A DNA stretch of 64,000 nucleotides from positions 2,480,001-2,544,000 of the forward strand of contig NZ_CP117811.1 of NCBI RefSeq assembly GCF_028728065.1, written 5' to 3'. A program made the translations under genes and the position numbers. The notes beneath the pieces are model-generated. The model was given only the letters and a program-made list of their open reading frames with translations. It did not search any database and was not told the origin of the DNA. The stretch's first letter is position 1, and the number at the start of each line of letters is the position of its first letter. Of the stretch, positions 1 through 64,000 are shown one piece after another. The DNA comes from Lentisphaera profundi. Its GTDB lineage: Bacteria > Verrucomicrobiota > Lentisphaeria > Lentisphaerales > Lentisphaeraceae.

Positions 1-1195
1 GGGGATAATGCCAAAAAAGATCTCGTTTAGGCATCGGGCGACCTTCGAGTGCCGCTTTTAAACTCACCCCATCTACATGCTGTTCAGGTTTAAGGGCTAA
101 ACCCGCTAAATCGAGGATTGTCGGATAAAAATCGGCTCCCGTGGCGGGAACTCCCACAAATTTCTCTTCGTCTGCCAAGCCAGGTACATGAATGTAGAAA
201 GGTTGGCGAATTCCGCCTTCCCATTGACGGCCTTTACCCCCTCTAAAGGGTAGACAAGCCGTTGCATAAGCATCACCGGATGATACGCCACCATTATCAG
301 ACGTGAAAATCACTACCGTATTTTTAGCTAAGCCAAGTTCTTTAAGTTTATCTAAAACAATACCGACTCCATTGTCCATACTTTCCATCATTCCCGCATA
401 AATAGGATTATCCTGTACTTGGCGAACCGCTTGAGTACGATCAAAAATAAAACGCTGCTTCTCTCCAGTCAAGCCCATTTTCTCAGCCTTTGCCTGATAC
501 TTTTTAAACAAAGTACGACTAGTTTGAATCGGAGCGTGAACCGCGTAAAAAGATAAGTAAGCAAAAAATTTCTCGTCTTTGTTAGCTTCAATAAACTTTG
601 CCGTCTCCATCCCTAAACGTTCACTTAAATTTTCACCCTTCGGCCCATCTTCCAAACTCGCATTTCCATAGGGCGAGAAAAAACCTCCGTCTTTACCATT
701 GCCGTAAGGGCCTCCCTTTTCGTAGCCGCCCTTATTAATATCAAAACCATGATCCTCTGGGTAGGAACCCTTGTTGCCTAGATGCCACTTCCCCGTGAAA
801 AAAGTTTTGTAGCCAGCTTCCTTCAAAGCTTCTGCAATAGTAATATCTTTCGCAGGTAAAGCATGCACATATTCTGCTGGCATCACTTTATTGTTACGCT
901 TCCATTTTAATCCCGATGCTGCGCCAATATATTCTGTGATTCCATGTGTCGCAGGGTACTGACCCAACATAATACTCGCTCGTGAGGGCGAACACACCTG
1001 ACAAGTTGAGTATCCATCCGTAAAGCGTGCCGAGCTCTTGGCTAAAGCATCTAAATTCGGTGTTTCATAAAAAGTACTGCCTTCCACTCCGAGATCTTTG
1101 ATCCCCAAATCATCGGCCAAAATAAAGACAAAATTCATCGGCTTTGCGAACAGCGCAAAATTCATAAGAAAAAGAAGAGATAAAAAATATTTCAC
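1..1195 (-). CDS. Sulfatase (arylsulfatase A-like), 3' end outside window
   Basis: Type I sulfatase that hydrolyses sulfate esters, probably on polysaccharides. About 398 residues are visible and the frame is still open at base 2. The start is GTG at 1193-1195, with AGGAG about 9 bases upstream; an ATG lies 10 codons further in. A hydrophobic signal peptide (KYFLSLLFLMNFALFA) is followed by FVFILADDLG, the metal-binding N-terminal motif. The sequence C-S-P-S-R-A-S about 67 residues in carries the cysteine that is converted to formylglycine. The motif GKWHLG and FTSDNGG further on are also typical of the family. The visible end, LFWHYP, is where these enzymes approach their C-terminal subdomain. 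The substrate cannot be told from sequence. No sulfatase-maturase gene is in the window. Confidence 0.93.
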   Translation of the reverse strand, partial: MKYFLSLLFLMNFALFAKPMNFVFILADDLGIKDLGVEGSTFYETPNLDALAKSSARFTDGYSTCQVCSPSRASIMLGQYPATHGITEYIGAASGLKWKRNNKVMPAEYVHALPAKDITIAEALKEAGYKTFFTGKWHLGNKGSYPEDHGFDINKGGYEKGGPYGNGKDGGFFSPYGNASLEDGPKGENLSERLGMETAKFIEANKDEKFFAYLSFYAVHAPIQTSRTLFKKYQAKAEKMGLTGEKQRFIFDRTQAVRQVQDNPIYAGMMESMDNGVGIVLDKLKELGLAKNTVVIFTSDNGGVSSGDAYATACLPFRGGKGRQWEGGIRQPFYIHVPGLADEEKFVGVPATGADFYPTILDLAGLALKPEQHVDGVSLKAALEGRPMPKRDLFWHYP

Positions 1196-1323
1196 GATAA
1201 GGCTCCTAAAGTTTTTTAAACGTACTCATGATTTGATCTTAAATCTAAACAAGACCTGAGAATATTACTTAATTAAACCATTCGCAGAAAAACCAGGATC
1301 TTGCGTGAAAATATATTTAGAGG

Positions 1324-1728
1324 CTAATCTTCCGGGCCAATCCAAGCAAATGGATTGTAAGCGATCTCCCATAAGTGACCATCTGGATCAGAGAAATAGG
1401 CATGATAACCTCCCCATTCAGCTTTCTGGGGCTCTTTGATTAACTTCGCGCCCGCATTCTTAGCTTCTTCTATTAAGTCATCAACTTCCTGTTCAGAGCT
1501 TACATTATGTGCCATATTGATAGCCGAAAATCCACTACCTTCAGGACTCATGCCGATATCTTTAGCCAAGACTGAACGCACACACAAACCCAACCAGCTT
1601 CCATTTAAATCAAAAAATGCCGCATTGGGCAAAGCTTGGAATAAAGGGAAGCCCAAATCCTTATAAAACTTAACTGAGCGATCTAAATCAGTAACGCCAA
1701 GTGAGACCATGCTGATTCTAGCTTTCAA
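1324..1728 (-). CDS. VOC (glyoxalase/bleomycin resistance-like) family protein
   Basis: A 134-residue single vicinal-oxygen-chelate domain. It starts with the first beta strand (ISMVSLGVTDLDRSVKFYKD) and ends with the usual second half (YHAYFSDPDGHLWEIAYNP), whose Glu is a typical metal ligand position. Length and order match stand-alone glyoxalase-like proteins. Members range from lyases and dioxygenases to resistance proteins, so no substrate is assigned. It starts inside the last codons of the upstream small membrane-protein gene (11-base overlap), so the two are probably cotranscribed and translationally coupled. Confidence 0.88.
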   Translation of the reverse strand: MKARISMVSLGVTDLDRSVKFYKDLGFPLFQALPNAAFFDLNGSWLGLCVRSVLAKDIGMSPEGSGFSAINMAHNVSSEQEVDDLIEEAKNAGAKLIKEPQKAEWGGYHAYFSDPDGHLWEIAYNPFAWIGPED

Positions 1729-1969
1729 TTTTAGCCTCCACTAATACACAATGCTTTTTTAGTTTGCGCAGTTTTAAATAAAGAATTATAGAAACTAAAC
1801 AAAGCACAAAGGTAAATAGAGGCCAAAGAACACAAAAAAACCAGACATTAATCTCGTAATAAGTCATTCCAATGAGATCTCCTGACCAAATTAAGAATTC
1901 CACACAGTCATCAAATATTGTATTAATCCAAGCACTTTCCGAAATCAACTCTTCTCTTTGCATCACCAT
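1718..1969 (-). CDS. Small single-pass membrane protein, unknown
   Basis: An 83-residue protein I do not recognise. One strong hydrophobic segment (about residues 42-68, VWFFCVLWPLFTFVLCLVSI) is followed by a basic stretch (KLRKLKK), so the C-terminus is probably cytoplasmic. It overlaps the start of the VOC gene by 11 bases in the same direction. Upstream (RC of 1970-1985) is GAGTTTGGGAGATGGTG, giving a plausible GGGAG ribosome site before the ATG. Confidence 0.6.
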   Translation of the reverse strand: MVMQREELISESAWINTIFDDCVEFLIWSGDLIGMTYYEINVWFFCVLWPLFTFVLCLVSIILYLKLRKLKKHCVLVEAKIES

Positions 1970-2228
1970 CTCCCAAACTCAATTAATAACTATTCAGTCT
2001 ATAGGCTACTTTTAAGAGATGCAAAAAAATTGTATAGAATTCGAATTTATTTTTGGCGACTTAATTAAGATGATGTGATTTTATCTCTTCGCTATCCACC
2101 TTCAAAACTTAATCACGTCACAAATGGCCAATACATTAAAAATAGGTGAAGTTTGAAAAATATATATTGACTTTTAGGCACTTGTGTTAATTAGTAGTGC
2201 TCTAAATTTTTAAAAGTATGGGGATCAT

Positions 2229-2675
2229 ATGAAAACTTTTTTTGAACTCACTAAATTCATCATCACCAGTAGTCTGTTTTATATGGCTTATTGCCTCTTG
2301 TATTTAAATTTCTGTGACAGTGATTTGCCAAAGGATTTCCTTACTTATTCTCAAGAAGTGGGTTCATTCTACAATGCTATTTACCTTGTAGAAATATCAA
2401 AGATGGTCATCCTTCCCGCACTCATGCTCACGGCTTTGAGTGCTTTAATCAGCCAAAAAATAGTCTCTGAGAAAACTTTGCAGCTCGCCATCAGCTTGGC
2501 TTTTGCTGCTTTTATTCCCAATATCAGCGATTTAAAGGTACAAGTATTTCTTTCTTCAATTTTCTTTTGTAGCATGGCTATCGTGCCACAAATTCATCTT
2601 TCTATATTTCAGCTGAAAAATAGAAAAAAGAAAAGCGCTGTTCCACTTTACGTCTCACAAGAGACCGTGGCCTAA
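2229..2675 (+). CDS. Unknown membrane protein, three to four predicted helices
   Basis: A 148-residue protein with hydrophobic segments near residues 8-28, 55-75, 85-105 and 108-128 and a basic tail (QLKNRKKKS). I do not recognise a family. GGGGATC just ahead of the ATG gives a GGGGA ribosome site. A TTGACT at 2167-2172 could be a -35 box but no convincing -10 follows, so no promoter is called. It is monocistronic and converges on the leftward recQ gene. Confidence 0.6.
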   Translation: MKTFFELTKFIITSSLFYMAYCLLYLNFCDSDLPKDFLTYSQEVGSFYNAIYLVEISKMVILPALMLTALSALISQKIVSEKTLQLAISLAFAAFIPNISDLKVQVFLSSIFFCSMAIVPQIHLSIFQLKNRKKKSAVPLYVSQETVA

Positions 2676-2680
2676 TTAAA

Positions 2681-2854
2681 CTAGACTCCTAGTTCGCGAA
2701 CCAAGTCTCGTATACTCTGATAGGGTAAACTTTCACAAGAAGCAAAGCCCGGAAGCGATTGAATCTTATTGCGGCTAAACGCCGGCACTTTGATCCCCGC
2801 TAAAAAACGACAGAATAATTCAGAACTAAATTTTGCTTGCGCGGTGGCCGGCTA
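2681..2854 (-). pseudogene. In-frame continuation of recQ beyond an amber codon
   Basis: Reading recQ through the TAG at 2852-2854 gives 56 further sense codons before the next stop (TAG, 2681-2683), beginning PATAQAKFSSELFCRFLAGI and ending IRDLVRELGV. I checked this codon by codon. The stretch has the look of the small C-terminal helical segment of many bacterial RecQ-like proteins (F-L-x-G-I, then a Pro-rich basic turn and a hydrophobic helix); that match is from memory. Full length would be 645 codons. A nonsense mutation, readthrough or a sequencing error would all give this pattern. Confidence 0.75.
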
Positions 2855-4618
2855 CTTCTGTTGTAGCTGAGGTAAAAACTCTTTTAAGTCCTCTAGACTT
2901 GGCGAAGAAACTTTTTGCGAATAGCGCAATTTGGCAATCTCCCCTCGACAAACACTGCAATGACCACAATTAGAAGTCACTTGTGCATCATCAAAGTGTT
3001 GGGCTAAAGCCTTGCTTAGACAGGCTTCCCCTTCAAAAAATTTGACTAAATTCGCAATTCTCTGAATTTCACTCTTTTCCTTACTCAAAAAATATTCGGA
3101 TAAGTCACTTGCCAAGTGAGCCTCGGAGGCGCGAGCTACATTTACTTGATAAACATCCGTGATTTTTTTACTTTCTAAATTAATCCACGCATTCTCATGT
3201 AAATACTCCAAAGCCGTAACTGCACGTCCACGTTCGGCACCATAGGCTTGTTTGAGCTGCTTAAAGTTGGGTTCGCACCAAATTCGTTTCTTTGAACCGG
3301 TCTGAAAAACCGCTTGTAAAAAGCTTTTTCTTTCTCCCTGAAATCGGGCTAAAATATCGGCTTCATTGACAAGAAATTTATAACGTAAGTCGGCATAGTA
3401 AGAGAATTTCGCTTGAATCACTCCCTGCATTTCTAAATGAACCAAGAGAGTCTTTAAAGGCAATTGACGAATATTGCTACTACTGGAGAGAGTATTGATC
3501 TGCATCTCCCATTGATCGCCATGAGTCTCGGCTTGAATGATCTGAATTACTTTTTCAATCCCAGTCAATTCTGGTGTATCACCGTACACAAAATTCTCCA
3601 CCGTATTAAGCCCATCTAAATTCGCTAAAGTAATGCATTTAGAAGCTTGGCCATCACGCCCTGCACGGCCAATTTCCTGACTATAGTTTTCGATTGACTT
3701 GGGTAAATCATAATGGATCACATAGCGAATATTAGCTTTGTCGACACCCATACCAAAGGCTATGGTAGCGACCACTGTTTGATCTTCACTCTGCATAAAT
3801 TGATCTTGAATTCTCAATCGTGCCTCAGTCGGTAAACCTGCGTGATACGATACTGCATTGATTCCTTGCTCACGTAAGTACTGTCCCACTTCATTAGCTG
3901 TATGCTGTAGGGTAACGTAGACAATTCCCGCTCCAGAATTTCCTTGGACACTCTCTAATAAGCGCGCCAACTTATGGCTCTGTGATGTAGGTACTACCGC
4001 TAAATCTAAGTTCGACCGATAAAAACCTGTCTGCACCATGTGATTTTGAGCAATAGCGAATTTTTTGCACATATCTTCTTTCACCTTACGAGTAGCTGTT
4101 GCCGTGAGCAACAGCACCATCGGGATATTTAATTCTTTTTGATAGGCAGGTAATTTGAGATAATCTGGACGAAAATTATGTCCCCATTCAGATATACAGT
4201 GAGCTTCATCTACCACTAATAAAGAGAGTTCTATTGATTCGATGAAACTACGAAAACGTTCATTTTTAAAGCGTTCGACTGATACCATGAGAATTTTAAT
4301 TTCACCACGACGTATTCCATCAATCGTTTGGCGTTGAGCCTCAAAGCCCTGTGTAGAATCTATACTCGCCGCTGCAATTCCTTTTGAATGGAGAAAATCA
4401 ACCTGATCTTTGATCAATGCTAGCAAGGGTGAAACGACTAAAGTCAATTTGGGTAAATGTAAGGCCGCCAGTTGATAACATAGTGATTTGCCTGAACCCG
4501 TGGGGAAAATAGCTAAGCTACTTTGACCTTGGAGTAATTGCTGAATCGTTTGTTCTTGCCCTTCTCGAAAACTTTCGAAGCCAAAAATTTCTCTCAATGA
4601 CGTTTTTAGATCACTCAT
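2852..4618 (-). CDS. recQ: RecQ-family ATP-dependent DNA helicase, ending at an in-frame amber codon
   Basis: A 3'-5' superfamily 2 helicase for recombination and fork repair, 588 residues to the TAG at 2852-2854. Visible in order: Walker A (FPTGSGKSLCYQ), DEAH box (VVDEAHCISEWGHNFRPDY), TATA motif (LLLTATAT), helicase C domain with FGMGVDKANIRYVIHYDLP and the arginine-finger motif QEIGRAGRDG. The RecQ zinc-binding cysteines follow near the C-terminus (ACLSKAL... NCGHCSVCRGE). Translation continues in the same frame for 56 codons past the stop (next entry), so the gene appears to be prematurely terminated. The helicase core is intact, so activity may remain. It overlaps the 3' end of mutY by 8 bases, which points to coupled expression in a repair operon. 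Confidence 0.93.
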   Translation of the reverse strand: MSDLKTSLREIFGFESFREGQEQTIQQLLQGQSSLAIFPTGSGKSLCYQLAALHLPKLTLVVSPLLALIKDQVDFLHSKGIAAASIDSTQGFEAQRQTIDGIRRGEIKILMVSVERFKNERFRSFIESIELSLLVVDEAHCISEWGHNFRPDYLKLPAYQKELNIPMVLLLTATATRKVKEDMCKKFAIAQNHMVQTGFYRSNLDLAVVPTSQSHKLARLLESVQGNSGAGIVYVTLQHTANEVGQYLREQGINAVSYHAGLPTEARLRIQDQFMQSEDQTVVATIAFGMGVDKANIRYVIHYDLPKSIENYSQEIGRAGRDGQASKCITLANLDGLNTVENFVYGDTPELTGIEKVIQIIQAETHGDQWEMQINTLSSSSNIRQLPLKTLLVHLEMQGVIQAKFSYYADLRYKFLVNEADILARFQGERKSFLQAVFQTGSKKRIWCEPNFKQLKQAYGAERGRAVTALEYLHENAWINLESKKITDVYQVNVARASEAHLASDLSEYFLSKEKSEIQRIANLVKFFEGEACLSKALAQHFDDAQVTSNCGHCSVCRGEIAKLRYSQKVSSPSLEDLKEFLPQLQQK

Positions 4619-5675
4619 TATTTAAGTTCCTTAGAATTTTTTCGCTGGCCGTGGAAATGTGTTCCTGAGGTTCTGGCCATTTTAAAAAAGTAAATTCGCG
4701 ATCGGTCAGAACTCCAAGGTCCCGAAAATCTAACTCATCCATTTCTAACCAATGATTGCGAATGCGGTAACGGGTTATTGCTGTGGTAATTTGTTCCGAG
4801 GAATAATCTGCGAGCTTTGCAAAGGGATATTGTTTAAAATCTTTATCTTCTGAGGAAATTACTATTGTCGGAAGCTCCCATTGATCCCTCAGCCATTCAC
4901 CCTTATTCTTTTTATAAAAGAGTAGTTCGCCAGATTTATTTCTAATTAAAACTCGCACCAACTTAAGTTCAGAAATGATAACTTTCTTTTTTTCTTTTTT
5001 GTGGGGGATTTCCTCTACGCATTGCTCGTGAAAGGCTTTACAGGAAGATTGTAAGCTACATTCAGTACATTTGGGATTGCGGGGTTTACAAATTGATCGT
5101 CCCAAGTCCATCAAGGCCTCATTAAATTTGCGAGGGCCACAAGATTCTATGATTTTAGCAAAGAGTTTATTATGCATAAGTGACTGCACTGCTTTTTGGA
5201 GCTTCGGCCCCTGCTCTTCTCTAATTAAAAAATAACGGCTCAATACCCTCTGTAAATTCCCATCTACTGCTAAGGCCAATTCATTTCTACCAATAGCTGT
5301 CAAAGCGGCTGCCGTATAAGGCCCGACTCCAGGGATCTCCTGTAATTTTTCTTCTCCCTCCGGAAAATCACTTCCTGACTGATGAATCATTTTCACGGCT
5401 TTGTAGAGGTTCTGTGCACGGCGATAATAACCCAAACCCTTCCATGCTAAAGCTAAATCCGCCTCGTCTGCTTCTGCGAGTGATTCTAATGTCGGAAACT
5501 GTACAAAAAAACTTTCATAACGGGGTAACACAGTTCCAACTGTCGTCTGCTGTAACATCACTTCCGAAACAAGTACGCGATATAAATCACGCTCATCGGT
5601 TCGCCAAGGCAAACCTGCATAATTAGCTAAGGACCACTTGATCAATTCTATAAAATCTTGTTGCATATTTTCCAA
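4611..5675 (-). CDS. mutY: A/G-specific adenine DNA glycosylase
   Basis: Removes adenine paired with 8-oxoguanine. 354 residues from TTG at 5675, or 351 from the ATG at 5666; no strong ribosome site decides between them. Seen: the MutY N-terminal LPWR, the catalytic-Glu region SEVMLQQTTV, GLGYYRRAQNLY, the helix-hairpin-helix EIPGVGPYTAAAL, and the catalytic Asp in VDGNLQRVLSRY. The iron-sulfur loop has the spacing C-x6-C-x2-C-x5-C (CKPRNPKCTECSLQSSC). The C-terminal third is the NUDIX-like 8-oxoG recognition domain. The frame stays open without a start codon for about 22 codons upstream of the TTG. The downstream recQ overlaps by 8 bases. Confidence 0.95.
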   Translation of the reverse strand: MENMQQDFIELIKWSLANYAGLPWRTDERDLYRVLVSEVMLQQTTVGTVLPRYESFFVQFPTLESLAEADEADLALAWKGLGYYRRAQNLYKAVKMIHQSGSDFPEGEEKLQEIPGVGPYTAAALTAIGRNELALAVDGNLQRVLSRYFLIREEQGPKLQKAVQSLMHNKLFAKIIESCGPRKFNEALMDLGRSICKPRNPKCTECSLQSSCKAFHEQCVEEIPHKKEKKKVIISELKLVRVLIRNKSGELLFYKKNKGEWLRDQWELPTIVISSEDKDFKQYPFAKLADYSSEQITTAITRYRIRNHWLEMDELDFRDLGVLTDREFTFLKWPEPQEHISTASEKILRNLNNE

Positions 5676-5818
5676 AGTTAAGTGTTGTAGGACTAGGCGT
5701 TGCTCGCGCCACGCATCTTGATATAAGTCAGTCTAACTCTCCTTTGAGTCGCTTCAACGAAGTTCATTTGTAAAAACCTCTCTTAGGATCATAATTTATC
5801 TAAACGAAGGAAGCACTC

Positions 5819-6469
5819 ATGATAAACATGGATTTTAGCCAAGCCTGCTGCATTCATAGCCATAATCAAGAATGGTTACAGAGCCCTCTGGCTGGTGTAT
5901 GGCGGAAGCCACTCGAACGAGAAGCTGCGGAACACGGTCACGTTACGAGCATAGTGAAATACGAAGCTAATTCTTATTTCAAGGCACATTCACACCCACT
6001 CGGTGAAGAAATCTTTGTACTTGAAGGTACTTTTTCGGATGAGACTGGCGACTTTGGTCCAGGAACATATATCCGTAATCCTCCGGGAAGTCAGCATAAA
6101 CCCTTCAGTAAAGATGGCTGTATTATTTACGTTAAACTCAATCAATTTGGCGAAGATGATTTAGAATCCAAACGCATCAATACATTAGAAGCAAGCTGGA
6201 GAGAAGGTATTGGCCAACTTGAAGTTATGCCCCTTCATCAATTCAATAATGAAAGCATCACCCTCGTCAAATGGCCTGCAGGTGAAATTTTTCAGCCTCA
6301 TCACCATACGGGAGGAGAAGAAATATTTGTCATCAGTGGTGAATTCATCGATGAACACGGTAGCTACCCCCAATATACTTGGTTGCGTAGTCCGCATAAT
6401 AGCCATCATTTTCCGCGCGTCGAAAAAGAAACAATCATTCTAGTTAAAACTGGTCATCTTCCTCAATAA
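5819..6469 (+). CDS. Double-cupin protein, ChrR-like
   Basis: 216 residues with two tandem cupin folds of the kind seen in ChrR C-terminal domains. The first has H-S-H-P-L-G-E-E-I-F-V-L-E-G then G-x-Y-I-R-N-P-P-G-S-Q-H. The second has H-H-H-T-G-G-E-E-I-F-V-I-S-G then W-L-R-S-P-H-N-S-H-H. Each retains the His-His-Glu...His metal ligands. There is no zinc-binding anti-sigma N-terminus, so it is a stand-alone cupin and not an anti-sigma factor. The ribosome site GAAGGAAG precedes the ATG. It stands alone between leftward genes. The ligand is unknown. Confidence 0.85.
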   Translation: MINMDFSQACCIHSHNQEWLQSPLAGVWRKPLEREAAEHGHVTSIVKYEANSYFKAHSHPLGEEIFVLEGTFSDETGDFGPGTYIRNPPGSQHKPFSKDGCIIYVKLNQFGEDDLESKRINTLEASWREGIGQLEVMPLHQFNNESITLVKWPAGEIFQPHHHTGGEEIFVISGEFIDEHGSYPQYTWLRSPHNSHHFPRVEKETIILVKTGHLPQ

Positions 6470-6505
6470 GTTTGCGACTTTAGCAAGATTTCAAAGCTAA
6501 TGAAA

Positions 6506-7324
6506 TTAAAAAACATCTCCGAAAGACAAGCCGAGCATAAAAGTCAATGCAAAGAAGCAGGGATAAAAATATTTAATCCGCGGATCAAAGTCTTGGAGCT
6601 GCGCATGGGCATAAGCTAAACAGCACATAACTAAAGAAAAACCCGTCACTGTGGCCACAGAATAGGTCGTAATCATAAAAATCATCAGTATCGCGTGAGC
6701 CCAGATCGCTTTTTTATTCCAAGTAAAAAGAAAGGCAATTAAAGCCTCAATGAAAATTGTCCAATAGGTTAAAAATAGCGCCAGGGCATTCACTTCTTTA
6801 AGGCCTTGCAGGATTATTTCACTTTGTAAAGATCTACTCATGACTTTCATATTAGCCGCATTGACTTCCAAAATGGATTTATCGAGATCTGTAAATAAAG
6901 TCGTAAACAATTGAAAGCGCCCATCAGTCAAAAGCGTAAAACGAAAAAAATCACCATTCAAATACTCGGGGTGAAGAACTTTTGCTAATACCGCAAAAGC
7001 CATGCAGCCTAAGATTAAATAACGCGCAGACTTTCCACAAAACTCTCTAAACAAGGCTTTATTGCCCTTTGTCGATAGCAGCGCTAAGTAAATGGTGAAA
7101 AACCAATAGGCAATTAAATACTTATGATTATCGGTACTTCCCCAATGATAAAAAATTGCAAATACTTGAAGAGAAGTCAATGCTAGCCAGAAGTCATGGT
7201 GTTTACCAAATTTCGGGAAAAATAAAGCTAATAAAACTAAACAATGAAAAGCCGCTGCGACATGCCCTTTCGGAGCGGCCGCTAGCAAGGCGAGTAAAAG
7301 CGACATACGGAGTAACATGGTCAT
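6506..7324 (-). CDS. Polytopic membrane protein, unknown (HTTM/DoxX-like appearance)
   Basis: 272 residues, mostly hydrophobic, with about seven or eight predicted helices and short loops. One longer loop around residues 115-165 (HPEYLNGDFFRFTLLTDGRF... NMKVMSRSLQ) probably faces outward. I recognise no catalytic motif. It starts in the stop of the upstream gene (ATGA overlap at 7321-7324), so the two are translationally coupled. The companion carries a soluble domain on one transmembrane anchor, and the pair probably act together. It is the last gene of a four-gene leftward cluster that begins with two tiny lipoproteins. Confidence 0.65.
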   Translation of the reverse strand: MTMLLRMSLLLALLAAAPKGHVAAAFHCLVLLALFFPKFGKHHDFWLALTSLQVFAIFYHWGSTDNHKYLIAYWFFTIYLALLSTKGNKALFREFCGKSARYLILGCMAFAVLAKVLHPEYLNGDFFRFTLLTDGRFQLFTTLFTDLDKSILEVNAANMKVMSRSLQSEIILQGLKEVNALALFLTYWTIFIEALIAFLFTWNKKAIWAHAILMIFMITTYSVATVTGFSLVMCCLAYAHAQLQDFDPRIKYFYPCFFALTFMLGLSFGDVF

Positions 7325-7791
7325 TCCACATCCCGTTTATGTGAAAGTACTTCCTTTACACTTATTGTTCCTTTTGCATAAATAAGCTCAGCAAGATTAA
7401 TTTCTATCGCTGTCGCACTTTTCCCTAATGGGTTACTTCTAACATAATCATCACTATCGCCATAACGATGTTTCCATTTTAATAAAAGAAGCTCATCAGT
7501 AAACTCAATTAATTTACTTTCTTTCGGGAAAGCTCTTAATTGATCATAAGATCGAATTTTAGAGAATTGCTTTGATGACACTAATTTTGTTTGACCATCA
7601 GCAAAACTGATTTTTACGACGATGCACCTCATACCTGGATTTTTGAGACTCGAAAACATCCCAAAACCGCCCCCTTTCCAAGGGCTTAAGACATCAAAAT
7701 TACTCATTGCCAATTGAACTAAGGCAACTAAAACTAAACTTAAAATGGGCAATATAACAAGAGGGGGTAGCTTACTCTTCTTCGCGGTCAT
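7321..7791 (-). CDS. Single-anchor membrane protein with an extracytoplasmic domain, unknown
   Basis: 156 residues from the ATG at 7791; an in-frame TTG at 7806 would add five. After a basic N-terminus there is one membrane helix (PLVILPILSLVLVALVQLAM). It is followed by the distinctive stretch SPWKGGGFGMFSSL and a mixed alpha/beta domain. I have a memory of similar W-x-G-G-G-F-G-M-F stretches next to polytopic membrane proteins but cannot name a family. The 5' end overlaps the tiny lipoprotein gene at 7772-7918, and the 3' end overlaps the polytopic membrane gene by 4 bases. Confidence 0.65.
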   Translation of the reverse strand: MTAKKSKLPPLVILPILSLVLVALVQLAMSNFDVLSPWKGGGFGMFSSLKNPGMRCIVVKISFADGQTKLVSSKQFSKIRSYDQLRAFPKESKLIEFTDELLLLKWKHRYGDSDDYVRSNPLGKSATAIEINLAELIYAKGTISVKEVLSHKRDVE

Positions 7792-7918
7792 TTTCGTATT
7801 CTTCAATTTCTGAATCTACTTCTTCCTCTTCATAAGAAGACCAATCACAAGAGGCTGTACTCACAAATAAAAATGCTAATAAAATTATTAAAAAGGGTCG
7901 TATCAATACTCTTTTCAT
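7772..7918 (-). CDS. Tiny acidic lipoprotein (48 residues), copy 2 of a tandem pair
   Basis: A complete 48-codon frame, ATG at 7916-7918 to TAA at 7772-7774, with a good ribosome site (TTGGAGAG) 5 bases upstream. The sequence is a signal peptide (RPFLIILLAFLFVSTASC) ending in a lipobox-like T-A-S-C, then a mature part of only about 25 residues, half of them Glu or Asp. The gene 128 bases upstream (8046-8189) encodes a clear relative: I-R-P-F, a hydrophobic core, S-x-C, then an acidic tail ending in E-E. Its 3' end overlaps the start of the single-anchor membrane protein. Confidence 0.7.
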   Translation of the reverse strand: MKRVLIRPFLIILLAFLFVSTASCDWSSYEEEEVDSEIEEYENDREEE

Positions 7919-8045
7919 TTTACTCTCCAATTAATTTAAGCATAAACCTATAGGCCTATTGGCGATTAATCTATTATTTAAATATTAATAATCAGTTACT
8001 TACGTAACTTTATCCTGACTAAAAAAAATAGCTCACAAAAGTATT

Positions 8046-8189
8046 TTACTCTTCTGCAAATTTCTCATATTCTTCGTCTTCATGCTTTTCTTCATGTTCA
8101 TGAGTCGTATAGACACTACATGAGCTAGACGTTGTATGTGCAATAACAAAACTCAAACAAATTATTATAAAGGGCCTAATAAATACCAT
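8046..8189 (-). CDS. Tiny acidic His-rich lipoprotein (47 residues), copy 1 of a tandem pair
   Basis: A complete 47-codon frame from ATG at 8187-8189 (an adjacent GTG could also start it; GGAAG lies upstream) to TAA at 8046-8048. It starts IRPFIIICLSFVIAHTTSSS and then Cys, like a signal peptide with lipobox-like S-S-S-C. A tail of 23 residues is rich in His, Glu and Asp (THEHEEKHEDEEYEKFAEE) and could bind metal. It is paralogous to the gene at 7772-7918. It is divergent from the histidine kinase gene, so the 135 bases between them must hold both promoters. Confidence 0.65.
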   Translation of the reverse strand: MVFIRPFIIICLSFVIAHTTSSSCSVYTTHEHEEKHEDEEYEKFAEE

Positions 8190-8324
8190 CACGATGAAAG
8201 TGCTTCCAAATTAATTGTTTTGAAAAGTATAATTCTACGATTTTGTAATGCAAGAGCACAAAGATTTTTTGGGTATTTACAATAAAATGTGCTAAAGTAC
8301 AAAAAATAATTTTGTGGGTACATA

Positions 8325-9482
8325 TTGAAAGCAGACATCATTGATCGCCTTAGCGAACGACTCAAGCGCTCCGAATTAGGGGAGGAACAATCCTTCCTAC
8401 TCCATCTCGTACGGGAAAAAAGTTCTCTCGACACTATTTTTAATGCAATTCGTGAAGGCGTCATCGTACTTGATGAAGCGCACGATATCACCTATCACAA
8501 TCAAGCCGCCCAAGACCTTCTTGGTTTAACTGGTGACGCCAAAAGCCAGGCTCTAACAAAGTTTGTTCCCGAGCTAAAAATCGATGAGATGATTCCCTCT
8601 GAGAATGGCTTTAAACGCCAAGAACTAGAGATTTCTTATCCTGAATTTCGTCACTTGATTTGCACCATAGTGAAGCAAACTGAAATAGATGGCTACATCA
8701 TTGTCATTCACGATAATACCGACTTACATAAGCAAAGTCAGTCTCATAATGAAAGCGAACAACTTCGTCTATTGACTATGCTGGCGGCTGGCGTGGCTCA
8801 TGAACTGGGTAATCCTTTGAATAGCTTAAATATTCATCTACAACTTTTGAGTCGTTTAATGAAGCAGATCACTGGTGAAGATGGTGATGAGGCTAGAGAG
8901 CTGCTCACCGTGGCCTCCGGAGAAATTGAACGTTTAGACACCATCATTCGACAATTCTTAGGGGCTTTACGCTCAGATAAGCCTGAAATGAAAGCTATTG
9001 AATTAACTTCTATTCTACGTGAAGCTCTACAATTTATGACCAAGGAAATTGAAGACCGTGACATTGAACTAGAAACCTCGATACCAGAATTCACGCCCCT
9101 CATAGAAGGTGATGAGACTCAACTAAAACAAGCTTTTTTTAATATCATGAAAAATGCCATCCAAGCCATGCCTCAGGGAGGCAAATTAGCCTTACTCTGT
9201 TCTGGTGATGATGATTTCATCCACGTTAGCTTTGCCGATACCGGCGGGGGCATTGACCTCAATAAAATCGGAAAAATCTTTAACTCTTACAAGAGCGATC
9301 GTCACAGCGGGACTGGCCTTGGTATTTTTATTGTCGAAAAAATCATTAGGGAACATGGAGGCAGATTAGATATTAGTTCTGCCGAAGATAAAGGAACGGT
9401 GCTCACCATTTCATTACCCCGCTTAGGAAAACGCATTCGTATGATTAGTTCCCATACTAACCAAGAGATGAACCATGAATAA
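8325..9482 (+). CDS. Cytosolic PAS-domain sensor histidine kinase, NtrB-like
   Basis: 385 residues from TTG at 8325, with GTGGG 8 bases upstream. There is no membrane segment, so the signal is probably cytoplasmic. Residues about 35-135 form a PAS domain (IFNAIREGVIVLDEAHDITY). The HisKA motif AAGVAHELGNPLNSLN puts the phosphorylated His at 159. The ATPase part has the N box (IMKNAIQAM), DTGGGID and GTGLGIFIVEKI. The next gene, a sigma-54 activator, starts 8 bases before this stop, so the pair is a two-component system. Targets are unknown; no sigma-54 (-24/-12) promoter was recognised in the window. Confidence 0.92.
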   Translation: MKADIIDRLSERLKRSELGEEQSFLLHLVREKSSLDTIFNAIREGVIVLDEAHDITYHNQAAQDLLGLTGDAKSQALTKFVPELKIDEMIPSENGFKRQELEISYPEFRHLICTIVKQTEIDGYIIVIHDNTDLHKQSQSHNESEQLRLLTMLAAGVAHELGNPLNSLNIHLQLLSRLMKQITGEDGDEARELLTVASGEIERLDTIIRQFLGALRSDKPEMKAIELTSILREALQFMTKEIEDRDIELETSIPEFTPLIEGDETQLKQAFFNIMKNAIQAMPQGGKLALLCSGDDDFIHVSFADTGGGIDLNKIGKIFNSYKSDRHSGTGLGIFIVEKIIREHGGRLDISSAEDKGTVLTISLPRLGKRIRMISSHTNQEMNHE

Positions 9483-10866
9483 AAACAAAATACTCATCGT
9501 CGATGACGAGATCCATACTTGCCAAGGCTTAGCTCGTGCCCTTAAATGTGAATGGGAGACTTTCACTGCATCCAACGGCAAAGAAGCTATCAAAATCTTC
9601 GCAGAAAATCCAGTCGATATCATTTTAACTGATGTGAAAATGCCCGGTATGAATGGCATTGAACTTTTGCGCAAACTCAAAGAGATTCGCCCAGAAGTCC
9701 CCGCCATTGTCATGAGTGCCTATAACGAAACGGAAACCGTTGTTGATGCGGTGAAAGCTGGCGCCTATGATTTCATCACCAAACCCTTTCGTCTCGATGA
9801 CCTCGATGGAGTTCTAAAAACGGCGGTTCAAAGTGGCTCAAGCTTACAGCTGCCCTCCAAAAATCTCGCCCTACCAATACAAGTCCCTGCTCCTTCTCAA
9901 AAAGCCAAAGGCTCGAAACATACTCCTCAGATCATCTATCAATCCGCGATCATGGAAAACCTGCTGCGTATGGTACAGCAGATTGCACCTGCACGTTCAT
10001 CAGTCCTTATTACTGGTGAAAGTGGCACCGGCAAAGAAGTTATTGCCAATGCTATCCATGCTGCGAGTAAGCGTTCTAAAAAAGCTTTTATTGCTGTTCA
10101 TTGTGCCGCTCTGAATGCCAATCTCTTTGAAAGTGAACTCTTTGGTCACGAGAAAGGTTCCTTCACTGGCGCGAATGAAAGACGTATCGGACGTTTTGAA
10201 GCTGCCGATGGGGGCACACTTTTCCTTGATGAAATCGGCGAAATCGACGCCGCAACGCAAGTCAAGTTGTTGCGTATATTAGAGAGCCGTTCTTTCGAAC
10301 GCGTAGGCGGAAGCGAAACACTCTATTCCGACGTCAGACTCCTGGCTGCTACCAATCGCGATTTACGCAAAATGGTCCTAGCTGGCGAATTCCGTGAAGA
10401 CCTTTACTATCGTCTTGATGTCATCAACCTCGAAATCCCACCTTTGCGGGATAGACGTGAAGATATCCCTGCTCTACTTCAATATAGCTTAATCTCTTCT
10501 GTCGAGGATAATCAATTGCAGGTCAAAGGCTTTACTGCCGATGCCATGGCACGACTTTGTTCCTATGATTGGCCTGGCAATGTTCGCGAACTACGCAATG
10601 TCGTCGAACGCATGGCAGTACTTAGCCAACATGAATATATTGACCTCCCCAATTTACCCGATCACGTACTGCTCGGTGAAGGTCATATGAGGGAGCAAAC
10701 AAAAATAGAAGAAAAAGACAAGGCACTTGATGTGGCAGAAAATGAAAAAGTACTTATTTTGAAAGCCCTCAAAGAATCTAACAACAACCGCACACTTGCA
10801 GCGGAACGCCTCGGCATGAGCCGACGTACTCTGCATCGTCGCCTTAAGCAATTTGGAATCACCTAA
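9475..10866 (+). CDS. Sigma-54-dependent response regulator, NtrC/AtoC family
   Basis: 463 residues with the three NtrC-type parts. The receiver has the acidic pair D10-D11, the phosphorylated D53 (ILTDVKMPGMNG) and the Lys of FITKPF. The AAA+ domain has Walker A GESGTGKE, the sigma-54 contact loop in the form G-S-F-T-G-A (the usual form is GAFTGA; Ser at this place is a known variant), Walker B FLDEIGEI, and the arginine-finger region. A Fis-type helix-turn-helix lies at the C-terminus (RTLAAERLGMSRRTLHRRL). It is translationally coupled to the kinase before it. coaD begins 4 bases after its stop. Confidence 0.95.
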   Translation: MNKNKILIVDDEIHTCQGLARALKCEWETFTASNGKEAIKIFAENPVDIILTDVKMPGMNGIELLRKLKEIRPEVPAIVMSAYNETETVVDAVKAGAYDFITKPFRLDDLDGVLKTAVQSGSSLQLPSKNLALPIQVPAPSQKAKGSKHTPQIIYQSAIMENLLRMVQQIAPARSSVLITGESGTGKEVIANAIHAASKRSKKAFIAVHCAALNANLFESELFGHEKGSFTGANERRIGRFEAADGGTLFLDEIGEIDAATQVKLLRILESRSFERVGGSETLYSDVRLLAATNRDLRKMVLAGEFREDLYYRLDVINLEIPPLRDRREDIPALLQYSLISSVEDNQLQVKGFTADAMARLCSYDWPGNVRELRNVVERMAVLSQHEYIDLPNLPDHVLLGEGHMREQTKIEEKDKALDVAENEKVLILKALKESNNNRTLAAERLGMSRRTLHRRLKQFGIT

Positions 10867-10869
10867 GCA

Positions 10870-11379
10870 ATGTCTAAAGAAAAAATAGCTATCTATCCCG
10901 GCTCATTCGATCCGCTGACTTTTGGTCATTTAGATGTTATCCAAAGAGCCGCAGAACTCTTTGACAAACTCATTGTGCTCGTCGCCGTCAATGCCTCCAA
11001 GCAAGCTCATTTCAGCCTGGACGAGCGTCGCGGACACATCACTGCAATCTGTCAACACATCCCCAATATAGAAGTCCATTCATTTAGTGGTCTACTAGTA
11101 AACGCTCTCAATGAATATGAGGCATGCGCCGTTGTTCGTGGACTCCGCTCTATTTCCGATTTTGAATATGAAATCCACATGGCAATGATGAATCGCGACC
11201 TCAACCCCAATTGTGAAACAGTATTTTTAATGCCCAGTCCTGAGACTTCATTTGTATCTTCGAGAATGATACGTGAAATCGCAAAACTCGGCGGAGATAT
11301 TACAAAATTTGTTCCCACCATCATTGCTGATGCCTTAAAGGAGAAATATCATGCCCCTTCATGCCCTTCAGATAAATAA
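10870..11379 (+). CDS. coaD: Phosphopantetheine adenylyltransferase
   Basis: Fourth step of coenzyme A synthesis, transferring AMP from ATP to 4'-phosphopantetheine. 169 residues, the usual length. The nucleotidyltransferase motif is YPGSFDPLTFGHLDVI (T-x-G-H), and the second signature is SFVSSRMIREIA. It lies 4 bases after the response regulator and overlaps the following YceD-type gene by 29 bases. Its place ahead of rpmF-plsX-fab makes functional sense, since acyl carrier protein needs the phosphopantetheine arm. Confidence 0.96.
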   Translation: MSKEKIAIYPGSFDPLTFGHLDVIQRAAELFDKLIVLVAVNASKQAHFSLDERRGHITAICQHIPNIEVHSFSGLLVNALNEYEACAVVRGLRSISDFEYEIHMAMMNRDLNPNCETVFLMPSPETSFVSSRMIREIAKLGGDITKFVPTIIADALKEKYHAPSCPSDK

Positions 11380-11833
11380 ATTTCACATCCCAGAACTTGG
11401 GGTGAAAATTCAGGGCGACCTGGATTCCTCTCTACTCAAACTTCCTATTAGTTATAGAGAGAAATCCTACGGCCCACTAAAAGCTCAACTCGATGTCACT
11501 ATGATCGACCATATGGACGCCCTATTAATACGGGGATTTGCCAGCGTAGCCATGCAATGCAATTGCGATCGCTGCGACTCAAACTTCACTCATCTACTTG
11601 AGTCAGAAGAAATTTGTCACCATATTGAAAATTGTCCTGACATTATTGATTTGACAGAATACATACGTGAGGATATACTCCTCACTTTTCCGCAACACTA
11701 CCTGTGCCGTGATGACTGCAAAGGATTATGCTCAGGATGTGCTGCGAACCTCAATAAAGAGAGTTGCCAATGCTCAAAACCGGATAATGGCGGCTCTTTT
11801 GACAATACTTTAGATAATATAAATTTTGACTAA
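11351..11833 (+). CDS. yceD: DUF177 (YceD-type) protein
   Basis: 160 residues with the DUF177 layout: an N-terminal beta-rich part with paired cysteines (MQCNCDRCDSNF) and a C-terminal Cys-rich end (CRDDCKGLCSGCAANLN). The position directly ahead of rpmF is the conserved yceD-rpmF arrangement, and family members are tied to 23S rRNA and ribosome function. The ATG lies 29 bases inside coaD. Whether the cysteines bind zinc is inferred from spacing. Confidence 0.85.
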   Translation: MPLHALQINKFHIPELGVKIQGDLDSSLLKLPISYREKSYGPLKAQLDVTMIDHMDALLIRGFASVAMQCNCDRCDSNFTHLLESEEICHHIENCPDIIDLTEYIREDILLTFPQHYLCRDDCKGLCSGCAANLNKESCQCSKPDNGGSFDNTLDNINFD

Positions 11834-11862
11834 TTTTTCAAAGTTAAGACAAGGAACACAAC

Positions 11863-12039
11863 ATGGCACAGCCTAAAAGAAAAACATCAAAGATGAAAAA
11901 GCGCCAGCGCAAAGCATCTTACGCCTGGAAAGGTATCCAAACTCAACTATGTGATTGTGGCGCTCCTCGCGTACCACATCGCGTTTGCGCTTCTTGCGGC
12001 TCTTATAACGGTCGTCAAGTTATCGAAGCTGGCAACTAG
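11863..12039 (+). CDS. rpmF: 50S ribosomal protein L32
   Basis: 58 residues, MAQPKRKTSKMKKRQRKASY at the start, which is the bL32 N-terminus. The zinc-ribbon cysteines are present as C-D-C-G and C-A-S-C-G; the first pair has one spacer residue, where two is more usual. AAGGAA lies 5 to 7 bases ahead of the ATG. The yceD-rpmF-plsX-fab order is the classic conserved cluster, linking ribosome and membrane-lipid synthesis. plsX starts 5 bases after the stop. Confidence 0.97.
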   Translation: MAQPKRKTSKMKKRQRKASYAWKGIQTQLCDCGAPRVPHRVCASCGSYNGRQVIEAGN

Positions 12040-12044
12040 TTAAT

Positions 12045-13043
12045 ATGATCATTGCGCTTGACGCAATGGGTGGAGATAATGCCCCTCAGGATATTATCTC
12101 CGGAGCTATCCAGGCTCTCGAGGAAATCCCCGCCGACGTTACTTTTAAACTCGTCGGGGATGAATCCCTCATCAATCTAGAGCTCAACAAGCATAATGTT
12201 GACCTCGAACGCTTCTCTATCATCCACACAACTGAAGTTGTGACTATGGATGATCCGCCCACCGCTGCCATTCGTGGCAAAAAAAATTCCTCTATTGCCA
12301 TTGCAGTTGACATGGTAAAAAAAGGTGAAGCAGATGCTTTGGTTTCTGCTGGAAATACTGGTGCCTCGGTTGCTTGCTGCATCCTAAAATTAGGTCGCCT
12401 CCCAGGAATAAGTCGTCCTGCTATTGCAACGGTTATCCCTGCTCCACACGGTAAATTTGTTCTTCTCGATTCTGGTGCCAATGTAGACTCCAAACCCGAG
12501 ATGCTAAACCAATTTTCAATCATGGGCGAAATCTACGCAAAAGTCATCCTCGAACTAGATTCTCCTCGCGTGGGACTTTTCTCAAACGGTAGTGAAGACG
12601 GAAAAGGCAACGAAGTTACCAAAGCAACTTTTAAATTACTGAAAGAAAACAACTATAACTTCATCGGCAACGTAGAGGGCACTGACCTCTTTAAAGATAA
12701 AGTTGATGTCGTCGTATGTGATGGCTTCATCGGTAATTTAGTTTTAAAAAGCTGTGAAGGCATCGCCAAAGGAATCTCTGGCATGCTCAAAGAAAATATC
12801 AAGAAAAAACAAGTTCGCAAAGTAGGTTACGCCCTATCGAAAGGAGCTTTTGATGAACTCAGAGAAAAAACTGACTCGCGCGCCACTGGTGGTGCACTTT
12901 TACTTGGAGTCAACGGAATTTTCATCAAAGCCCACGGCAGTTCAGATGCTTATGCACTGAAAAATGCACTCAAAGTAGCTTACGAACTGACACTTAAAGA
13001 AATCAATAAAAAACTCATCGCAGGGATTGAACAGGAGGCATGA
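12045..13043 (+). CDS. plsX: Phosphate acyltransferase PlsX
   Basis: Makes acyl-phosphate from acyl-ACP for phosphatidic acid synthesis. 332 residues. The N-terminus IIALDAMGGDNAP is diagnostic, and further family stretches are SAGNTGA, LLDSGANVD and VVCDGFIGN. No plsY is in the window. It starts 5 bases after rpmF. Its stop is one base before the fabH ATG, and the fabH ribosome site lies within its last codons. Confidence 0.97.
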   Translation: MIIALDAMGGDNAPQDIISGAIQALEEIPADVTFKLVGDESLINLELNKHNVDLERFSIIHTTEVVTMDDPPTAAIRGKKNSSIAIAVDMVKKGEADALVSAGNTGASVACCILKLGRLPGISRPAIATVIPAPHGKFVLLDSGANVDSKPEMLNQFSIMGEIYAKVILELDSPRVGLFSNGSEDGKGNEVTKATFKLLKENNYNFIGNVEGTDLFKDKVDVVVCDGFIGNLVLKSCEGIAKGISGMLKENIKKKQVRKVGYALSKGAFDELREKTDSRATGGALLLGVNGIFIKAHGSSDAYALKNALKVAYELTLKEINKKLIAGIEQEA

Positions 13044-13044
13044 A

Positions 13045-14028
13045 ATGAAGGGTATTAAAATTATTGGCACGGGAAAATATGCCCCTGAAAATATCGTCAC
13101 CAATGAGGAACTAGCGAAAACTGTAGACACCTCACACGAGTGGATTGTCACACGCACAGGCATTCAACAACGTCATATAGCCGCAAAGGATCAGGCAACT
13201 TCTGATCTTTGTGTTCCCGCAGCACAAAACGCTCTCGAGAACGCTGGCATCACTGCAGAAGACGTGGATCTCATTATTGTCGCTACTCTATCTCCCGATA
13301 AACCTTTCCCTAACACCGCAACTATTTTACAAAGAAAAATTGGTGCATCCAATGCCGCCTGTTTTTCAATAGAAGCTGCCTGTACTGGCTTTGTTTACGC
13401 CATGGAAGTAGCCTCCTCAATGTTGCGCTGCGGAAGCTATAAATACGCGCTCGTTATTGGTGCTGAAACACTGAGCTCACAAGTCAACTGGTCTGACCGC
13501 AACACTTGCGTTCTTTTCGGTGATGGCGCCGGTGCCGCTATCCTAGAAAGCGTAGATGAAAAAGACAATACTTTATTAAATTCCATTTTAGCCTCTGACG
13601 GTACACACGAAGAACTCTTACATACGGCTATCGGCGGCTCTGCGACACCTTATACAATCGAAAACGCGAATGATCCCGGTCGCTACCTCCAAATGCAGGG
13701 TAGAGAAGTTTTCAAACTTGCAGTCACTAACATGGCGAACTCAGTTAAAAAAGCTTTAGAAGAAGTTAATCTAAGTGTTGACGACATTGATTGGCTCATT
13801 CCTCACCAAGCAAATGTACGCATCATTACTGCCGTCGGTGATAAAATTGGTATCAGTAGCGAAAAAGTTTTTATTAACGTTCAAAAATATGGCAATACCT
13901 CAGCTGCCACAATCCCCATTGCCCTCGACGAACTCGCTCGTAGCGGCGAACTCAAACGCGGTCAAATTCTCGTTTTTGTTGCTTTCGGTGGCGGATTCAC
14001 TTGGGGTGCCACAGTTTTAAAATACTAA
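13045..14028 (+). CDS. fabH: 3-oxoacyl-ACP synthase III (KAS III)
   Basis: Starts fatty-acid chains by condensing acetyl-CoA with malonyl-ACP. 327 residues from the ATG at 13045; an in-frame TTG at 13027 would add six, but a perfect AGGAGG (13033-13038) sits 6 bases before the ATG and decides the start. The catalytic triad is visible: C113 in EAACTGFVYA, His in IPHQANVRI, and Asn in YGNTSAATIP. Length and order are standard. The thiolase-fold glycine loop near the end is FGGGFTWG. Confidence 0.97.
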   Translation: MKGIKIIGTGKYAPENIVTNEELAKTVDTSHEWIVTRTGIQQRHIAAKDQATSDLCVPAAQNALENAGITAEDVDLIIVATLSPDKPFPNTATILQRKIGASNAACFSIEAACTGFVYAMEVASSMLRCGSYKYALVIGAETLSSQVNWSDRNTCVLFGDGAGAAILESVDEKDNTLLNSILASDGTHEELLHTAIGGSATPYTIENANDPGRYLQMQGREVFKLAVTNMANSVKKALEEVNLSVDDIDWLIPHQANVRIITAVGDKIGISSEKVFINVQKYGNTSAATIPIALDELARSGELKRGQILVFVAFGGGFTWGATVLKY

Positions 14029-14048
14029 AATTTAAGGAAGAATAAATC

Positions 14049-14792
14049 ATGAGTGTAAAAGATAAAGTTTGTGTCGTTACTGGCGGCTCACGTGGTATTG
14101 GTCTCGAAATTTGCCGTCGCTTAGTTGCTGATGGCGCAAAAGTTGCCCTCATTGGCACTAGAGAAGAAACAGCACAAAATGCTGTGACTGAACTGGCTGC
14201 CCCTGCAGACCAAGTCAAAGGCTATGCCCTAAACGTTGCTGAAGGCGAAGCCGTAAGCCAAATTTTTACTCAAATTCTCAGTGATTTCGGTCAAGTAGAC
14301 GTTCTTGTCAATAATGCAGGTATCACTCGTGACACACTCATGATGCGCATGAAAGAAGATGACTGGGACCTCGTAATGGCCGTCAATCTTAAAGGCGCTT
14401 TCAACTGTACAAAAGCCGTCATGCGTCCAATGATGAAGTTACGCAAGGGCCGCATTATCAATATTTCCTCTGTCGTAGGCCTCACGGGCAATGCTGGGCA
14501 AGCTAACTATGCAGCTTCAAAAGCTGGTTTAATTGGCCTCACAAAATCAAGTGCTAAAGAGCTTTCAAGCCGCAACATTACTGTGAACGCAGTCGCTCCT
14601 GGCTACATCGCTACAGAAATGACTGATGCAGTCTCAGACGCTGCTCGCGAAGCTTTTCTTAACAACATTCCATTAGGTCGTGCAGGCGAAGCAAAAGAAG
14701 TCGCTGCAATGGTCGCTTTTTTAGCTTCTGACGAATCTGCTTATATCACTGGTCAAACATTTAATGTTGACGGTGGTTTGGTTATGCAATAG
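14049..14792 (+). CDS. fabG: 3-oxoacyl-ACP reductase
   Basis: NADPH-dependent short-chain dehydrogenase for the first reduction of the elongation cycle. 247 residues. Seen: cofactor motif TGGSRGIG, NNAGITRD, catalytic Ser in INISSVVGL, the Y-x-x-x-K pair in NYAASKAG, and the FabG C-terminus FNVDGGLVM. The ribosome site AAGGAAGAA precedes the ATG. The 78-base gap to acpP is the longest inside this operon and could hold an extra promoter for the carrier protein; I see no clear boxes. Confidence 0.96.
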   Translation: MSVKDKVCVVTGGSRGIGLEICRRLVADGAKVALIGTREETAQNAVTELAAPADQVKGYALNVAEGEAVSQIFTQILSDFGQVDVLVNNAGITRDTLMMRMKEDDWDLVMAVNLKGAFNCTKAVMRPMMKLRKGRIINISSVVGLTGNAGQANYAASKAGLIGLTKSSAKELSSRNITVNAVAPGYIATEMTDAVSDAAREAFLNNIPLGRAGEAKEVAAMVAFLASDESAYITGQTFNVDGGLVMQ

Positions 14793-14870
14793 CATTTGCA
14801 TTTTTAATACATGCAATCATTTTAACGAACATTCACAAAACAAACTAAATACAAACTTAGGAGAAGAGTT

Positions 14871-15104
14871 ATGTCTTCAACAGCCGATAAAGTTATCGAA
14901 GTAATCTGCGAAAAACTCAGCGTAACAGCTGACCAATGCCTTATTGAGGCAAAATTCATCGACGATCTCGGTGCCGATTCACTCGACACAGTAGAACTCG
15001 TTATGGAACTAGAAGAGCAATTCAACGTAACTATCCCAGACGAAGTAAGCGAAAACATCCTCACGGTTGGCGACGCAATCAAATTCGTTGAAGAAAACGC
15101 TTAA
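14871..15104 (+). CDS. acpP: Acyl carrier protein
   Basis: 77 residues, strongly acidic. The 4'-phosphopantetheine attachment site is Ser37 in LGADSLDTVELVMELEE. It has a strong ribosome site (AGGAGAAG). It carries the growing acyl chain for FabH, FabG and FabF, all encoded around it, and its prosthetic group depends on coaD upstream. No acpS is in the window. Confidence 0.98.
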   Translation: MSSTADKVIEVICEKLSVTADQCLIEAKFIDDLGADSLDTVELVMELEEQFNVTIPDEVSENILTVGDAIKFVEENA

Positions 15105-15130
15105 TTAATTTACTGACGGCAGCATAAACT

Positions 15131-16372
15131 ATGGAACTAAAACGCATCGTAATCACTGGCACAGGTGTAATTTCACCAGTCGGTAATACTACCCAGGAAT
15201 TTTGGTCTGGACTTTTATCCGGAAAAAGTGGCTTGGATACTATTAAAGGCTTCGATACTGAAGGTCATCGTTGTACTATAGCGGGTGAAGTCACTGACTT
15301 TGTCCCTACTGAACATATGGAACCTGCAGCAGCCAAAAAAATCGATCGTTTCTGTCAGTTTGCAATTGCTGCCTCAAACGAAGCTGTGGAAGAAGCGGGT
15401 CTTAAGGACTCGTCTATTCCTGCAGAACGCATTGGCGTTCTCATTGGTTCGGGTATTGGTGGCTTAGCTACTCTCGAAGCAGAAGTAGAAAAGCTCATCA
15501 CTAAAGGCCCCCGCCGCGTTTCCCCTATGCTCATCCCCAAAATGATTGGTGATATGAGCTCGGGAATCGTTTCAATCCATCACGGATTTAAAGGCCCCAA
15601 TTTTACTGCAGTCTCTGCTTGTGCATCATCAACTCACTCCATCGGAGAAGCCTTTTGGATTATCCAACGCGGTGATGCTGATGTAATGATTACAGGTGGT
15701 GCTGAAGCTGCAATTACTCCGGTTGGCATGGCTGGCTTCGCTTCAATGCGCGCTATGTCCACTCGCAACGATGATCCTCAAGGCGCTAGTCGTCCCTTCG
15801 ACAAAGACCGTGATGGTTTCGTCATGGGTGAAGGTTCTGGTATCATCGTTTTAGAATCACTTGAAAGTGCAGAAGCACGTGGCGCAAATATCATTGCTGA
15901 ATTTATTGGCTATGGCGCAACTGCAGATGCTAATCATATCACATCTCCTGCGGAAGATGGATCTGGTGCAGCGGCCGCGATCGAAATGGCAATGAAACAC
16001 GCCAAGATTGATGCCTCTGAAGTAAGCTACATCAATGCACACGGAACTTCCACTCCTATGAACGACAAGTTCGAAACCCGTGCAATCAAAGCTGTATTTG
16101 GTGATAACGCTCCAAAAATCCCTATCTCTAGTACTAAATCTATGACCGGTCACGGCTTAGGTACTGCTGGTGCTTGGGAAACAATCGTTTGTGCTCTTGC
16201 AGTGAAAAACGATAAAATTCCTCCGACCATGAATTACACGACTCCTGATCCAGATTGTGATCTAGATTACGTCCCTAACAAAGCTCGTGAATGTAAAGTT
16301 GATGTTGCGCTTAATATCAACCTCGGCTTTGGTGGTCACAACGCAACTGGTTTAGTAAGGAAGTTCAAATGA
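15131..16372 (+). CDS. fabF: 3-oxoacyl-ACP synthase II (KAS II)
   Basis: Elongating condensing enzyme, 413 residues. The catalytic Cys lies in SACASSTHSIGEA, and the two His in NAHGTSTPMND and TGHGLGTAGA. GFGGHNATGLV closes the protein in the usual way. It starts 26 bases after acpP, and its stop overlaps the ATG of a tiny lipoprotein gene (ATGA at 16369-16372). FabZ, FabI and FabD are not in the window. Confidence 0.97.
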   Translation: MELKRIVITGTGVISPVGNTTQEFWSGLLSGKSGLDTIKGFDTEGHRCTIAGEVTDFVPTEHMEPAAAKKIDRFCQFAIAASNEAVEEAGLKDSSIPAERIGVLIGSGIGGLATLEAEVEKLITKGPRRVSPMLIPKMIGDMSSGIVSIHHGFKGPNFTAVSACASSTHSIGEAFWIIQRGDADVMITGGAEAAITPVGMAGFASMRAMSTRNDDPQGASRPFDKDRDGFVMGEGSGIIVLESLESAEARGANIIAEFIGYGATADANHITSPAEDGSGAAAAIEMAMKHAKIDASEVSYINAHGTSTPMNDKFETRAIKAVFGDNAPKIPISSTKSMTGHGLGTAGAWETIVCALAVKNDKIPPTMNYTTPDPDCDLDYVPNKARECKVDVALNINLGFGGHNATGLVRKFK

Positions 16373-16545
16373 AAATAAAAGCTCTTATTGTAACGATCTT
16401 TTTAGCAGCAATCTGCTTCTCTTGTGCAAGTAATCCACAAATTGCTAGCCATGAGCTCCCCGCTTTAGAACGGTCTTGGGCTAATGCTATCCAAGCGTCT
16501 TATCCAGATTGGCAGCCACCAAGCTTCGCACCGATTGATCAGTAA
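16369..16545 (+). CDS. Tiny putative lipoprotein (58 residues)
   Basis: A complete 58-codon frame coupled to fabF by an ATGA overlap. The N-terminus is a signal peptide (KIKALIVTIFLAAICFSC), with a Cys at residue 19 in a loose lipobox context (C-F-S-C-A-S-N). The mature part is about 40 residues, with two Pro-rich stretches (DWQPPSFAPIDQ) and no charged cluster. I do not recognise it. The ATGA coupling and the single dense operon argue that it is translated. Confidence 0.65.
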   Translation: MKIKALIVTIFLAAICFSCASNPQIASHELPALERSWANAIQASYPDWQPPSFAPIDQ

Positions 16546-16575
16546 GGAGTCCGGCCGATTTTATTCGGCCAAATC
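16544..16575 (+). promoter_or_regulatory. Ribosome site separated from the ybeY start by a hairpin
   Basis: AAGGAG (16544-16549) is the only good ribosome site ahead of ybeY, but it lies 26 bases from the ATG. Between them is a perfect 6-bp stem, GGCCGA (16553-16558) with TCGGCC (16565-16570), loop TTTTAT. Folding the stem away leaves TCC plus AAATC, an effective spacing of 8 bases, which is optimal. So the hairpin probably acts as a spacer-shortening element. That reading is inference. Confidence 0.5.
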
Positions 16576-17058
16576 ATGAACATCTCTATACAATCTGATA
16601 CAGATAAATACACTTTAACTGAGACAGCTCACATAGAAGCTATTGCCCTATATTTATGTAATCACTGGGGCCTCAGTAAAGAAAATTGCGAGCTCAATAT
16701 TAATTTCACTGATGATGCAGGAATTGAACCCGTAAATGTTCAGTTCCTCAATCATGAAGGTCCTACTGATGTCATTAGTTTCGATTATATCGAAGACTAC
16801 GACGAAGAATTTTCCGCCCCCGATGACCCCTTTGTTTTAGGCGAACTGCTTATCTCTCTAGAAACGGCTGAAAGCCAAGCCAAGAGCTATAAATCATCAT
16901 TTAATGATGAAGCACTTCTTTACCTAGCCCACGGCATACTTCACCTTTGTGGCTTTGATGACCATGAAGAAGAAGATATAAAAGCCATGCGCGCAGCAGA
17001 GGCTGAATCCATGATGATTATTAAAGATCATTTTGACCAAGCTAGGATTCTCGCCTAA
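16576..17058 (+). CDS. ybeY: Endoribonuclease YbeY (rRNA maturation)
   Basis: Zinc-dependent RNase for 16S rRNA 3' end processing and ribosome quality control. 160 residues. The metal site is HGILHLCGFDDH, with three His; the Asp before the third His is doubled compared with the commoner G-Y-D-H, which I believe occurs in other phyla too. The stretch GPTDVISFDY is the other conserved block. The stop shares a base with the next ATG. No ribosome site is adjacent to the start; see the hairpin entry. Confidence 0.93.
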   Translation: MNISIQSDTDKYTLTETAHIEAIALYLCNHWGLSKENCELNINFTDDAGIEPVNVQFLNHEGPTDVISFDYIEDYDEEFSAPDDPFVLGELLISLETAESQAKSYKSSFNDEALLYLAHGILHLCGFDDHEEEDIKAMRAAEAESMMIIKDHFDQARILA

Positions 17059-18314
17059 TGGAAATATTTATTCTACTTATCCTTTTAGCCCTTGCTTCTT
17101 GGACTAGCTCATGCCGCTCATCTTTGCGTAAACTTACTGGCGGACTGCTCCGAACTTTAGAAGATAAAACTCAAACTAAATGTCAGTTCATCGATGATAA
17201 TCGCCCTCGATTCGGCTTCACTCTGCGCGCGGCTAGTTTTACTTTCACTACTTCATACACACTTATTGCTTATAATTTTTTCATCCTTGAAGGCGCAAAA
17301 AATAGTCGTATCGAAGATATTGCTTACTTCTCTTTGATTATGTTACTTTATTTATTAACACGTGAAGTCATTGGTTCCATTTGGTCGCGTAATTATGGCA
17401 TTAAGATCCTCAGTAATTCATTGCCTGCCATTAAAGCTTTGAGTCTATTGTATTTACCTTATGTGGCTATCGTAATGTACCTCCATCAGCTTCATGAAGC
17501 TCGCTTAGAAGAAAGTAATAACAATACAACAAAAGCATCTGCCGAAGATGAAATCCTCTCTCTAGTTGAAGACGACGAAGATAATGATGACATAGATTCT
17601 ATTGAAGATGAAGAAGCTCGCATGATCAAAGGTGTTTTTAATCTTGATGACACCACCATTCGCGAAGTCATGATCCCGAGACCTTCTATTACAGGCGTAG
17701 AGAAAAAACAGTCCCTAGAAGAAATAAAAAAACTTTTCATCAGCAGTGGCTTCAGTCGTCTTCCTGTTTATGACGAGAAGCCAGACACTATCATAGGCCT
17801 TGTCTACGCAAAAGATTTCCTTGATTACAGTCGGGTTGGCCGCTCCAAGCTCAACGACCTTCTTCGCCCTGTAGAATTTGTTCCTGAAACACAAACGCTT
17901 GACCTCACACTACCTAATTTTCGCAAGAAAAAAATTCATCTTGCAATTGTGCAAGACGAATTTGGCGGTACTGCTGGTCTCGTGACCATGGAAGATATCC
18001 TCGAAGAAATTGTCGGTGAAATTCAGGATGAATTCGACACCGAAGAAGAAAGTTATATCAAAATTGAAGATGATGGCTCTGCCACTTTAGATCCTCGTGC
18101 TACCATAGACAACATCAACGAAATACTTAATGCTGAAATATCCGATGAGGAATACGATACTATCGGTGCTTTTATTTATAACATCACTGGCGATATTCCG
18201 AGTAAAGGAACAGAACTCGAATGCGATTTCTTCACGGCAAAAATACTTGATGCAGATGAACGAAATATCATCAGTATTTCTCTCTCGCTTAAGACTAAAG
18301 AGCAAAGAACTTAG
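17058..18314 (+). CDS. CBS-domain membrane protein, CorC/HlyC (CNNM-like) family
   Basis: 418 residues. The N-terminal ~150 residues hold about four hydrophobic segments and do not closely resemble the usual DUF21 membrane domain. A strongly acidic linker follows (residues ~165-195). Then comes the CBS pair (MIPRPSITGVEKKQ... FSRLPVYDEKPDTIIGLVYAKDFLD), continuing AIVQDEFGGTAGLVTMEDILEE, and the C-terminal CorC_HlyC domain. The family is linked to magnesium or cobalt handling. The adjacency to ybeY is common in bacteria (ybeY-corC). It overlaps the ybeY stop by one base. Confidence 0.88.
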   Translation: MEIFILLILLALASWTSSCRSSLRKLTGGLLRTLEDKTQTKCQFIDDNRPRFGFTLRAASFTFTTSYTLIAYNFFILEGAKNSRIEDIAYFSLIMLLYLLTREVIGSIWSRNYGIKILSNSLPAIKALSLLYLPYVAIVMYLHQLHEARLEESNNNTTKASAEDEILSLVEDDEDNDDIDSIEDEEARMIKGVFNLDDTTIREVMIPRPSITGVEKKQSLEEIKKLFISSGFSRLPVYDEKPDTIIGLVYAKDFLDYSRVGRSKLNDLLRPVEFVPETQTLDLTLPNFRKKKIHLAIVQDEFGGTAGLVTMEDILEEIVGEIQDEFDTEEESYIKIEDDGSATLDPRATIDNINEILNAEISDEEYDTIGAFIYNITGDIPSKGTELECDFFTAKILDADERNIISISLSLKTKEQRT

Positions 18315-18359
18315 CTAAACTTTCATTTGCTAAGAACTTTGTGAACTTACGGATGTTTC

Positions 18360-20579
18360 TTACTCCATTTTCTTTAAATCAATGATGATGAATTTTGACA
18401 TTGGCGTGAAACTTTTTTTGGCGTGATCACTCAAACCTACCAATGGATTCGTTTCAGGAAAATAAGCCCCTGCACAACCTTGTGGAATATTGTACTTCAC
18501 TGGACGAAAGCTCTCGACTGAGCGTAGTTCACCATCGCTTGCGTGACTCGTGATTTTTACTGAATCAGTTTCTTTCAGACCTAAATCTGCCATATCTTTT
18601 TCATTAAGGAAAATAACTCTACGTTCATTCTTAATACCTCGATAACGATCATCCATACCGTAAATCGTGGTGTTATATTGGTCATGGGAACGCATGGTCA
18701 TCAATCTTAGTCGCCCGGCTTTTAATTCATGTATAGGCAAGTCATTAGTGATGAAACGCGCCTTTTGAGTGGCTGTTTTCCATTCCCTTAAACGCGCAGA
18801 ATTCCTGAGATGAAAACCACCGGGCTCTTGGATTTTTTTGTTATAATTTTCAAAACCTGGAATCACTGCTTCAATTTTCTCACGAATATTTGCGTAATCC
18901 GCAATAAGTTCATCCCAATCCACTCGTTCCGAACCTAATAAAGCTTTTGCGATGCCCGCAACTATCGCAGGCTCTGACTTCAAACTTGTTGATGCAGGCT
19001 CATTTGAACCCGTAGATGCGTGAACCATAGACATTGAATCTTCCACTGTTACACTTTGTATCCCAGATGCTTGAAGATCTTTTTCTGATCGCCCGATACA
19101 AGGAAGAATCAATGCCTTCTTTCCGTGAATCACATGACTACGATTAAGGTGAGTCGAAACGTGAACAGTTAATTCACAGGACTGTAAGCCCGTAAAAGTT
19201 TTTGCCGTATCGGGGCTCGCAGCTGCAAAGTTACCTCCCATTGCTACAAAGACTTTGGCTTCACCTTTATCCATGGCTTCAATTGCGTGAACCGCGCTCA
19301 TGCCATGTTTGCGAGGAGCTGTAAACTCGAATTCTTTTTCTAAACTGAGTAAAAAATCTTCTTTGGGGAATTCCGTGATTCCCACGGTGCGATCTCCCTG
19401 CACATTACTGTGGCCACGTACAGGGCAGGCTCCCGCCCCCTCTCTTCCCATATTGCCCTTCAATAACAATAAATTGATCACTTCCTGAATATTTGCCACT
19501 CCATGACGGTGTTGAGTTAAACCCATTGCCCAACAAGCAATCACTTTATCTGCCTTGCAATAGACTTCGGCCGCCTCAATAATCTGCTCTTTCTGCAAAC
19601 CCGACTCGCTTAGAATATCCTCCCAAGAAGTGTTTTCCACCATGGCTTTGTACTCATCAAAGCCAGAACAATGTTGATCAATAAAGCCTTTATCTAAACT
19701 TGCGCCAGATTCAAATATGTACTTAATCATACCTCGAATTGCGGCTAGATCCCCACCAATCAATGGTTGATAATAATGACTCGAAATGGGGCTTACTTTA
19801 TTGAGACTCATGCCAACTGGATCTTGAGGATGAATAAATCCTTTGAGACCTGCCTCCACAAGAGGATTAAAACTTAAAATTTTACATCCACGCTTGGCTG
19901 CATTTTGTAATTCTCCAAGCATACGAGGATGATTGGTCCCAGGATTTTGTCCAAAAACATAAATCGCATCAGCTTTTTCGAAGTCATCCAACAATACCGT
20001 ACCCTTGCCAATGCCAACACTCTCTCCCATGCCCACTCCCGTGGATTCATGGCAAAGGTTGGAACAATCAGGAAAATTATTTGTGCCATACATGCGCCCC
20101 ATGAGCTGATACAAAAAAGCCGCCTCATTTGAAGTCCTTCCCGATGTATAAAACAAAGCTTCATCTGGGCTAGCTAAGTTCTTGAGTTCATTTGCGATGA
20201 GCGCAAAAGCCGCAGACCATTCAATAGGCTCATAATGATCAGTTTCTGGATTGTACACAAAGGGTTCTGTCAGACGTCCCTGATCTTCTAACTTAAAGTC
20301 CGACCACTCAGCCATTTCTTTGACTTTGTACTTCATGAAGGTCGCACTTGAAGCTCGTTTTTTTGTCGTCTCATAAGTCAGTGCTTTGACACCATTTTCA
20401 CAATATTCCGCAATCGCCGAGGTATGCTTTGGGTCGGGCCATGCACAACCTGGACAATCAAAACCTTTGGGTTGATTCATTTTGAAAAGTGTTTTTGCGC
20501 TTTTGGCAAAGGCCTCTCTTTTCATGAATTTCATTGAAGATTTTAAGGCTCCCCAACCACCTGCATATTCTTTCGACAT
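18360..20579 (-). CDS. Molybdopterin oxidoreductase, FdhF-like (YdeP family)
   Basis: 739 residues. The order matches the YdeP/formate-dehydrogenase-alpha-like family, which differs from true FdhF. The N-terminus carries the iron-sulfur-related D-C-P-G-C-A-W-P-D-P block, then FYTSGRTSNEAAFLYQL, CHESTGVGMGES, the molybdopterin-binding middle, and the C-terminal molydop-binding domain (MRSHDQYNTTIYGMDDRYRG). No catalytic Cys/Sec with the formate-dehydrogenase context was seen, so the substrate is unassigned. fdhD ends one base upstream, so its product probably matures this enzyme. No beta or gamma subunit gene is nearby. Confidence 0.9.
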   Translation of the reverse strand: MSKEYAGGWGALKSSMKFMKREAFAKSAKTLFKMNQPKGFDCPGCAWPDPKHTSAIAEYCENGVKALTYETTKKRASSATFMKYKVKEMAEWSDFKLEDQGRLTEPFVYNPETDHYEPIEWSAAFALIANELKNLASPDEALFYTSGRTSNEAAFLYQLMGRMYGTNNFPDCSNLCHESTGVGMGESVGIGKGTVLLDDFEKADAIYVFGQNPGTNHPRMLGELQNAAKRGCKILSFNPLVEAGLKGFIHPQDPVGMSLNKVSPISSHYYQPLIGGDLAAIRGMIKYIFESGASLDKGFIDQHCSGFDEYKAMVENTSWEDILSESGLQKEQIIEAAEVYCKADKVIACWAMGLTQHRHGVANIQEVINLLLLKGNMGREGAGACPVRGHSNVQGDRTVGITEFPKEDFLLSLEKEFEFTAPRKHGMSAVHAIEAMDKGEAKVFVAMGGNFAAASPDTAKTFTGLQSCELTVHVSTHLNRSHVIHGKKALILPCIGRSEKDLQASGIQSVTVEDSMSMVHASTGSNEPASTSLKSEPAIVAGIAKALLGSERVDWDELIADYANIREKIEAVIPGFENYNKKIQEPGGFHLRNSARLREWKTATQKARFITNDLPIHELKAGRLRLMTMRSHDQYNTTIYGMDDRYRGIKNERRVIFLNEKDMADLGLKETDSVKITSHASDGELRSVESFRPVKYNIPQGCAGAYFPETNPLVGLSDHAKKSFTPMSKFIIIDLKKME

Positions 20580-20580
20580 C

Positions 20581-21381
20581 TCAGCTCTCCTGCATATTTA
20601 ATTGATAACTCTCCAGACGATCGGGACATGAATATACCGTAAAACGTTCATCACGACAAAAGGCCATAAGGGTAATATTTAATTTTTCAGCCCATTCAAC
20701 TGCTAAAGAAGAAGGCGCTGAAATCGCAGCAAGAACTTCTATCCCTGCACGACAACATTTTTGTATAATTTCAAAGGACACTCTGCCACTTAAAGTCAGC
20801 ATTTTCGCTTGCTCTAAACAGTCATGCTCCAGTAAATAACCAATAACTTTATCCACTGCGTTGTGACGACCCACATCCTCGAAATGACACAGAACTTTAC
20901 CATTTTGATCAATTGCTGAAACCCCGTGACTTCCTCCCGTGAGAGAAAATAGCAGCTGTTTTTTGGCACTCGCTTTAAAGGATTGGATGACAAAATTTTG
21001 ATTGAAAATCGTCTGACTCTCCAAGGGCTTGAGACTGGAGAATAAGCCTTCAACATTGCGCTTACCGCAAATTCCACATGATGGGCTAGAACCAAAACGC
21101 CGTCCCTCCGGAGTCACTTTTTCTTGCAGTTGTACTCGTGCAATCAAACCCTTTTGCCACTCTTCTAAGTGAAATGATTCAAACTCTAGCGAGCTGATTC
21201 CTTCGCTATGCAATAGCCCACGAACCAAATAACGCTCGTCGCCAGGCGTTTGCATTGTCAGCGATAAATCCTCACCATTGACAATGATTTGCAAAGGAGT
21301 TTCCACTAAAAGACAATCACGTGTAGGCTCAATGCCTTCTTGCGTGATTTTTTGACTAGTAATTGACCGAATTTTTTCCAT
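20581..21381 (-). CDS. fdhD: Sulfurtransferase FdhD
   Basis: Delivers sulfur to the molybdenum cofactor of formate-dehydrogenase-type enzymes. 266 residues. The essential C-x-x-C is in PSCGICGKRNVE, and the cofactor-binding region GGSHGVSAIDQNGKVLCHFEDVGRHNAVDKVIG is present in full (given here in pieces: GGSHGVSAIDQ and EDVGRHNAVDK). It lies directly upstream of, and is cotranscribed with, the oxidoreductase gene. The start has GTGAGTG context without a strong ribosome site. Confidence 0.95.
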   Translation of the reverse strand: MEKIRSITSQKITQEGIEPTRDCLLVETPLQIIVNGEDLSLTMQTPGDERYLVRGLLHSEGISSLEFESFHLEEWQKGLIARVQLQEKVTPEGRRFGSSPSCGICGKRNVEGLFSSLKPLESQTIFNQNFVIQSFKASAKKQLLFSLTGGSHGVSAIDQNGKVLCHFEDVGRHNAVDKVIGYLLEHDCLEQAKMLTLSGRVSFEIIQKCCRAGIEVLAAISAPSSLAVEWAEKLNITLMAFCRDERFTVYSCPDRLESYQLNMQES

Positions 21382-21481
21382 GTGAGTGACCTAACGAAGT
21401 TATACGACTCTTGACAATAGCTCAATAAAACGGACTTCTCTTGTTATTTTCGATCAATTTTTAGTATGATCCCCGCTTTTA

Positions 21482-22528
21482 TTAAAGCGCGCCTAGACGC
21501 TCTCCTTGGTAAGAACCATCGAGAACATTTTTGCACCAGGTCTCACGAGTCGCCAAATACCACTCTACGGTTTTACGCATTCCTGACTCAAAAGTCTCCT
21601 GCGGTTTCCAGCCTAATTCTCTGTCAATTTTCGTGGCATCAATGGCATAGCGCACGTCATGACCAGGACGATCTTTTACATAAGTGATTAAATCTCTATA
21701 CTGATTCAACCCTTGAGCTTTATTTGGATGGAGTTCTTCGAGTAAATCGCAAATAGTATGCACCACTTCAAGATTTTTTTTCTCATTGTGGCCACCAATA
21801 TTATAGGTCTCACCAATCACACCTTCGAGTGCGACTTTAACCAAGGCACGGGCATGGTCTTCTACGTAAAGCCAATCACGAACCTGCTGACCATCACCAT
21901 ACACCGGCAGACTTTTCCCTGCCAAAGCATTGAGAATCATCAGGGGGATTAATTTTTCGGGGAAGTGATACGGTCCATAATTATTTGAACAATTAGTGAT
22001 TACCACAGGTAAACCATAAGTACGATTCCAGGCACGCACTAAGTGATCCGAGGAGGCTTTCGAAGCCGAGTAAGGTGAACTAGGTGCATATGCCGTGGTC
22101 TCGTAAAAATAATCACCACCTTCCAAGTCACCATAAACTTCATCGGTAGAAATATGATGAAAACGAAAATCGGCATGTTCCGAACTGTACTTACGAGCGA
22201 CTTCTAAGAGTGTATAAGTTCCAATGATATTTGTTTCCATGAATTCACCTGGAGCATCTATCGAACGGTCGACGTGTGATTCAGCTGCTAAGTGCATCAT
22301 CACATCTGGCTTAAAATCGGCAAATACTTTTTCTACGCCATCACGATCACATATATCCACCTGAGCAAAACTATAGCGTTCATGACTCTCTACGTCGCGT
22401 AAGGATTCTAAATTTCCTGCATAAGTCAACTTATCTAAGTTGAGTACTTGATGCTCACTATCTTCAATTAAATGGCGAATCACTGCCGAGCCAATGAAGC
22501 CCGCACCACCAGTAACAATTATTTTCAT
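21482..22528 (-). CDS. rfbB: dTDP-glucose 4,6-dehydratase
   Basis: 348 residues, extended short-chain dehydrogenase. NAD motif [23 protein letters not shown], the catalytic [11 protein letters not shown], and the Y-x-x-x-K in [10 protein letters not shown]. It makes dTDP-4-keto-6-deoxyglucose, the precursor of dTDP-rhamnose. The other rfb genes (A, C, D) are not in the window. It is divergent from the GDP-sugar genes (154 bases apart), so this is a surface-polysaccharide precursor locus. Upstream, AAAGGATATGAAAG gives AGGAT as a ribosome site. Confidence 0.95.
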
Positions 22529-22682
22529 CTTTCATATCCTTTTAAATTTTGCCTAATCTTATCTTTAGAAGCTTTAAGGCAAGGCAAGTTTAAAGAAAAA
22601 CTCATAAGAACTCACTAGAAGATAAGTCAATTTGAGCTATCATGCACAATAATTTTATACCTCTTGGAAATCATCATATAAT

Positions 22683-24086
22683 ATGAGCATAAACTTAAGC
22701 AGTTTCACCCCTTACGACTTAAGGGCTAAACTTGGCGAACAACTTAACGAAGAGGTTGCTCAAGCTATTGGCTACGCCTATGCAAAAGTCACCAAGGCTA
22801 AAAGCGTTTGCGTTGGCGGAGATATTCGCCTCAGCTCAGAATCATTAAAAAATGCCCTGGCTATAGGCCTAAGCCAAGCGGGTTGCCGCGTCATCGACCT
22901 CGGCTTGACTGGCACTGAAGAAATGTACTTTGCCACAGTTCATTACAAGTTAGATGGTGGCATTCAAGTCACTGCTAGCCACAACCCAAAAAATTATAAT
23001 GGTATGAAGTTCGTCGCAAAAAATGCAACACCCATTGGTAGAGAAAACGGTCTAGAAGAAATTCGCGTGTTGGCTGAAAATATCCTCAATAACTATCAAA
23101 CATCACTAACTAATCAAAACTTAGGTCCGATTGAGAAGCACAGCTGTCTTGAGCATTACATAAAGCATCTTTTTACTTTTATTGATCTCACAAAATTACG
23201 TCCCATGCGACTACTGATGAATGCCGGCAATGGTGCCGCAGGTCATGTCATCGATGCCATTGAGCAACATTTTCAAAATCATGATATCCCTATTGACTTA
23301 ATCAAAATCAATAATCATCCCGATGGCAACTTCCCAAAAGGCGTGCCCAACCCTCTCCTACACGATTGCCGTGAAGAAACTAGTCATGCCGTCATTGACC
23401 ATCAATGTGATTTAGGTATTGCTTGGGATGGTGATTTTGATCGATGCTTTTTCTTTGACTCAAAAGGACTCTTTATTGAGGGTTACTTTATTGTAGGCCT
23501 CTTGGCTGAAGCCTTCTTGAGTCACGATCCCAAGCAAACGATTCTCCATGACCCACGATTGACTTGGAATACCATTGACCTCGTCAAAGAAGCCGGCGGC
23601 AAGGCCTTTCCAAGTAAAACTGGCCATGCCTTTATCAAAAACGACATGCGTCAACGAGATGCCGTTTATGGCGGTGAAATGTCTGCTCATCATTATTTCA
23701 GAGATTTCTTTTATTGCGATAGTGGCATGGTTCCTTGGTTATTAGTTATTGAATTGCTCTCCACCAAGCAGCAGAATTTACATAACTTATTAAAGGGTAG
23801 AATTGCTCTGTTCCCTAATCCCGGAGAAATAAATTTCATTATCGAAGAAAAAGAAAAGGCTATTGCTGAGGTCGAGAACTTTTTCCGTGATCAAGATGAA
23901 AAAGCCATAAATATCGAATACTTTGATGGCTTAAATGTAGAATTTAAAAATTGGCGCTTCAATTTGCGTTGCTCCAATACCGAAGCTCTAGTGAGACTTA
24001 ACATAGAGACTCGTGCCGACCCACAATTACTCGAAGACAAACTGACGCTCTTAAAATGCCTTTTGAATAAATGGATAAAAAAATGA
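22683..24086 (+). CDS. manB: Phosphomannomutase (phosphoglucomutase family)
   Basis: 467 residues converting mannose-6-P to mannose-1-P. The phosphoserine loop is TASHNPKNYNGMKF, the metal loop D-G-D-F-D-R-C-F-F, the sugar-specificity loop GGEMSAHHYF (the GEMS form seen in PMM/PGM enzymes), and the phosphate-binding loop LRCSNTEALVRLN. It could act on glucose phosphates as well. The manC start overlaps its last 16 bases, so the two are coupled. Confidence 0.92.
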   Translation: MSINLSSFTPYDLRAKLGEQLNEEVAQAIGYAYAKVTKAKSVCVGGDIRLSSESLKNALAIGLSQAGCRVIDLGLTGTEEMYFATVHYKLDGGIQVTASHNPKNYNGMKFVAKNATPIGRENGLEEIRVLAENILNNYQTSLTNQNLGPIEKHSCLEHYIKHLFTFIDLTKLRPMRLLMNAGNGAAGHVIDAIEQHFQNHDIPIDLIKINNHPDGNFPKGVPNPLLHDCREETSHAVIDHQCDLGIAWDGDFDRCFFFDSKGLFIEGYFIVGLLAEAFLSHDPKQTILHDPRLTWNTIDLVKEAGGKAFPSKTGHAFIKNDMRQRDAVYGGEMSAHHYFRDFFYCDSGMVPWLLVIELLSTKQQNLHNLLKGRIALFPNPGEINFIIEEKEKAIAEVENFFRDQDEKAINIEYFDGLNVEFKNWRFNLRCSNTEALVRLNIETRADPQLLEDKLTLLKCLLNKWIKK

Positions 24087-25171
24087 AAAAACTCCATACT
24101 GTTATTATGTCCGGTGGCGCCGGCACTCGCCTTTGGCCTTTATCCAGATCACACTACCCCAAACAATTTCATGTACTCTCGGGTAATGATACCATGGTAC
24201 AACAAACTGCGGCACGACTTGATGGCTTAAAAGAACTAGGCTCCACTTTAGTCGTAGCTAACGAAGATCATCGCTTTTTAGTTGCCGAACAATTAAAGCA
24301 CTTAGATAATCTATCCATAATACTTGAACCCTGTGCTCGCAATACAGCTCCCGCAGTAGCTTTAGCTGCCTTTGAATTAGAGACACTTGATCCTCAAAGC
24401 CTGATGTTAGTTCTCTCTGCTGATCATATCATTCGTGATGAAGATGCCTTTCGCAATACAGTAGAACTCTCACGTCTTCAAGCCGAAAATGGCTCAATCG
24501 TGACCTATGGCATTGTTCCTGATTACCCCGCAACGGGATATGGTTATATCCAAAAAGGCGAAGAAAATGCTCCTCAAATTTTTAAAGTTGATGAATTTGT
24601 AGAAAAACCCAATGCGGATCGCGCGAGTGAATATTTAGCTAGTGGTGAATTCCTATGGAATTCCGGCATGTTCCTGATTAGGACTGATATTTATTTAGAG
24701 GAACTCAATAAATTCCGTCCCGACATTTTTCAAGCTTGTAAAGCTTCTATCACCCAAGCTCAACGCGATCCTGATTTCATCCGCCCACACAAGGCGAGTT
24801 TTGAAAAATGCCCGAAAGATTCAATTGATTATGCCGTCATGGAAAAATCTGCACTCGTTTGTGTCACTCCCCTTGATGCTCAATGGTCAGACGTGGGCTC
24901 ATGGTCAGAACTGGCAAAAAGTAGTAAAAGTGACCTCAATGGTAACAACATCATTGGCGATGCCATCCTTATCAATACTCAAGACACCTATGTAAAATCA
25001 GAGAAACGCCTCATTGCAACTGCAGGGCTTTCCAATTTAGTCATTATCGACACCGAAGATGCTATCTTAGTCGCCGATAAAAATGCTTCACAAGAAATTA
25101 AACAAATCGTCGAACAGCTAAAGGCTAGTAATCGCCCCGAAGCCGACACTTTCCCCTCTCAGCTAGATTAA
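24071..25171 (+). CDS. manC: Mannose-1-phosphate guanylyltransferase
   Basis: 366 residues, making GDP-mannose. The nucleotide-binding N-terminus is [23 protein letters not shown], followed by [14 protein letters not shown], the signature [13 protein letters not shown] and FLWNSGMFL. It lacks the C-terminal phosphomannose-isomerase cupin found in the bifunctional ~470-residue enzymes, so isomerase activity must come from elsewhere. It may begin at the TTG-free ATG at 24071 or the next ATG (24083), giving 362 residues. It lies between manB and fcl. Confidence 0.93.
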
Positions 25172-25181
25172 AGGATTATCC

Positions 25182-26153
25182 ATGTCTCCAGATTCAAAGA
25201 TTTATATCGCCGGCCATAAAGGCATGGTGGGCTCAGCCATCCAACGCCAACTCGAAGCCTTAGGCTTTAATAATATTATCACTCGAAGTCGCCAAGAACT
25301 CGACCTTTTAAATCAAGCTGCTGTAGCTGAATTTTTTATCCAAGAAAAACCTGCTCAAGTTTATTTAGCGGCCGCAAAAGTGGGTGGTATCGTAGGTAAC
25401 AATACTTACCCAGCGCAATTCATTTATGAAAATCTTACGATCCAAAATCACATTATTCACAATGCTTATTTAAATGGCTGTAAAAAGCTCATCTTCCTTG
25501 GTTCTTCATGCATCTACCCAAAAATGGCCCCCCAACCAATGGTGGAAACTGAACTCCTTCAAGGTAGCCTAGAACCCACGAATGAGCCCTATGCTATTGC
25601 TAAAATTGCCGGCATTAAAACCTGCGAATCTTATAACCGTCAATATGGTGTTGATTACCGCTCTGTCATGCCCACTAATCTCTATGGAACTAACGACAAC
25701 TTCCATCCTCAAAATAGTCATGTGATTCCTGCCATGTTACGCAGGTTTCATGAAGCAACCGAAAGCAATGCAAGTGAAGTCGTCGTCTGGGGCACAGGCA
25801 AGCCTATGCGCGAGTTCCTTCATGTCGATGACATGGCCGCTGCTTCTATTTTTGTTGCTCAATTAGCTCACGACAAATATGAAGCATTAGTAGATCCTCG
25901 TTGTTCACACATAAATGTTGGCTCTGGTATAGATTGCACTATTCGTGAACTAGCCGAAACCATTGCTAAAGTTGTGGGCTTCAAGGGTGATTTAGTTTTC
26001 GATATTTCAAAACCTGATGGTGCACCCAGAAAGTTAATGAACGTGGACCGCTTAAAGGACTTAGGTTGGTCTTCCCAAATCTCACTCGAAGAAGGTTTAC
26101 AACAAACCTATTCCTGGTTTCTAGAAAATGCGCTACAGCTACGAGAAGCTTAA
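25182..26153 (+). CDS. fcl: GDP-L-fucose synthase
   Basis: 323 residues, epimerase/reductase acting on GDP-4-keto-6-deoxymannose. NADP motif [11 protein letters not shown], the catalytic [16 protein letters not shown], and the Y-x-x-x-K in [24 protein letters not shown] is diagnostic. It follows manC by 10 bases, with AAGGAT as the ribosome site. The preceding step, GDP-mannose dehydratase (gmd), is not in the window, which is unusual because gmd and fcl are normally adjacent. Confidence 0.95.
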
Positions 26154-26160
26154 AAAACGT

Positions 26161-26193
26161 AATACACTCTAATAAAGCTTATTGGAGTGTATT
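26161..26193. terminator. Long hairpin between convergent operons
   Basis: A 15-bp stem, AATACACTCTAATAA (26161-26175) with TTATTGGAGTGTATT (26179-26193), a 3-base loop and one G-U pair. On the minus strand it is followed by ACG and six T, so it can terminate the leftward ABC-coiled-coil-parvulin operon. Rightward it follows fcl by 7 bases without a T run, so termination there is less certain. Confidence 0.7.
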
Positions 26194-26249
26194 CTATGTA
26201 CCCACCTATCAGCTACAAAGTACTTCAATGAGTTTAATAAATGAGCTCA

Positions 26250-26528
26250 TCAATCGCGGTAATAGACCTCTACTAAGTGATAACCAAATTTTGTTTTTAC
26301 GGGACCATGAATCACATTAAGTTCACTGTTGAACACGATTTTATTAATCGTCGGCACCAGTTGCCCAGGCTTTAATTCCCCGAGATCTCCACCGCGCTTT
26401 GCTGAATTACATTTAGAAAATTTTCTTGCGAATTTAGCAAAGTCCGCGCCAGCTCGAAGCTTTTTCAATAAATCTTCCGCTTCTAGCTTTTGCTTAACAA
26501 GTATATGACGAGCCATGGCCGATTTCAT
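26250..26528 (-). CDS. Parvulin-type peptidyl-prolyl isomerase
   Basis: 92 residues, a single parvulin domain with no signal peptide. ARHILVKQKLEAEDLLKKL, FAKFARKFSKCNSAKRGGDL and the C-terminal F-G-Y-H-L-V-E-V are typical, and the length matches stand-alone PpiC. It lies 6 bases after the coiled-coil gene. It acts on X-Pro bonds; clients are unknown. Confidence 0.92.
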   Translation of the reverse strand: MKSAMARHILVKQKLEAEDLLKKLRAGADFAKFARKFSKCNSAKRGGDLGELKPGQLVPTINKIVFNSELNVIHGPVKTKFGYHLVEVYYRD

Positions 26529-26534
26529 CTTATC

Positions 26535-26972
26535 TTAGTTCTCTAAAGCTTTTAACTTTTTAGTGAGTTCTAGTAATCTGGCATCTTTCATCAGTTCGGA
26601 ATGAATATCTTCATTAAGTTTATTTACCTTATCAATAATCTCTTTTTGCTCTTCCGCTAAGAGAGAGTCCTTTGATAATAACTGATCTTGTAATGAGTTA
26701 ATCTTATTAATAATTTCACTCCGTTCCTCACCTAATTTACCTTGGAGTGACGCTATCAGTTTTTTCATTTCGGCATTGCGCTTAAAAAGCTCGCCTAATT
26801 TAACATAAAGACTTCGTACACGTCTATTTAAACTCTTGAGTTTAATATCTGTATTCATTTTCTCGATACTGATACGATGATACTCAAGGCGTAAGTTATT
26901 CCATTCATTCGCCTTGTCTGCAAATAAGTTTAAACTTAGAAATGCAGAGGCTAATATAATAAATCGCATCAT
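26535..26972 (-). CDS. Secreted coiled-coil protein, unknown
   Basis: 145 residues: a signal peptide (RFIILASAFLSLNLFA, cleavage about residue 18), then almost entirely charged helical sequence with hydrophobic heptads (LKSLNRRVRSLYVKLGELFK, INKINSLQDQLL). Two similar units occur (SEIINKINSLQDQL and KEIIDKVNKLNEDI), suggesting an internal duplication of about 30 residues. Its ATG overlaps the transporter stop by one base. Probably periplasmic. I know no family for it. Confidence 0.7.
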   Translation of the reverse strand: MMRFIILASAFLSLNLFADKANEWNNLRLEYHRISIEKMNTDIKLKSLNRRVRSLYVKLGELFKRNAEMKKLIASLQGKLGEERSEIINKINSLQDQLLSKDSLLAEEQKEIIDKVNKLNEDIHSELMKDARLLELTKKLKALEN

Positions 26973-28993
26973 TATACGACTTCCTTAAATTGTGTATTCC
27001 ATAAACGTGCATACAGCCCATTTTGTACTAAGAGATCTTCATGGGAACCGTATTCCGCAACGCAGCCCTTATCCATTACGTATATACAATTCGCATCTTT
27101 AACTGTGCTCAATCGATGGGCAATAGCTATTACCGTACGATCACCCATAAGCTGATTAATCGCTTTTTGAACTAATTGTTCTGTCACATTATCTAAAGCA
27201 CTTGTGGCTTCATCTAACACTAAAATTGGCGGATTCTTTAAAATAGCTCGAGCAATCGCAACACGTTGACGCTGCCCTCCTGAAAGTTTATTGCCTGCTG
27301 TGCCCACATTAAAGTCAAACCCTTCATTTTTTTCTTCAATAAAGCCAGTGACGTCCGCTTGCTTGGAAGCCTTACTAATCTGATCCTCAGTCGCCCCTTC
27401 TACTCCGTAGGCAATATTGTACTTAACTGAATCATTAAATAGAGTGGTTACTTGATCGACAAAACCAATCAAGCCTCTTAAAGATTTATTTTTTAAATCT
27501 CGAATATCAACTCCATCAATGGATATTGAGCCTTCATGTATATCATAAAAACGCGCAAACATATTTACCAAAGTAGTTTTTCCTGATCCTGCTTCCCCAA
27601 CAAAAGCAACAAAATCACCCTTGGCAATGGTAATATTTACATTTTTTAATGTTTGCTGACCTGCATAAGAAAAACACACATCTCTAAAAGTGATTTCTTT
27701 TTCAAAGCTCGGGAGACTTTTTGCATCCTCTTTTTCCGCTATCTCATAATCCATATCTAAATATTCAAAAATTCTTTCTGCCGCGACAACGGTTTTAATA
27801 ATATTTGCCTGGATTTTTGTTAATGATTTAAACGGCTTGTAAGCAAGGTTCGCCGCCAAGCCTAGAGCAATGATTTTATCAAAACTCACTTCGTGGATCA
27901 CGCTATACGTGAGAAATACTAAAAGAAATAGTACTGCTGCAGCTTCAGTCATCGGCGCTAATAAAAGTTCATAACGCTTTGATTTCATTGTTAATTTAAA
28001 AAAGCGATTATTAGATTTACTGAATCGATCGTTCTCATATTTTTCCATATTATAGGCTTTCACCAAGCGTACACAAGAAAGTGTTTCCTGCATTCGCACC
28101 ATCACATTACTAATTTGTTGCATCGTTTTCTTAGCATATTTTTTTAAACGGCTACCAAGTAGAAAAATCGGTAAGAGAAAAATCGGCATCCCTAATAAGA
28201 GAAATAAAAGAATCCCCGTAAGATCATTTTGAATGGAAAACCAAGTTATAAATCCAAGTACGGAAAAAATCTCTATCGGACTACGAGTAAGTTGCCCAAT
28301 ATTTTCAGAAATGGCTGACTGAATTGTACCCGTATCATTCTGGCAACGACTCATCATCTCGCCTACTTCTTCCGAATTGTGAAATTCCATAGATTGATTC
28401 ATCAATTTTCCAAAGAGTTTTTCTCTTAAATCTGCGACGACACGCAAGCCCACCCAACGCATGAAATATCGATTAAAAAAGGTTCCAATACTTTTTAACA
28501 TCAAGGCGATCATCAAGAAAAAACCACCTATAACTAAGATCGCGCCTGTAGGTTCTCCACTAATGGGATCCTGTAATTCCAAACCACATTCCTGCTCTAA
28601 AAAATCTCTTAAAAACACAGGAATAGTTGCAACTTTCTTATCCCATTCTTTACGTTTAGTTTTATCTATAGTTTCTTGTGCCACAACACTTAAGCTATCA
28701 CCTATGTGGATTTTTTCAGTAAAATCCCCTGCTTCATTTTTTTTGTTTTCAACCAATATTTCTAAGTCGACTTGATTAGGAGAATTGACCGTATATCTAC
28801 TAACAGATTGAACCGACTTCTCATTCCCCACAACATTTCCCATAACGGAAGCAGTCTGTGTCAAAAGACCAAAAATAGAGCCTCCCGTTACGAAGCCAAA
28901 AAAGATCCCCAGCATGAGCCGGCCCTTATAAGGTTTGACGTAGGAGAGCAGGCGTCCGTAGACTGCCCAGTTTATCTTTTGCTTTTTACCCAT
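26972..28993 (-). CDS. ABC exporter, MsbA/lipid A flippase-like
   Basis: 673 residues, one membrane and one ATPase domain, so a homodimer. Membrane helices lie from about 22 to 400, with a large inserted extracytoplasmic loop between helices 1 and 2 (about residues 45-145), longer than in MsbA. The ATPase has Walker A GEAGSGKTT, the signature LSGGQRQR, Walker B ILVLDEATSALD and the His of AIAHRLST. The loop may bind a partner such as the next gene product. The substrate is unknown; MsbA-like lipid export is only a similarity. Confidence 0.88.
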   Translation of the reverse strand: MGKKQKINWAVYGRLLSYVKPYKGRLMLGIFFGFVTGGSIFGLLTQTASVMGNVVGNEKSVQSVSRYTVNSPNQVDLEILVENKKNEAGDFTEKIHIGDSLSVVAQETIDKTKRKEWDKKVATIPVFLRDFLEQECGLELQDPISGEPTGAILVIGGFFLMIALMLKSIGTFFNRYFMRWVGLRVVADLREKLFGKLMNQSMEFHNSEEVGEMMSRCQNDTGTIQSAISENIGQLTRSPIEIFSVLGFITWFSIQNDLTGILLFLLLGMPIFLLPIFLLGSRLKKYAKKTMQQISNVMVRMQETLSCVRLVKAYNMEKYENDRFSKSNNRFFKLTMKSKRYELLLAPMTEAAAVLFLLVFLTYSVIHEVSFDKIIALGLAANLAYKPFKSLTKIQANIIKTVVAAERIFEYLDMDYEIAEKEDAKSLPSFEKEITFRDVCFSYAGQQTLKNVNITIAKGDFVAFVGEAGSGKTTLVNMFARFYDIHEGSISIDGVDIRDLKNKSLRGLIGFVDQVTTLFNDSVKYNIAYGVEGATEDQISKASKQADVTGFIEEKNEGFDFNVGTAGNKLSGGQRQRVAIARAILKNPPILVLDEATSALDNVTEQLVQKAINQLMGDRTVIAIAHRLSTVKDANCIYVMDKGCVAEYGSHEDLLVQNGLYARLWNTQFKEVV

Positions 28994-29082
28994 ATTATCT
29001 CACTAAATTTTTGATTTTGCAATATAGGGCAATAGCTTCAAAAGTATATATAGTTTTATTAAAGAATCTCCGGAGTTCACAC

Positions 29083-30063
29083 ATGCGTTTTGTTTTCCTT
29101 ATGGATCCCATTGAGTCAGTTAAGGCCAGAACTGACACCTCATTCATTTTTATGCTCGGTGCTCAACGAGCCCAACACGAAGTCTGGTTTTGCGCCACTC
29201 GCAATATTTCTATACTCGATGGCAAAGTTCACATGTCTGCAGAACGACTAAAAGTCATCGAACCTCAAGGTCTCTATGATTTAGACGGAACAGAAAATCC
29301 ACAAGGCCCATTTGAAGTACTAGAATCTCGCACTCTCATTGATTGTGAAATTGACGCTGTCTTTATTCGCACAGATCCTCCTTTCGATTCTGGCTACTTA
29401 ATGAACACCTGGATGCTTGATCATCTTCCTGATACCACGGCAATCATTAATTCCCCCCAAGCGATACGTGATGTCAATGAAAAAATCTGGTGTGCAAAAT
29501 TTACAGAATTCACCCCACGTACACTCATTACATCCAATATGGATCTATACCTCAAATTCCTTACCGAAGAAAAACAAGTCATCGTTAAACCTTGTGACGG
29601 TTTTGGCGGACTTGGGATTTTCCGTATAGAAGAAGGTAAAGCCAATGTACGCGTCGCTTTTGAAACCCTTTCTAATCGAGGCCAAGAAGAAGTAATTGTT
29701 CAGGCTTACGTCAAAGAAGCAAGCTTAGGCGATAAAAGAATCCTTTTGCTCAACGGTGAAATCCTTGGTGCTGTCTTACGTGTTCATGGAGCTGATGACC
29801 ATCGCAATAATTTCTATGCTGGCGGATCCGCCATCGCTTGTGAAATCACTGAACGAGAACAAGAAATTTGTGATGCTCTTAAACCATGGCTACAAGAAAA
29901 AGGACTTTATTTCACGGGAATCGACTTCCTTGGAGACAAACTAACTGAGGTCAATGTCACTTCTCCGACGTGCCTACAAGAAATGAACCGCCTTTACGAT
30001 TTGAAACTTGAGGATAAAGTAGTCGCCTTTGTAGAAAATTTAATTATAAGTAAAAGGAAATAA
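29083..30063 (+). CDS. gshB: Glutathione synthetase
   Basis: 326 residues, ATP-grasp ligase joining gamma-Glu-Cys and Gly. An in-frame TTG at 29011 would add 24 residues, but GGAG at 29072-29075 seven bases ahead of the ATG at 29083 decides the start. MRFVFLMDPIESV is the GshB N-terminus; INSPQAIRDVNEKIW, VKPCDGFGGLGIF and the C-terminal TEVNVTSPTCLQEMNRL are diagnostic. No gshA is in the window. It heads an operon with two glutaredoxins and BolA. Confidence 0.95.
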   Translation: MRFVFLMDPIESVKARTDTSFIFMLGAQRAQHEVWFCATRNISILDGKVHMSAERLKVIEPQGLYDLDGTENPQGPFEVLESRTLIDCEIDAVFIRTDPPFDSGYLMNTWMLDHLPDTTAIINSPQAIRDVNEKIWCAKFTEFTPRTLITSNMDLYLKFLTEEKQVIVKPCDGFGGLGIFRIEEGKANVRVAFETLSNRGQEEVIVQAYVKEASLGDKRILLLNGEILGAVLRVHGADDHRNNFYAGGSAIACEITEREQEICDALKPWLQEKGLYFTGIDFLGDKLTEVNVTSPTCLQEMNRLYDLKLEDKVVAFVENLIISKRK

Positions 30064-30064
30064 C

Positions 30065-30304
30065 ATGCCAGAGCTCACACTCTATTCATCTAATGGCTGC
30101 CCTTTCTGTCGTAGAGTCACAAGCTTTATGTCTTCTAAGGGTGTACAAATCAATATCGAAGACCCCTATTCGAGTAGCGAAACTATGTCAACTTTCAAAA
30201 AACTCACTGGGAAAACTCAAGTCCCCTGTCTCATGATTAATGGAACTCCAATGCATGAATCAAATGATATCATTACTTGGATAAATGGAAACCTCGTCAA
30301 ATGA
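30065..30304 (+). CDS. grxC: Glutaredoxin (dithiol, C-P-F-C)
   Basis: 79 residues, thioredoxin fold. The redox site is NGCPFCRRV, where most glutaredoxins have C-P-Y-C. The conserved T-V-P is seen as T-Q-V-P-C-L. It reduces disulfides with glutathione, made by the gene one base upstream. The stop overlaps the bolA start (ATGA). Confidence 0.92.
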   Translation: MPELTLYSSNGCPFCRRVTSFMSSKGVQINIEDPYSSSETMSTFKKLTGKTQVPCLMINGTPMHESNDIITWINGNLVK

Positions 30305-30555
30305 AAGAACAAATCGAACAGGCCATCCTAGCAGTATTACCTGATGCTCAGGTCCATATTATTGATCCTGATGGCGCCCATTTTCAGGGTCTTGTTATTA
30401 GTGCTAGTTTTATTGGCATGCCTTTATTAAAGCAGCATAAGCTAGTCATGAATGCCCTTAAAGAAAAATTTGCGACTGATACAGTACATGCTTTGCAACT
30501 CAAAACTTTCACTCCCGAAAAGTGGGAAGCTCAAAAATCTAATTATATTAACTAA
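30301..30555 (+). CDS. bolA: BolA-family protein
   Basis: 84 residues from the ATG at 30301 (an in-frame TTG at 30277 lies inside the glutaredoxin gene and is disfavoured). The BolA fold signature has the HFQGLVISASF strand and the conserved HKLVMNAL helix (normally H-R-x-V-x-x-A-L). The usual next gene for its partner, a CGFS glutaredoxin, follows at 10 bases; Grx4-BolA complexes carry [2Fe-2S] clusters. It overlaps the glutaredoxin stop by 4 bases. Confidence 0.92.
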   Translation: MKEQIEQAILAVLPDAQVHIIDPDGAHFQGLVISASFIGMPLLKQHKLVMNALKEKFATDTVHALQLKTFTPEKWEAQKSNYIN

Positions 30556-30564
30556 GGAACTATT

Positions 30565-30882
30565 ATGTCTGACATAAATACTATTATTAAAACTGAGCTC
30601 GACGCTCACCCAGTTAAACTTTTCATGAAGGGTATTCCTTCTGCCCCTCAATGCGGTTTTTCTCAAACTGTGATCCAAATTCTCAGTTTCTATGACGTCG
30701 AATACTCAGCAATGAATATCCTCGAAAACCCTGACTTCCGTCAAGGCTTAAAAGACTATTTTGAATGGCCTACTTTCCCACAACTCGTTGTGAAAGGCGA
30801 ACTCGTTGGTGGCTGTGACATCATTATGGAACTCCACGAAAGTGGTGAGTTAAAAGAACTTTTGGAATCCGCTACTAAGTAA
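30565..30882 (+). CDS. grxD: Monothiol glutaredoxin, CGFS type
   Basis: 105 residues. The site is APQCGFSQTVIQIL with a single active Cys. F-x-W-P-T-F-P-Q-L is the family signature. Members assemble and deliver [2Fe-2S] clusters, with glutathione as ligand and BolA as partner. Both are encoded in the same operon. AAGGAAC precedes the ATG. The stop shares a base with hisI. Confidence 0.96.
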   Translation: MSDINTIIKTELDAHPVKLFMKGIPSAPQCGFSQTVIQILSFYDVEYSAMNILENPDFRQGLKDYFEWPTFPQLVVKGELVGGCDIIMELHESGELKELLESATK

Positions 30883-31277
30883 TGGCTAAAGTTCCAGACA
30901 CTATGCCCGACTTCAGTAAATCTGAAGACGGGCTTATCCCCGCTGTAGCGCAAGACGCTATAACGGGAGAGATTCTTATGCTCGCTTATGTCAACAAGGC
31001 TGCTTGGGAAGAAACGCTCCGTTCCAAGCGTGCTTGCTATTGGTCACGCTCACGTTCTAAGCTCTGGAAAAAAGGCGAAGAATCTGGGAATTGGCAAGAG
31101 ATTAAAGAGATCCTTGTAGACTGTGATGGCGATTCGATTATCTATAAAATTGAGCAAGTCGGTGGAATTGCCTGTCATACAGGCCGTAAATCCTGCTTTT
31201 TTTACAAATATGAAAATGATAATTTCAGCATCAATTCTGATCCCATTATTGATCCAGCACAACTTTATAAAAAATAA
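30882..31277 (+). CDS. hisI: Phosphoribosyl-AMP cyclohydrolase
   Basis: Third step of histidine synthesis. 131 residues, monofunctional without HisE. The sequence has MLAYVNKAAWEET, CYWSRSRSKLWKKGEESG, VDCDGDS, and the zinc ligands in ACHTGRKSCFF. Its place in a glutathione/iron-sulfur operon is odd; no other his gene is in the window. It shares one base with grxD. Confidence 0.95.
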   Translation: MAKVPDTMPDFSKSEDGLIPAVAQDAITGEILMLAYVNKAAWEETLRSKRACYWSRSRSKLWKKGEESGNWQEIKEILVDCDGDSIIYKIEQVGGIACHTGRKSCFFYKYENDNFSINSDPIIDPAQLYKK

Positions 31278-31284
31278 GCCTTTC

Positions 31285-31319
31285 TATATAAAGCAGGGCA
31301 TTTGCCCCTGTTTTATATA
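31285..31319 (+). terminator. Hairpin after hisI
   Basis: TATATAAAGCAGGGC (31285-31299) pairs with GCCCCTGTTTTATATA (31304-31319), about 14 bp with one bulge and a 4-base loop, 8 bases after the hisI stop. A run of T is inside the right arm but not after it, so a terminator is likely, not certain. Confidence 0.6.
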
Positions 31320-31423
31320 CGCTTGTATCTGATCTAAAAAAGATTTCTAATTTTTCTTTACAGTTTAAAATTACAAATTGATGATCAGTAGTACTTTACT
31401 CTCAATTAAATTGGAGAGATACG

Positions 31424-32515
31424 ATGAACTTAAACCTCATTATCGCACAAACTGAACTTGCCACTAGCTTTTGGCAAAAAACTTATTACAACAATACCAT
31501 ATCACTATGGTTAACTAGCCTGGGCTTTGTCCTAGGTAGCGTGATTATTGGCAAAGCTATTTATTGGCTTTTTTCCAAACTCGTAAAAGCTCTCACCAAT
31601 AAAACAAAAAATACATTAGATGACCTCGTCGTCGATCTCGTAGAAGAACCTATTGTCGCTGCATTTATTGCTTCAGGCATCTACTTTTCTCTTAGCTTAC
31701 TAACTCTACCTCCTATGCTAGAAAGAATTATTGCCAAATCATACACCATGGTCGTTACTCTTTTAGTTGCTTGGCTAATTACACGTTTTTTCGAAGCCTT
31801 CTATCAAAACATCCTTCAACCATGGGCCGATAAAACTGACAATGATCTCGATGATCAACTACTCCCTGTTATCCGCAAGGGTATACGCTCAATTATTTGG
31901 ATTGTAGCTCTTATTATCGGCCTCAATAATGCCGGCTACGATGTAGGTGCTATGATTGCAGGTTTGGGTATCGGGGGCTTCGCCCTTGCGATGGCCGCAA
32001 AAGACACTGTCGCAAATGTTTTCGGTGGCTTCACTATTTTCACAGACAAACCCTTCAAAATGGGTGATCGTATCGAGATTGGTGGTGTTGATGGCACGGT
32101 CGTCGAAATTGGTATTCGTAGCACTCGTATAAAAACCTTAGCAGGCCGGATTGTTACGATGCCCAACAATACATTCTCAGACTCTCCTGTAGAAAACATA
32201 TCTATTGAGCCCAGCCGAAAAATCGTACTCAACTTAGGCTTAACTTATGATACTAAGCCTGAGCAAATCGAGGAAGCGATTGCAGTTCTTAAAGAAATTG
32301 TAGCTGAAAATAAATCTACCGAAGAAGATGTCATCACTTCTTTTAACGGCTTCGGGGATTTCGCTTTAAATATCATGTTCATTTATTATATCACTAAAGA
32401 TGAAGATATTGCTAACACTCAAACTGACATGAACTTGGAGATCCTTAAGCGTTTTAATGAGAAAAAACTAGACTTTGCCTTCCCAACACAGACTCTGCAC
32501 AATATCAACGCTTAA
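31424..32515 (+). CDS. Small-conductance mechanosensitive channel (MscS family)
   Basis: 363 residues: about four hydrophobic segments, then the pore-lining and beta domain signature GLGIGGFALAMAAKDTVANV and FGGFTIFTDKPFKMGDRIEI. VRVRSTRI appears as IRSTRIKTLAGRIVTMPNNTF. This is longer than E. coli MscS by one or two extra N-terminal helices. It opens on membrane tension to release solutes, which suits an organism from variable salinity. It stands between two hairpins, so is probably monocistronic. Confidence 0.93.
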   Translation: MNLNLIIAQTELATSFWQKTYYNNTISLWLTSLGFVLGSVIIGKAIYWLFSKLVKALTNKTKNTLDDLVVDLVEEPIVAAFIASGIYFSLSLLTLPPMLERIIAKSYTMVVTLLVAWLITRFFEAFYQNILQPWADKTDNDLDDQLLPVIRKGIRSIIWIVALIIGLNNAGYDVGAMIAGLGIGGFALAMAAKDTVANVFGGFTIFTDKPFKMGDRIEIGGVDGTVVEIGIRSTRIKTLAGRIVTMPNNTFSDSPVENISIEPSRKIVLNLGLTYDTKPEQIEEAIAVLKEIVAENKSTEEDVITSFNGFGDFALNIMFIYYITKDEDIANTQTDMNLEILKRFNEKKLDFAFPTQTLHNINA

Positions 32516-32530
32516 TTAATCTGTGACTAA

Positions 32531-32560
32531 TGTGCCAATTTGTGGTGACAAATTGGCGCA
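32531..32560. terminator. 13-bp hairpin between mscS and htpG
   Basis: TGTGCCAATTTGT (32531-32543) and ACAAATTGGCGCA (32548-32560) pair over 13 bp (one wobble) with loop GGTG, 16 bases after the mscS stop. There is no T run, so it could be a Rho-independent terminator lacking its tail, a processing site, or an operator. It does not match CIRCE. Confidence 0.5.
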
Positions 32561-32591
32561 AAGTTTGTCTCAAGTAGTCGTCGAAAACTCC

Positions 32592-32619
32592 TTGAGGCCA
32601 GAGACCTTCAACCTATATT
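32592..32619 (+). promoter_or_regulatory. Candidate htpG promoter
   Basis: TTGAGG (32592-32597), a 16-base spacer and TATATT (32614-32619), 40 bases ahead of the htpG start. The preceding C gives CTTGAGG, reminiscent of a heat-shock -35, but the -10 looks like a housekeeping one. Confidence 0.5.
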
Positions 32620-32658
32620 CATACTGTTTTTAAATAATAAACAGGAGAATATCCCCAC

Positions 32659-34551
32659 ATGGAAAAACAATTCCAAACTGAAGTAAGCGAGCTCCTTAAG
32701 CTCGTCATTAATTCACTCTACTCAAATCGCGACATTTTTCTTCGCGAACTCGTTTCTAATTCCTCTGATGCCATTGATAAAGTTCGTTTCAATTCACTCT
32801 CAGACAAGTCTTTAGATATCGCCAATGGTGACCTTAAAATTAAGATCATTGCTGATAAAGATAAAAAGACTTTCACTGTTATTGATAACGGTGTAGGCAT
32901 GACTGAAACTGAAGTTGAAGAAAACATCGGTACAATCGCACACTCAGGCACTAAGTCTTTTGTTGAAAAACTCCAAAGTAATAAAGACGAAAACACGCCA
33001 GACCTTATCGGTCAATTCGGTGTAGGTTTCTACTCTGCTTTTATGGTTGCAGATAAAGTAGATGTTTATACTCGTAGTGCTTCGGCTGATAAAGCTGACG
33101 GCGTACACTGGCATTCAGAAGGTACTGGATCTTATACAATTGATAAAACTGAACTTGCTGAGCATGGAACTAAGATCGTTCTTCACCTCAAAGAAGATGC
33201 TGAAGAATACTTAGAAGACTGGAAAATTCGCAAAATCGTCAAGACTTACTCAGATTTCCTTTCTTACCCGATCACTATGGACGTAGAAAAATCTCTTCCT
33301 AAAGCTGATGAAGATGCTGAGCCAGAAACTACGATTGAGGAAGAAACTCTCAACTCAATGAAAGCAATCTGGACTAAAGCTAAAGCTGACGTGACAGATG
33401 TTGAATACAAAGAATTTTACCGCCACATTTCTCAAGATCACCAAGATCCTGCAGAAATCATCCATTACCGTGCAGAAGGTAATCTCGAATTCGATTCACT
33501 GCTTTTCGTTCCTGACCGTGCCCCAATGGACATGTTCATGCAGCAAGAGAATAAAGGCATCAGCCTTTATGTGAAACGCGTTTTCATCATGGATGATTGC
33601 AAAGATCTCATCCCTGACTACCTCCGTTTTGTTAAAGGTGTGGTTGATTCAGCTGACCTCCCTCTTAATGTTTCTCGCGAAATCCTCCAAGAAGATCGCG
33701 TTATTCGCACCATTCGCAAAAACATCGTTAAAAAAGTTATTTCGACTCTCAAGAAAATGAAGAACAATGACTTCGATAAGTACAGTAAATTCTGGCAAGA
33801 GTTTGGTAAAGTACTCAAAGAAGGCGTAAGCAACGATTGGGAAAACAAAGATAAGCTTACTGAGCTCCTAATTTTCGAATCATCTTCTACTGAAGCAGGT
33901 AAATTCACTAGTCTTGATGACTACGTAAAACGTATGCCTGAAGATCAAAAAGAGATTTATTACATCTCTGGTTTAAGCCGTGGTGCAGTAGAGAACTCTC
34001 CTCAATTAGAAGCCTTCAAGAAAAAAGGTTTCGAAGTTCTTTTCTTTATTGATCCAATTGATGAATGGGTAACGCAATCACTCACTGAGTTTGATACTAA
34101 AGCAGTGAAATCTGTTGCTAAAGGTGACCTTGAACTCGACGAAAAAGAGAAAGAAGAACTCGAAAAAGAAAACGAAAACTTCAAAACTCCTCTCGAGTCT
34201 ATCCAGAAAGTTCTCGATGACGAAATTAAAGAAGTTCGTTTCTCTAGCCGTCTTACTGATTCTCCTTGCTGCTTAGTTGCCGATGAAAATGGCATGGGCG
34301 TAAATATGGAAAACATCTATAAGGCGATGAATCAAGATGTACCTCACCAGAAGCGTACTCTTGAACTCAACAAGGATCACGCCGTTGTTCAGCACATGCT
34401 CAAAGTCGCTGAAAAAGATGCCGCTTCAGATGAATTAAAAGATTACTCAGCACTTCTTTATGATCAAGCCCTCCTCAACGAAGGTTCTGCCATCAAAGAT
34501 CCTGCTCGCTTTACTTCTTTGATTACTAAGTTCATGGTTAAATCTATCTAA
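32659..34551 (+). CDS. htpG: Chaperone HtpG (Hsp90)
   Basis: 630 residues, standard length. The GHKL ATPase motifs are visible: LVSNSSDAIDK, IDNGVGMTE, GTIAHSGTKSF, GQFGVGFYSAFMV, then the middle domain (NKGISLYVKRVFI) with LPLNVSREILQ, which carries the catalytic Arg, and the C-terminal dimer domain. AGGAGA precedes the ATG. A strong terminator follows. Codon use is strongly biased (GAA, CTC, TCT), as for highly expressed genes. Confidence 0.98.
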   Translation: MEKQFQTEVSELLKLVINSLYSNRDIFLRELVSNSSDAIDKVRFNSLSDKSLDIANGDLKIKIIADKDKKTFTVIDNGVGMTETEVEENIGTIAHSGTKSFVEKLQSNKDENTPDLIGQFGVGFYSAFMVADKVDVYTRSASADKADGVHWHSEGTGSYTIDKTELAEHGTKIVLHLKEDAEEYLEDWKIRKIVKTYSDFLSYPITMDVEKSLPKADEDAEPETTIEEETLNSMKAIWTKAKADVTDVEYKEFYRHISQDHQDPAEIIHYRAEGNLEFDSLLFVPDRAPMDMFMQQENKGISLYVKRVFIMDDCKDLIPDYLRFVKGVVDSADLPLNVSREILQEDRVIRTIRKNIVKKVISTLKKMKNNDFDKYSKFWQEFGKVLKEGVSNDWENKDKLTELLIFESSSTEAGKFTSLDDYVKRMPEDQKEIYYISGLSRGAVENSPQLEAFKKKGFEVLFFIDPIDEWVTQSLTEFDTKAVKSVAKGDLELDEKEKEELEKENENFKTPLESIQKVLDDEIKEVRFSSRLTDSPCCLVADENGMGVNMENIYKAMNQDVPHQKRTLELNKDHAVVQHMLKVAEKDAASDELKDYSALLYDQALLNEGSAIKDPARFTSLITKFMVKSI

Positions 34552-34568
34552 GCTTTAATCACATCCTC

Positions 34569-34603
34569 AAAAAAGCCATCGCTTCATCCGCGATGGCTTT
34601 TTT
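34569..34603 (+). terminator. Rho-independent terminator of htpG
   Basis: AAAAAAGCCATCGC (34569-34582) pairs with GCGATGGCTTTTTT (34590-34603), loop TTCATCC. The GC-rich core is followed by T6. The A run on the left arm makes it bidirectional. Confidence 0.93.
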
Positions 34604-34778
34604 GTGTCTTACTATAATTATCTTAGGCGCGCCGAGGGCTACAACGATACGTTGAATTGTGCCTTCAGGTTTACTCTAAAGAAGAACGCCGCGCTCTTTT
34701 TAGATGAAGACATAAAACACTTAATCATTAAAAATAACTTGTGTGATAAGTCAGGTCTCTAGCTTTCTTGGACGAGCC
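34604..34778 (+). other. Intergenic stretch between two terminators, no supported gene
   Basis: 175 bases. A 52-codon frame starts at a GTG (34604) inside the terminator T tract, without a ribosome site, and ends at 34762. A second frame reads RRGLQRYVELCLQVYSKEER before a stop. Both have coding-like composition, possibly a decayed remnant, but neither is recognisable. Confidence 0.3.
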
Positions 34779-34813
34779 AAAAAAACCCCGAAAGATAACT
34801 TGCTGGGTTTTTT
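34779..34813 (-). terminator. Terminator of the leftward sulfite reductase gene
   Basis: AAAAAAACCCC (34779-34789) and GGGTTTTTT (34805-34813) pair across a 15-base loop. Read leftward, the stem is followed by T7. It lies 19 bases after the stop of the reductase gene and would also end rightward read-through. Confidence 0.8.
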
Positions 34814-34831
34814 ATATGCTTTTAAGAAGGC

Positions 34832-37207
34832 TTACTTATTATTTTCGCCGTTCTTTAAAACAATCAAAGAATAATTTTGATTATCATTGATTGGATCAAG
34901 CTCTACTACTGTATGACCATCTTTCTTAAGTGAACTAGGCACTTGACGGAAAGAATCACCTGTATCAATAATCATCGCTAGTTCCTGACCATCTTTCAAA
35001 CCATTGAGAACTAATTTAGCTTTCACATAGTTCATAGGACATTCAATACCGCGCAAGTCTAAGAAAGGGCGACCTTCTTTTTCTTCTTCAGTATTAAGGA
35101 AAGGAGCACAAGCATCTGCATTTTCTTTGTAGGCTTCTACAAAGTTATTCACAAATAACTCTGCTGCTTGAAGAAATTCTGCTGCATAGGCAAATGCAAT
35201 ATCTGCTGGAGCATCTTCTCTTAAAATAGCTTTAGCATCAGGAGTCACTGTATTAGAAGTGAAGAACTCAACATATTTGTCGAATGCATCTTTATAATCA
35301 GTTGCTTTTTCACCTGCCTGCATAAGGGCTGCATCAAAAGCATGACGCATAGCTTCTTGCGAGTTGAAAATAACGTCTGCAAAAAACTCTTGGTCGAAAA
35401 CTTTACGCGCCATTGTGATGTAATTGTGAGCATCATCAAGTGATTCGCCTACTAAATTCAGCACGCCACCTGCACATTCACCTGCACCAACAGCTGGAGA
35501 GTATTCATCTCCTTCTGCTTGCTGATAATCTGCGTAGACATCTGGATTTTCATCAAATGATTCCACTGCATCAAAAGGCTTGATAACTGGTTTGAGTTCT
35601 TTTACATTAACTTGTGCTAACCAATCTTCGAGTGTGAGTGCTGAGTTTTGAGATTTATAATAATCGATCACTGCACGTACAGCTTCAGGAGCTTTTTTCG
35701 TTGCAACACGACCTACACGACGAGCCATTTCGCGGCGACCAAAACCAACGCCGCCACCGATCTGCATCATTGCACATGGCACAGCTTTATCGCCTACAAC
35801 ACGACTAGAACCATTGAATCCAATAGAGGCGACTGAGTGACGACCACAACCATTGTGACAACCAGAGATGTTAATGCGAACTTTATCACCTACTTCCGCA
35901 ATATCAGCTTCATCCTTGAATGATTCACTAAGAGCTTCTGCAAGTCCTTTAGAGGATGTTACTGATAAGTTACACGTTGAGCGTCCTGGGCAAGCCAGTA
36001 CGTTAGTAATATGGTGAAATTGAGAGTTTGCGTAACCCGCAGCTTTCAATTCAGCATAAATTGCTGCAACATTTTCTAATTTCACATCAGTCAACACAAT
36101 ATTTTGACTTGGAAGTGTACGAATTTCACCTGAACCATACTTATCGGCGATATCTGAAAGCGTACGTGCTTGTTCAGATGTGAAATCACCCAAATCAACA
36201 CGTACTTGAATTGTATATAGATCCGCGACGTTTTGTGGGCGAACACAGTTTTTCACCCATTCCGCATCATCAACTAAACTGTTAATTTTACTAACATCAG
36301 CAGAACCTTGTGGTAGCTCAAGTTCACCCTCTTCGAAAGATAGGACTAATGATTGACCATATTCAGAATCTTTAATACGGTTAAATTCAACTTTGTAAGC
36401 TTCGATAAATTTCTCGAGTCCCCATTCATGCTTAATGAACTTCATACGAGCTTTATTACGGTTTTCACGATTACCATGCTCATTGAAAATACGCATGAAA
36501 GCTGTTGCACAAATCAATGCGTCTTCTACTGGTAGATCTTCGTCCACTAAGTCAGCACCAATAGGACGACCGCCTAAACCACCACCTGCATAGACATTAA
36601 ATTTGTAAGAACCATTTTCAACTTTTGAAGCGATAAAGCCGACGTCATGCATGTATGAATGACCATTATCTTCTGCTTCATTACCTGAAAAAGTCATTTT
36701 GAATTTGCGAGGAAAATTCTGTGCATAAGGGTTACGTAGTGAATGCTCAACTACGCGCTTAGCAACTGGAACGACATCAAAAAGTTGCCCGGCACCAGTA
36801 GATGCGAACGGATCCGCAGTTACGTTACGAATTGTGTTACCACAACCTTCACGTGAAGTTAAACCCACTGCAGTTAAATCTTTAATGAATTCTGGTGTGT
36901 TAGCAAATGGCACATAATGCATCTGAATTGCTGAACGTGTGGTAATGTGTAAAACTGAATTACTGTGTGTCTCGGCCATGCTAGCTAGTTGACGAACTTG
37001 CTTGGAATTTGTGATCCCGTAAGGCACCTTAACACGAATCATCTGTACTTCTGGCTGACGCTGACCATAAATACCCTGCCAGAGTCGACGTTTTTGCCAA
37101 GCATCAACGCCCATCTCACCACTTTCGTAGTTCTCTTTTTTTCCTTTGAACTCTATGAGCTCTTCTTGTACTTCATCAGAAAGTTCAAACTCTAATACTC
37201 TAGACAT
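34832..37207 (-). CDS. Sulfite/nitrite reductase with a helical insert and C-terminal TusA domain
   Basis: 791 residues in three parts. Residues 1-535 are a ferredoxin-type siroheme reductase with two half-domains (TTRSAIQMHYV, REGCGNTIRNVT); the [4Fe-4S]-siroheme ligands are C406 and C412 (ACPGRSTCNL) and C450 and C454 (ISGCHNGCGRH). Residues ~560-700 are mostly helical and resemble a HEPN-like domain (IFNSQEAMRHAFDAALMQAG). Residues ~715-785 are a TusA-like sulfur carrier (LDLRGIECPMNYVKAKL, C723). The reaction is six-electron reduction of sulfite or nitrite; TusA suggests sulfur. It is monocistronic, with terminators on the 3' side. No cys or nir partner is near. Confidence 0.9.
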   Translation of the reverse strand: MSRVLEFELSDEVQEELIEFKGKKENYESGEMGVDAWQKRRLWQGIYGQRQPEVQMIRVKVPYGITNSKQVRQLASMAETHSNSVLHITTRSAIQMHYVPFANTPEFIKDLTAVGLTSREGCGNTIRNVTADPFASTGAGQLFDVVPVAKRVVEHSLRNPYAQNFPRKFKMTFSGNEAEDNGHSYMHDVGFIASKVENGSYKFNVYAGGGLGGRPIGADLVDEDLPVEDALICATAFMRIFNEHGNRENRNKARMKFIKHEWGLEKFIEAYKVEFNRIKDSEYGQSLVLSFEEGELELPQGSADVSKINSLVDDAEWVKNCVRPQNVADLYTIQVRVDLGDFTSEQARTLSDIADKYGSGEIRTLPSQNIVLTDVKLENVAAIYAELKAAGYANSQFHHITNVLACPGRSTCNLSVTSSKGLAEALSESFKDEADIAEVGDKVRINISGCHNGCGRHSVASIGFNGSSRVVGDKAVPCAMMQIGGGVGFGRREMARRVGRVATKKAPEAVRAVIDYYKSQNSALTLEDWLAQVNVKELKPVIKPFDAVESFDENPDVYADYQQAEGDEYSPAVGAGECAGGVLNLVGESLDDAHNYITMARKVFDQEFFADVIFNSQEAMRHAFDAALMQAGEKATDYKDAFDKYVEFFTSNTVTPDAKAILREDAPADIAFAYAAEFLQAAELFVNNFVEAYKENADACAPFLNTEEEKEGRPFLDLRGIECPMNYVKAKLVLNGLKDGQELAMIIDTGDSFRQVPSSLKKDGHTVVELDPINDNQNYSLIVLKNGENNK

Positions 37208-37390
37208 ATCTATATCCTTGCTTATTTCTCTTTAAATTTTGATGGAAAATAAGGCAGCTTCACGATAAATACATACCAACTCTACACTTTTTGTAAAAAT
37301 TAAGTCAAGTTTAAACTTATTTGAGTTCAGAAACGAAAAAAACTTTCTTCCTTTCAAGTGCTTTTATGCTTTGATAATATTCGTAATACT

Positions 37391-37975
37391 TTACGGAATA
37401 AGACCTTTTATGACTTCAAAGACTTTTTTACCACCTTTATAAACTTTTTTAAATGTACCAGGTGCATCATGAGAGAATTTCGATTGATCATCGTAATCAG
37501 TATTAAGCATTCTCGCGTCTATATGAAGTTCTTGTAAATAGACATCCACTCCTTTTTGGTAATAAAAGTAGGGATGACCAGGCGCATAAACCCCCACCAC
37601 TCCTACAGGCAGGCCCAGCTTTCCCGCTTTTTGACTCAAGGTATAACATTGTTTAAGGACCGCATCGTTGTAACCATCTTCAGCAACTCGGAGTTTGAAC
37701 TTCACTTCTGGAAAAATAATCCGCTGAGTTAGCTCTCCATTCATAGGTTCATCGGCTAGACACAAAATAAACATCTCAGCATCATCATACTGTGAGTATT
37801 CAGAACCTATCAAATAGCCACTGAATTTTACGAGTTTATTCTTATATTTATCAGGATTTTCCACGAGTTCTTTAATTTCAACCTGAATTGCCTCGGCATC
37901 AATACGATCCACTGTATGTGTACTTGAACAGCTTATGGATGCATATAGCAAGACTAGTACTAAGAGCCATTTCAT
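37391..37975 (-). CDS. Putative lipoprotein with an OB-like domain
   Basis: 194 residues. The signal peptide KWLLVLVLLYASISC ends in a lipobox (S-I-S-C). The stretch LVENPDKYKNKLVKFSGYL looks like the start of an OB-fold segment of the tRNA_anti-like type, with further strands to about 165. The same N-P-D-x-Y-x-N-K pattern occurs in the upstream gene. Its ATG overlaps the upstream stop (ATGA). Function unknown. Confidence 0.7.
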   Translation of the reverse strand: MKWLLVLVLLYASISCSSTHTVDRIDAEAIQVEIKELVENPDKYKNKLVKFSGYLIGSEYSQYDDAEMFILCLADEPMNGELTQRIIFPEVKFKLRVAEDGYNDAVLKQCYTLSQKAGKLGLPVGVVGVYAPGHPYFYYQKGVDVYLQELHIDARMLNTDYDDQSKFSHDAPGTFKKVYKGGKKVFEVIKGLIP

Positions 37976-39213
37976 TTTTCATCAACTCCATCCATCCATT
38001 CATACAAATCAGAGGCTTTAATTTCCGAAGAACTTTTGTCGTTAAAGGGAAATAACATACTAAAACCATCGACTTCAAAAGAATTCAATTTTAACCACAA
38101 AACTCCTACTTGCTCTCTTAAATTACTTTTTAATAAGGTTCCCGTAATTGTAACGGGAATATTGCCTGGCACCTGTTTTAACTTTTGAGAACAGCGATCC
38201 AAATGACTGCGATTATAACCAATATATGCGCACCGAAGAGCAGGACCTGCCTTGAGTGCATAATTCACCGCCGTTTTGTCCAATTCTACTGCTAATTCTT
38301 TAAACCCTAAGTGCAGCGTTTTATTCCCTTCTCCAACAAAAGTTAAGGCTTTTGCTAAAGCTAAACTCATTTCAGCTTGCTGAACTTTACCTTCTTGCCT
38401 CCTGTACCATGCGTGAGCACGGATCATACTCGACTGAGTTAGTATCGCATAAGAATTCTTTAGACTGAGCCGGTTCTCATAGTCAAATGAATGTAAACCT
38501 TTCGTCAAAAGTATTTGCGAGGTCTGTAATTGTTTCGATAGCCGTAAGAGAATCCGGCCTCCGCTTAACAAAGATTCCTCAAAAGCTTCGCACTTCTCTT
38601 TCAGCTCTTTATCTTCTATGGCTGCTTCCTTGCCTTTATTTGCCGCCGCTTCCAGTGCAAAAAATCCATCCCCCAATTGTTCGAAAGCTTCAGCAATCTC
38701 ATCCACACCAGAAGAAAGAGAGTCTTTTCCTAAGCCACTCAAAACATAACCCATGGCTTTCACTTCTTGGCAAGCGGCCTTAAAATCATGCGCCATTGCC
38801 GCCATTTTCTTAGCTGCTTCTGGACGAATATATAAGTCAACATCCTTATGACTCGTGAAGCTTTTATCCGCTTCCTTTAAGCGTGTTATAAAGGTATATT
38901 TTTCTGCATCATAACGAATTTGAGCCCATTCATCAATACGCTCTTCTGGTATGAACTTAAAATTCACTAAATGGATATGTTTGCCTATTTTTTTAAATTC
39001 AACTGCATCAAGCATCCCTTTGAGTGAGAGTGTTTTATTCAAATAAATATCGGGGTTTTCTAAGACACTACCCAAAACAGATTTATCGGCCTTTTCAGCC
39101 ATCTTAACTTTATCCTCAATTTTCACTACTTCAGAACTACCTTCATCTTTTGATGCACAAGAACACAGGTATGCCAGGCATATAAAAATCAAATATCTCT
39201 GTAGTTGCTTCAT
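37972..39213 (-). CDS. Putative lipoprotein related to its downstream neighbour
   Basis: 413 residues from the ATG at 39213, where TTGGAGTTATCA supplies a ribosome site; an in-frame TTG at 39225 would consist of that ribosome site and is rejected. The signal peptide QRYLIFICLAYLCSC ends in a lipobox. A stretch VLENPDIYLNKTLSLKGML near residue 55 matches the downstream lipoprotein in pattern. The middle is helical, with many Ala, Lys and Glu. A second OB-like unit lies near 345-400 (VTITGTLLKSNLREQVGVLWL). Function unknown. Confidence 0.7.
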   Translation of the reverse strand: MKQLQRYLIFICLAYLCSCASKDEGSSEVVKIEDKVKMAEKADKSVLGSVLENPDIYLNKTLSLKGMLDAVEFKKIGKHIHLVNFKFIPEERIDEWAQIRYDAEKYTFITRLKEADKSFTSHKDVDLYIRPEAAKKMAAMAHDFKAACQEVKAMGYVLSGLGKDSLSSGVDEIAEAFEQLGDGFFALEAAANKGKEAAIEDKELKEKCEAFEESLLSGGRILLRLSKQLQTSQILLTKGLHSFDYENRLSLKNSYAILTQSSMIRAHAWYRRQEGKVQQAEMSLALAKALTFVGEGNKTLHLGFKELAVELDKTAVNYALKAGPALRCAYIGYNRSHLDRCSQKLKQVPGNIPVTITGTLLKSNLREQVGVLWLKLNSFEVDGFSMLFPFNDKSSSEIKASDLYEWMDGVDEK

Positions 39214-39410
39214 TGATAACTCCAAAAAATGCTTATTCTTTAATATAAGTTATCCCATAAGCATTAGCCACTTTTTCAAAAAAAACGCTAGTAAATACGA
39301 TCCCTAAAGTCACAGTTTTTTATTAAAAATGACTAAATGATGCTTCATTTTTCAGAGTGCGGTATACTTTTAGTAAAATATAACCAAACAATAAACTCAC
39401 TCAATTCACT

Positions 39411-42400
39411 ATGTTAAAAAATCTCTCTGCGGTATTAGGCCAAACCAAAAAGTCACGGCGCATTCGCATCACACTCCTTTCCTGCACCCTATTTTATTTC
39501 ATTTTTCTAGGGCTCATCGCTCCTCTTATCATTCGCTCACAGGCAAAGAAACACTTATCTGAATTAATTAAACGCCCTGTAGAAATAGAAAAAATTTCTA
39601 TCAACCCTTTCTGTAATAGTATAAGTATCAAAAACTTTGCGATCCTCGAAAAAAACCAAACAAGCTTTTTACGATGGGATGAAGTTTATATCAACTTTGA
39701 ACTGAGTTCTATTTTTACATTTTCATGGAACTTCGATGAAATTGCTATTCGAAAGCCACAAGTACAGATTTCTCGACTCAGCGCCAGTCTTTTCAATTTT
39801 AGTGATATCATTGAAACTTTAAATAATTTGCCGAAAGCAGAAGAAGTCGAAGAATCCAGTGGACTACCTCCACTCTTCATTCGTTCATTCACCATTAGTA
39901 ATGGCCAAGTGAAAATTAAGGATAAATCTCGCTCAAAAGAAAAATCTCTCGAAGTACCATTAATTAATCTTAGCGTTAGTAACTTTCATACTAAAATATA
40001 TAAAGATAATAATAATCGTTATGACTTCCGAATTTTAACCGAACATGATGCAGGGTTACACTGGAAAGGACAAGTTAATTTAGATCCTTTCGAGTCTAAC
40101 GGTAGTGTAAATATAACAGGAGCAAAAATTAAAAATATCAGTGATGTTTTTAACGATGAACTCCCCTTTACCATTCTCTCTGGTGACATCGGGTTAAATT
40201 TTAATTACCAAACATCCATCAAAGATGAAATTTCCTTTCACTTAAGTAAAGGCAATGCATCTTTAGATCAACTTCAGGTACAATACAAAGATCAATCGCC
40301 ACTGATCGAACTCTCTAGTTTCAACATATCTAACTTTTCATATGATTTAGTAAGTAACCAACTAATTGTGCCACTGATCGAAATCAAAGATAGCAAAGCT
40401 TACTCTACTTTACTTGAAACGGGTCTACCTAAATCTCTTAAATTAACGGATTTAGATGCTTTTTCCCAAGCTCTTATCGGTGATCAACAAGTTAAATCAA
40501 GTACTCCCGCTACAAATCCTAAAGACCAGTCAATCTCGCCTATTAACTTCCTCGTGAAAGAATTTCGTGGCAATCAACTCAATGTTTATTTCACCGATGA
40601 AAGCACGACGGCAAAACCTCATGCTAAAATCGAACAACTTACTTTTGAGTTCAAGAACCTTAGCAACTTACATTCCGAAAATTTCACTTTCGCGAGTCAA
40701 TTCCAACTTAATGATACTGCCAAATTTGAGCTCAAGTCACAAGGGGCCCTCTTCCCCGTAAAAAGTACTGGCAATATTCAATTAAATAATTTCCAATTAG
40801 ATTTCTCTAATCCTTATCTAAATAAATTTGAGCTACCTATCACAATTCAGCAAGGCTCACTACTTCAACAAGCCGACTTTGACATCGCACTCAACAATGA
40901 TTATCAATTAATTAAAGGTGAGCTAAAAACTGAAATCGAACTCATTGATTTCTCTCTAAAAGATACACTCACTAACAAAGAACTATTTAGTGACACTAAA
41001 TTATTAAAAGCCTATGAATCCGTCGATGCCCATTCACGCATACACATCTTGGGCGAGCTTGACCTCATGACGCGCAAAGGCTCGGGCGAGTTTCATATTA
41101 GATCAATCAACTTAGCCAATGCCGCAGAACACTTTGCTACCGAGTTGCCTTTTAAAGTGATTTCTGGTGAATTAGAATTCATGAGCCGTGCACAGATTCA
41201 ATTTGGTGATGAACTAAAACTAAGTACGAGTGATGGCGCGCTCAATTTGAGCTCATTAGTAATCCAAGAATTAAATTCTAAAGAACTCATTAACTTAGAG
41301 CATTTTTTAATCGATAAAGTAAGTGCAAACTTAAATACAAAAGAGCTCAATATTGCAAATGTGGAGCTCAAAGGCTTGCAAATCAATGCTCATTTGAATA
41401 AGGGCAAAGAACTAAATCTTATCCGTGCGAGTGATTTCACCAAATTGATGAAAGCTTTAGAAAAATATGAACAAGCCTCGGCTGAAGAAAAGCCTCTAAG
41501 TCCAAGCAGTCCTCAGGAGGCTCACGCTCCTCTGGCTTGGAATTACCAGATTCAAAAGGTAGATCTTAGCCAAATGAACCTACAGTTTACTGACGATGCT
41601 TTAGGTCAAGGTTCAAGTCAAAATCTCAATGATATGCACTTAGAAGTAACCGAATTAAATAATAAAAAAGATCATTCTTTTAAGAGTTCATTCAAAGCAA
41701 CGATCAACCAAGACGCTCAACTTAAGGTGACATCAAAAACGTCTTTAACTCCTATCAAACTTGAATCAACAATCATGCTTGACTCACTGTCGCTCACAAG
41801 CTTACAGAATTATCTATCTCAATTTGTAAATGCAAAGCTTGCAGAGTGCCTTATTTCAACTGAATCTAAACTCACCTATATAGATGGCCAGGCATCTCTA
41901 TCAGGAAATTTCCTTAGCTCCAAATTTCAACTTAATGACCTCAATAACTCACCCGTAGCCTCCTTTGAATCTTTCGCAATCAAAGAATTTAATATCGACC
42001 CTCAGAAACTTATTATCAAAGTTGATGAAGTTCAGTTGGAGAGTCCTAAGATGTATCTCGCAATTGATAGTAATGCGCAAGTTAACCTAAGTAAAATATT
42101 AAAGAAAACGACGACGCCCGATAAAAAAGAGAAAGGCAACGATGAAATAGCTCCATCCTCCACTTTAAAGCCTCAAATAGAAATCAAAAAATTCACCCTA
42201 GATAACGCTCATGCTAAATTTAACGACGCTAGTATCAGTCCTAAATTTTCTATATCTTTAGATAAATTTTCTGGCTCGGTTAACAAAATCACTAATGCTC
42301 CCGATCAACAGTCCGATTGGACCTTCCAAGGCCTTGTTAATAATCATGCACCCTTAAACATAAAAGGTAACAGTCGCTTTTTAGCTAGTCCTTTTGCCTT

Positions 42401-43520
42401 AAATATGGCGCTAGATTTAAATAATCTTGGACTTACATCATTCAGTCCCTACTCGGGCACTTTCATAGGCTACAAACTACAAGAAGGCCAATTATCCTTA
42501 AAGATGAACTACACCTTGGAAAACAACGAACTCGATGGAAAAAACCAAGTCCTTATGTCAAGATTTGAACTAGGCCAATCTGTGGATAGCGATAAAGCCG
42601 TTAATTTACCTATTAAGCTAGGCGTTGCTTTAATCCGTGACTACAACAAAAACATTGATCTTGACTTAAATATCCATGGTAACATTAACGACCCTAGTTT
42701 TAGCGTACTAAACTTAATCTGGAAAGTTTTCACCAATATCATTGTCAAAGCCGCAACTTCTCCATTCAGTCTCCTTGCGAACCTCGCCAAGAGCGGTCAA
42801 AAGGACCTGAATTCACTTCAATTTGATGCTGGAGAAAAGCTCTTAATTCAAAGTGAACAAGATAAGCTTAAAACTTTGAGTGAGGCTTTAGCCAAACGCC
42901 CTACTTTAGCTTTAAACATAACTGGCTATTTCGATCATAATATCGATCGTGATCAACTAAAGAAACAGCACTTAAATGAAAAAATCGTAGCTGAATCTAC
43001 TTTGCTCCGTGAAGAAAACTCTAGTATCGAAAATGCAGAACTCTTAGTTCTTGCCAAAATGTATGAGGCCCAAAGTGGAGAAACATGGAAAGCCTTACAG
43101 ACTAGAGTTCTAGGTTCCGCCTCTAATGAGAAGATCGTTTACCAAGAACCAGAAAAAACGACACCTCGTAGGAGTTTTAGAAGTCGTACGGGTAAATTCC
43201 AGAGTAGACGAGCACGTCGCCCTTCAAGTACACAAGTTGATGTACGTGAAAGTTCTTCTGACGTCGTACAAAAAAATGAATTAAACGATATTGAGAAGCT
43301 GGCGCAAAAAAAAGAAATCGAACAAATTGCATTCGATTTCTTATTAGAGAATTTTAAATTGGAGGATCATGAGCTGGAGGATCTCGCTATTAACAGAGCG
43401 AAAGTCGTGAAGCAATATCTTATCGAGGAATTAAAAATCCCCGCTTCACGTCTCTTTCTTTTAGCTCCTAAAGAAGCTAAAAGTCAAAAAACTGTTGAGC
43501 TTAACCTAGACGCGCTCTAA
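39411..43520 (+). CDS. Large DUF748/AsmA-like protein
   Basis: 1369 residues. One N-terminal membrane anchor (residues ~20-42, LLSCTLFYFIFLGLIAPLII) precedes a very long periplasmic part. It is made of repeated beta-rich units of about 300 residues, each starting with an intermembrane-type motif (FTISNGQVKIKDKS, FRGNQLNVYFTDES, VDLSQMNLQFTDDA, FTLDNAHAKFNDAS). This is the DUF748/AsmA layout, where tandem beta units form a lipid-conducting bridge between membranes. At least four units are visible. The tail has a low-complexity Arg/Ser stretch (residues ~1250-1285). Probably an envelope-lipid or secretion factor. Its 3' end overlaps the convergent small zinc gene by 15 bases. Confidence 0.85.
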   Translation: MLKNLSAVLGQTKKSRRIRITLLSCTLFYFIFLGLIAPLIIRSQAKKHLSELIKRPVEIEKISINPFCNSISIKNFAILEKNQTSFLRWDEVYINFELSSIFTFSWNFDEIAIRKPQVQISRLSASLFNFSDIIETLNNLPKAEEVEESSGLPPLFIRSFTISNGQVKIKDKSRSKEKSLEVPLINLSVSNFHTKIYKDNNNRYDFRILTEHDAGLHWKGQVNLDPFESNGSVNITGAKIKNISDVFNDELPFTILSGDIGLNFNYQTSIKDEISFHLSKGNASLDQLQVQYKDQSPLIELSSFNISNFSYDLVSNQLIVPLIEIKDSKAYSTLLETGLPKSLKLTDLDAFSQALIGDQQVKSSTPATNPKDQSISPINFLVKEFRGNQLNVYFTDESTTAKPHAKIEQLTFEFKNLSNLHSENFTFASQFQLNDTAKFELKSQGALFPVKSTGNIQLNNFQLDFSNPYLNKFELPITIQQGSLLQQADFDIALNNDYQLIKGELKTEIELIDFSLKDTLTNKELFSDTKLLKAYESVDAHSRIHILGELDLMTRKGSGEFHIRSINLANAAEHFATELPFKVISGELEFMSRAQIQFGDELKLSTSDGALNLSSLVIQELNSKELINLEHFLIDKVSANLNTKELNIANVELKGLQINAHLNKGKELNLIRASDFTKLMKALEKYEQASAEEKPLSPSSPQEAHAPLAWNYQIQKVDLSQMNLQFTDDALGQGSSQNLNDMHLEVTELNNKKDHSFKSSFKATINQDAQLKVTSKTSLTPIKLESTIMLDSLSLTSLQNYLSQFVNAKLAECLISTESKLTYIDGQASLSGNFLSSKFQLNDLNNSPVASFESFAIKEFNIDPQKLIIKVDEVQLESPKMYLAIDSNAQVNLSKILKKTTTPDKKEKGNDEIAPSSTLKPQIEIKKFTLDNAHAKFNDASISPKFSISLDKFSGSVNKITNAPDQQSDWTFQGLVNNHAPLNIKGNSRFLASPFALNMALDLNNLGLTSFSPYSGTFIGYKLQEGQLSLKMNYTLENNELDGKNQVLMSRFELGQSVDSDKAVNLPIKLGVALIRDYNKNIDLDLNIHGNINDPSFSVLNLIWKVFTNIIVKAATSPFSLLANLAKSGQKDLNSLQFDAGEKLLIQSEQDKLKTLSEALAKRPTLALNITGYFDHNIDRDQLKKQHLNEKIVAESTLLREENSSIENAELLVLAKMYEAQSGETWKALQTRVLGSASNEKIVYQEPEKTTPRRSFRSRTGKFQSRRARRPSSTQVDVRESSSDVVQKNELNDIEKLAQKKEIEQIAFDFLLENFKLEDHELEDLAINRAKVVKQYLIEELKIPASRLFLLAPKEAKSQKTVELNLDAL

Positions 43521-43700
43521 CTCAGGTCCTACAACAAAATGTTTAGGATCGTCATCTAAAACCGCATAGTCTTTATGGCACTGTTGGCAAGTGAAAAACT
43601 TTTCTGCCGATCCTGAATCAACTTCTATTTTGCGAACATGTTTACAACTTTCAGGTTTTTCCACGAGGCAGGTTGGACAATTTAACATATACATTGACAT
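43506..43700 (-). CDS. Small zinc-ribbon protein, unknown
   Basis: 64 residues. Two C-x-x-C knuckles, N-C-P-T-C and T-C-Q-Q-C, can bind one zinc. A strong ribosome site (AAAGGAGACGC) precedes the ATG at 43700; a second ATG lies 2 codons further. The last five codons overlap the 3' end of the convergent DUF748 gene. I do not recognise a family. Confidence 0.65.
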   Translation of the reverse strand: MSMYMLNCPTCLVEKPESCKHVRKIEVDSGSAEKFFTCQQCHKDYAVLDDDPKHFVVGPELERV

Positions 43701-43874
43701 AAGCGTCTCCTTTGGTTTTTATAAGTTCATCATATAAAAAAACACCTCAAGTAATAGAAAGGAAATTTATTTAGGAGTTTTAGCTAAATTTATGTAGAAT
43801 TTATTACTCAGGTCATATCTGAATGTATAATACACCGAAGTCTTGCTATATATTACAACAAAAGTTATGACCAT

Positions 43875-44474
43875 ATGAAAAGCTCTCTCATTCTTATTTT
43901 ACTTCTCTGTTCTTGTCAGAGTTCCTATCAATCCATTGACTTGCTTGCAAAAGATCACTCTTGGAGCCGATCAAATTACGGTAGTTCGGCAGATATTAAC
44001 TTTGCAACGAACTCTTTAATCCTAGACATGGGAGATCCCATTAATGGTGTTACTTGGACCCAAGAACTGCCCTCTAAAACTTCTTATGAAATTAAATTTG
44101 AAGCTAAACGACTCATAGGCAATGACTTTTTTTGCGCCTTAACTTTTCCCGTGAATACAGATTACTGCTCGCTCATCATTGATGGCTGGGGAAGTACTGT
44201 TACGGGACTTTCTAGCATTAATAATTTAGATGCTTCAGAAAATGAAACGACCCTAAATTTAGATATAGAAAATCAGCGCTGGTATAAAATCAAATTACGC
44301 GTTTATGAGCAATTTGTCACTGTTAAAGTCGATGACAAAACCATCATCAAGCTTAATACCAAAGGAAAAAAACTCAGTATCCGCCCGGAAGTCTATCCCT
44401 CCATCCCGCTGGGTTTAGCCAGTTTTTATACGTCTGCGGAATATCGTGATTTCACTTACACACAATTAAAATAA
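43875..44474 (+). CDS. Lipoprotein with a DUF1080/concanavalin-like fold
   Basis: 199 residues. The signal peptide KSSLILILLLCSC ends in a lipobox. The rest is beta-rich, in the pattern of DUF1080 (3-keto-disaccharide hydrolase) domains: WTQELPSKTSYEIKFEAKRL, then W-Y-K-I-K-L-R-V with V-K-V-D-D-K-T-I, ending F-T-Y-T-Q-L-K. Such domains are abundant in the PVC group. No catalytic residue can be assigned. The 3' end overlaps the convergent phosphatase by 9 bases. Confidence 0.75.
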   Translation: MKSSLILILLLCSCQSSYQSIDLLAKDHSWSRSNYGSSADINFATNSLILDMGDPINGVTWTQELPSKTSYEIKFEAKRLIGNDFFCALTFPVNTDYCSLIIDGWGSTVTGLSSINNLDASENETTLNLDIENQRWYKIKLRVYEQFVTVKVDDKTIIKLNTKGKKLSIRPEVYPSIPLGLASFYTSAEYRDFTYTQLK

Positions 44475-45359
44475 GTCCTGTTTTTCTAAATGGGTTCGAA
44501 ATAGTTTTCTTGCCACCCCTTCTGCCAAGCCAACTTTCGGAACGATAATACTCTCTACACCCGCCTGAATCATCGCTTCAAGATATATTTTAGAAGCCGG
44601 AATAATCACATCGGCTCGGTCTGTTTTTAATTTCTCTTCTTCAATAAGTTCTTGATAAGTAAACTGTTTTAAGTAGGCCACTTTTTCTTGAAATTCTTTG
44701 AGTGGTAAAGGCTTACTGCGATAGCCGCAAAGGCGGTGCATTTTATTAATATTCCCACCCGTACCAATTGCCTTCTGAGGCTTATATTTCAGAGCATTTT
44801 GATTAACCCACACCTGAAATTTTTTCCATTCTTTTTGATTTACATCATTCTTACAGCGCACTGAGCCTAAACGAAAAGACTTAGCTTCGCAGCGCTCGCC
44901 TTTATTTAGAAAAGTTATTTCTGTACTTCCTCCTCCGACATCAATAGTCATGTACGAGCCCTTTGAATCAACTTGATCACACAAGAAAATACTCTCAAAA
45001 ATCATCTCGGCTTCTTCATCGCCTGAGATGAGCTCAATCTCAACTTCTATTTGTGATTTCACTAAGTCAATTAACTCTTGACCATTTTCTGCTTCACGCA
45101 TTGCAGAAGTCGCTACTAGGCGATAATCCGTAACTTCATGAATCATACACAAGTGCTTGAAAGCATGGGCCATGCTCAAGACCTTACTCACTTTGGATAA
45201 TGAAATCTTACCATCTTTAAATACGTCTTCTCCCAAACGAATCGGCAAACGTAAATAAGAAAGCTTTTTCATCAGGATTTCATCTCCATGAATCTGGTCT
45301 ATGCCGTAGAAAGTACTTCTTATTGCATTTGAACCTATATCAACTACCGCCACTTTCAT
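44466..45359 (-). CDS. Ppx/GppA-family phosphatase
   Basis: 297 residues, actin-like ATPase fold. The N-terminal VVDIGSNAIRSTFYGID and the phosphate-2 loop MTIDVGGGSTEITFL are present, with GTGGNINKMHR. This short form has only the two N-terminal domains of Ppx and no HD part. It could hydrolyse polyphosphate or pppGpp; the sequence does not decide. It follows the DUF3228 gene by one base, in the same direction. Confidence 0.92.
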   Translation of the reverse strand: MKVAVVDIGSNAIRSTFYGIDQIHGDEILMKKLSYLRLPIRLGEDVFKDGKISLSKVSKVLSMAHAFKHLCMIHEVTDYRLVATSAMREAENGQELIDLVKSQIEVEIELISGDEEAEMIFESIFLCDQVDSKGSYMTIDVGGGSTEITFLNKGERCEAKSFRLGSVRCKNDVNQKEWKKFQVWVNQNALKYKPQKAIGTGGNINKMHRLCGYRSKPLPLKEFQEKVAYLKQFTYQELIEEEKLKTDRADVIIPASKIYLEAMIQAGVESIIVPKVGLAEGVARKLFRTHLEKQDLF

Positions 45360-45360
45360 C

Positions 45361-45948
45361 TTATGCTTCTTCTCGGCGAATCATGATATATTTCGACCAG
45401 AAATCTACGCTTTCTTGATAAGCTCTACGATCAATAGTCACTCCCGACCCCCCTTCTTCTACGCCTAAAGCATTGCGCATTGCTGTTATAGGTCTCATGG
45501 GTTCTACTTCTTTAGTCGCGGCCCCATTGATCGATACTATTGCCCAATCCGCATCAACTTTATCACCTTCTTTTTCCATCTGTTCTTTGGAGTACAAAAT
45601 CAAATGAATCCACTCAGCTTTACCTGCAGGAATGCCACTTACCCAATCAACGAGTACAGCGACTTCCTTGTCATTACGAGTCTCATAGGCACAATGAAGT
45701 TTGGCCCCTATTTCTTCGGCTAATGCTCTCTCAATAGTTAAACTTTCCAAGTCTGGAAAAATATAGTTCCCTGATTCATCGCGATTTTTTAAAACCGCTA
45801 TGCAACAAAAATCAGCATAACCTGGAATGATTTCATAAGGATTTTTAGCTAAAAAAATCATTTTTCCTACCATACTTTCATTTACTCGCGTCCCGTAAAA
45901 GTCTGATTTGTACTGCCTTTTCGTAAATTCACACATTTCAATATTCAT
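45361..45948 (-). CDS. DUF3228 family protein
   Basis: 195 residues. I recognise the family from the blocks PGYADFCCIAVLKNRD, ILYSKEQMEKEGD followed by ADWAIVSI, and PITAMRNALGVEEGGSGV, which are the strongest conserved stretches in bacterial and plant members. Function is unknown. It is transcribed ahead of Ppx/GppA and divergent from the EF-hand-like gene, 84 bases away. The start has TTTAAAGATGA without a clear ribosome site. Confidence 0.82.
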   Translation of the reverse strand: MNIEMCEFTKRQYKSDFYGTRVNESMVGKMIFLAKNPYEIIPGYADFCCIAVLKNRDESGNYIFPDLESLTIERALAEEIGAKLHCAYETRNDKEVAVLVDWVSGIPAGKAEWIHLILYSKEQMEKEGDKVDADWAIVSINGAATKEVEPMRPITAMRNALGVEEGGSGVTIDRRAYQESVDFWSKYIMIRREEA

Positions 45949-46032
45949 CTTTTTGACCTTTTTTATTCTCTTTTGCCAGTTTATATTGTCTCTTGTTTTT
46001 CAAACTACATACTTAGGGAGTTTTTTCACATC

Positions 46033-48051
46033 ATGGACAAAGCTAAACTTAAAAATTTCGGTGGGAGTCGACAATTTGTCATCGAGTGTGCCGAAGATAT
46101 TGCCTTACTTCAAGAATTACACGAAGCTTTTTGGATGTGCACAAGCGCCCCTAGTCAGCACTTAAATTTTCCTAGTAGTATTAAAGACCTCCTAGATCGT
46201 AATAAATCAGGACGCATTTTTTCTGAAGATATAATTCATTTTTCAAAACATATCCTCAGTCACTATAACTCTCTCGAAGCCTTTGATCAAAAAAGTGATC
46301 AACTCGATTTTGCACATCTCAAAGACGACAAAAAAAACTTGGTCGAATGTGCAGAAGAAGTATGTAAAAATCTCAATTTAAGTAATCCCCAACTCATCAA
46401 ACTTAAAGATCTCGAAAACGACAAACTGCTACTGTCTAGAGGCATACGTAATGGCGACGGGGTCATTCCCCCGGAAGATTTAGATGATAAGACACTACGC
46501 GAAACAGCACTACTCATCGTCAAAACTTGTGAGAATTCACTAGATTTATCTGGACGTAATGGCTTTGATCAAAAAGCCTTAGATACTTTTCATCAACAAG
46601 TCATCGATTATCTCAACTGGATTGATGAAGGCGAACAACACGAACTAAGTTTCAAAGATCATATTGATGAAATATGGGATCTCTACACTCAACTTCACGA
46701 CCAAATCGATCACTTCTTCCAAGCTCGTAAAGCCTTAGAGTTTTGCGCCTCGATGGACCACGAACTGACTCACTCCACCATCAGTAGTGATAATTTTGAA
46801 AATCGTAGCAAAGTTACCAAAGAACTACAGAGCCTTCCTCTGAGTCCCATAAAAAAACAAAAATCACTTCGACCCGGCAATCCCTTAAATCCACTTTATG
46901 AAAGCTTGTTCCAAAAATTCTTTAATGATTATTTACATAAAATTTTAGGACGACCAGTAACTGAACTCAATGAAGAAACTTGGGATGAAACTAAAAAGGC
47001 TTTAGACACTTACTCGAAATGGATGAGCAAACGACCTGAAGGTGACATTAGTCATTTAAATGAAGTTTTACTAAGAGATTATCTAGATAAGGATCATTTT
47101 GAGACTCTTAGCCAGATAATCCAAGAAGACCTGGTCTTAGGCGAAAAACTTCGCCTCCGGAATCAACTCAAAGAATTAATCATCTTACAACAATACTTTG
47201 TTGATTTCTGCAATAATTTCGTCAATTATAAATACTTTTATATCCCGAAGAAACGCGCCGCTTTTGAAGCAGGCACGCTGATCTTAGATGGTCGGGTCTT
47301 TGACCTCACCATCCCCGTAGACAAAGTTGATGAACACAGTAAAGTCGCTAAGAGCTCAGGTATGTTTTGTATTTATTTAAAAATAAACAAAAAAAATGAG
47401 CATGAACCACAGTATATATGCGCACCTGTCTGCGCTCTTCGCAATAAAATAAACACCGTTGGCAAACGAGGTATTTTAATCACTGTCAATGGCGAACATC
47501 GCGATGCTCAAATCGTCAAAATTATCGATACTCCCGTAAGCCTTATTGACTCCATGGTCAATCCATTCAGAAAAATTTCAAACCTCATTGTCAGCTCCAT
47601 TGAGAAGATTAGTTCCAGCTCTGAAAAAAACCTAGAAAAACAAGTCAATTCGAGCACTTCAAACCTACAAAAAGAGCTTAATTCAAGCCCTACAAAAAAT
47701 AGTAGCACGAATGCTAACTCTTCTCGTGATCTGATTTTTACTTTTGCCGCACTGGGCTCATCTTTCACTTATATTATTGCCAAGCTTTCATCTTTTAATA
47801 TTTCTGATGTCTTAAATGGACTCTTCAATGCTTTACTCATCATCCTGATTCCTACGTTCATTATAAGCTTAATCAAACTTAGCAAACGAAATCTAAGCAG
47901 TATTATCGAAGCCTCAGGTTTTGCTCTAAATCATCCCTTAAGGTTAAGTAAAGAACTCTCAAAAGCCTTTGCGTACCGCCGCGAAATCAATCCAGAGCTC
48001 TTTGATCACGATAAAATTAAAATATCAGAAGCTCTTAACCGTAAACTTTAA
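46033..48051 (+). CDS. EF-hand-like membrane protein of a PVC-type family
   Basis: 672 residues from the ATG at 46033 (AGGGAG 12 bases upstream); an in-frame ATG at 45973 lies before that ribosome site and is disfavoured. The N-terminus (FVIECAEDIALLQELHEAFW, then DRNKSGRIFSEDI) and a second block (RNGDGVIPPEDLDDKTL... LSGRNGFDQKALDTF) match a family I recall from Lentisphaerae and Planctomycetes with degenerate EF-hand loops. A Ser-rich linker (~540-585) precedes two C-terminal membrane helices (~587-640). Function unknown. Calcium binding is not assured, because the loops are incomplete. Confidence 0.65.
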   Translation: MDKAKLKNFGGSRQFVIECAEDIALLQELHEAFWMCTSAPSQHLNFPSSIKDLLDRNKSGRIFSEDIIHFSKHILSHYNSLEAFDQKSDQLDFAHLKDDKKNLVECAEEVCKNLNLSNPQLIKLKDLENDKLLLSRGIRNGDGVIPPEDLDDKTLRETALLIVKTCENSLDLSGRNGFDQKALDTFHQQVIDYLNWIDEGEQHELSFKDHIDEIWDLYTQLHDQIDHFFQARKALEFCASMDHELTHSTISSDNFENRSKVTKELQSLPLSPIKKQKSLRPGNPLNPLYESLFQKFFNDYLHKILGRPVTELNEETWDETKKALDTYSKWMSKRPEGDISHLNEVLLRDYLDKDHFETLSQIIQEDLVLGEKLRLRNQLKELIILQQYFVDFCNNFVNYKYFYIPKKRAAFEAGTLILDGRVFDLTIPVDKVDEHSKVAKSSGMFCIYLKINKKNEHEPQYICAPVCALRNKINTVGKRGILITVNGEHRDAQIVKIIDTPVSLIDSMVNPFRKISNLIVSSIEKISSSSEKNLEKQVNSSTSNLQKELNSSPTKNSSTNANSSRDLIFTFAALGSSFTYIIAKLSSFNISDVLNGLFNALLIILIPTFIISLIKLSKRNLSSIIEASGFALNHPLRLSKELSKAFAYRREINPELFDHDKIKISEALNRKL

Positions 48052-48178
48052 ACAAAAGTAGCGTTCCTCTGTTAAGATCGAGCTCTATTTTGTAGTTTAT
48101 CTGAAATACGCATGAAAGGTTTCTCCTTTTATTGAGAATAAACCTGAAGCTATCAATTATACTTAAGGAACCACACAC

Positions 48179-49626
48179 ATGAAAAAAATTCTTTCACTGA
48201 TATTTTTTGCACTTGTACTCAATGCAACTGAGAAGCCAAATATAATCTATATCCTTGCTGATGATTTAGGCTATGGTGACTTGGGTTGCTATGGACAAAA
48301 AGTCATCCAAACACCCCACTTAGACAAAATGGCCGCCAATGGCTTGCGCTTTACGCAACATTATTCAGGAAGCACTGTATGTGGCCCTTCTCGTAGCTGT
48401 TTATTAGAAGGAAAACATTCCGGTAATACTTACGTTCGTGGTAATGGTCACCTGCAAATGCGTCCCGACCCCAACGACCTTATTTTTCCAAAAGCTCTCC
48501 AAAAAGCTGGCTATCACACCGCTATGATCGGTAAATCGGGAATGGGCTGTAATACCGATGACGCGAGCCTCACTTACAAAAAGGATTTGATTACTTTTTT
48601 GGCTTCACTTCTCATACACAAGCCCATTGGTATTTTCCTACTTATTTATGGCGCAATGACGGCGAAGTCACTAAAGTTGAATACCCAAACAACACCTTAC
48701 ACGAGGGCGATAACTATAGCTCAGAAGTAGTCATGAACGAAGCTCTCAACTATGTGGAAGAACACAAGGATAGTCCCTTTTTTCTTCATTTAGCTTTTCA
48801 AATACCCCATGCTAGCCTTCGCGCTAAAGAAGAATGGAAAGCCAAGTACCGCCCCATTTTAAAGGAAAAACTCTTGCCCGAAAAAAAGCACCCTCATTAC
48901 TCATACGACAGAGAACCGAAAACAACATTTGCCGCCATGATTTCTTACATGGATTACAACGTCGGTTTACTCATTAAAAAACTTGAAGATCTAGGCATTG
49001 CAGAAAACACTCTCATCATGTTTGCTAGTGATAATGGAGCCATGCAAGAAGGTGGACATAAACGTGACAGCTTTGATTCCAACGGTATTCTTCGCGGCGG
49101 CAAGCGCGATATGTATGAAGGAGGTGTTCGCACTCCCATGATTGCCTACTGGCCAGGAAAGATAACCGCAGGTCGTACTACTGATCATATTTCAGCTTTT
49201 TGGGATATATCTCCCACTCTTCGTGAACTTGCTGGTGCTGAAGTCCAAGCTGACACCGATGGCATCTCCATGGTCCCTACTCTTTTTAACAATGCAGAAC
49301 AAAAACAACACGACTACCTCTACTGGGAATTTTTTGAACAAGGTGGCAAGCGCGCCATTCGTATGGGAAAATGGAAACTCATTCTCTATAAAACTAATAC
49401 TGACCTCAACCCAAAAATTGAGCTCTTTGATCTAGAGACAGATATTTCTGAAAATAAAGACTTATCCAAACAATTCCCGGAAAAAGTTTCGGCATTAATC
49501 AAAATAATGAATAAAGCTCATACTCCTGCCGAAAACAAAGCCTTCAAATTTGCCTTTGAGCGTAGCTCACAAGAACTCGAGCGTCTGGAAAAACCAAAAA
49601 AGAAGAAAAAAACGAAAAAACGTTGA
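48179..49626 (+). pseudogene. Sulfatase with a one-base frameshift
   Basis: Two frames make one sulfatase. The 5' frame (48179-48730) has a signal peptide, NIIYILADDLGYGDLGCYGQ and the maturation motif V-C-G-P-S-R-S. It leaves family sequence after SLTYKK. From 48583 the -1 frame resumes as G-F-D-Y-F-F-G-F-T-S-H and runs to 49626 through FASDNGAMQEGG and the C-terminal domain. The 1448-base span is one base short of 483 codons, so a single A missing from the A5 run at 48578-48582 explains it. The tail is Lys-rich. Either a disrupted gene or a read error; a programmed shift is less likely. Confidence 0.85.
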
Positions 49627-49722
49627 TTTTTCGTTCTCATTTCGGTTCACTCGATCGTGTGAACTCAATGACTTCACTTAGAACTTAAATATTGTCTTTC
49701 TCGAAAAGCTTTCAATAAGCAC

Positions 49723-49751
49723 TTGACTTACACGAGTAAGGCTCTTATACT
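49723..49751 (+). promoter_or_regulatory. Promoter of the LacI-family regulator gene
   Basis: TTGACT (49723-49728), a 17-base spacer, and TATACT (49746-49751): close to the sigma-70 consensus with perfect spacing. Transcription should start about 49758, inside the second operator, leaving a leader of about 63 bases before the gene. Confidence 0.8.
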
Positions 49752-49764
49752 TTACTCGTGTAAA
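49727..49764. promoter_or_regulatory. Twin CG-centred operators over the promoter
   Basis: CTTACACGAGTAAG (49727-49740) and TTTACTCGTGTAAA (49751-49764) are each palindromes centred on CG with one mismatched pair, the standard LacI-family operator shape. They are inverted copies of one another (12 matching bases), 24 bases centre to centre. One overlaps the -35 box and spacer, the other the -10 edge and start site. Binding by the regulator would block the promoter. Confidence 0.75.
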
Positions 49765-49767
49765 GAT

Positions 49768-49800
49768 AGCCCTGTTATCCCAGGGCTTTTTTAGAGCCCT
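49768..49800 (+). terminator. Leader terminator ahead of the regulator gene
   Basis: AGCCCTG (49768-49774) pairs with CAGGGCT (49781-49787), loop TTATCC, followed by T6 (49787-49792): an intrinsic terminator between promoter and gene. A third segment, AGCCCT (49795-49800), can pair with AGGGCT (49782-49787), excluding the terminator stem. The arrangement resembles an attenuator. Confidence 0.65.
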
Positions 49801-49820
49801 TAACTTAACAGGTGTAAAGT

Positions 49821-50777
49821 ATGATCTCAATGCAAGAATTAGCTGATATATGTGGTTACTCACGTGTCAGTGTTTCTGCTGCCTTAAATGGCAAAGGTGG
49901 CATCTCGGAAAAGGCTCGTGAAAAAATACTAGGCTTGGCTAAAGAACATAACTATACGCCAAATAAAATGGCTCATGCTCTCAAAGGCTTACCCTCTCAG
50001 TTAATAGGCATGCTCATTCGCGATCTCAGCAACCCCTTCTACACTCAAATGATTAAAATTATTGATGACCACTTGCACAAAGAGGGCTATAGCCTAATTG
50101 TCCTCAACTCAATGGCCGATGCTGAACGTGAACGCAAGGCAATACAAACTTTGTATTCTTATAATGTTGATGGCTTATTTATTGCGCCATTCGCGAAAGA
50201 AAAAAACAGCGACAGAATCGATTCATTGATTAACTCTCATAGTAAACCCGTAATCATGCTCGATAATCTTAGTCGAGACATTGGCTCTATGTCTATTGGC
50301 TTTAATAACCGCAGTGGTGCCAAAGATGCCACTCAATACCTTATTGATTGCGGGCATCGCAAAATCACCTACCTTGCGGGACCTGAAAGTTCTTTATCCT
50401 ATCAAGAACGCTCTGCTGGTTTTGTTGAATGTATGAATAATAACAAAATCACAATGTCAACGGATACTATCTATCCCTGCGGATCATCTGCTGAAGAAGG
50501 CTACTCGGCTGCTTTATCACTTCTTAGCCAAACTTCTCGCCCGTCGGCTTTATTCTGTTTCAATGATTATATCGCGATTGGTGTTTATCGAGCGGCTCAA
50601 GAATTAAAGCTTAATATCCCAACAGATCTATCAATAATTGGCTTTGATAACATCAACCTTACGAAGCTACTATCACCTTCACTCACAAGTGTGAGTATAC
50701 ATATTGATAAAGTGGCTGCAGATGCGGCTGACAACATGCTTAAATTTTTAAATGATGAAAATACAGTCATCCCATAG
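49821..50777 (+). CDS. LacI-family transcriptional regulator
   Basis: 318 residues. The N-terminal helix-turn-helix is MQELADICGYSRVSVSAALN, with the hinge NYTPNKMAHALKG. The periplasmic-binding-protein core follows (IGMLIRDLSNPFYTQMI, DGLFIAPFAK, ITYLAGPESS, SALFCFNDYIAIG, SIIGFDN). It is short of the usual 330-340 residues by the last strand only. The two operators at its own promoter suggest autoregulation. It lies upstream of the galactose genes, so it may be GalR-like; the effector is unknown. The start has AGGTG about 7 bases upstream. Confidence 0.92.
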   Translation: MISMQELADICGYSRVSVSAALNGKGGISEKAREKILGLAKEHNYTPNKMAHALKGLPSQLIGMLIRDLSNPFYTQMIKIIDDHLHKEGYSLIVLNSMADAERERKAIQTLYSYNVDGLFIAPFAKEKNSDRIDSLINSHSKPVIMLDNLSRDIGSMSIGFNNRSGAKDATQYLIDCGHRKITYLAGPESSLSYQERSAGFVECMNNNKITMSTDTIYPCGSSAEEGYSAALSLLSQTSRPSALFCFNDYIAIGVYRAAQELKLNIPTDLSIIGFDNINLTKLLSPSLTSVSIHIDKVAADAADNMLKFLNDENTVIP

Positions 50778-50864
50778 AGCAGGAAAAACTGACTCTTTAA
50801 TACATTTCCCTGTGTAAATACCTTCTATTTATTAGATGGATGTTTTGGTTTTGATTAAGGCTCA

Positions 50865-50887
50865 GTCATTGGCTGTCCCATAGATTT
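50865..50887 (+). repeat. Direct repeat, copy 1 (IS4 end)
   Basis: GTCATTGGCTGTCCCATAG plus ATTT. A second copy at 50940-50963 differs by two C/T changes and one added G. It lies at the IS left end; the other copy is inside the transposase 3' end. Confidence 0.6.
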
Positions 50888-52100
50888 ATGTAAATCCCGG
50901 CAAATACTGCTGAGGAGGAGTTGAGTATAGCCTTGGTGGGTCACTGGCTGTCCCACAGGATTTGAGGACTGAGTACAATTCAAGCCTTGACCATAGTACG
51001 CCACGGATAACGGTGAATATTCTTGAGAAAGAATATTTCCACTTACTTTGAAATGCTAAAAATCGCAAAAGCACGTAAGTCAATAATGCTGTCCAAACTT
51101 GCCACCGAATGGCATTTTCGTTATGGCCAAGGAAATCAGATATTTGCAATGTTTGTTTGATCTGTTTGAAAAACACTTCGATTCCCCAACGTGATTTATA
51201 GATTTGTGCGACTGAACTGGGAGCCCATTTAAAGTTGTTAGTAATGAAAACCATTTTCTTAAGTTTTCCGTCAATTTCTACTTCAGCTTCGACAAGTCGT
51301 AATTCTGTCGGGTAATGCAGTTGAGTTTTCGTACCTTTGAGACGAATACGCTGATCACGGATGATAGAACCTTTGGCTTCAGAGATATTTTCAATAATCT
51401 CGTAGCTCATATTATCTTTTGCCCGAGTAACCCAAAATACTTTACGTTCATTGAGGTGAAAGAGATGTTTATAATCCACGTAAGCCTTATCAAAAACCAC
51501 TATTTCTCCAGGTAACATTCCTGCACATAATTCCTTTGCTTCCGTTGAATCATGAGTGTTCGCAGCTTTTACAATAGCGAAAGAAGGTAAGAAATTTTGT
51601 AAGTTAAGCTTCATGTGACATTTAGCCGCAGCTTTACGACGACGATGTTTTGCCCATGGCATACAATTAGCAACAAGCTGGATAGTTGTAGAATCCACCG
51701 CGTGAATTGCTTTTTTGAAACGTCTAGGAAAACCAGTATATTTTTGCTGAATACCAAAGCCCGCATACTTATTCTGTAAGTGATTAAGAACACTCCAGAA
51801 AAGTTCTTCTGCCATGTCGGCATTACGAGTTCTATTTGCGTTAGATAAGGTATTTCGTTTCGGGACTGTCGCGCCTCGTATAGGCTCAAGGCTTCCACTA
51901 TGATTTTGAAGGCTATCGCAAATATCATTTAAGCTCAGAGAATGAGATAACTGAGCATAAAGTAAGGTTAGAACATGGCTCCAAGGACTAAACTTACGAG
52001 TTTTGATTCCGTGCTTATCTGCAAGTTTTTGAACTAAATGTCCTGGAATTAATTGGCAGATTTGTTTGAGACTACATACATTACTTTTGTCTGGCTTCAT
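50886..52100 (-). CDS. IS4-family transposase
   Basis: 404 residues, DDE nuclease. The first catalytic Asp is in AVDSTTIQL, the second in VFDKAYVDYKHLF. The IS4 signature Y-(2)-R-(3)-E-(6)-K is exact in YKSRWGIEVFFKQIK. The C-terminus (SCGTASDPPRLYSTPPQQYL) is of the G-T-A-x-x-P-P-R type of many IS4 members with an N-terminal DUF4372-like part. AGGAGTC lies ahead of the ATG. No stop or frameshift breaks it, so the element may be active. Confidence 0.93.
   Translation of the reverse strand: MKPDKSNVCSLKQICQLIPGHLVQKLADKHGIKTRKFSPWSHVLTLLYAQLSHSLSLNDICDSLQNHSGSLEPIRGATVPKRNTLSNANRTRNADMAEELFWSVLNHLQNKYAGFGIQQKYTGFPRRFKKAIHAVDSTTIQLVANCMPWAKHRRRKAAAKCHMKLNLQNFLPSFAIVKAANTHDSTEAKELCAGMLPGEIVVFDKAYVDYKHLFHLNERKVFWVTRAKDNMSYEIIENISEAKGSIIRDQRIRLKGTKTQLHYPTELRLVEAEVEIDGKLKKMVFITNNFKWAPSSVAQIYKSRWGIEVFFKQIKQTLQISDFLGHNENAIRWQVWTALLTYVLLRFLAFQSKWKYSFSRIFTVIRGVLWSRLELYSVLKSCGTASDPPRLYSTPPQQYLPGFT
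50940..50963 (+). repeat. Direct repeat, copy 2 (inside transposase 3' end)
   Basis: GTCACTGGCTGTCCCACAG plus GATTT, 75 bases from copy 1. It encodes the S-C-G-T-A-S-D part of the transposase (minus strand). It could be a secondary transposase site or the relic of an end duplication. Confidence 0.5.
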
Positions 52101-52293
52101 GATGGACTCCTTTTTTTGTCGTTATTAAAAGAAACATCTGAAGCTAGATTTTTCATAGCTTAGTTATTTTTATGGGATGGCTGTGTGATGAAAACTATGT
52201 TCCTCATACAAAAAACCACATTTTTGAACCTGAGTTAATCAAACGCTCATCAGTTCACAACTTTAATCAGAAAATACAACACAAGGAGAACAC

Positions 52294-53523
52294 ATGAACA
52301 ACAACACCACGATCATCTCATTTTTAGTCTTTACTGGACTAGTGGGATTAGCCACTTGGCTAATAACAAGAAAGGACGACCATGCAAGTAGCGACGGCTA
52401 TTTCCTCGGTGGTCGAAGTCTTACTTTCCCTTTAATTGCAGGCTCATTACTCTTAACCAACCTATCCACCGAACAACTCGTTGGTCTAAATGGCGCCGCA
52501 TTCCAACACGGTTTTCACGTTATGGTTTGGGAAGTTTTTGCAGTCGTCGCACTCGTACTTATGGCACTTTTCTTCTTGCCAAAATTCCTACGCTCAGGTA
52601 TTGCCACAGTACCACAATATTTAGAAGTCCGCTTCGACCACAAAACTCGCATGATCGTAGACATGATTTTCTTGACTGCTTATGCCGTAATTCTTCTTCC
52701 CATAGTGCTTTACTCTGGTGCAAAGGGCTTGTCAAACATGCTCGACGTCCAGGCTCTCACGGGCATTAACAGTGAAACCGGCGTCCTCTGGTTCATGGTC
52801 ATTGTAATCGGTATCTTAGGTTCTATCTATGCCCTTTTTGGCGGTCTTCGTACTGTCGCTGTTTCAGATACACTCAATGGTGCGGGTCTCCTTATTGGTG
52901 GTTTCCTCATCGCTTATTTTGGTTTAAAAGCAGTTGGAGATGGCAATGGCGCTATCGCAGGCTGGAATAGTTTAATCGAAAATGCTCCTGCACGCTTCAA
53001 TTCTATTGGCGGCAAAAAAGATGATGTTCCATTTTCCACTATTTTCAGTGGCGTTGTTCTCCTTAACCTTTTCTACTGGTGTACTAATCAACAAATCATT
53101 CAACGTACTTTTGGTGCATCGAGCTTAGCAGAAGGGCAAAAAGGTGTTCTTTTAACTGGCGCACTCAAACTCTTAGGCCCCATCTATTTAGTCATTCCTG
53201 GTATGATTGCCTTCCAATTATATGGTCATCTTGGTATTGGTAACGATGATGCGTACGGCACTCTTGTCAAAAATGTCTTACCCGCTCCATTAACAGGCTT
53301 TTTTGCCGCTGTAATGGTAGGTGCCATTCTTTCCTCTTTTAACTCTGCATTGAATTCAACCTGTACTCTTTTCTCACTTGGTTTCTATAAAAATGTTTTA
53401 AACAAAGACGCCGACGAAAAACAAGTAGTGAAATCAGGAAAAATATTTGGCTTAATTATCGCCATTACTTCAATGATTATTGCGCCCATGCTCGCAGGGC
53501 AAGATAGTATATTTGGCTACCTA
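52294..53523 (+). pseudogene. Sodium:solute symporter gene, 5' part (interrupted by IS)
   Basis: The first 410 codons of an SSS-family (SLC5-like) symporter, with about ten of the expected membrane helices. DGYFLGGRSLTFPLIAGSLL and NLSTEQLVGLNG are typical of sugar members. AAGGAGA precedes the ATG. It runs into the IS at 53524, adding a foreign tail of 11 residues (DALRQIILKCY). The rest resumes at 55124; the intact protein would have 611 residues. Next to galK, a galactose or glucose substrate is likely, by context only. The truncated product should not transport. Confidence 0.9.
53518..53523 (+). repeat. Target-site duplication, left copy
   Basis: TACCTA, immediately before the left inverted repeat. 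It is the codons Tyr-Leu of the symporter. The same six bases follow the right inverted repeat at 55118-55123. Confidence 0.9.
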
Positions 53524-53590
53524 GATGCACTCCGACAGATCATTCTCAAGTGCTATTAAAAAATAGCTTAAAGTTATAATTTCCAATAAA

Positions 53591-53652
53591 AAATCCCACT
53601 TAATCGCCTATATTGTAGTAGCTTACACCGACAATAACAGCAAGTGGGACTT
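53591..53652 (+). promoter_or_regulatory. Fold-back inhibition hairpin at the transposase start
   Basis: AAATCCCACTT (53591-53601) is the near-complement of AAGTGGGACTT (53642-53652), 10 of 11 pairs. The right arm contains the GGGA ribosome site just ahead of the transposase ATG at 53656. RNA read in from the symporter would hide that site; RNA starting after the left arm (a TATATT lies at 53609-53614) would not. This resembles the protection known for IS10 and IS50. Confidence 0.55.
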
Positions 53653-53655
53653 TCA

Positions 53656-55101
53656 ATGTACGATACTCTTTTTCCCGAATATTTCATCGAGGAATTACGG
53701 CAAACTATAGGAATTTTATGCGGACCATTGAAGATTGCGGGGCAAATCATACTTCGTCCTGAATTTCAAGAGATCAAAAAGGCAATTGAAGATGATCAAC
53801 TTCAGTTGAGTAAAGATAGAGCCGCCACTAGAAACCGCGAGTTTAAAAACAGCTCTACCCAAAAACACCCCCCAGCTGAATTGGTGGTGGCGTTGTTCAT
53901 AGCCCGTCACTTTTATGATAATTGTTACGGTGAACGAGGCTATAGTATGCTATGTGAGAATAGTTCCTTGCAGCAGTTTATTGGGCGCTTGGGCATAGGA
54001 AGCTTCCCTTCACGCAATACGATTCATGAACAAGTCTCTGCTCTTTCTGAGAAGACCCTTAATCTTTTTCATCAAGCTATTTTGAACTGCGTTAAGGAGT
54101 GTGGCCTGGATGATTTTTCAGCAGTGATTATTGATTCTACAGCCATTAAGGCCGATTCAGCGTGGCCTGTCGATAGTCAATTACTAAAGAACCTTAGTTG
54201 TAAAATGATGAAAAATATCAGTGACGTTCATGATCAGCTTCCCTGTGTTGAGCGCAGAAAGATCCCTCTCAAACGCCTGCAAAATTACTGTGATTATATG
54301 AGTAAACTGGATTTCGAGATCTCTATGCTTAAAGGAAAAAAAGGAGCAAGAAAAATGAGGCAAAAGTTTTATACGCAAGAACTTTTACCGAGGTGCCGAA
54401 AATTTATTATTCGCCTGGAGAAGACTCTTCCTCAAATTAAACAACACTGTGAAAGTGCCAAAGTTCTGATGATTGACGAATGTCTATCTCGCTTCATAGA
54501 TAAAGTTTTGATGGTTGAACATCGCTTCAACATGGCTCCTAAGGACTACGATACGAAGACGGCACGGAAAATTTACAGCATGAGTGATAATGATGCAGCA
54601 TTTATTAAAAAGGGTGGTCGAGAAACCGTATTTGGCTACCGACCAAATTTCGCCTTTAGTGCCAATGGTTTTCTGACATCATTCACCCTAGAATCTGGAA
54701 ATACTAGTGACAGCAAGGCCTTCAGTAATTGCCTTGATGAAAATAAAAAGATGACGGGCGAGACCGCAATGATGATCAGTGTGGATGACGGATATAGCTC
54801 TGCCGCCAATTTAGATGATGCCATCGAAAAAGGGGCGACATTAGTCAGTGTTAGTGGCTCAAAGGGAAAGAAGCTCTTAGGAGAAGATATTTATGAGAGT
54901 GAAAACTACCAACTTGCGAGAAATATCCGATCAATTTCCGAAGCAGGTATTTCAAAGCTGAAGAACTATCACAACCTTGAGCGATTTACCGTTTGTGGCT
55001 TAAAGAGGGTTCGTCAAGAAACTCTCATAAGCGCCATAGGATTCAACTTGGAAAGGATCTGCCAGTTATTATGTCAAATAGAGATTGAGGTCGCCGCATA
55101 G
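53656..55101 (+). CDS. DDE transposase (IS5/IS1182-like)
   Basis: 481 residues from the ATG at 53656; a GTG at 53644 lies within the ribosome-site arm. An N-terminal helical region is followed by a DDE core: first Asp in VIIDSTAIKAD, second in SVDDGYSSAANLDD, and a Glu in SEAGISKLKNYHNLERF near the C-terminus. It resembles IS1182-type transposases in length and order, but the assignment is from memory. The frame is intact. It ends 16 bases inside the IS right end. Confidence 0.85.
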   Translation: MYDTLFPEYFIEELRQTIGILCGPLKIAGQIILRPEFQEIKKAIEDDQLQLSKDRAATRNREFKNSSTQKHPPAELVVALFIARHFYDNCYGERGYSMLCENSSLQQFIGRLGIGSFPSRNTIHEQVSALSEKTLNLFHQAILNCVKECGLDDFSAVIIDSTAIKADSAWPVDSQLLKNLSCKMMKNISDVHDQLPCVERRKIPLKRLQNYCDYMSKLDFEISMLKGKKGARKMRQKFYTQELLPRCRKFIIRLEKTLPQIKQHCESAKVLMIDECLSRFIDKVLMVEHRFNMAPKDYDTKTARKIYSMSDNDAAFIKKGGRETVFGYRPNFAFSANGFLTSFTLESGNTSDSKAFSNCLDENKKMTGETAMMISVDDGYSSAANLDDAIEKGATLVSVSGSKGKKLLGEDIYESENYQLARNIRSISEAGISKLKNYHNLERFTVCGLKRVRQETLISAIGFNLERICQLLCQIEIEVAA

Positions 55102-55117
55102 AATGTCGGAGTGCATC

Positions 55118-55123
55118 TACCTA
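55118..55123 (+). repeat. Target-site duplication, right copy
   Basis: TACCTA, directly after the right inverted repeat, matching 53518-53523. Confidence 0.9.
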
Positions 55124-55729
55124 CAAAAAATGAATGGCATCTACTTCATTCCTTTATTTGCCGTGATTGTTGTTGGTATGTTAAGTAAAAAAGTCCCGTC
55201 AATTGCAGCTAAAGTTGGCTTAGCTATTGGTTTCACAATTATTCCAATTGGTTATTTTGTCCCCATGGGATCAAAACTTAATGATGCTGGAGAGAAAATC
55301 AGTATCTACCTTTCTGGTGACATCATTAATGGTTTCCACTTCCTTGGTATTTCCTTCGCAATCATTATCGTTGCAATGCTCATCATTGGCGCCATCGCTC
55401 CACGCAAAACCGCTTTCATTCAAGAAGACGTAAAAGCAGTTGATATGACGGAATGGAAACACGCCAAACTTACTGGTGGAATTTTAGTAGTCTTAGTTGC
55501 TATTATTTACGGTATCTTCGCCGATTTCTCAGCGCTAAGCAAAGATCACAATAACCCTGAAGGACGAGCCAAATACGAGGCTGCTCAAGAAGCCGCGAAG
55601 ATTAGAAAAAAAGCTGCCGAAGGAAAATCTTCCACAATTGAATCTACTACTGAGCAATCTATGGATATAACGGTACCTAAAGACACCGATGCACCATCAA
55701 CTCCTACAGTAGAGGCCCCTACAAAATAA
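55124..55729 (+). pseudogene. Sodium:solute symporter gene, 3' part
   Basis: The last 201 codons of the interrupted symporter, in frame with the 5' part once the IS is removed. It contains the final membrane helices (IYFIPLFAVIVVGML, VGLAIGFTIIPIGYF, FAIIIVAMLIIGAI, GGILVVLVAIIYGIF) and a Ser/Thr/Pro-rich cytoplasmic tail. An in-frame start codon in the IS (55085) could allow a short product, but the missing core would leave it non-functional. Confidence 0.9.
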
Positions 55730-55744
55730 TAATCTAAACAAAAT

Positions 55745-55772
55745 GAAAGCCTCATTCTATAATGAGGCTTTC
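55745..55772. terminator. Hairpin between symporter and galK
   Basis: GAAAGCCTCATT (55745-55756) pairs perfectly with AATGAGGCTTTC (55761-55772), loop CTAT. There is no T run rightward. It could stop symporter transcripts, or set the level of galK by hiding GAGG in the right arm (55764-55767), the only candidate ribosome site for galK. Confidence 0.6.
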
Positions 55773-55783
55773 CAAATATAATT

Positions 55784-56941
55784 ATGAGCCAAAATAATCC
55801 CAAATATTTCACCGACACGTTCGGAATCGAGCCCGAGCTCTTAGCTCAAGCACCTGGTCGCTTAGAAGTTTTAGGTAACCACACCGACTATAACGAGGGC
55901 TTTGTGCTCTCGACTGCCGTTAACTGCACGACACAGATCAGCTTCCGAAAAATCGAAGGCGACAGTTGCCAAGTCACTAGTCCATTCATGAAGGATGGCA
56001 TTCGCGAATTTAATCTCAATGAAATTGACCAAGCTGCAGCTGGGAAAGATTGGACCAACTATATCCGTGGCGTCATTGTGGCACTTAAAAAGAATGGTCA
56101 TTGCGTCACTGCTTTTCAAGCATTAATAACATCTGATGTCCCCTTGTCAGCAGGCATGAGTAGCTCGGCATCTCTGGAAATGGCTCTAGTTACTGGACTT
56201 GATGAATTATTTGCTTTTGGATTGGATAACAAATCTAAAGCACTGATTGGCCAGGCCTGTGAAAACAACTATATCGGTGCGAATACCGGCCTCATGGATC
56301 AACTCACTTCCCTCTCTGGACTCGAAGGTCAATTAGTTATTAGCGAATATCGCAATGTAACAGTTAATCACACCCCTTTGCCCACTGAACTTGCTTTAGT
56401 CGTACTCAATTCCCATGTCGCTCACGACTTAAGTTTAGAATATAATGAACGACGTCAGCAATGTGAAAATGCTGTCGCTACACTTCAAAAATTCAAGCCC
56501 AAGATAAGCGCGCTACGTGATGTGAATTTAGATCAACTCATAAGTCACAAAAATGATCTTGAAGAAAATGATTATAAACGCGCCCTTCATGTTGTGGGCG
56601 AGAACCAACGTGTTCACCAGGCGCAAGAATTTCTAAAGCATGCCGATTACACTGCTTTTGGACAATTGCTTTTCGAGTCACACCAGAGCTCCATGGATAA
56701 CTTCGAAAATTCATGTCCTGAACTTGATCAAATGATAGAAATCGCCAAAGACTCACCCTTATGCCTAGGTGCTCGTCTCAGTGGCGGTGGCTTTGGCGGC
56801 ATCTCTATCCATTTAGTGAAGCACACTGATGCTGAACAATATGCTAAAGAAGCGGCACTTGCATATAAACAGAAAACTGGTAAAGAAACTCAAACAATCA
56901 TCTGCCAAGCTGCTCAAGGCGCGGTCAGTCAAAACATCTAG
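55784..56941 (+). CDS. galK: Galactokinase
   Basis: 385 residues, GHMP kinase phosphorylating galactose at C1. The sugar-binding motif is APGRLEVLGNHTDYNEG; most galactokinases have G-E-H-T-D-Y, so the Glu is replaced by Asn here. The ATP loop is PLSAGMSSSASLE, and motif 3 is LGARLSGGGFGG. Length is standard. galE begins 9 bases after the stop, so galK-galE-USP form one operon. No good ribosome site precedes the ATG apart from GAGG in the upstream hairpin. Confidence 0.94.
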   Translation: MSQNNPKYFTDTFGIEPELLAQAPGRLEVLGNHTDYNEGFVLSTAVNCTTQISFRKIEGDSCQVTSPFMKDGIREFNLNEIDQAAAGKDWTNYIRGVIVALKKNGHCVTAFQALITSDVPLSAGMSSSASLEMALVTGLDELFAFGLDNKSKALIGQACENNYIGANTGLMDQLTSLSGLEGQLVISEYRNVTVNHTPLPTELALVVLNSHVAHDLSLEYNERRQQCENAVATLQKFKPKISALRDVNLDQLISHKNDLEENDYKRALHVVGENQRVHQAQEFLKHADYTAFGQLLFESHQSSMDNFENSCPELDQMIEIAKDSPLCLGARLSGGGFGGISIHLVKHTDAEQYAKEAALAYKQKTGKETQTIICQAAQGAVSQNI

Positions 56942-56950
56942 GAAGTGAAA

Positions 56951-57967
56951 ATGAAAAAAATACTCGTAACAGGTGGTGCAGGTTATATTGGCTCACACAC
57001 TTGCCTTGAACTCCTTAATGCTAACTATGAAGTCGTCATTGTAGATGACCTTTCAAACTCGGTTACAGAATCAATGTCTCGGGTTGAGAAACTGGCTAAT
57101 GGTAAAAAAATATCCTTCCACAAAGTAGACCTTTTAGACAAGCAAGCTTTGAATGACGTATTTGTTAAAGAAGGCAACGTTCATGCTGTGATTCATTTCG
57201 CAGCAAAAAAAGCCGTCGGAGAATCAGTCGAAAAACCTCTTTATTACTACTCCAATAACATCACTGGCTCACTCAATCTTTTTGAAGTCATGAAAGCTAA
57301 CGATGTCAATAAAATTGTCTTCAGTTCCTCTGCAACGGTTTATGGCGACCCTGAATCTGTACCCATCAAAGAAGATGCGCGCATTGGTGCGACCAATCCT
57401 TATGGACACACAAAGGTAATGATGGAGCAAATCCTTATGGACACAGGCAAAGCCACTGATTGGGGCGTTGCTTTACTGCGTTATTTCAATCCTGTGGGAG
57501 CGCATGAGTCTGGTACAATTGGCGAAGATCCTGAATACCCGAATAATCTACTCCCTTTTGTTAGCCAAGTCGCTGCAGGCATTCGTGAACACGTCACTAT
57601 CTTTGGCGATGATTACGATACTCCCGATGGAACTGGCGTACGCGATTACATTCACGTCGTTGACTTAGCTAAAGCCCATGTGAAATCAATTGAGAAACTC
57701 GACACACAAGATAAAGGAACACTCATTTATAACATCGGTACGGGTCGTGGTTATTCTGTCAAAGAAATGGTCGAAGCCTTTCGTAGTGTTTCAGGTCAAG
57801 AAATCAAAGTCATTGTAGGTCCGCGACGTGAAGGTGATATTGGTGAATGTACTGCCGATGCAACTCTTGCCAACAATGAACTCGGATGGTTCGCCAAACA
57901 CGACCTAAACGATATGATTTCTTCTGCTTGGAAATGGCAATCACAAAATCCTAACGGCTACAGATAA
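56951..57967 (+). CDS. galE: UDP-glucose 4-epimerase
   Basis: 338 residues from the ATG at 56951 (GGAAG upstream; the GTG at 56945 would add two). NAD motif TGGAGYIGSHTCLELL, VDDLSNS, the catalytic SSSATVYG with Y-x-x-x-K in NPYGHTKVMME, and LRYFNPVGAHESG. It converts UDP-galactose to UDP-glucose. It lies between galK and the pyrophosphorylase. Confidence 0.97.
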   Translation: MKKILVTGGAGYIGSHTCLELLNANYEVVIVDDLSNSVTESMSRVEKLANGKKISFHKVDLLDKQALNDVFVKEGNVHAVIHFAAKKAVGESVEKPLYYYSNNITGSLNLFEVMKANDVNKIVFSSSATVYGDPESVPIKEDARIGATNPYGHTKVMMEQILMDTGKATDWGVALLRYFNPVGAHESGTIGEDPEYPNNLLPFVSQVAAGIREHVTIFGDDYDTPDGTGVRDYIHVVDLAKAHVKSIEKLDTQDKGTLIYNIGTGRGYSVKEMVEAFRSVSGQEIKVIVGPRREGDIGECTADATLANNELGWFAKHDLNDMISSAWKWQSQNPNGYR

Positions 57968-57981
57968 TCAGGATTAATAAA

Positions 57982-59820
57982 ATGCCTAATATAGATAATA
58001 TGCTTTCTTCAAACCCTGCTTTAAAGGGACTTAAAGATAACTTAGCTCAATTCTCAGAAACGCGTCAAGAACTTATTGCTCAGCTCCTTGTAGCTGGACA
58101 AACTCAACTTTTTGAAAACTGGGATACTCCTGGGGTAAATGATGAGGCTAAAGATGCTTTCCTTACGTCGCTTGAAAAGATAAACACCAACTATCCCGGT
58201 GGTTTAAGCGCCTACATTAGCAATGCTCAAATTCTTCTCGCACAAGCCAAAGAAAGCAAAAACCCATTTGAAGGCCTTAGTCCTGAACAGCCCGACAATG
58301 TCAACCTTTCTGAGTTTGGAGATAAATACGACCATTACGAAACTCTAGGTCTTCAGCAATTCGAAAAAACCGCTATTGTACTCGTGGCTGGTGGCTTAGG
58401 CGAACGCTTAGGCTACAATGGAATCAAACTCGATATTGCAGTAGAAACTCTCGAATCTACTTCTTATCTCGAGCATTATGCATCAAGTATCAAAGCGATG
58501 GAAGCACGCATGACGAACCCACGTCTTCTACCTTTCATCATTATGGTTTCTCAAGATACGGGTCCAAAAACACTCAAGACTCTAGAAAGCAATAATTATT
58601 TCGGTCTACAAAAAGAACAAGTTTTCATCCTTCAACAAGAATTAGTTCCCGCCATTTCCGACAATAATGGCTCTCTTGCACTGAAGAAAACTTATGAATT
58701 AATCCTCAAGCCTCACGGTCATGGCGATATCCACATGCTTTTGTATACTAGTGGACTTGCGGAAAAGTTAGCCAATAAAGGCATTGAGCATTTTGTTTTT
58801 ATTCAAGATACTAATGGACAAGTCATTAATGCACTACCTGCTGCTTTAGGCGTATCTCTTGAAAAAGAGTATGATTTTAACTCGATTGCAGTAAATCGCA
58901 TCCCTGGCGAAGCCGTTGGTGCGCTTGCGAAGTTAGTCGGCCCAAAGGGTGAATTAACCTTAAATGTAGAATATAACCAACTCGATCCTTTATTACGTGA
59001 CACAGTGAGCCCCGAAGGTGATGTCCCTAATGCACAAGGCTTTTCGATGTTCCCAGGTAATATCAACATCCTTTGTATTAGACTGACTTCTTATGTGCGT
59101 ATCCTTAAAGAATCACAAGGAATCATTGCTGAATTCGTTAATCCAAAATATGCGGATGCCAGTAAAACAACCTTCAAAAAACCAACGCGTCTTGAAACCA
59201 TGATGCAGGATCTACCTAAGCTCTTTGGTCCAGGTGAGAAAGTGGGTGTCACAATTTTTGCACGCGAATGGAGCTTCTCTGCGAATAAAAACAATATTGT
59301 TGATGCGGCGGCCAAATATCAAGCGGGTAGCCCACCTGAATCAAGCGCCACGGCCGAAGATCATTTCTACATGGCGGGTCGTAGCAAACTTCAAGAAGCT
59401 GGGATGACGGTCAATGCCGCTGATAATGAATTAATTCTTGGCGTACCTTTTCAACTCGGCCCAAAAGTTATTCTTAGACCTTCTTTTGCAATGACTTTAG
59501 CCGAAGTTCGCAATAAGGTCTCTGGTGGCTCCATCTCTGATCAAGCGAGCTTAATCCTAGATGGAAGAGACATTCATTTAGAAGGACTCGAGCTCAGTGG
59601 CTCTACTGCACTTATCATCAAAGCTTGTGATGGTGCGAAAGTCACTGTGAAAGGTCCATTTAACAACGAAGGGTTCACGCTAGTAAAACTTAGTGAAGAA
59701 GAGCGTTCCCCTGAAAGTACGGTTCCCGAATACTTAAAGATTCGCGCTTATAAATTTGAAAACTCTGGTGCTCAGATCTACGAATTTAATGAACCGGGCG
59801 AGTACACTGTTGAGAACTAA
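57982..59820 (+). CDS. UDP-sugar pyrophosphorylase, plant USP type
   Basis: 612 residues, close to plant USP in length. The nucleotide-binding motif is VLVAGGLGERLGYNGIKLDI (residues 134-150 region). Further stretches strongly resemble plant USP: FIQDTNGQVINALPAALGVS, LNVEYNQLDPLLR, FSMFPGNINILCI and EFVNPKYADASKT. USP makes UDP-sugars from several sugar-1-phosphates, including galactose-1-P, with UTP. In this operon it would replace GalT, which is absent from the window. A C-terminal beta-helix-like part follows. A terminator lies 33 bases after the stop. Confidence 0.9.
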   Translation: MPNIDNMLSSNPALKGLKDNLAQFSETRQELIAQLLVAGQTQLFENWDTPGVNDEAKDAFLTSLEKINTNYPGGLSAYISNAQILLAQAKESKNPFEGLSPEQPDNVNLSEFGDKYDHYETLGLQQFEKTAIVLVAGGLGERLGYNGIKLDIAVETLESTSYLEHYASSIKAMEARMTNPRLLPFIIMVSQDTGPKTLKTLESNNYFGLQKEQVFILQQELVPAISDNNGSLALKKTYELILKPHGHGDIHMLLYTSGLAEKLANKGIEHFVFIQDTNGQVINALPAALGVSLEKEYDFNSIAVNRIPGEAVGALAKLVGPKGELTLNVEYNQLDPLLRDTVSPEGDVPNAQGFSMFPGNINILCIRLTSYVRILKESQGIIAEFVNPKYADASKTTFKKPTRLETMMQDLPKLFGPGEKVGVTIFAREWSFSANKNNIVDAAAKYQAGSPPESSATAEDHFYMAGRSKLQEAGMTVNAADNELILGVPFQLGPKVILRPSFAMTLAEVRNKVSGGSISDQASLILDGRDIHLEGLELSGSTALIIKACDGAKVTVKGPFNNEGFTLVKLSEEERSPESTVPEYLKIRAYKFENSGAQIYEFNEPGEYTVEN

Positions 59821-59852
59821 GCATCTTCATTTAGTATATTAAAAATTAACAT

Positions 59853-59881
59853 AAAGTCATCTCATCTTGAGATGACTTTTT
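59853..59881 (+). terminator. Terminator after the galactose operon
   Basis: AAAGTCATCTCA (59853-59864) pairs perfectly with TGAGATGACTTT (59868-59879), loop TCT, ending in a T run to 59881. Confidence 0.9.
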
Positions 59882-59900
59882 AAGCATTAGGATTCTACAC

Positions 59901-60896
59901 ATGACGACAAGAGTTGCTTTCATTGGCTCGGGCTTTGCACAACAACACATTGCTGCCCTAGCACATATCCCCGAAGTTGAGATTGCCGCTATCTGTAGCC
60001 GCAATGAACAAACCGCACGTCAAATTATTGGCGATCAAAATATCAATTATTATCCCTTTGAAAACTATCTTCAAATGCTTCAGCAGGAAAAGCTCGATGC
60101 AGTTTATATTTGCTTACCTCCCCACCTCCATGGTGAAATAGATATTGCCTGTGCAGAACACGTAAAAGCACTCTTCATAGAGAAGCCTATCGCACTCAGC
60201 TTAGAACTCGCTGATCAACTTAGCCAAACCTTCAAGAAAGCTAATAGCATTGTAAGTGTCGGCTATATGAATCGCTACCGCCCTAATATTATCAATGCAA
60301 AAAATCACTTTTCCAAAAATCCCGCAATCCTTTTCAATGCGGCTTGGAGTGGCGAACTTCCCCCTCCTTACTGGTGGCGAAGACGCGAAATGTCTGGTGG
60401 ACAACTCACTGAACAAGCTACTCACTTGATTGATTCCATTCGCTATATCAGTGGTGAATTCAAAGAGGTACAAGCTTTTTCGACCAGTGGTTTTATTGAT
60501 GATGTTAAAGATTTCAACGTAGATGATGCCATTGTCATGAACTTCCAACTCGAAAGTGGCGCCATTGGGACAGTACAAACTTCATGCTTTAGCAAAGAGC
60601 ACGGCGGAGGCGAACTCGGTATCTACCTAGAGCTGGCCTCTAGAGAGAAGACCTATCGTTTCCATAATCACTGCATGGACCTAGAACTTCAGCATTCTCA
60701 GGCCAATAAAGAGATTTTCAACTCTATTGACAATCCCGTTTTAGCTGAGAATATGGCTTTCTTTGATGCCATTAAAAATGGCTCTCATGAGGCTATTCTT
60801 TCTCCTTATGATGATGCCGTAGAAAGTCTAAAAGTAAGTCTTGCTGCCGATATCTCAATACGAGAAAAACGTTCGGTGGCCCTTGCGAGTCTCTAA
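59901..60896 (+). CDS. Gfo/Idh/MocA-family oxidoreductase
   Basis: 331 residues, NAD(P)-dependent sugar or inositol dehydrogenase fold. The N-terminal Rossmann motif is VAFIGSGFAQQHIAAL, then the catalytic-Lys motif LFIEKPIALSLELA, and the C-terminal half-barrel with EQATHLIDSIRYISGEF. It has its own start after the terminator. The substrate is unknown; after galactose genes and sulfatases a sugar derivative is reasonable but unproven. Confidence 0.92.
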   Translation: MTTRVAFIGSGFAQQHIAALAHIPEVEIAAICSRNEQTARQIIGDQNINYYPFENYLQMLQQEKLDAVYICLPPHLHGEIDIACAEHVKALFIEKPIALSLELADQLSQTFKKANSIVSVGYMNRYRPNIINAKNHFSKNPAILFNAAWSGELPPPYWWRRREMSGGQLTEQATHLIDSIRYISGEFKEVQAFSTSGFIDDVKDFNVDDAIVMNFQLESGAIGTVQTSCFSKEHGGGELGIYLELASREKTYRFHNHCMDLELQHSQANKEIFNSIDNPVLAENMAFFDAIKNGSHEAILSPYDDAVESLKVSLAADISIREKRSVALASL

Positions 60897-60975
60897 TCAA
60901 AAATCTTCAAAATCAAATAAGTTGAAAAAAAACTTAATTTAAATCAATTTTTAAGAGAAAAAATTTTTTTTCCTC

Positions 60976-61015
60976 CAGTTTGGTGTTACCTTTGTCCTGC
61001 AATCGTGCCAAACTG
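60976..61015. promoter_or_regulatory. Inverted repeat upstream of the peroxiredoxin gene
   Basis: CAGTTTGG (60976-60983) and CCAAACTG (61008-61015), an 8-bp perfect inverted repeat with a 24-base spacer, 43 bases before the peroxiredoxin start. It follows a very A/T-rich stretch. It could be a regulator site or a leader stem; no known redox-regulator box was recognised. Confidence 0.35.
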
Positions 61016-61058
61016 TGACACGTCTCATTAAAATTTATGAAATTTAAAGGAATATACC

Positions 61059-61640
61059 ATGGCTGTATTAGTTGGTAAACAAGCTCCAGACTTTAGCGAA
61101 AAAGCTGTAAAAGGTCAAGAAGTCATCGAAAACTTTTCACTCTCACAATTCAAAGGTAAGTACGTAGTACTTTTCTTCTACCCATTAGACTTCACTTTCG
61201 TTTGCCCTACAGAGCTTCACGCTTTCGAAGCAAAACGCGCTGAGTTTGAAGCTAAAGGCGTTGAAGTTGTTGGCGTTTCTACTGACTCATGGTTCTCACA
61301 CCTTGCATGGCTCAACACGCCTAAAAACCAGGGCGGTATCGAAGGCGTTGGTTACCCAATCGTTTCTGATTTCAATAAAACAATCTCAGCTGACTATGAT
61401 GTACTTCTTGGTGGCGGAATGGCTCTTCGTGGTCTTTTCCTCATCGACAAAGCTGGTGTTGTTCAACACCAAGTTGTTAACAATCTTCCACTAGGTCGTA
61501 ATGTTGATGAAGCTCTTCGTATGGTTGACGCACTTCAGTTCTTTGAGAATAACGGCGAAGTTTGCCCAGCAAACTGGACTGAAGGCGATAAAGCTATGAA
61601 GCCAAATGACGCTGGCCTTAAAGAATACTTTGCTGAATAA
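61059..61640 (+). CDS. 2-Cys peroxiredoxin (AhpC/TSA family)
   Basis: 193 residues. The peroxidatic Cys is in FYPLDFTFVCPTEL and the resolving Cys in GEVCPANWTEG near the C-terminus, so it is a typical 2-Cys enzyme that reduces hydrogen peroxide. The G-G-L-G motif appears as LGGGMALRG. It has a strong ribosome site (AAAGGAA), bracketing terminator and strongly biased codons, consistent with high expression. No AhpF reductase gene is adjacent; thioredoxin is the likely reductant. Confidence 0.96.
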   Translation: MAVLVGKQAPDFSEKAVKGQEVIENFSLSQFKGKYVVLFFYPLDFTFVCPTELHAFEAKRAEFEAKGVEVVGVSTDSWFSHLAWLNTPKNQGGIEGVGYPIVSDFNKTISADYDVLLGGGMALRGLFLIDKAGVVQHQVVNNLPLGRNVDEALRMVDALQFFENNGEVCPANWTEGDKAMKPNDAGLKEYFAE

Positions 61641-61660
61641 TCAGTAAGTAAGCTATAAAA

Positions 61661-61685
61661 GCGGAGCTTAGGCTCCGCTTTTTTT
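61661..61685 (+). terminator. Terminator of the peroxiredoxin gene
   Basis: GCGGAGC (61661-61667) and GCTCCGC (61672-61678), loop TTAG, followed by T7. The next gene starts 9 bases later. Confidence 0.95.
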
Positions 61686-61693
61686 ATGCCTCA

Positions 61694-62284
61694 ATGAGTG
61701 AATTCAATACGATAGACTGGTATGACAAGAATGCAGAAAACTGGAGCGTTCTTGCAGATGGTGATGATATGAGTTGGCCTTATTCCGACTTTTTGTCTGC
61801 CCTACCAAAAACACCTGCACACATACTCGACCTCGGTTGTGGCAATGGCCGTGATATACTTTATTTCCAAAAGAAAGGGCACTTTGTCGACGGCATAGAT
61901 GGTTCGAAAGAACTCTGTAAATATGCTGAAAAATCCAGCAATACTCAAATATATCAACAAAATTTCAGTCAGCTAAAACTTAAAAAAAATCACTATGACG
62001 GGATTTTTGCTAATGCCATCCTGATGCATATTGAACCTCAGGATAGAATAAACTTTTTAGATCAAGTTTTTTGCGGACTTTGCAAAAATGGGGTTTTTTA
62101 TGCTCATTATCCAAAAGGCTCCGAAAGTACACTTGCAGATGACGGACGACTTTTACACCTTACACCAGATTGGCCACTCTTAGCTAAGACTTATAACTGG
62201 AACTTAGAACTTCACGAAGGAAGACCACAATTCTTACTGCCCGAAGATCAAAATTGGGAAGTCATTCGGTTTCGTAAAAATTAA
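61694..62284 (+). CDS. Class I SAM-dependent methyltransferase
   Basis: 196 residues. The SAM-binding motif I is HILDLGCGNGRDILYF, followed by GIDGSKEL, and motif IV GIFANAILMHI. It resembles small-molecule or tellurite-resistance-type methyltransferases; the acceptor is unknown. The ATG is 9 bases after the T run of the previous terminator and no ribosome site is visible, so it may be translated from a leaderless or read-through transcript. Confidence 0.88.
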   Translation: MSEFNTIDWYDKNAENWSVLADGDDMSWPYSDFLSALPKTPAHILDLGCGNGRDILYFQKKGHFVDGIDGSKELCKYAEKSSNTQIYQQNFSQLKLKKNHYDGIFANAILMHIEPQDRINFLDQVFCGLCKNGVFYAHYPKGSESTLADDGRLLHLTPDWPLLAKTYNWNLELHEGRPQFLLPEDQNWEVIRFRKN

Positions 62285-62334
62285 ATTAGAGATTACCTTT
62301 CCAAACATTCAACATTTTATTAAGTCCAAAAAAT

Positions 62335-63483
62335 ATGAACATACTCAATAGACACATACTAAAGAATCTACTTTACATCTTTGTAGCGTCCTTACTCGTC
62401 CTCACCTTCATACTTGTCCTTGGATTAATGATTAAGATTTTAAGCCGATTAGATACTTCTATTTCTCAGCTATTTATCTTAAAAATGTTTCTCATGTTAC
62501 TCCCAAAAGTACTCGCTTATGCGATACCTATTGCCAGCTTAGTCAGCGTGACTTTAGTATTTAGTCGTATGTCGGCAGAAAATGAAATTACCGCAATGCG
62601 CGCCTCTGGCATCAGCCTCTGGCAAATTGTCAACCCAGCTATCCTTTTAGCTCTCGCCTCCTCAGGCTGTCTACTCTACCTAAATATGTTCGCAGTGCCC
62701 CACTTAGAAGCCACCCGAAAATCAATGATGAAAGGTGAATTACTTTCGAACCCTTCCAATTTTTTACGAGGTGGATCCACTATTGAATTAGGCAAACTCA
62801 CCGTGAATATTGGAGAAAAAGAAGCTGATGGTACGCTAAAAGACCTAAGAGTAATTGAACTCGATCATTCTAAAGGAATTGTGGCTAATCAACTCCTCGC
62901 TCAAAAGGGACGCATTATTGATGCTAATGAAACTTCTTTTACCATCGAGTTTATTGATGTCATCATTCTCGATAATAACTGGGAGTTCACTGACAATAAA
63001 GATGATGACAAGCAAATCCTCAATGGCGTAAAAGTAACTCGCCTACCGAATGCTAATACTACCTATACTTTTTATACTAACGAAGAGCTTAATAGTGGTG
63101 ATTTGCGTAAACGCGCCAAATACCTTAACCTTTGGGAAATGATTGCGAGACTAGCCGTTTTGGAAAAGAAAGAGCAAAGCAAAACTGTACGTCGAGAACA
63201 CACTGACCTACTTTACAATTTAAACAAAAACCTCGCTCTAGCCTTTTCTCCTCTCGCTTTCTTACTAATGGCCTTGCCTTTCGGCCTCCGCTCTAGTCGC
63301 TCAGAAACAAGTATTGGTTTACTCATTAGTCTTATCGTTATGATGGTTTATTACGCCACTATTTTATTGACGGGAGCCTTTGATAAACATACTGCACTAC
63401 ACCCCGAAATATTGGTTTGGTTACCAAATATTATTTTTCAGAGCTTAGGCTTAGGCATGATTGCATTTAAAGTGAGTCATTAA
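62335..63483 (+). CDS. LptF/LptG-family permease (YjgP/YjgQ)
   Basis: 382 residues: three N-terminal helices (LLYIFVASLLVLTFILVLGL and following), a periplasmic beta-jellyroll part (residues ~140-265), then three C-terminal helices. The motif RMSAENEITAMRASGIS is the LptF/G coupling helix that contacts the LptB ATPase. It extracts lipopolysaccharide from the inner membrane. LptF and LptG cannot be told apart, and the partner gene is not in the window. It converges with the next gene, overlapping by 4 bases. Confidence 0.93.
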   Translation: MNILNRHILKNLLYIFVASLLVLTFILVLGLMIKILSRLDTSISQLFILKMFLMLLPKVLAYAIPIASLVSVTLVFSRMSAENEITAMRASGISLWQIVNPAILLALASSGCLLYLNMFAVPHLEATRKSMMKGELLSNPSNFLRGGSTIELGKLTVNIGEKEADGTLKDLRVIELDHSKGIVANQLLAQKGRIIDANETSFTIEFIDVIILDNNWEFTDNKDDDKQILNGVKVTRLPNANTTYTFYTNEELNSGDLRKRAKYLNLWEMIARLAVLEKKEQSKTVRREHTDLLYNLNKNLALAFSPLAFLLMALPFGLRSSRSETSIGLLISLIVMMVYYATILLTGAFDKHTALHPEILVWLPNIIFQSLGLGMIAFKVSH

Positions 63484-63986
63484 CTCGGTTTTGCTTCCAT
63501 CCTGACTTCCGTTCTAAAGCACCTAGGTCTCATATTATATTTACTCTCTTTGAGCTTTTGGATAACTGCTTTTGTTTGCGGAATTCGCATACTATAGACC
63601 TTTGTCTTTCCTACGTATTCCTGCCAATACTTATTAATAATCAATAAGTCAGCTTTAGTTTTAAAGATATCAGGAATCGCATAAGCAGATTCATTGACAT
63701 CACCTAGATGCTCTTTTTTAAACATACTCTTCTCTTTGTGCCCATAATATAAGCTCATAGTTAAAAGGTAAAACTGCATCTTAAATGGTGCAAAAAGCTG
63801 TTCCACCATTTCGATGAAATCCTCCGCTAGTTCACCGTTCACAAGTAATCGATGGGCTAAATTATTACGTCGAAGAATCTCAAAATCTACTAATTCTTTA
63901 GTTAACTTTTTTTTCCCTTTCATTTCACAGAGTGAATGAGCGAGTGCCGTATATATTGACTCTAATACTTTATGAAAATTACCCAT
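63480..63986 (-). CDS. Unknown soluble protein, start near window edge
   Basis: 168 residues from the ATG at 63986. The frame stays open to the end of the window, so the gene may start further upstream. The sequence is mostly helical and basic, with a Lys-rich stretch and a C-terminal R-P-R-C. I do not recognise a family. Convergent with the permease gene by 4 bases. Confidence 0.55.
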   Translation of the reverse strand: MGNFHKVLESIYTALAHSLCEMKGKKKLTKELVDFEILRRNNLAHRLLVNGELAEDFIEMVEQLFAPFKMQFYLLTMSLYYGHKEKSMFKKEHLGDVNESAYAIPDIFKTKADLLIINKYWQEYVGKTKVYSMRIPQTKAVIQKLKESKYNMRPRCFRTEVRMEAKPS

Positions 63987-64000
63987 CTCATATTTGTACT

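Follow-up and report, generated by a model that had tools for sequence, protein, structure and literature searches.

The recQ1 locus

The window analysed here is the stretch of 64,000 nucleotides at G000:C1:2480001-2544000, part of a genome (G000) of 5.46 Mb in two contigs. The reverse strand carries a recQ gene, recQ1, whose ORF (2852-4618) starts with ATG and ends with TAG at 2854-2852 (Table 1). Beyond this codon another 56 sense codons follow in frame before the next TAG, at 2683-2681. These coordinates and counts, given in an earlier note on this DNA, proved to be exact, as did the readthrough frame of 645 codons, which is the sum of 588 codons, one stop position and 56 codons. The same note placed intact core helicase and zinc motifs upstream of the TAG, and this was borne out by the Pfam matches. 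The order cupin-mutY-recQ is conserved in the two sister species whose genomes were compared (G001 and G002). The convergent ORF has no match next to recQ in these species.

Table 1. Position of the features around recQ1 in the window, and of the in-frame stops found in sulfatases of G001
Feature	Position	Strand	Remarks
recQ1 coding part before the stop	2855..4618	-	588 aa; DEAD + Helicase_C core, RecQ_Zn_bind (Pfam)
In-frame TAG, codon 589	2852..2854	-	Aligned codon TTC (Phe) in G001, TTA (Leu) in G002
56 open codons, conserved C-terminal helical tail	2684..2851	-	Orthologue alignment, residue retention, structure model
Second TAG, closing the readthrough frame	2681..2683	-	Near the end (TGA) of both orthologues
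mutY	4611..5675	-	Upstream of recQ, whose start it overlaps; also adjacent in both sister species
Cupin-type gene	5819..6469	+	Divergent from mutY; neighbour conserved in both sister species
Convergent ORF, membrane-type	2229..2675	+	148 aa; its stop is 5 bases from the second TAG
Sulfatase in-frame stops in G001	C2:896149, C1:2524625, C2:66158, C1:367473

The RecQ product and its C-terminal tail

The product is assigned to the RecQ family by its score against NCBIfam TIGR00614 (recQ_fam), which is 361.9 bits without the tail and 368.7 bits with it (cut-off 219.8). Against the model of the canonical RecQ equivalog, TIGR01389, recQ1 reaches 418 bits, under the cut-off of 640.2, and the intact G001 orthologue likewise stays below it (426.5 bits). 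The invariant cysteines C533, C551, C554 and C557 are present. An AlphaFold model of the readthrough frame, built from 11 sequences with the TAG position entered as Gln, has a mean pLDDT of 88, and its top Foldseek matches are the RecQ catalytic cores 4tmu, 1oyw and 4q48. In this model a helix at 575-588 finishes just before the stop, and the tail is folded into three helices (599-607, 612-616 and 633-643) with block pLDDT values of 81-90, preceded by a weaker linker (66). The end of the helix at 588 and the separate helices of the tail indicate that the stop coincides with a domain border, leaving both the helicase core and the zinc-binding domain untouched. RecQ helicases of some 640 residues that end in an RFL-G---P tail are known; recQ1 has the same core, the same zinc-binding domain and, past the stop, the same tail, and differs in that its frame is cut by the TAG ahead of that tail.

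The orthologous frames are uninterrupted, with 643 aa in G001 and 641 aa in G002, and are 71% and 70% identical to recQ1. The tail aligns without gaps to the C-termini of both proteins, with amino acid identities of 69% and 64%; the part before the stop reaches 71% and 70%, and the tails of G001 and G002 are 67% identical to each other. The conserved pattern in this alignment with the two sister species is SELFCRFLAGIKVPAFSRNK-QSL-GFA-CE, and the motif RFL-G---P also occurs in more distant homologues, including the RecQ of Marinomonas sargassi (L041). The proposal that the open codons encode the normal C-terminal segment of RecQ is thus upheld by the ungapped alignment and by the distant homologues, and relatives ending at the same residue, the case that would have spoken against it, were looked for among the orthologues and not found. 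Internal stops are absent from all RecQ homologues listed for 59 relatives. The interrupted column itself is variable, reading F, L, F, A, A, E, G, S, G, S at position 589 among the homologues.

Residues identical in G001 and G002 were used to measure whether the tail has drifted. G000 retains 33 of 37 of them in the tail (0.89) and 388 of 474 upstream (0.82), and about 75% of the equal-length upstream windows retain the same share as the tail or less. No further stop or indel occurs within the tail alignment. Synonymous sites were saturated in the NG86 dN/dS estimate for recQ, which made it uninformative. The lack of decay in the tail implies that the stop is recent, is an assembly error or is bypassed.

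Decoding of TAG and origin of the interruption

Conserved genes were compared both ways in sampled stretches covering 1.2 Mb of G000 and 0.8 Mb of G001. This comparative scan replaced one of intrinsic coding potential, which is insensitive to short tails; there the recQ tail was not ranked high and only the sulfatase stood out. Stops were set aside when they were judged to precede the true start codon or to fall at the very end of a gene. What was left in the 170 conserved genes of G000 were two real internal stops, one in recQ and one in a sulfatase, both of them TAG, together with one or two frameshifts, while the 173 conserved genes of G001 contained a single real internal stop, a TAA that falls in a sulfatase, plus one frameshift. 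Among the sulfatases listed genome-wide, a single stop inside the domain was found in one of about 150 in G000 (TAG) and in four of 150 in G001 (three TAA and one TGA). The gene comparison and the sulfatase counts thus point to solitary stops as a background feature of both genomes. Lone stops of every kind affect about 1-3% of conserved genes, which matches published levels of pseudogenes, at 1-5% of gene-like sequences (PMC522871). In Salmonella, 346 of 378 pseudogenes carry a single lesion (PMC2916853).

An amber codon read genome-wide by a suppressor tRNA or as pyrrolysine was among the options raised earlier. Like the genes decoded in this way, recQ1 has an in-frame TAG flanked by conserved sequence, and the internal stops in the compared genes of G000 are TAG in two cases out of two; however, a count of two carries no weight, and the stops in G001 are TAA and TGA. 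Unlike the situation of amber-suppressed or pyrrolysine genes, the means of decoding TAG were not found in G000. None of its 56 tRNAs, with 33 anticodons, has the anticodon CUA (RF00005 hits read by ARAGORN, with 150 of 323 first-look candidates scored), and the best match to pyrrolysyl-tRNA synthetase (PylS) scores 30.6 bits, far short of the cut-off (178.15) that one control genome passes. TAG also behaves as a normal terminator, closing 73 of 422 long ORFs (17%) in 800 kb of G000, much as it closes 46 of 223 (21%) in G001, and it interrupts one of the about 150 sulfatases listed in G000. Stop usage, the tRNA set, the absence of PylS and the occurrence of interruptions by all three stops led to the rejection of amber reassignment, and the probability left to genome-wide suppression or pyrrolysine decoding is close to nil.

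Readthrough could also be confined to this gene, some ribosomes decoding the TAG with a near-cognate Gln or Tyr tRNA, so that two forms of RecQ would be made and the tail would be kept under selection. Misreading of UAG by tRNA-Gln has been reported in E. coli (PMC5289835), and the base 3′ of the recQ1 TAG is C and not U, which reduces readthrough when it follows the stop (PMC5289835), a weak point when taken alone. The conservation of the tail is equally predicted by readthrough, which counts against a nonsense mutation, but a recent mutation predicts the same conservation. On the other side, the TAG is confined to one species, so that a conserved recoding signal is lacking, and folding of the RNA across the stop was no better than that of shuffles (z = +0.61), for which reason programmed readthrough through an RNA structure was rejected. 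The regulated readthrough envisaged in the earlier note was therefore left without positive evidence, and functional readthrough is very unlikely. That a leaky TAG provides a minor full-length RecQ beside the truncated form, with selection preserving the tail, seems more improbable still; if it were true and the second recQ of the genome is frameshifted, the cell would owe all its full-length RecQ to the leaky codon. Synthesis of the tail as a separate protein by restart was also considered and is unlikely, because the first in-frame start after the TAG, a GTG 22 codons on, sits inside the conserved tail motif.

The possibility of an error in the assembly or base calling, in which case the true codon would be a sense codon and RecQ full length, is bound up with the second recQ. 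This longer gene (G000:C2:1598914-1599959; L072, L092) is 88% identical to a 771-residue protein of G001, and the paralogue is intact, with 771 aa, in both sister species. In G000 it is split by a one-base deletion near codon 133, located in a C-run next to G (CCCCCG; GATTATCCCCCGTT), a type of site that is prone to long-read assembly errors. The assembly into two contigs suggests that long reads were used, and a tail devoid of any decay would be expected if the stop were an error. Errors in long-read consensus sequences are mostly homopolymer indels, whereas the lesion in recQ1 is a substitution outside a homopolymer. In addition, frameshifts were as rare as stops in the 170 compared genes, with a similarly low rate in the sister genome, which indicates that the assembly is not rich in errors. 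An error at the recQ1 codon appears, on balance, rather unlikely.

The interruption is probably due to a nonsense mutation that arose recently in this lineage and cuts RecQ short at a domain border. This is the best supported of the four options that the earlier note had left open. According to this explanation, a substitution specific to the species or strain would have made a TAG of a non-conserved codon where the zinc-binding region meets the C-terminal tail; in the sister species this codon stands for Phe or Leu. Ribosomes would stop at this codon and release a RecQ of 588 residues that has the helicase core and the zinc-binding domain and is devoid of the 56-residue helical tail. The substitution would be truly present in the organism, termination would be efficient, and the shortened enzyme would be stable or at least tolerated. 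Young pseudogenes with a single lesion (Kuo and Ochman 2010, PMC2916853) resemble recQ1 in having one point mutation, lineage specificity and otherwise intact, conserved sequence. The lesion is absent from close relatives and the remainder of recQ1 is conserved, as in a truncated allele with a single lesion. Only about 9% of the recQ1 frame is lost, in contrast to the 20% loss used as the premature-stop criterion in that study (Kuo and Ochman 2010, PMC2916853), which suggests that the shortened RecQ may still work. With the gene whole in both sister species and similar single breaks scattered over both genomes examined, the stop in recQ1 has the look of a commonplace recent mutation that removed the tail.

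Possible consequences of the recQ lesions, and lone stops in sulfatases

Both recQ genes carry a lesion in the G000 assembly, and the pair may mean either that RecQ function is truly lost or that two errors were made. If both lesions are real, one full-length RecQ is missing and the other is shortened, and the organism would be a naturally occurring example of diminished RecQ function. If both are errors, two named places in the assembly call for checking. The significance of the finding is mostly one of annotation, since recQ1 ought to be annotated as truncated in comparison with the orthologues of the sister species. No relevant paper on a Lentisphaera genome was found in the literature searched.

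A separate observation concerns the sulfatases, which form a very large set in G000, with at least 150 sulfatase-domain matches in the genome. The interrupted member in G000 (L112, C1:2648926-2648929) is interrupted once, by an in-frame TAG at residue 51; its G001 homologue, 91% identical, has Tyr there. Lone breaks in this large family may be frequent in the genus.
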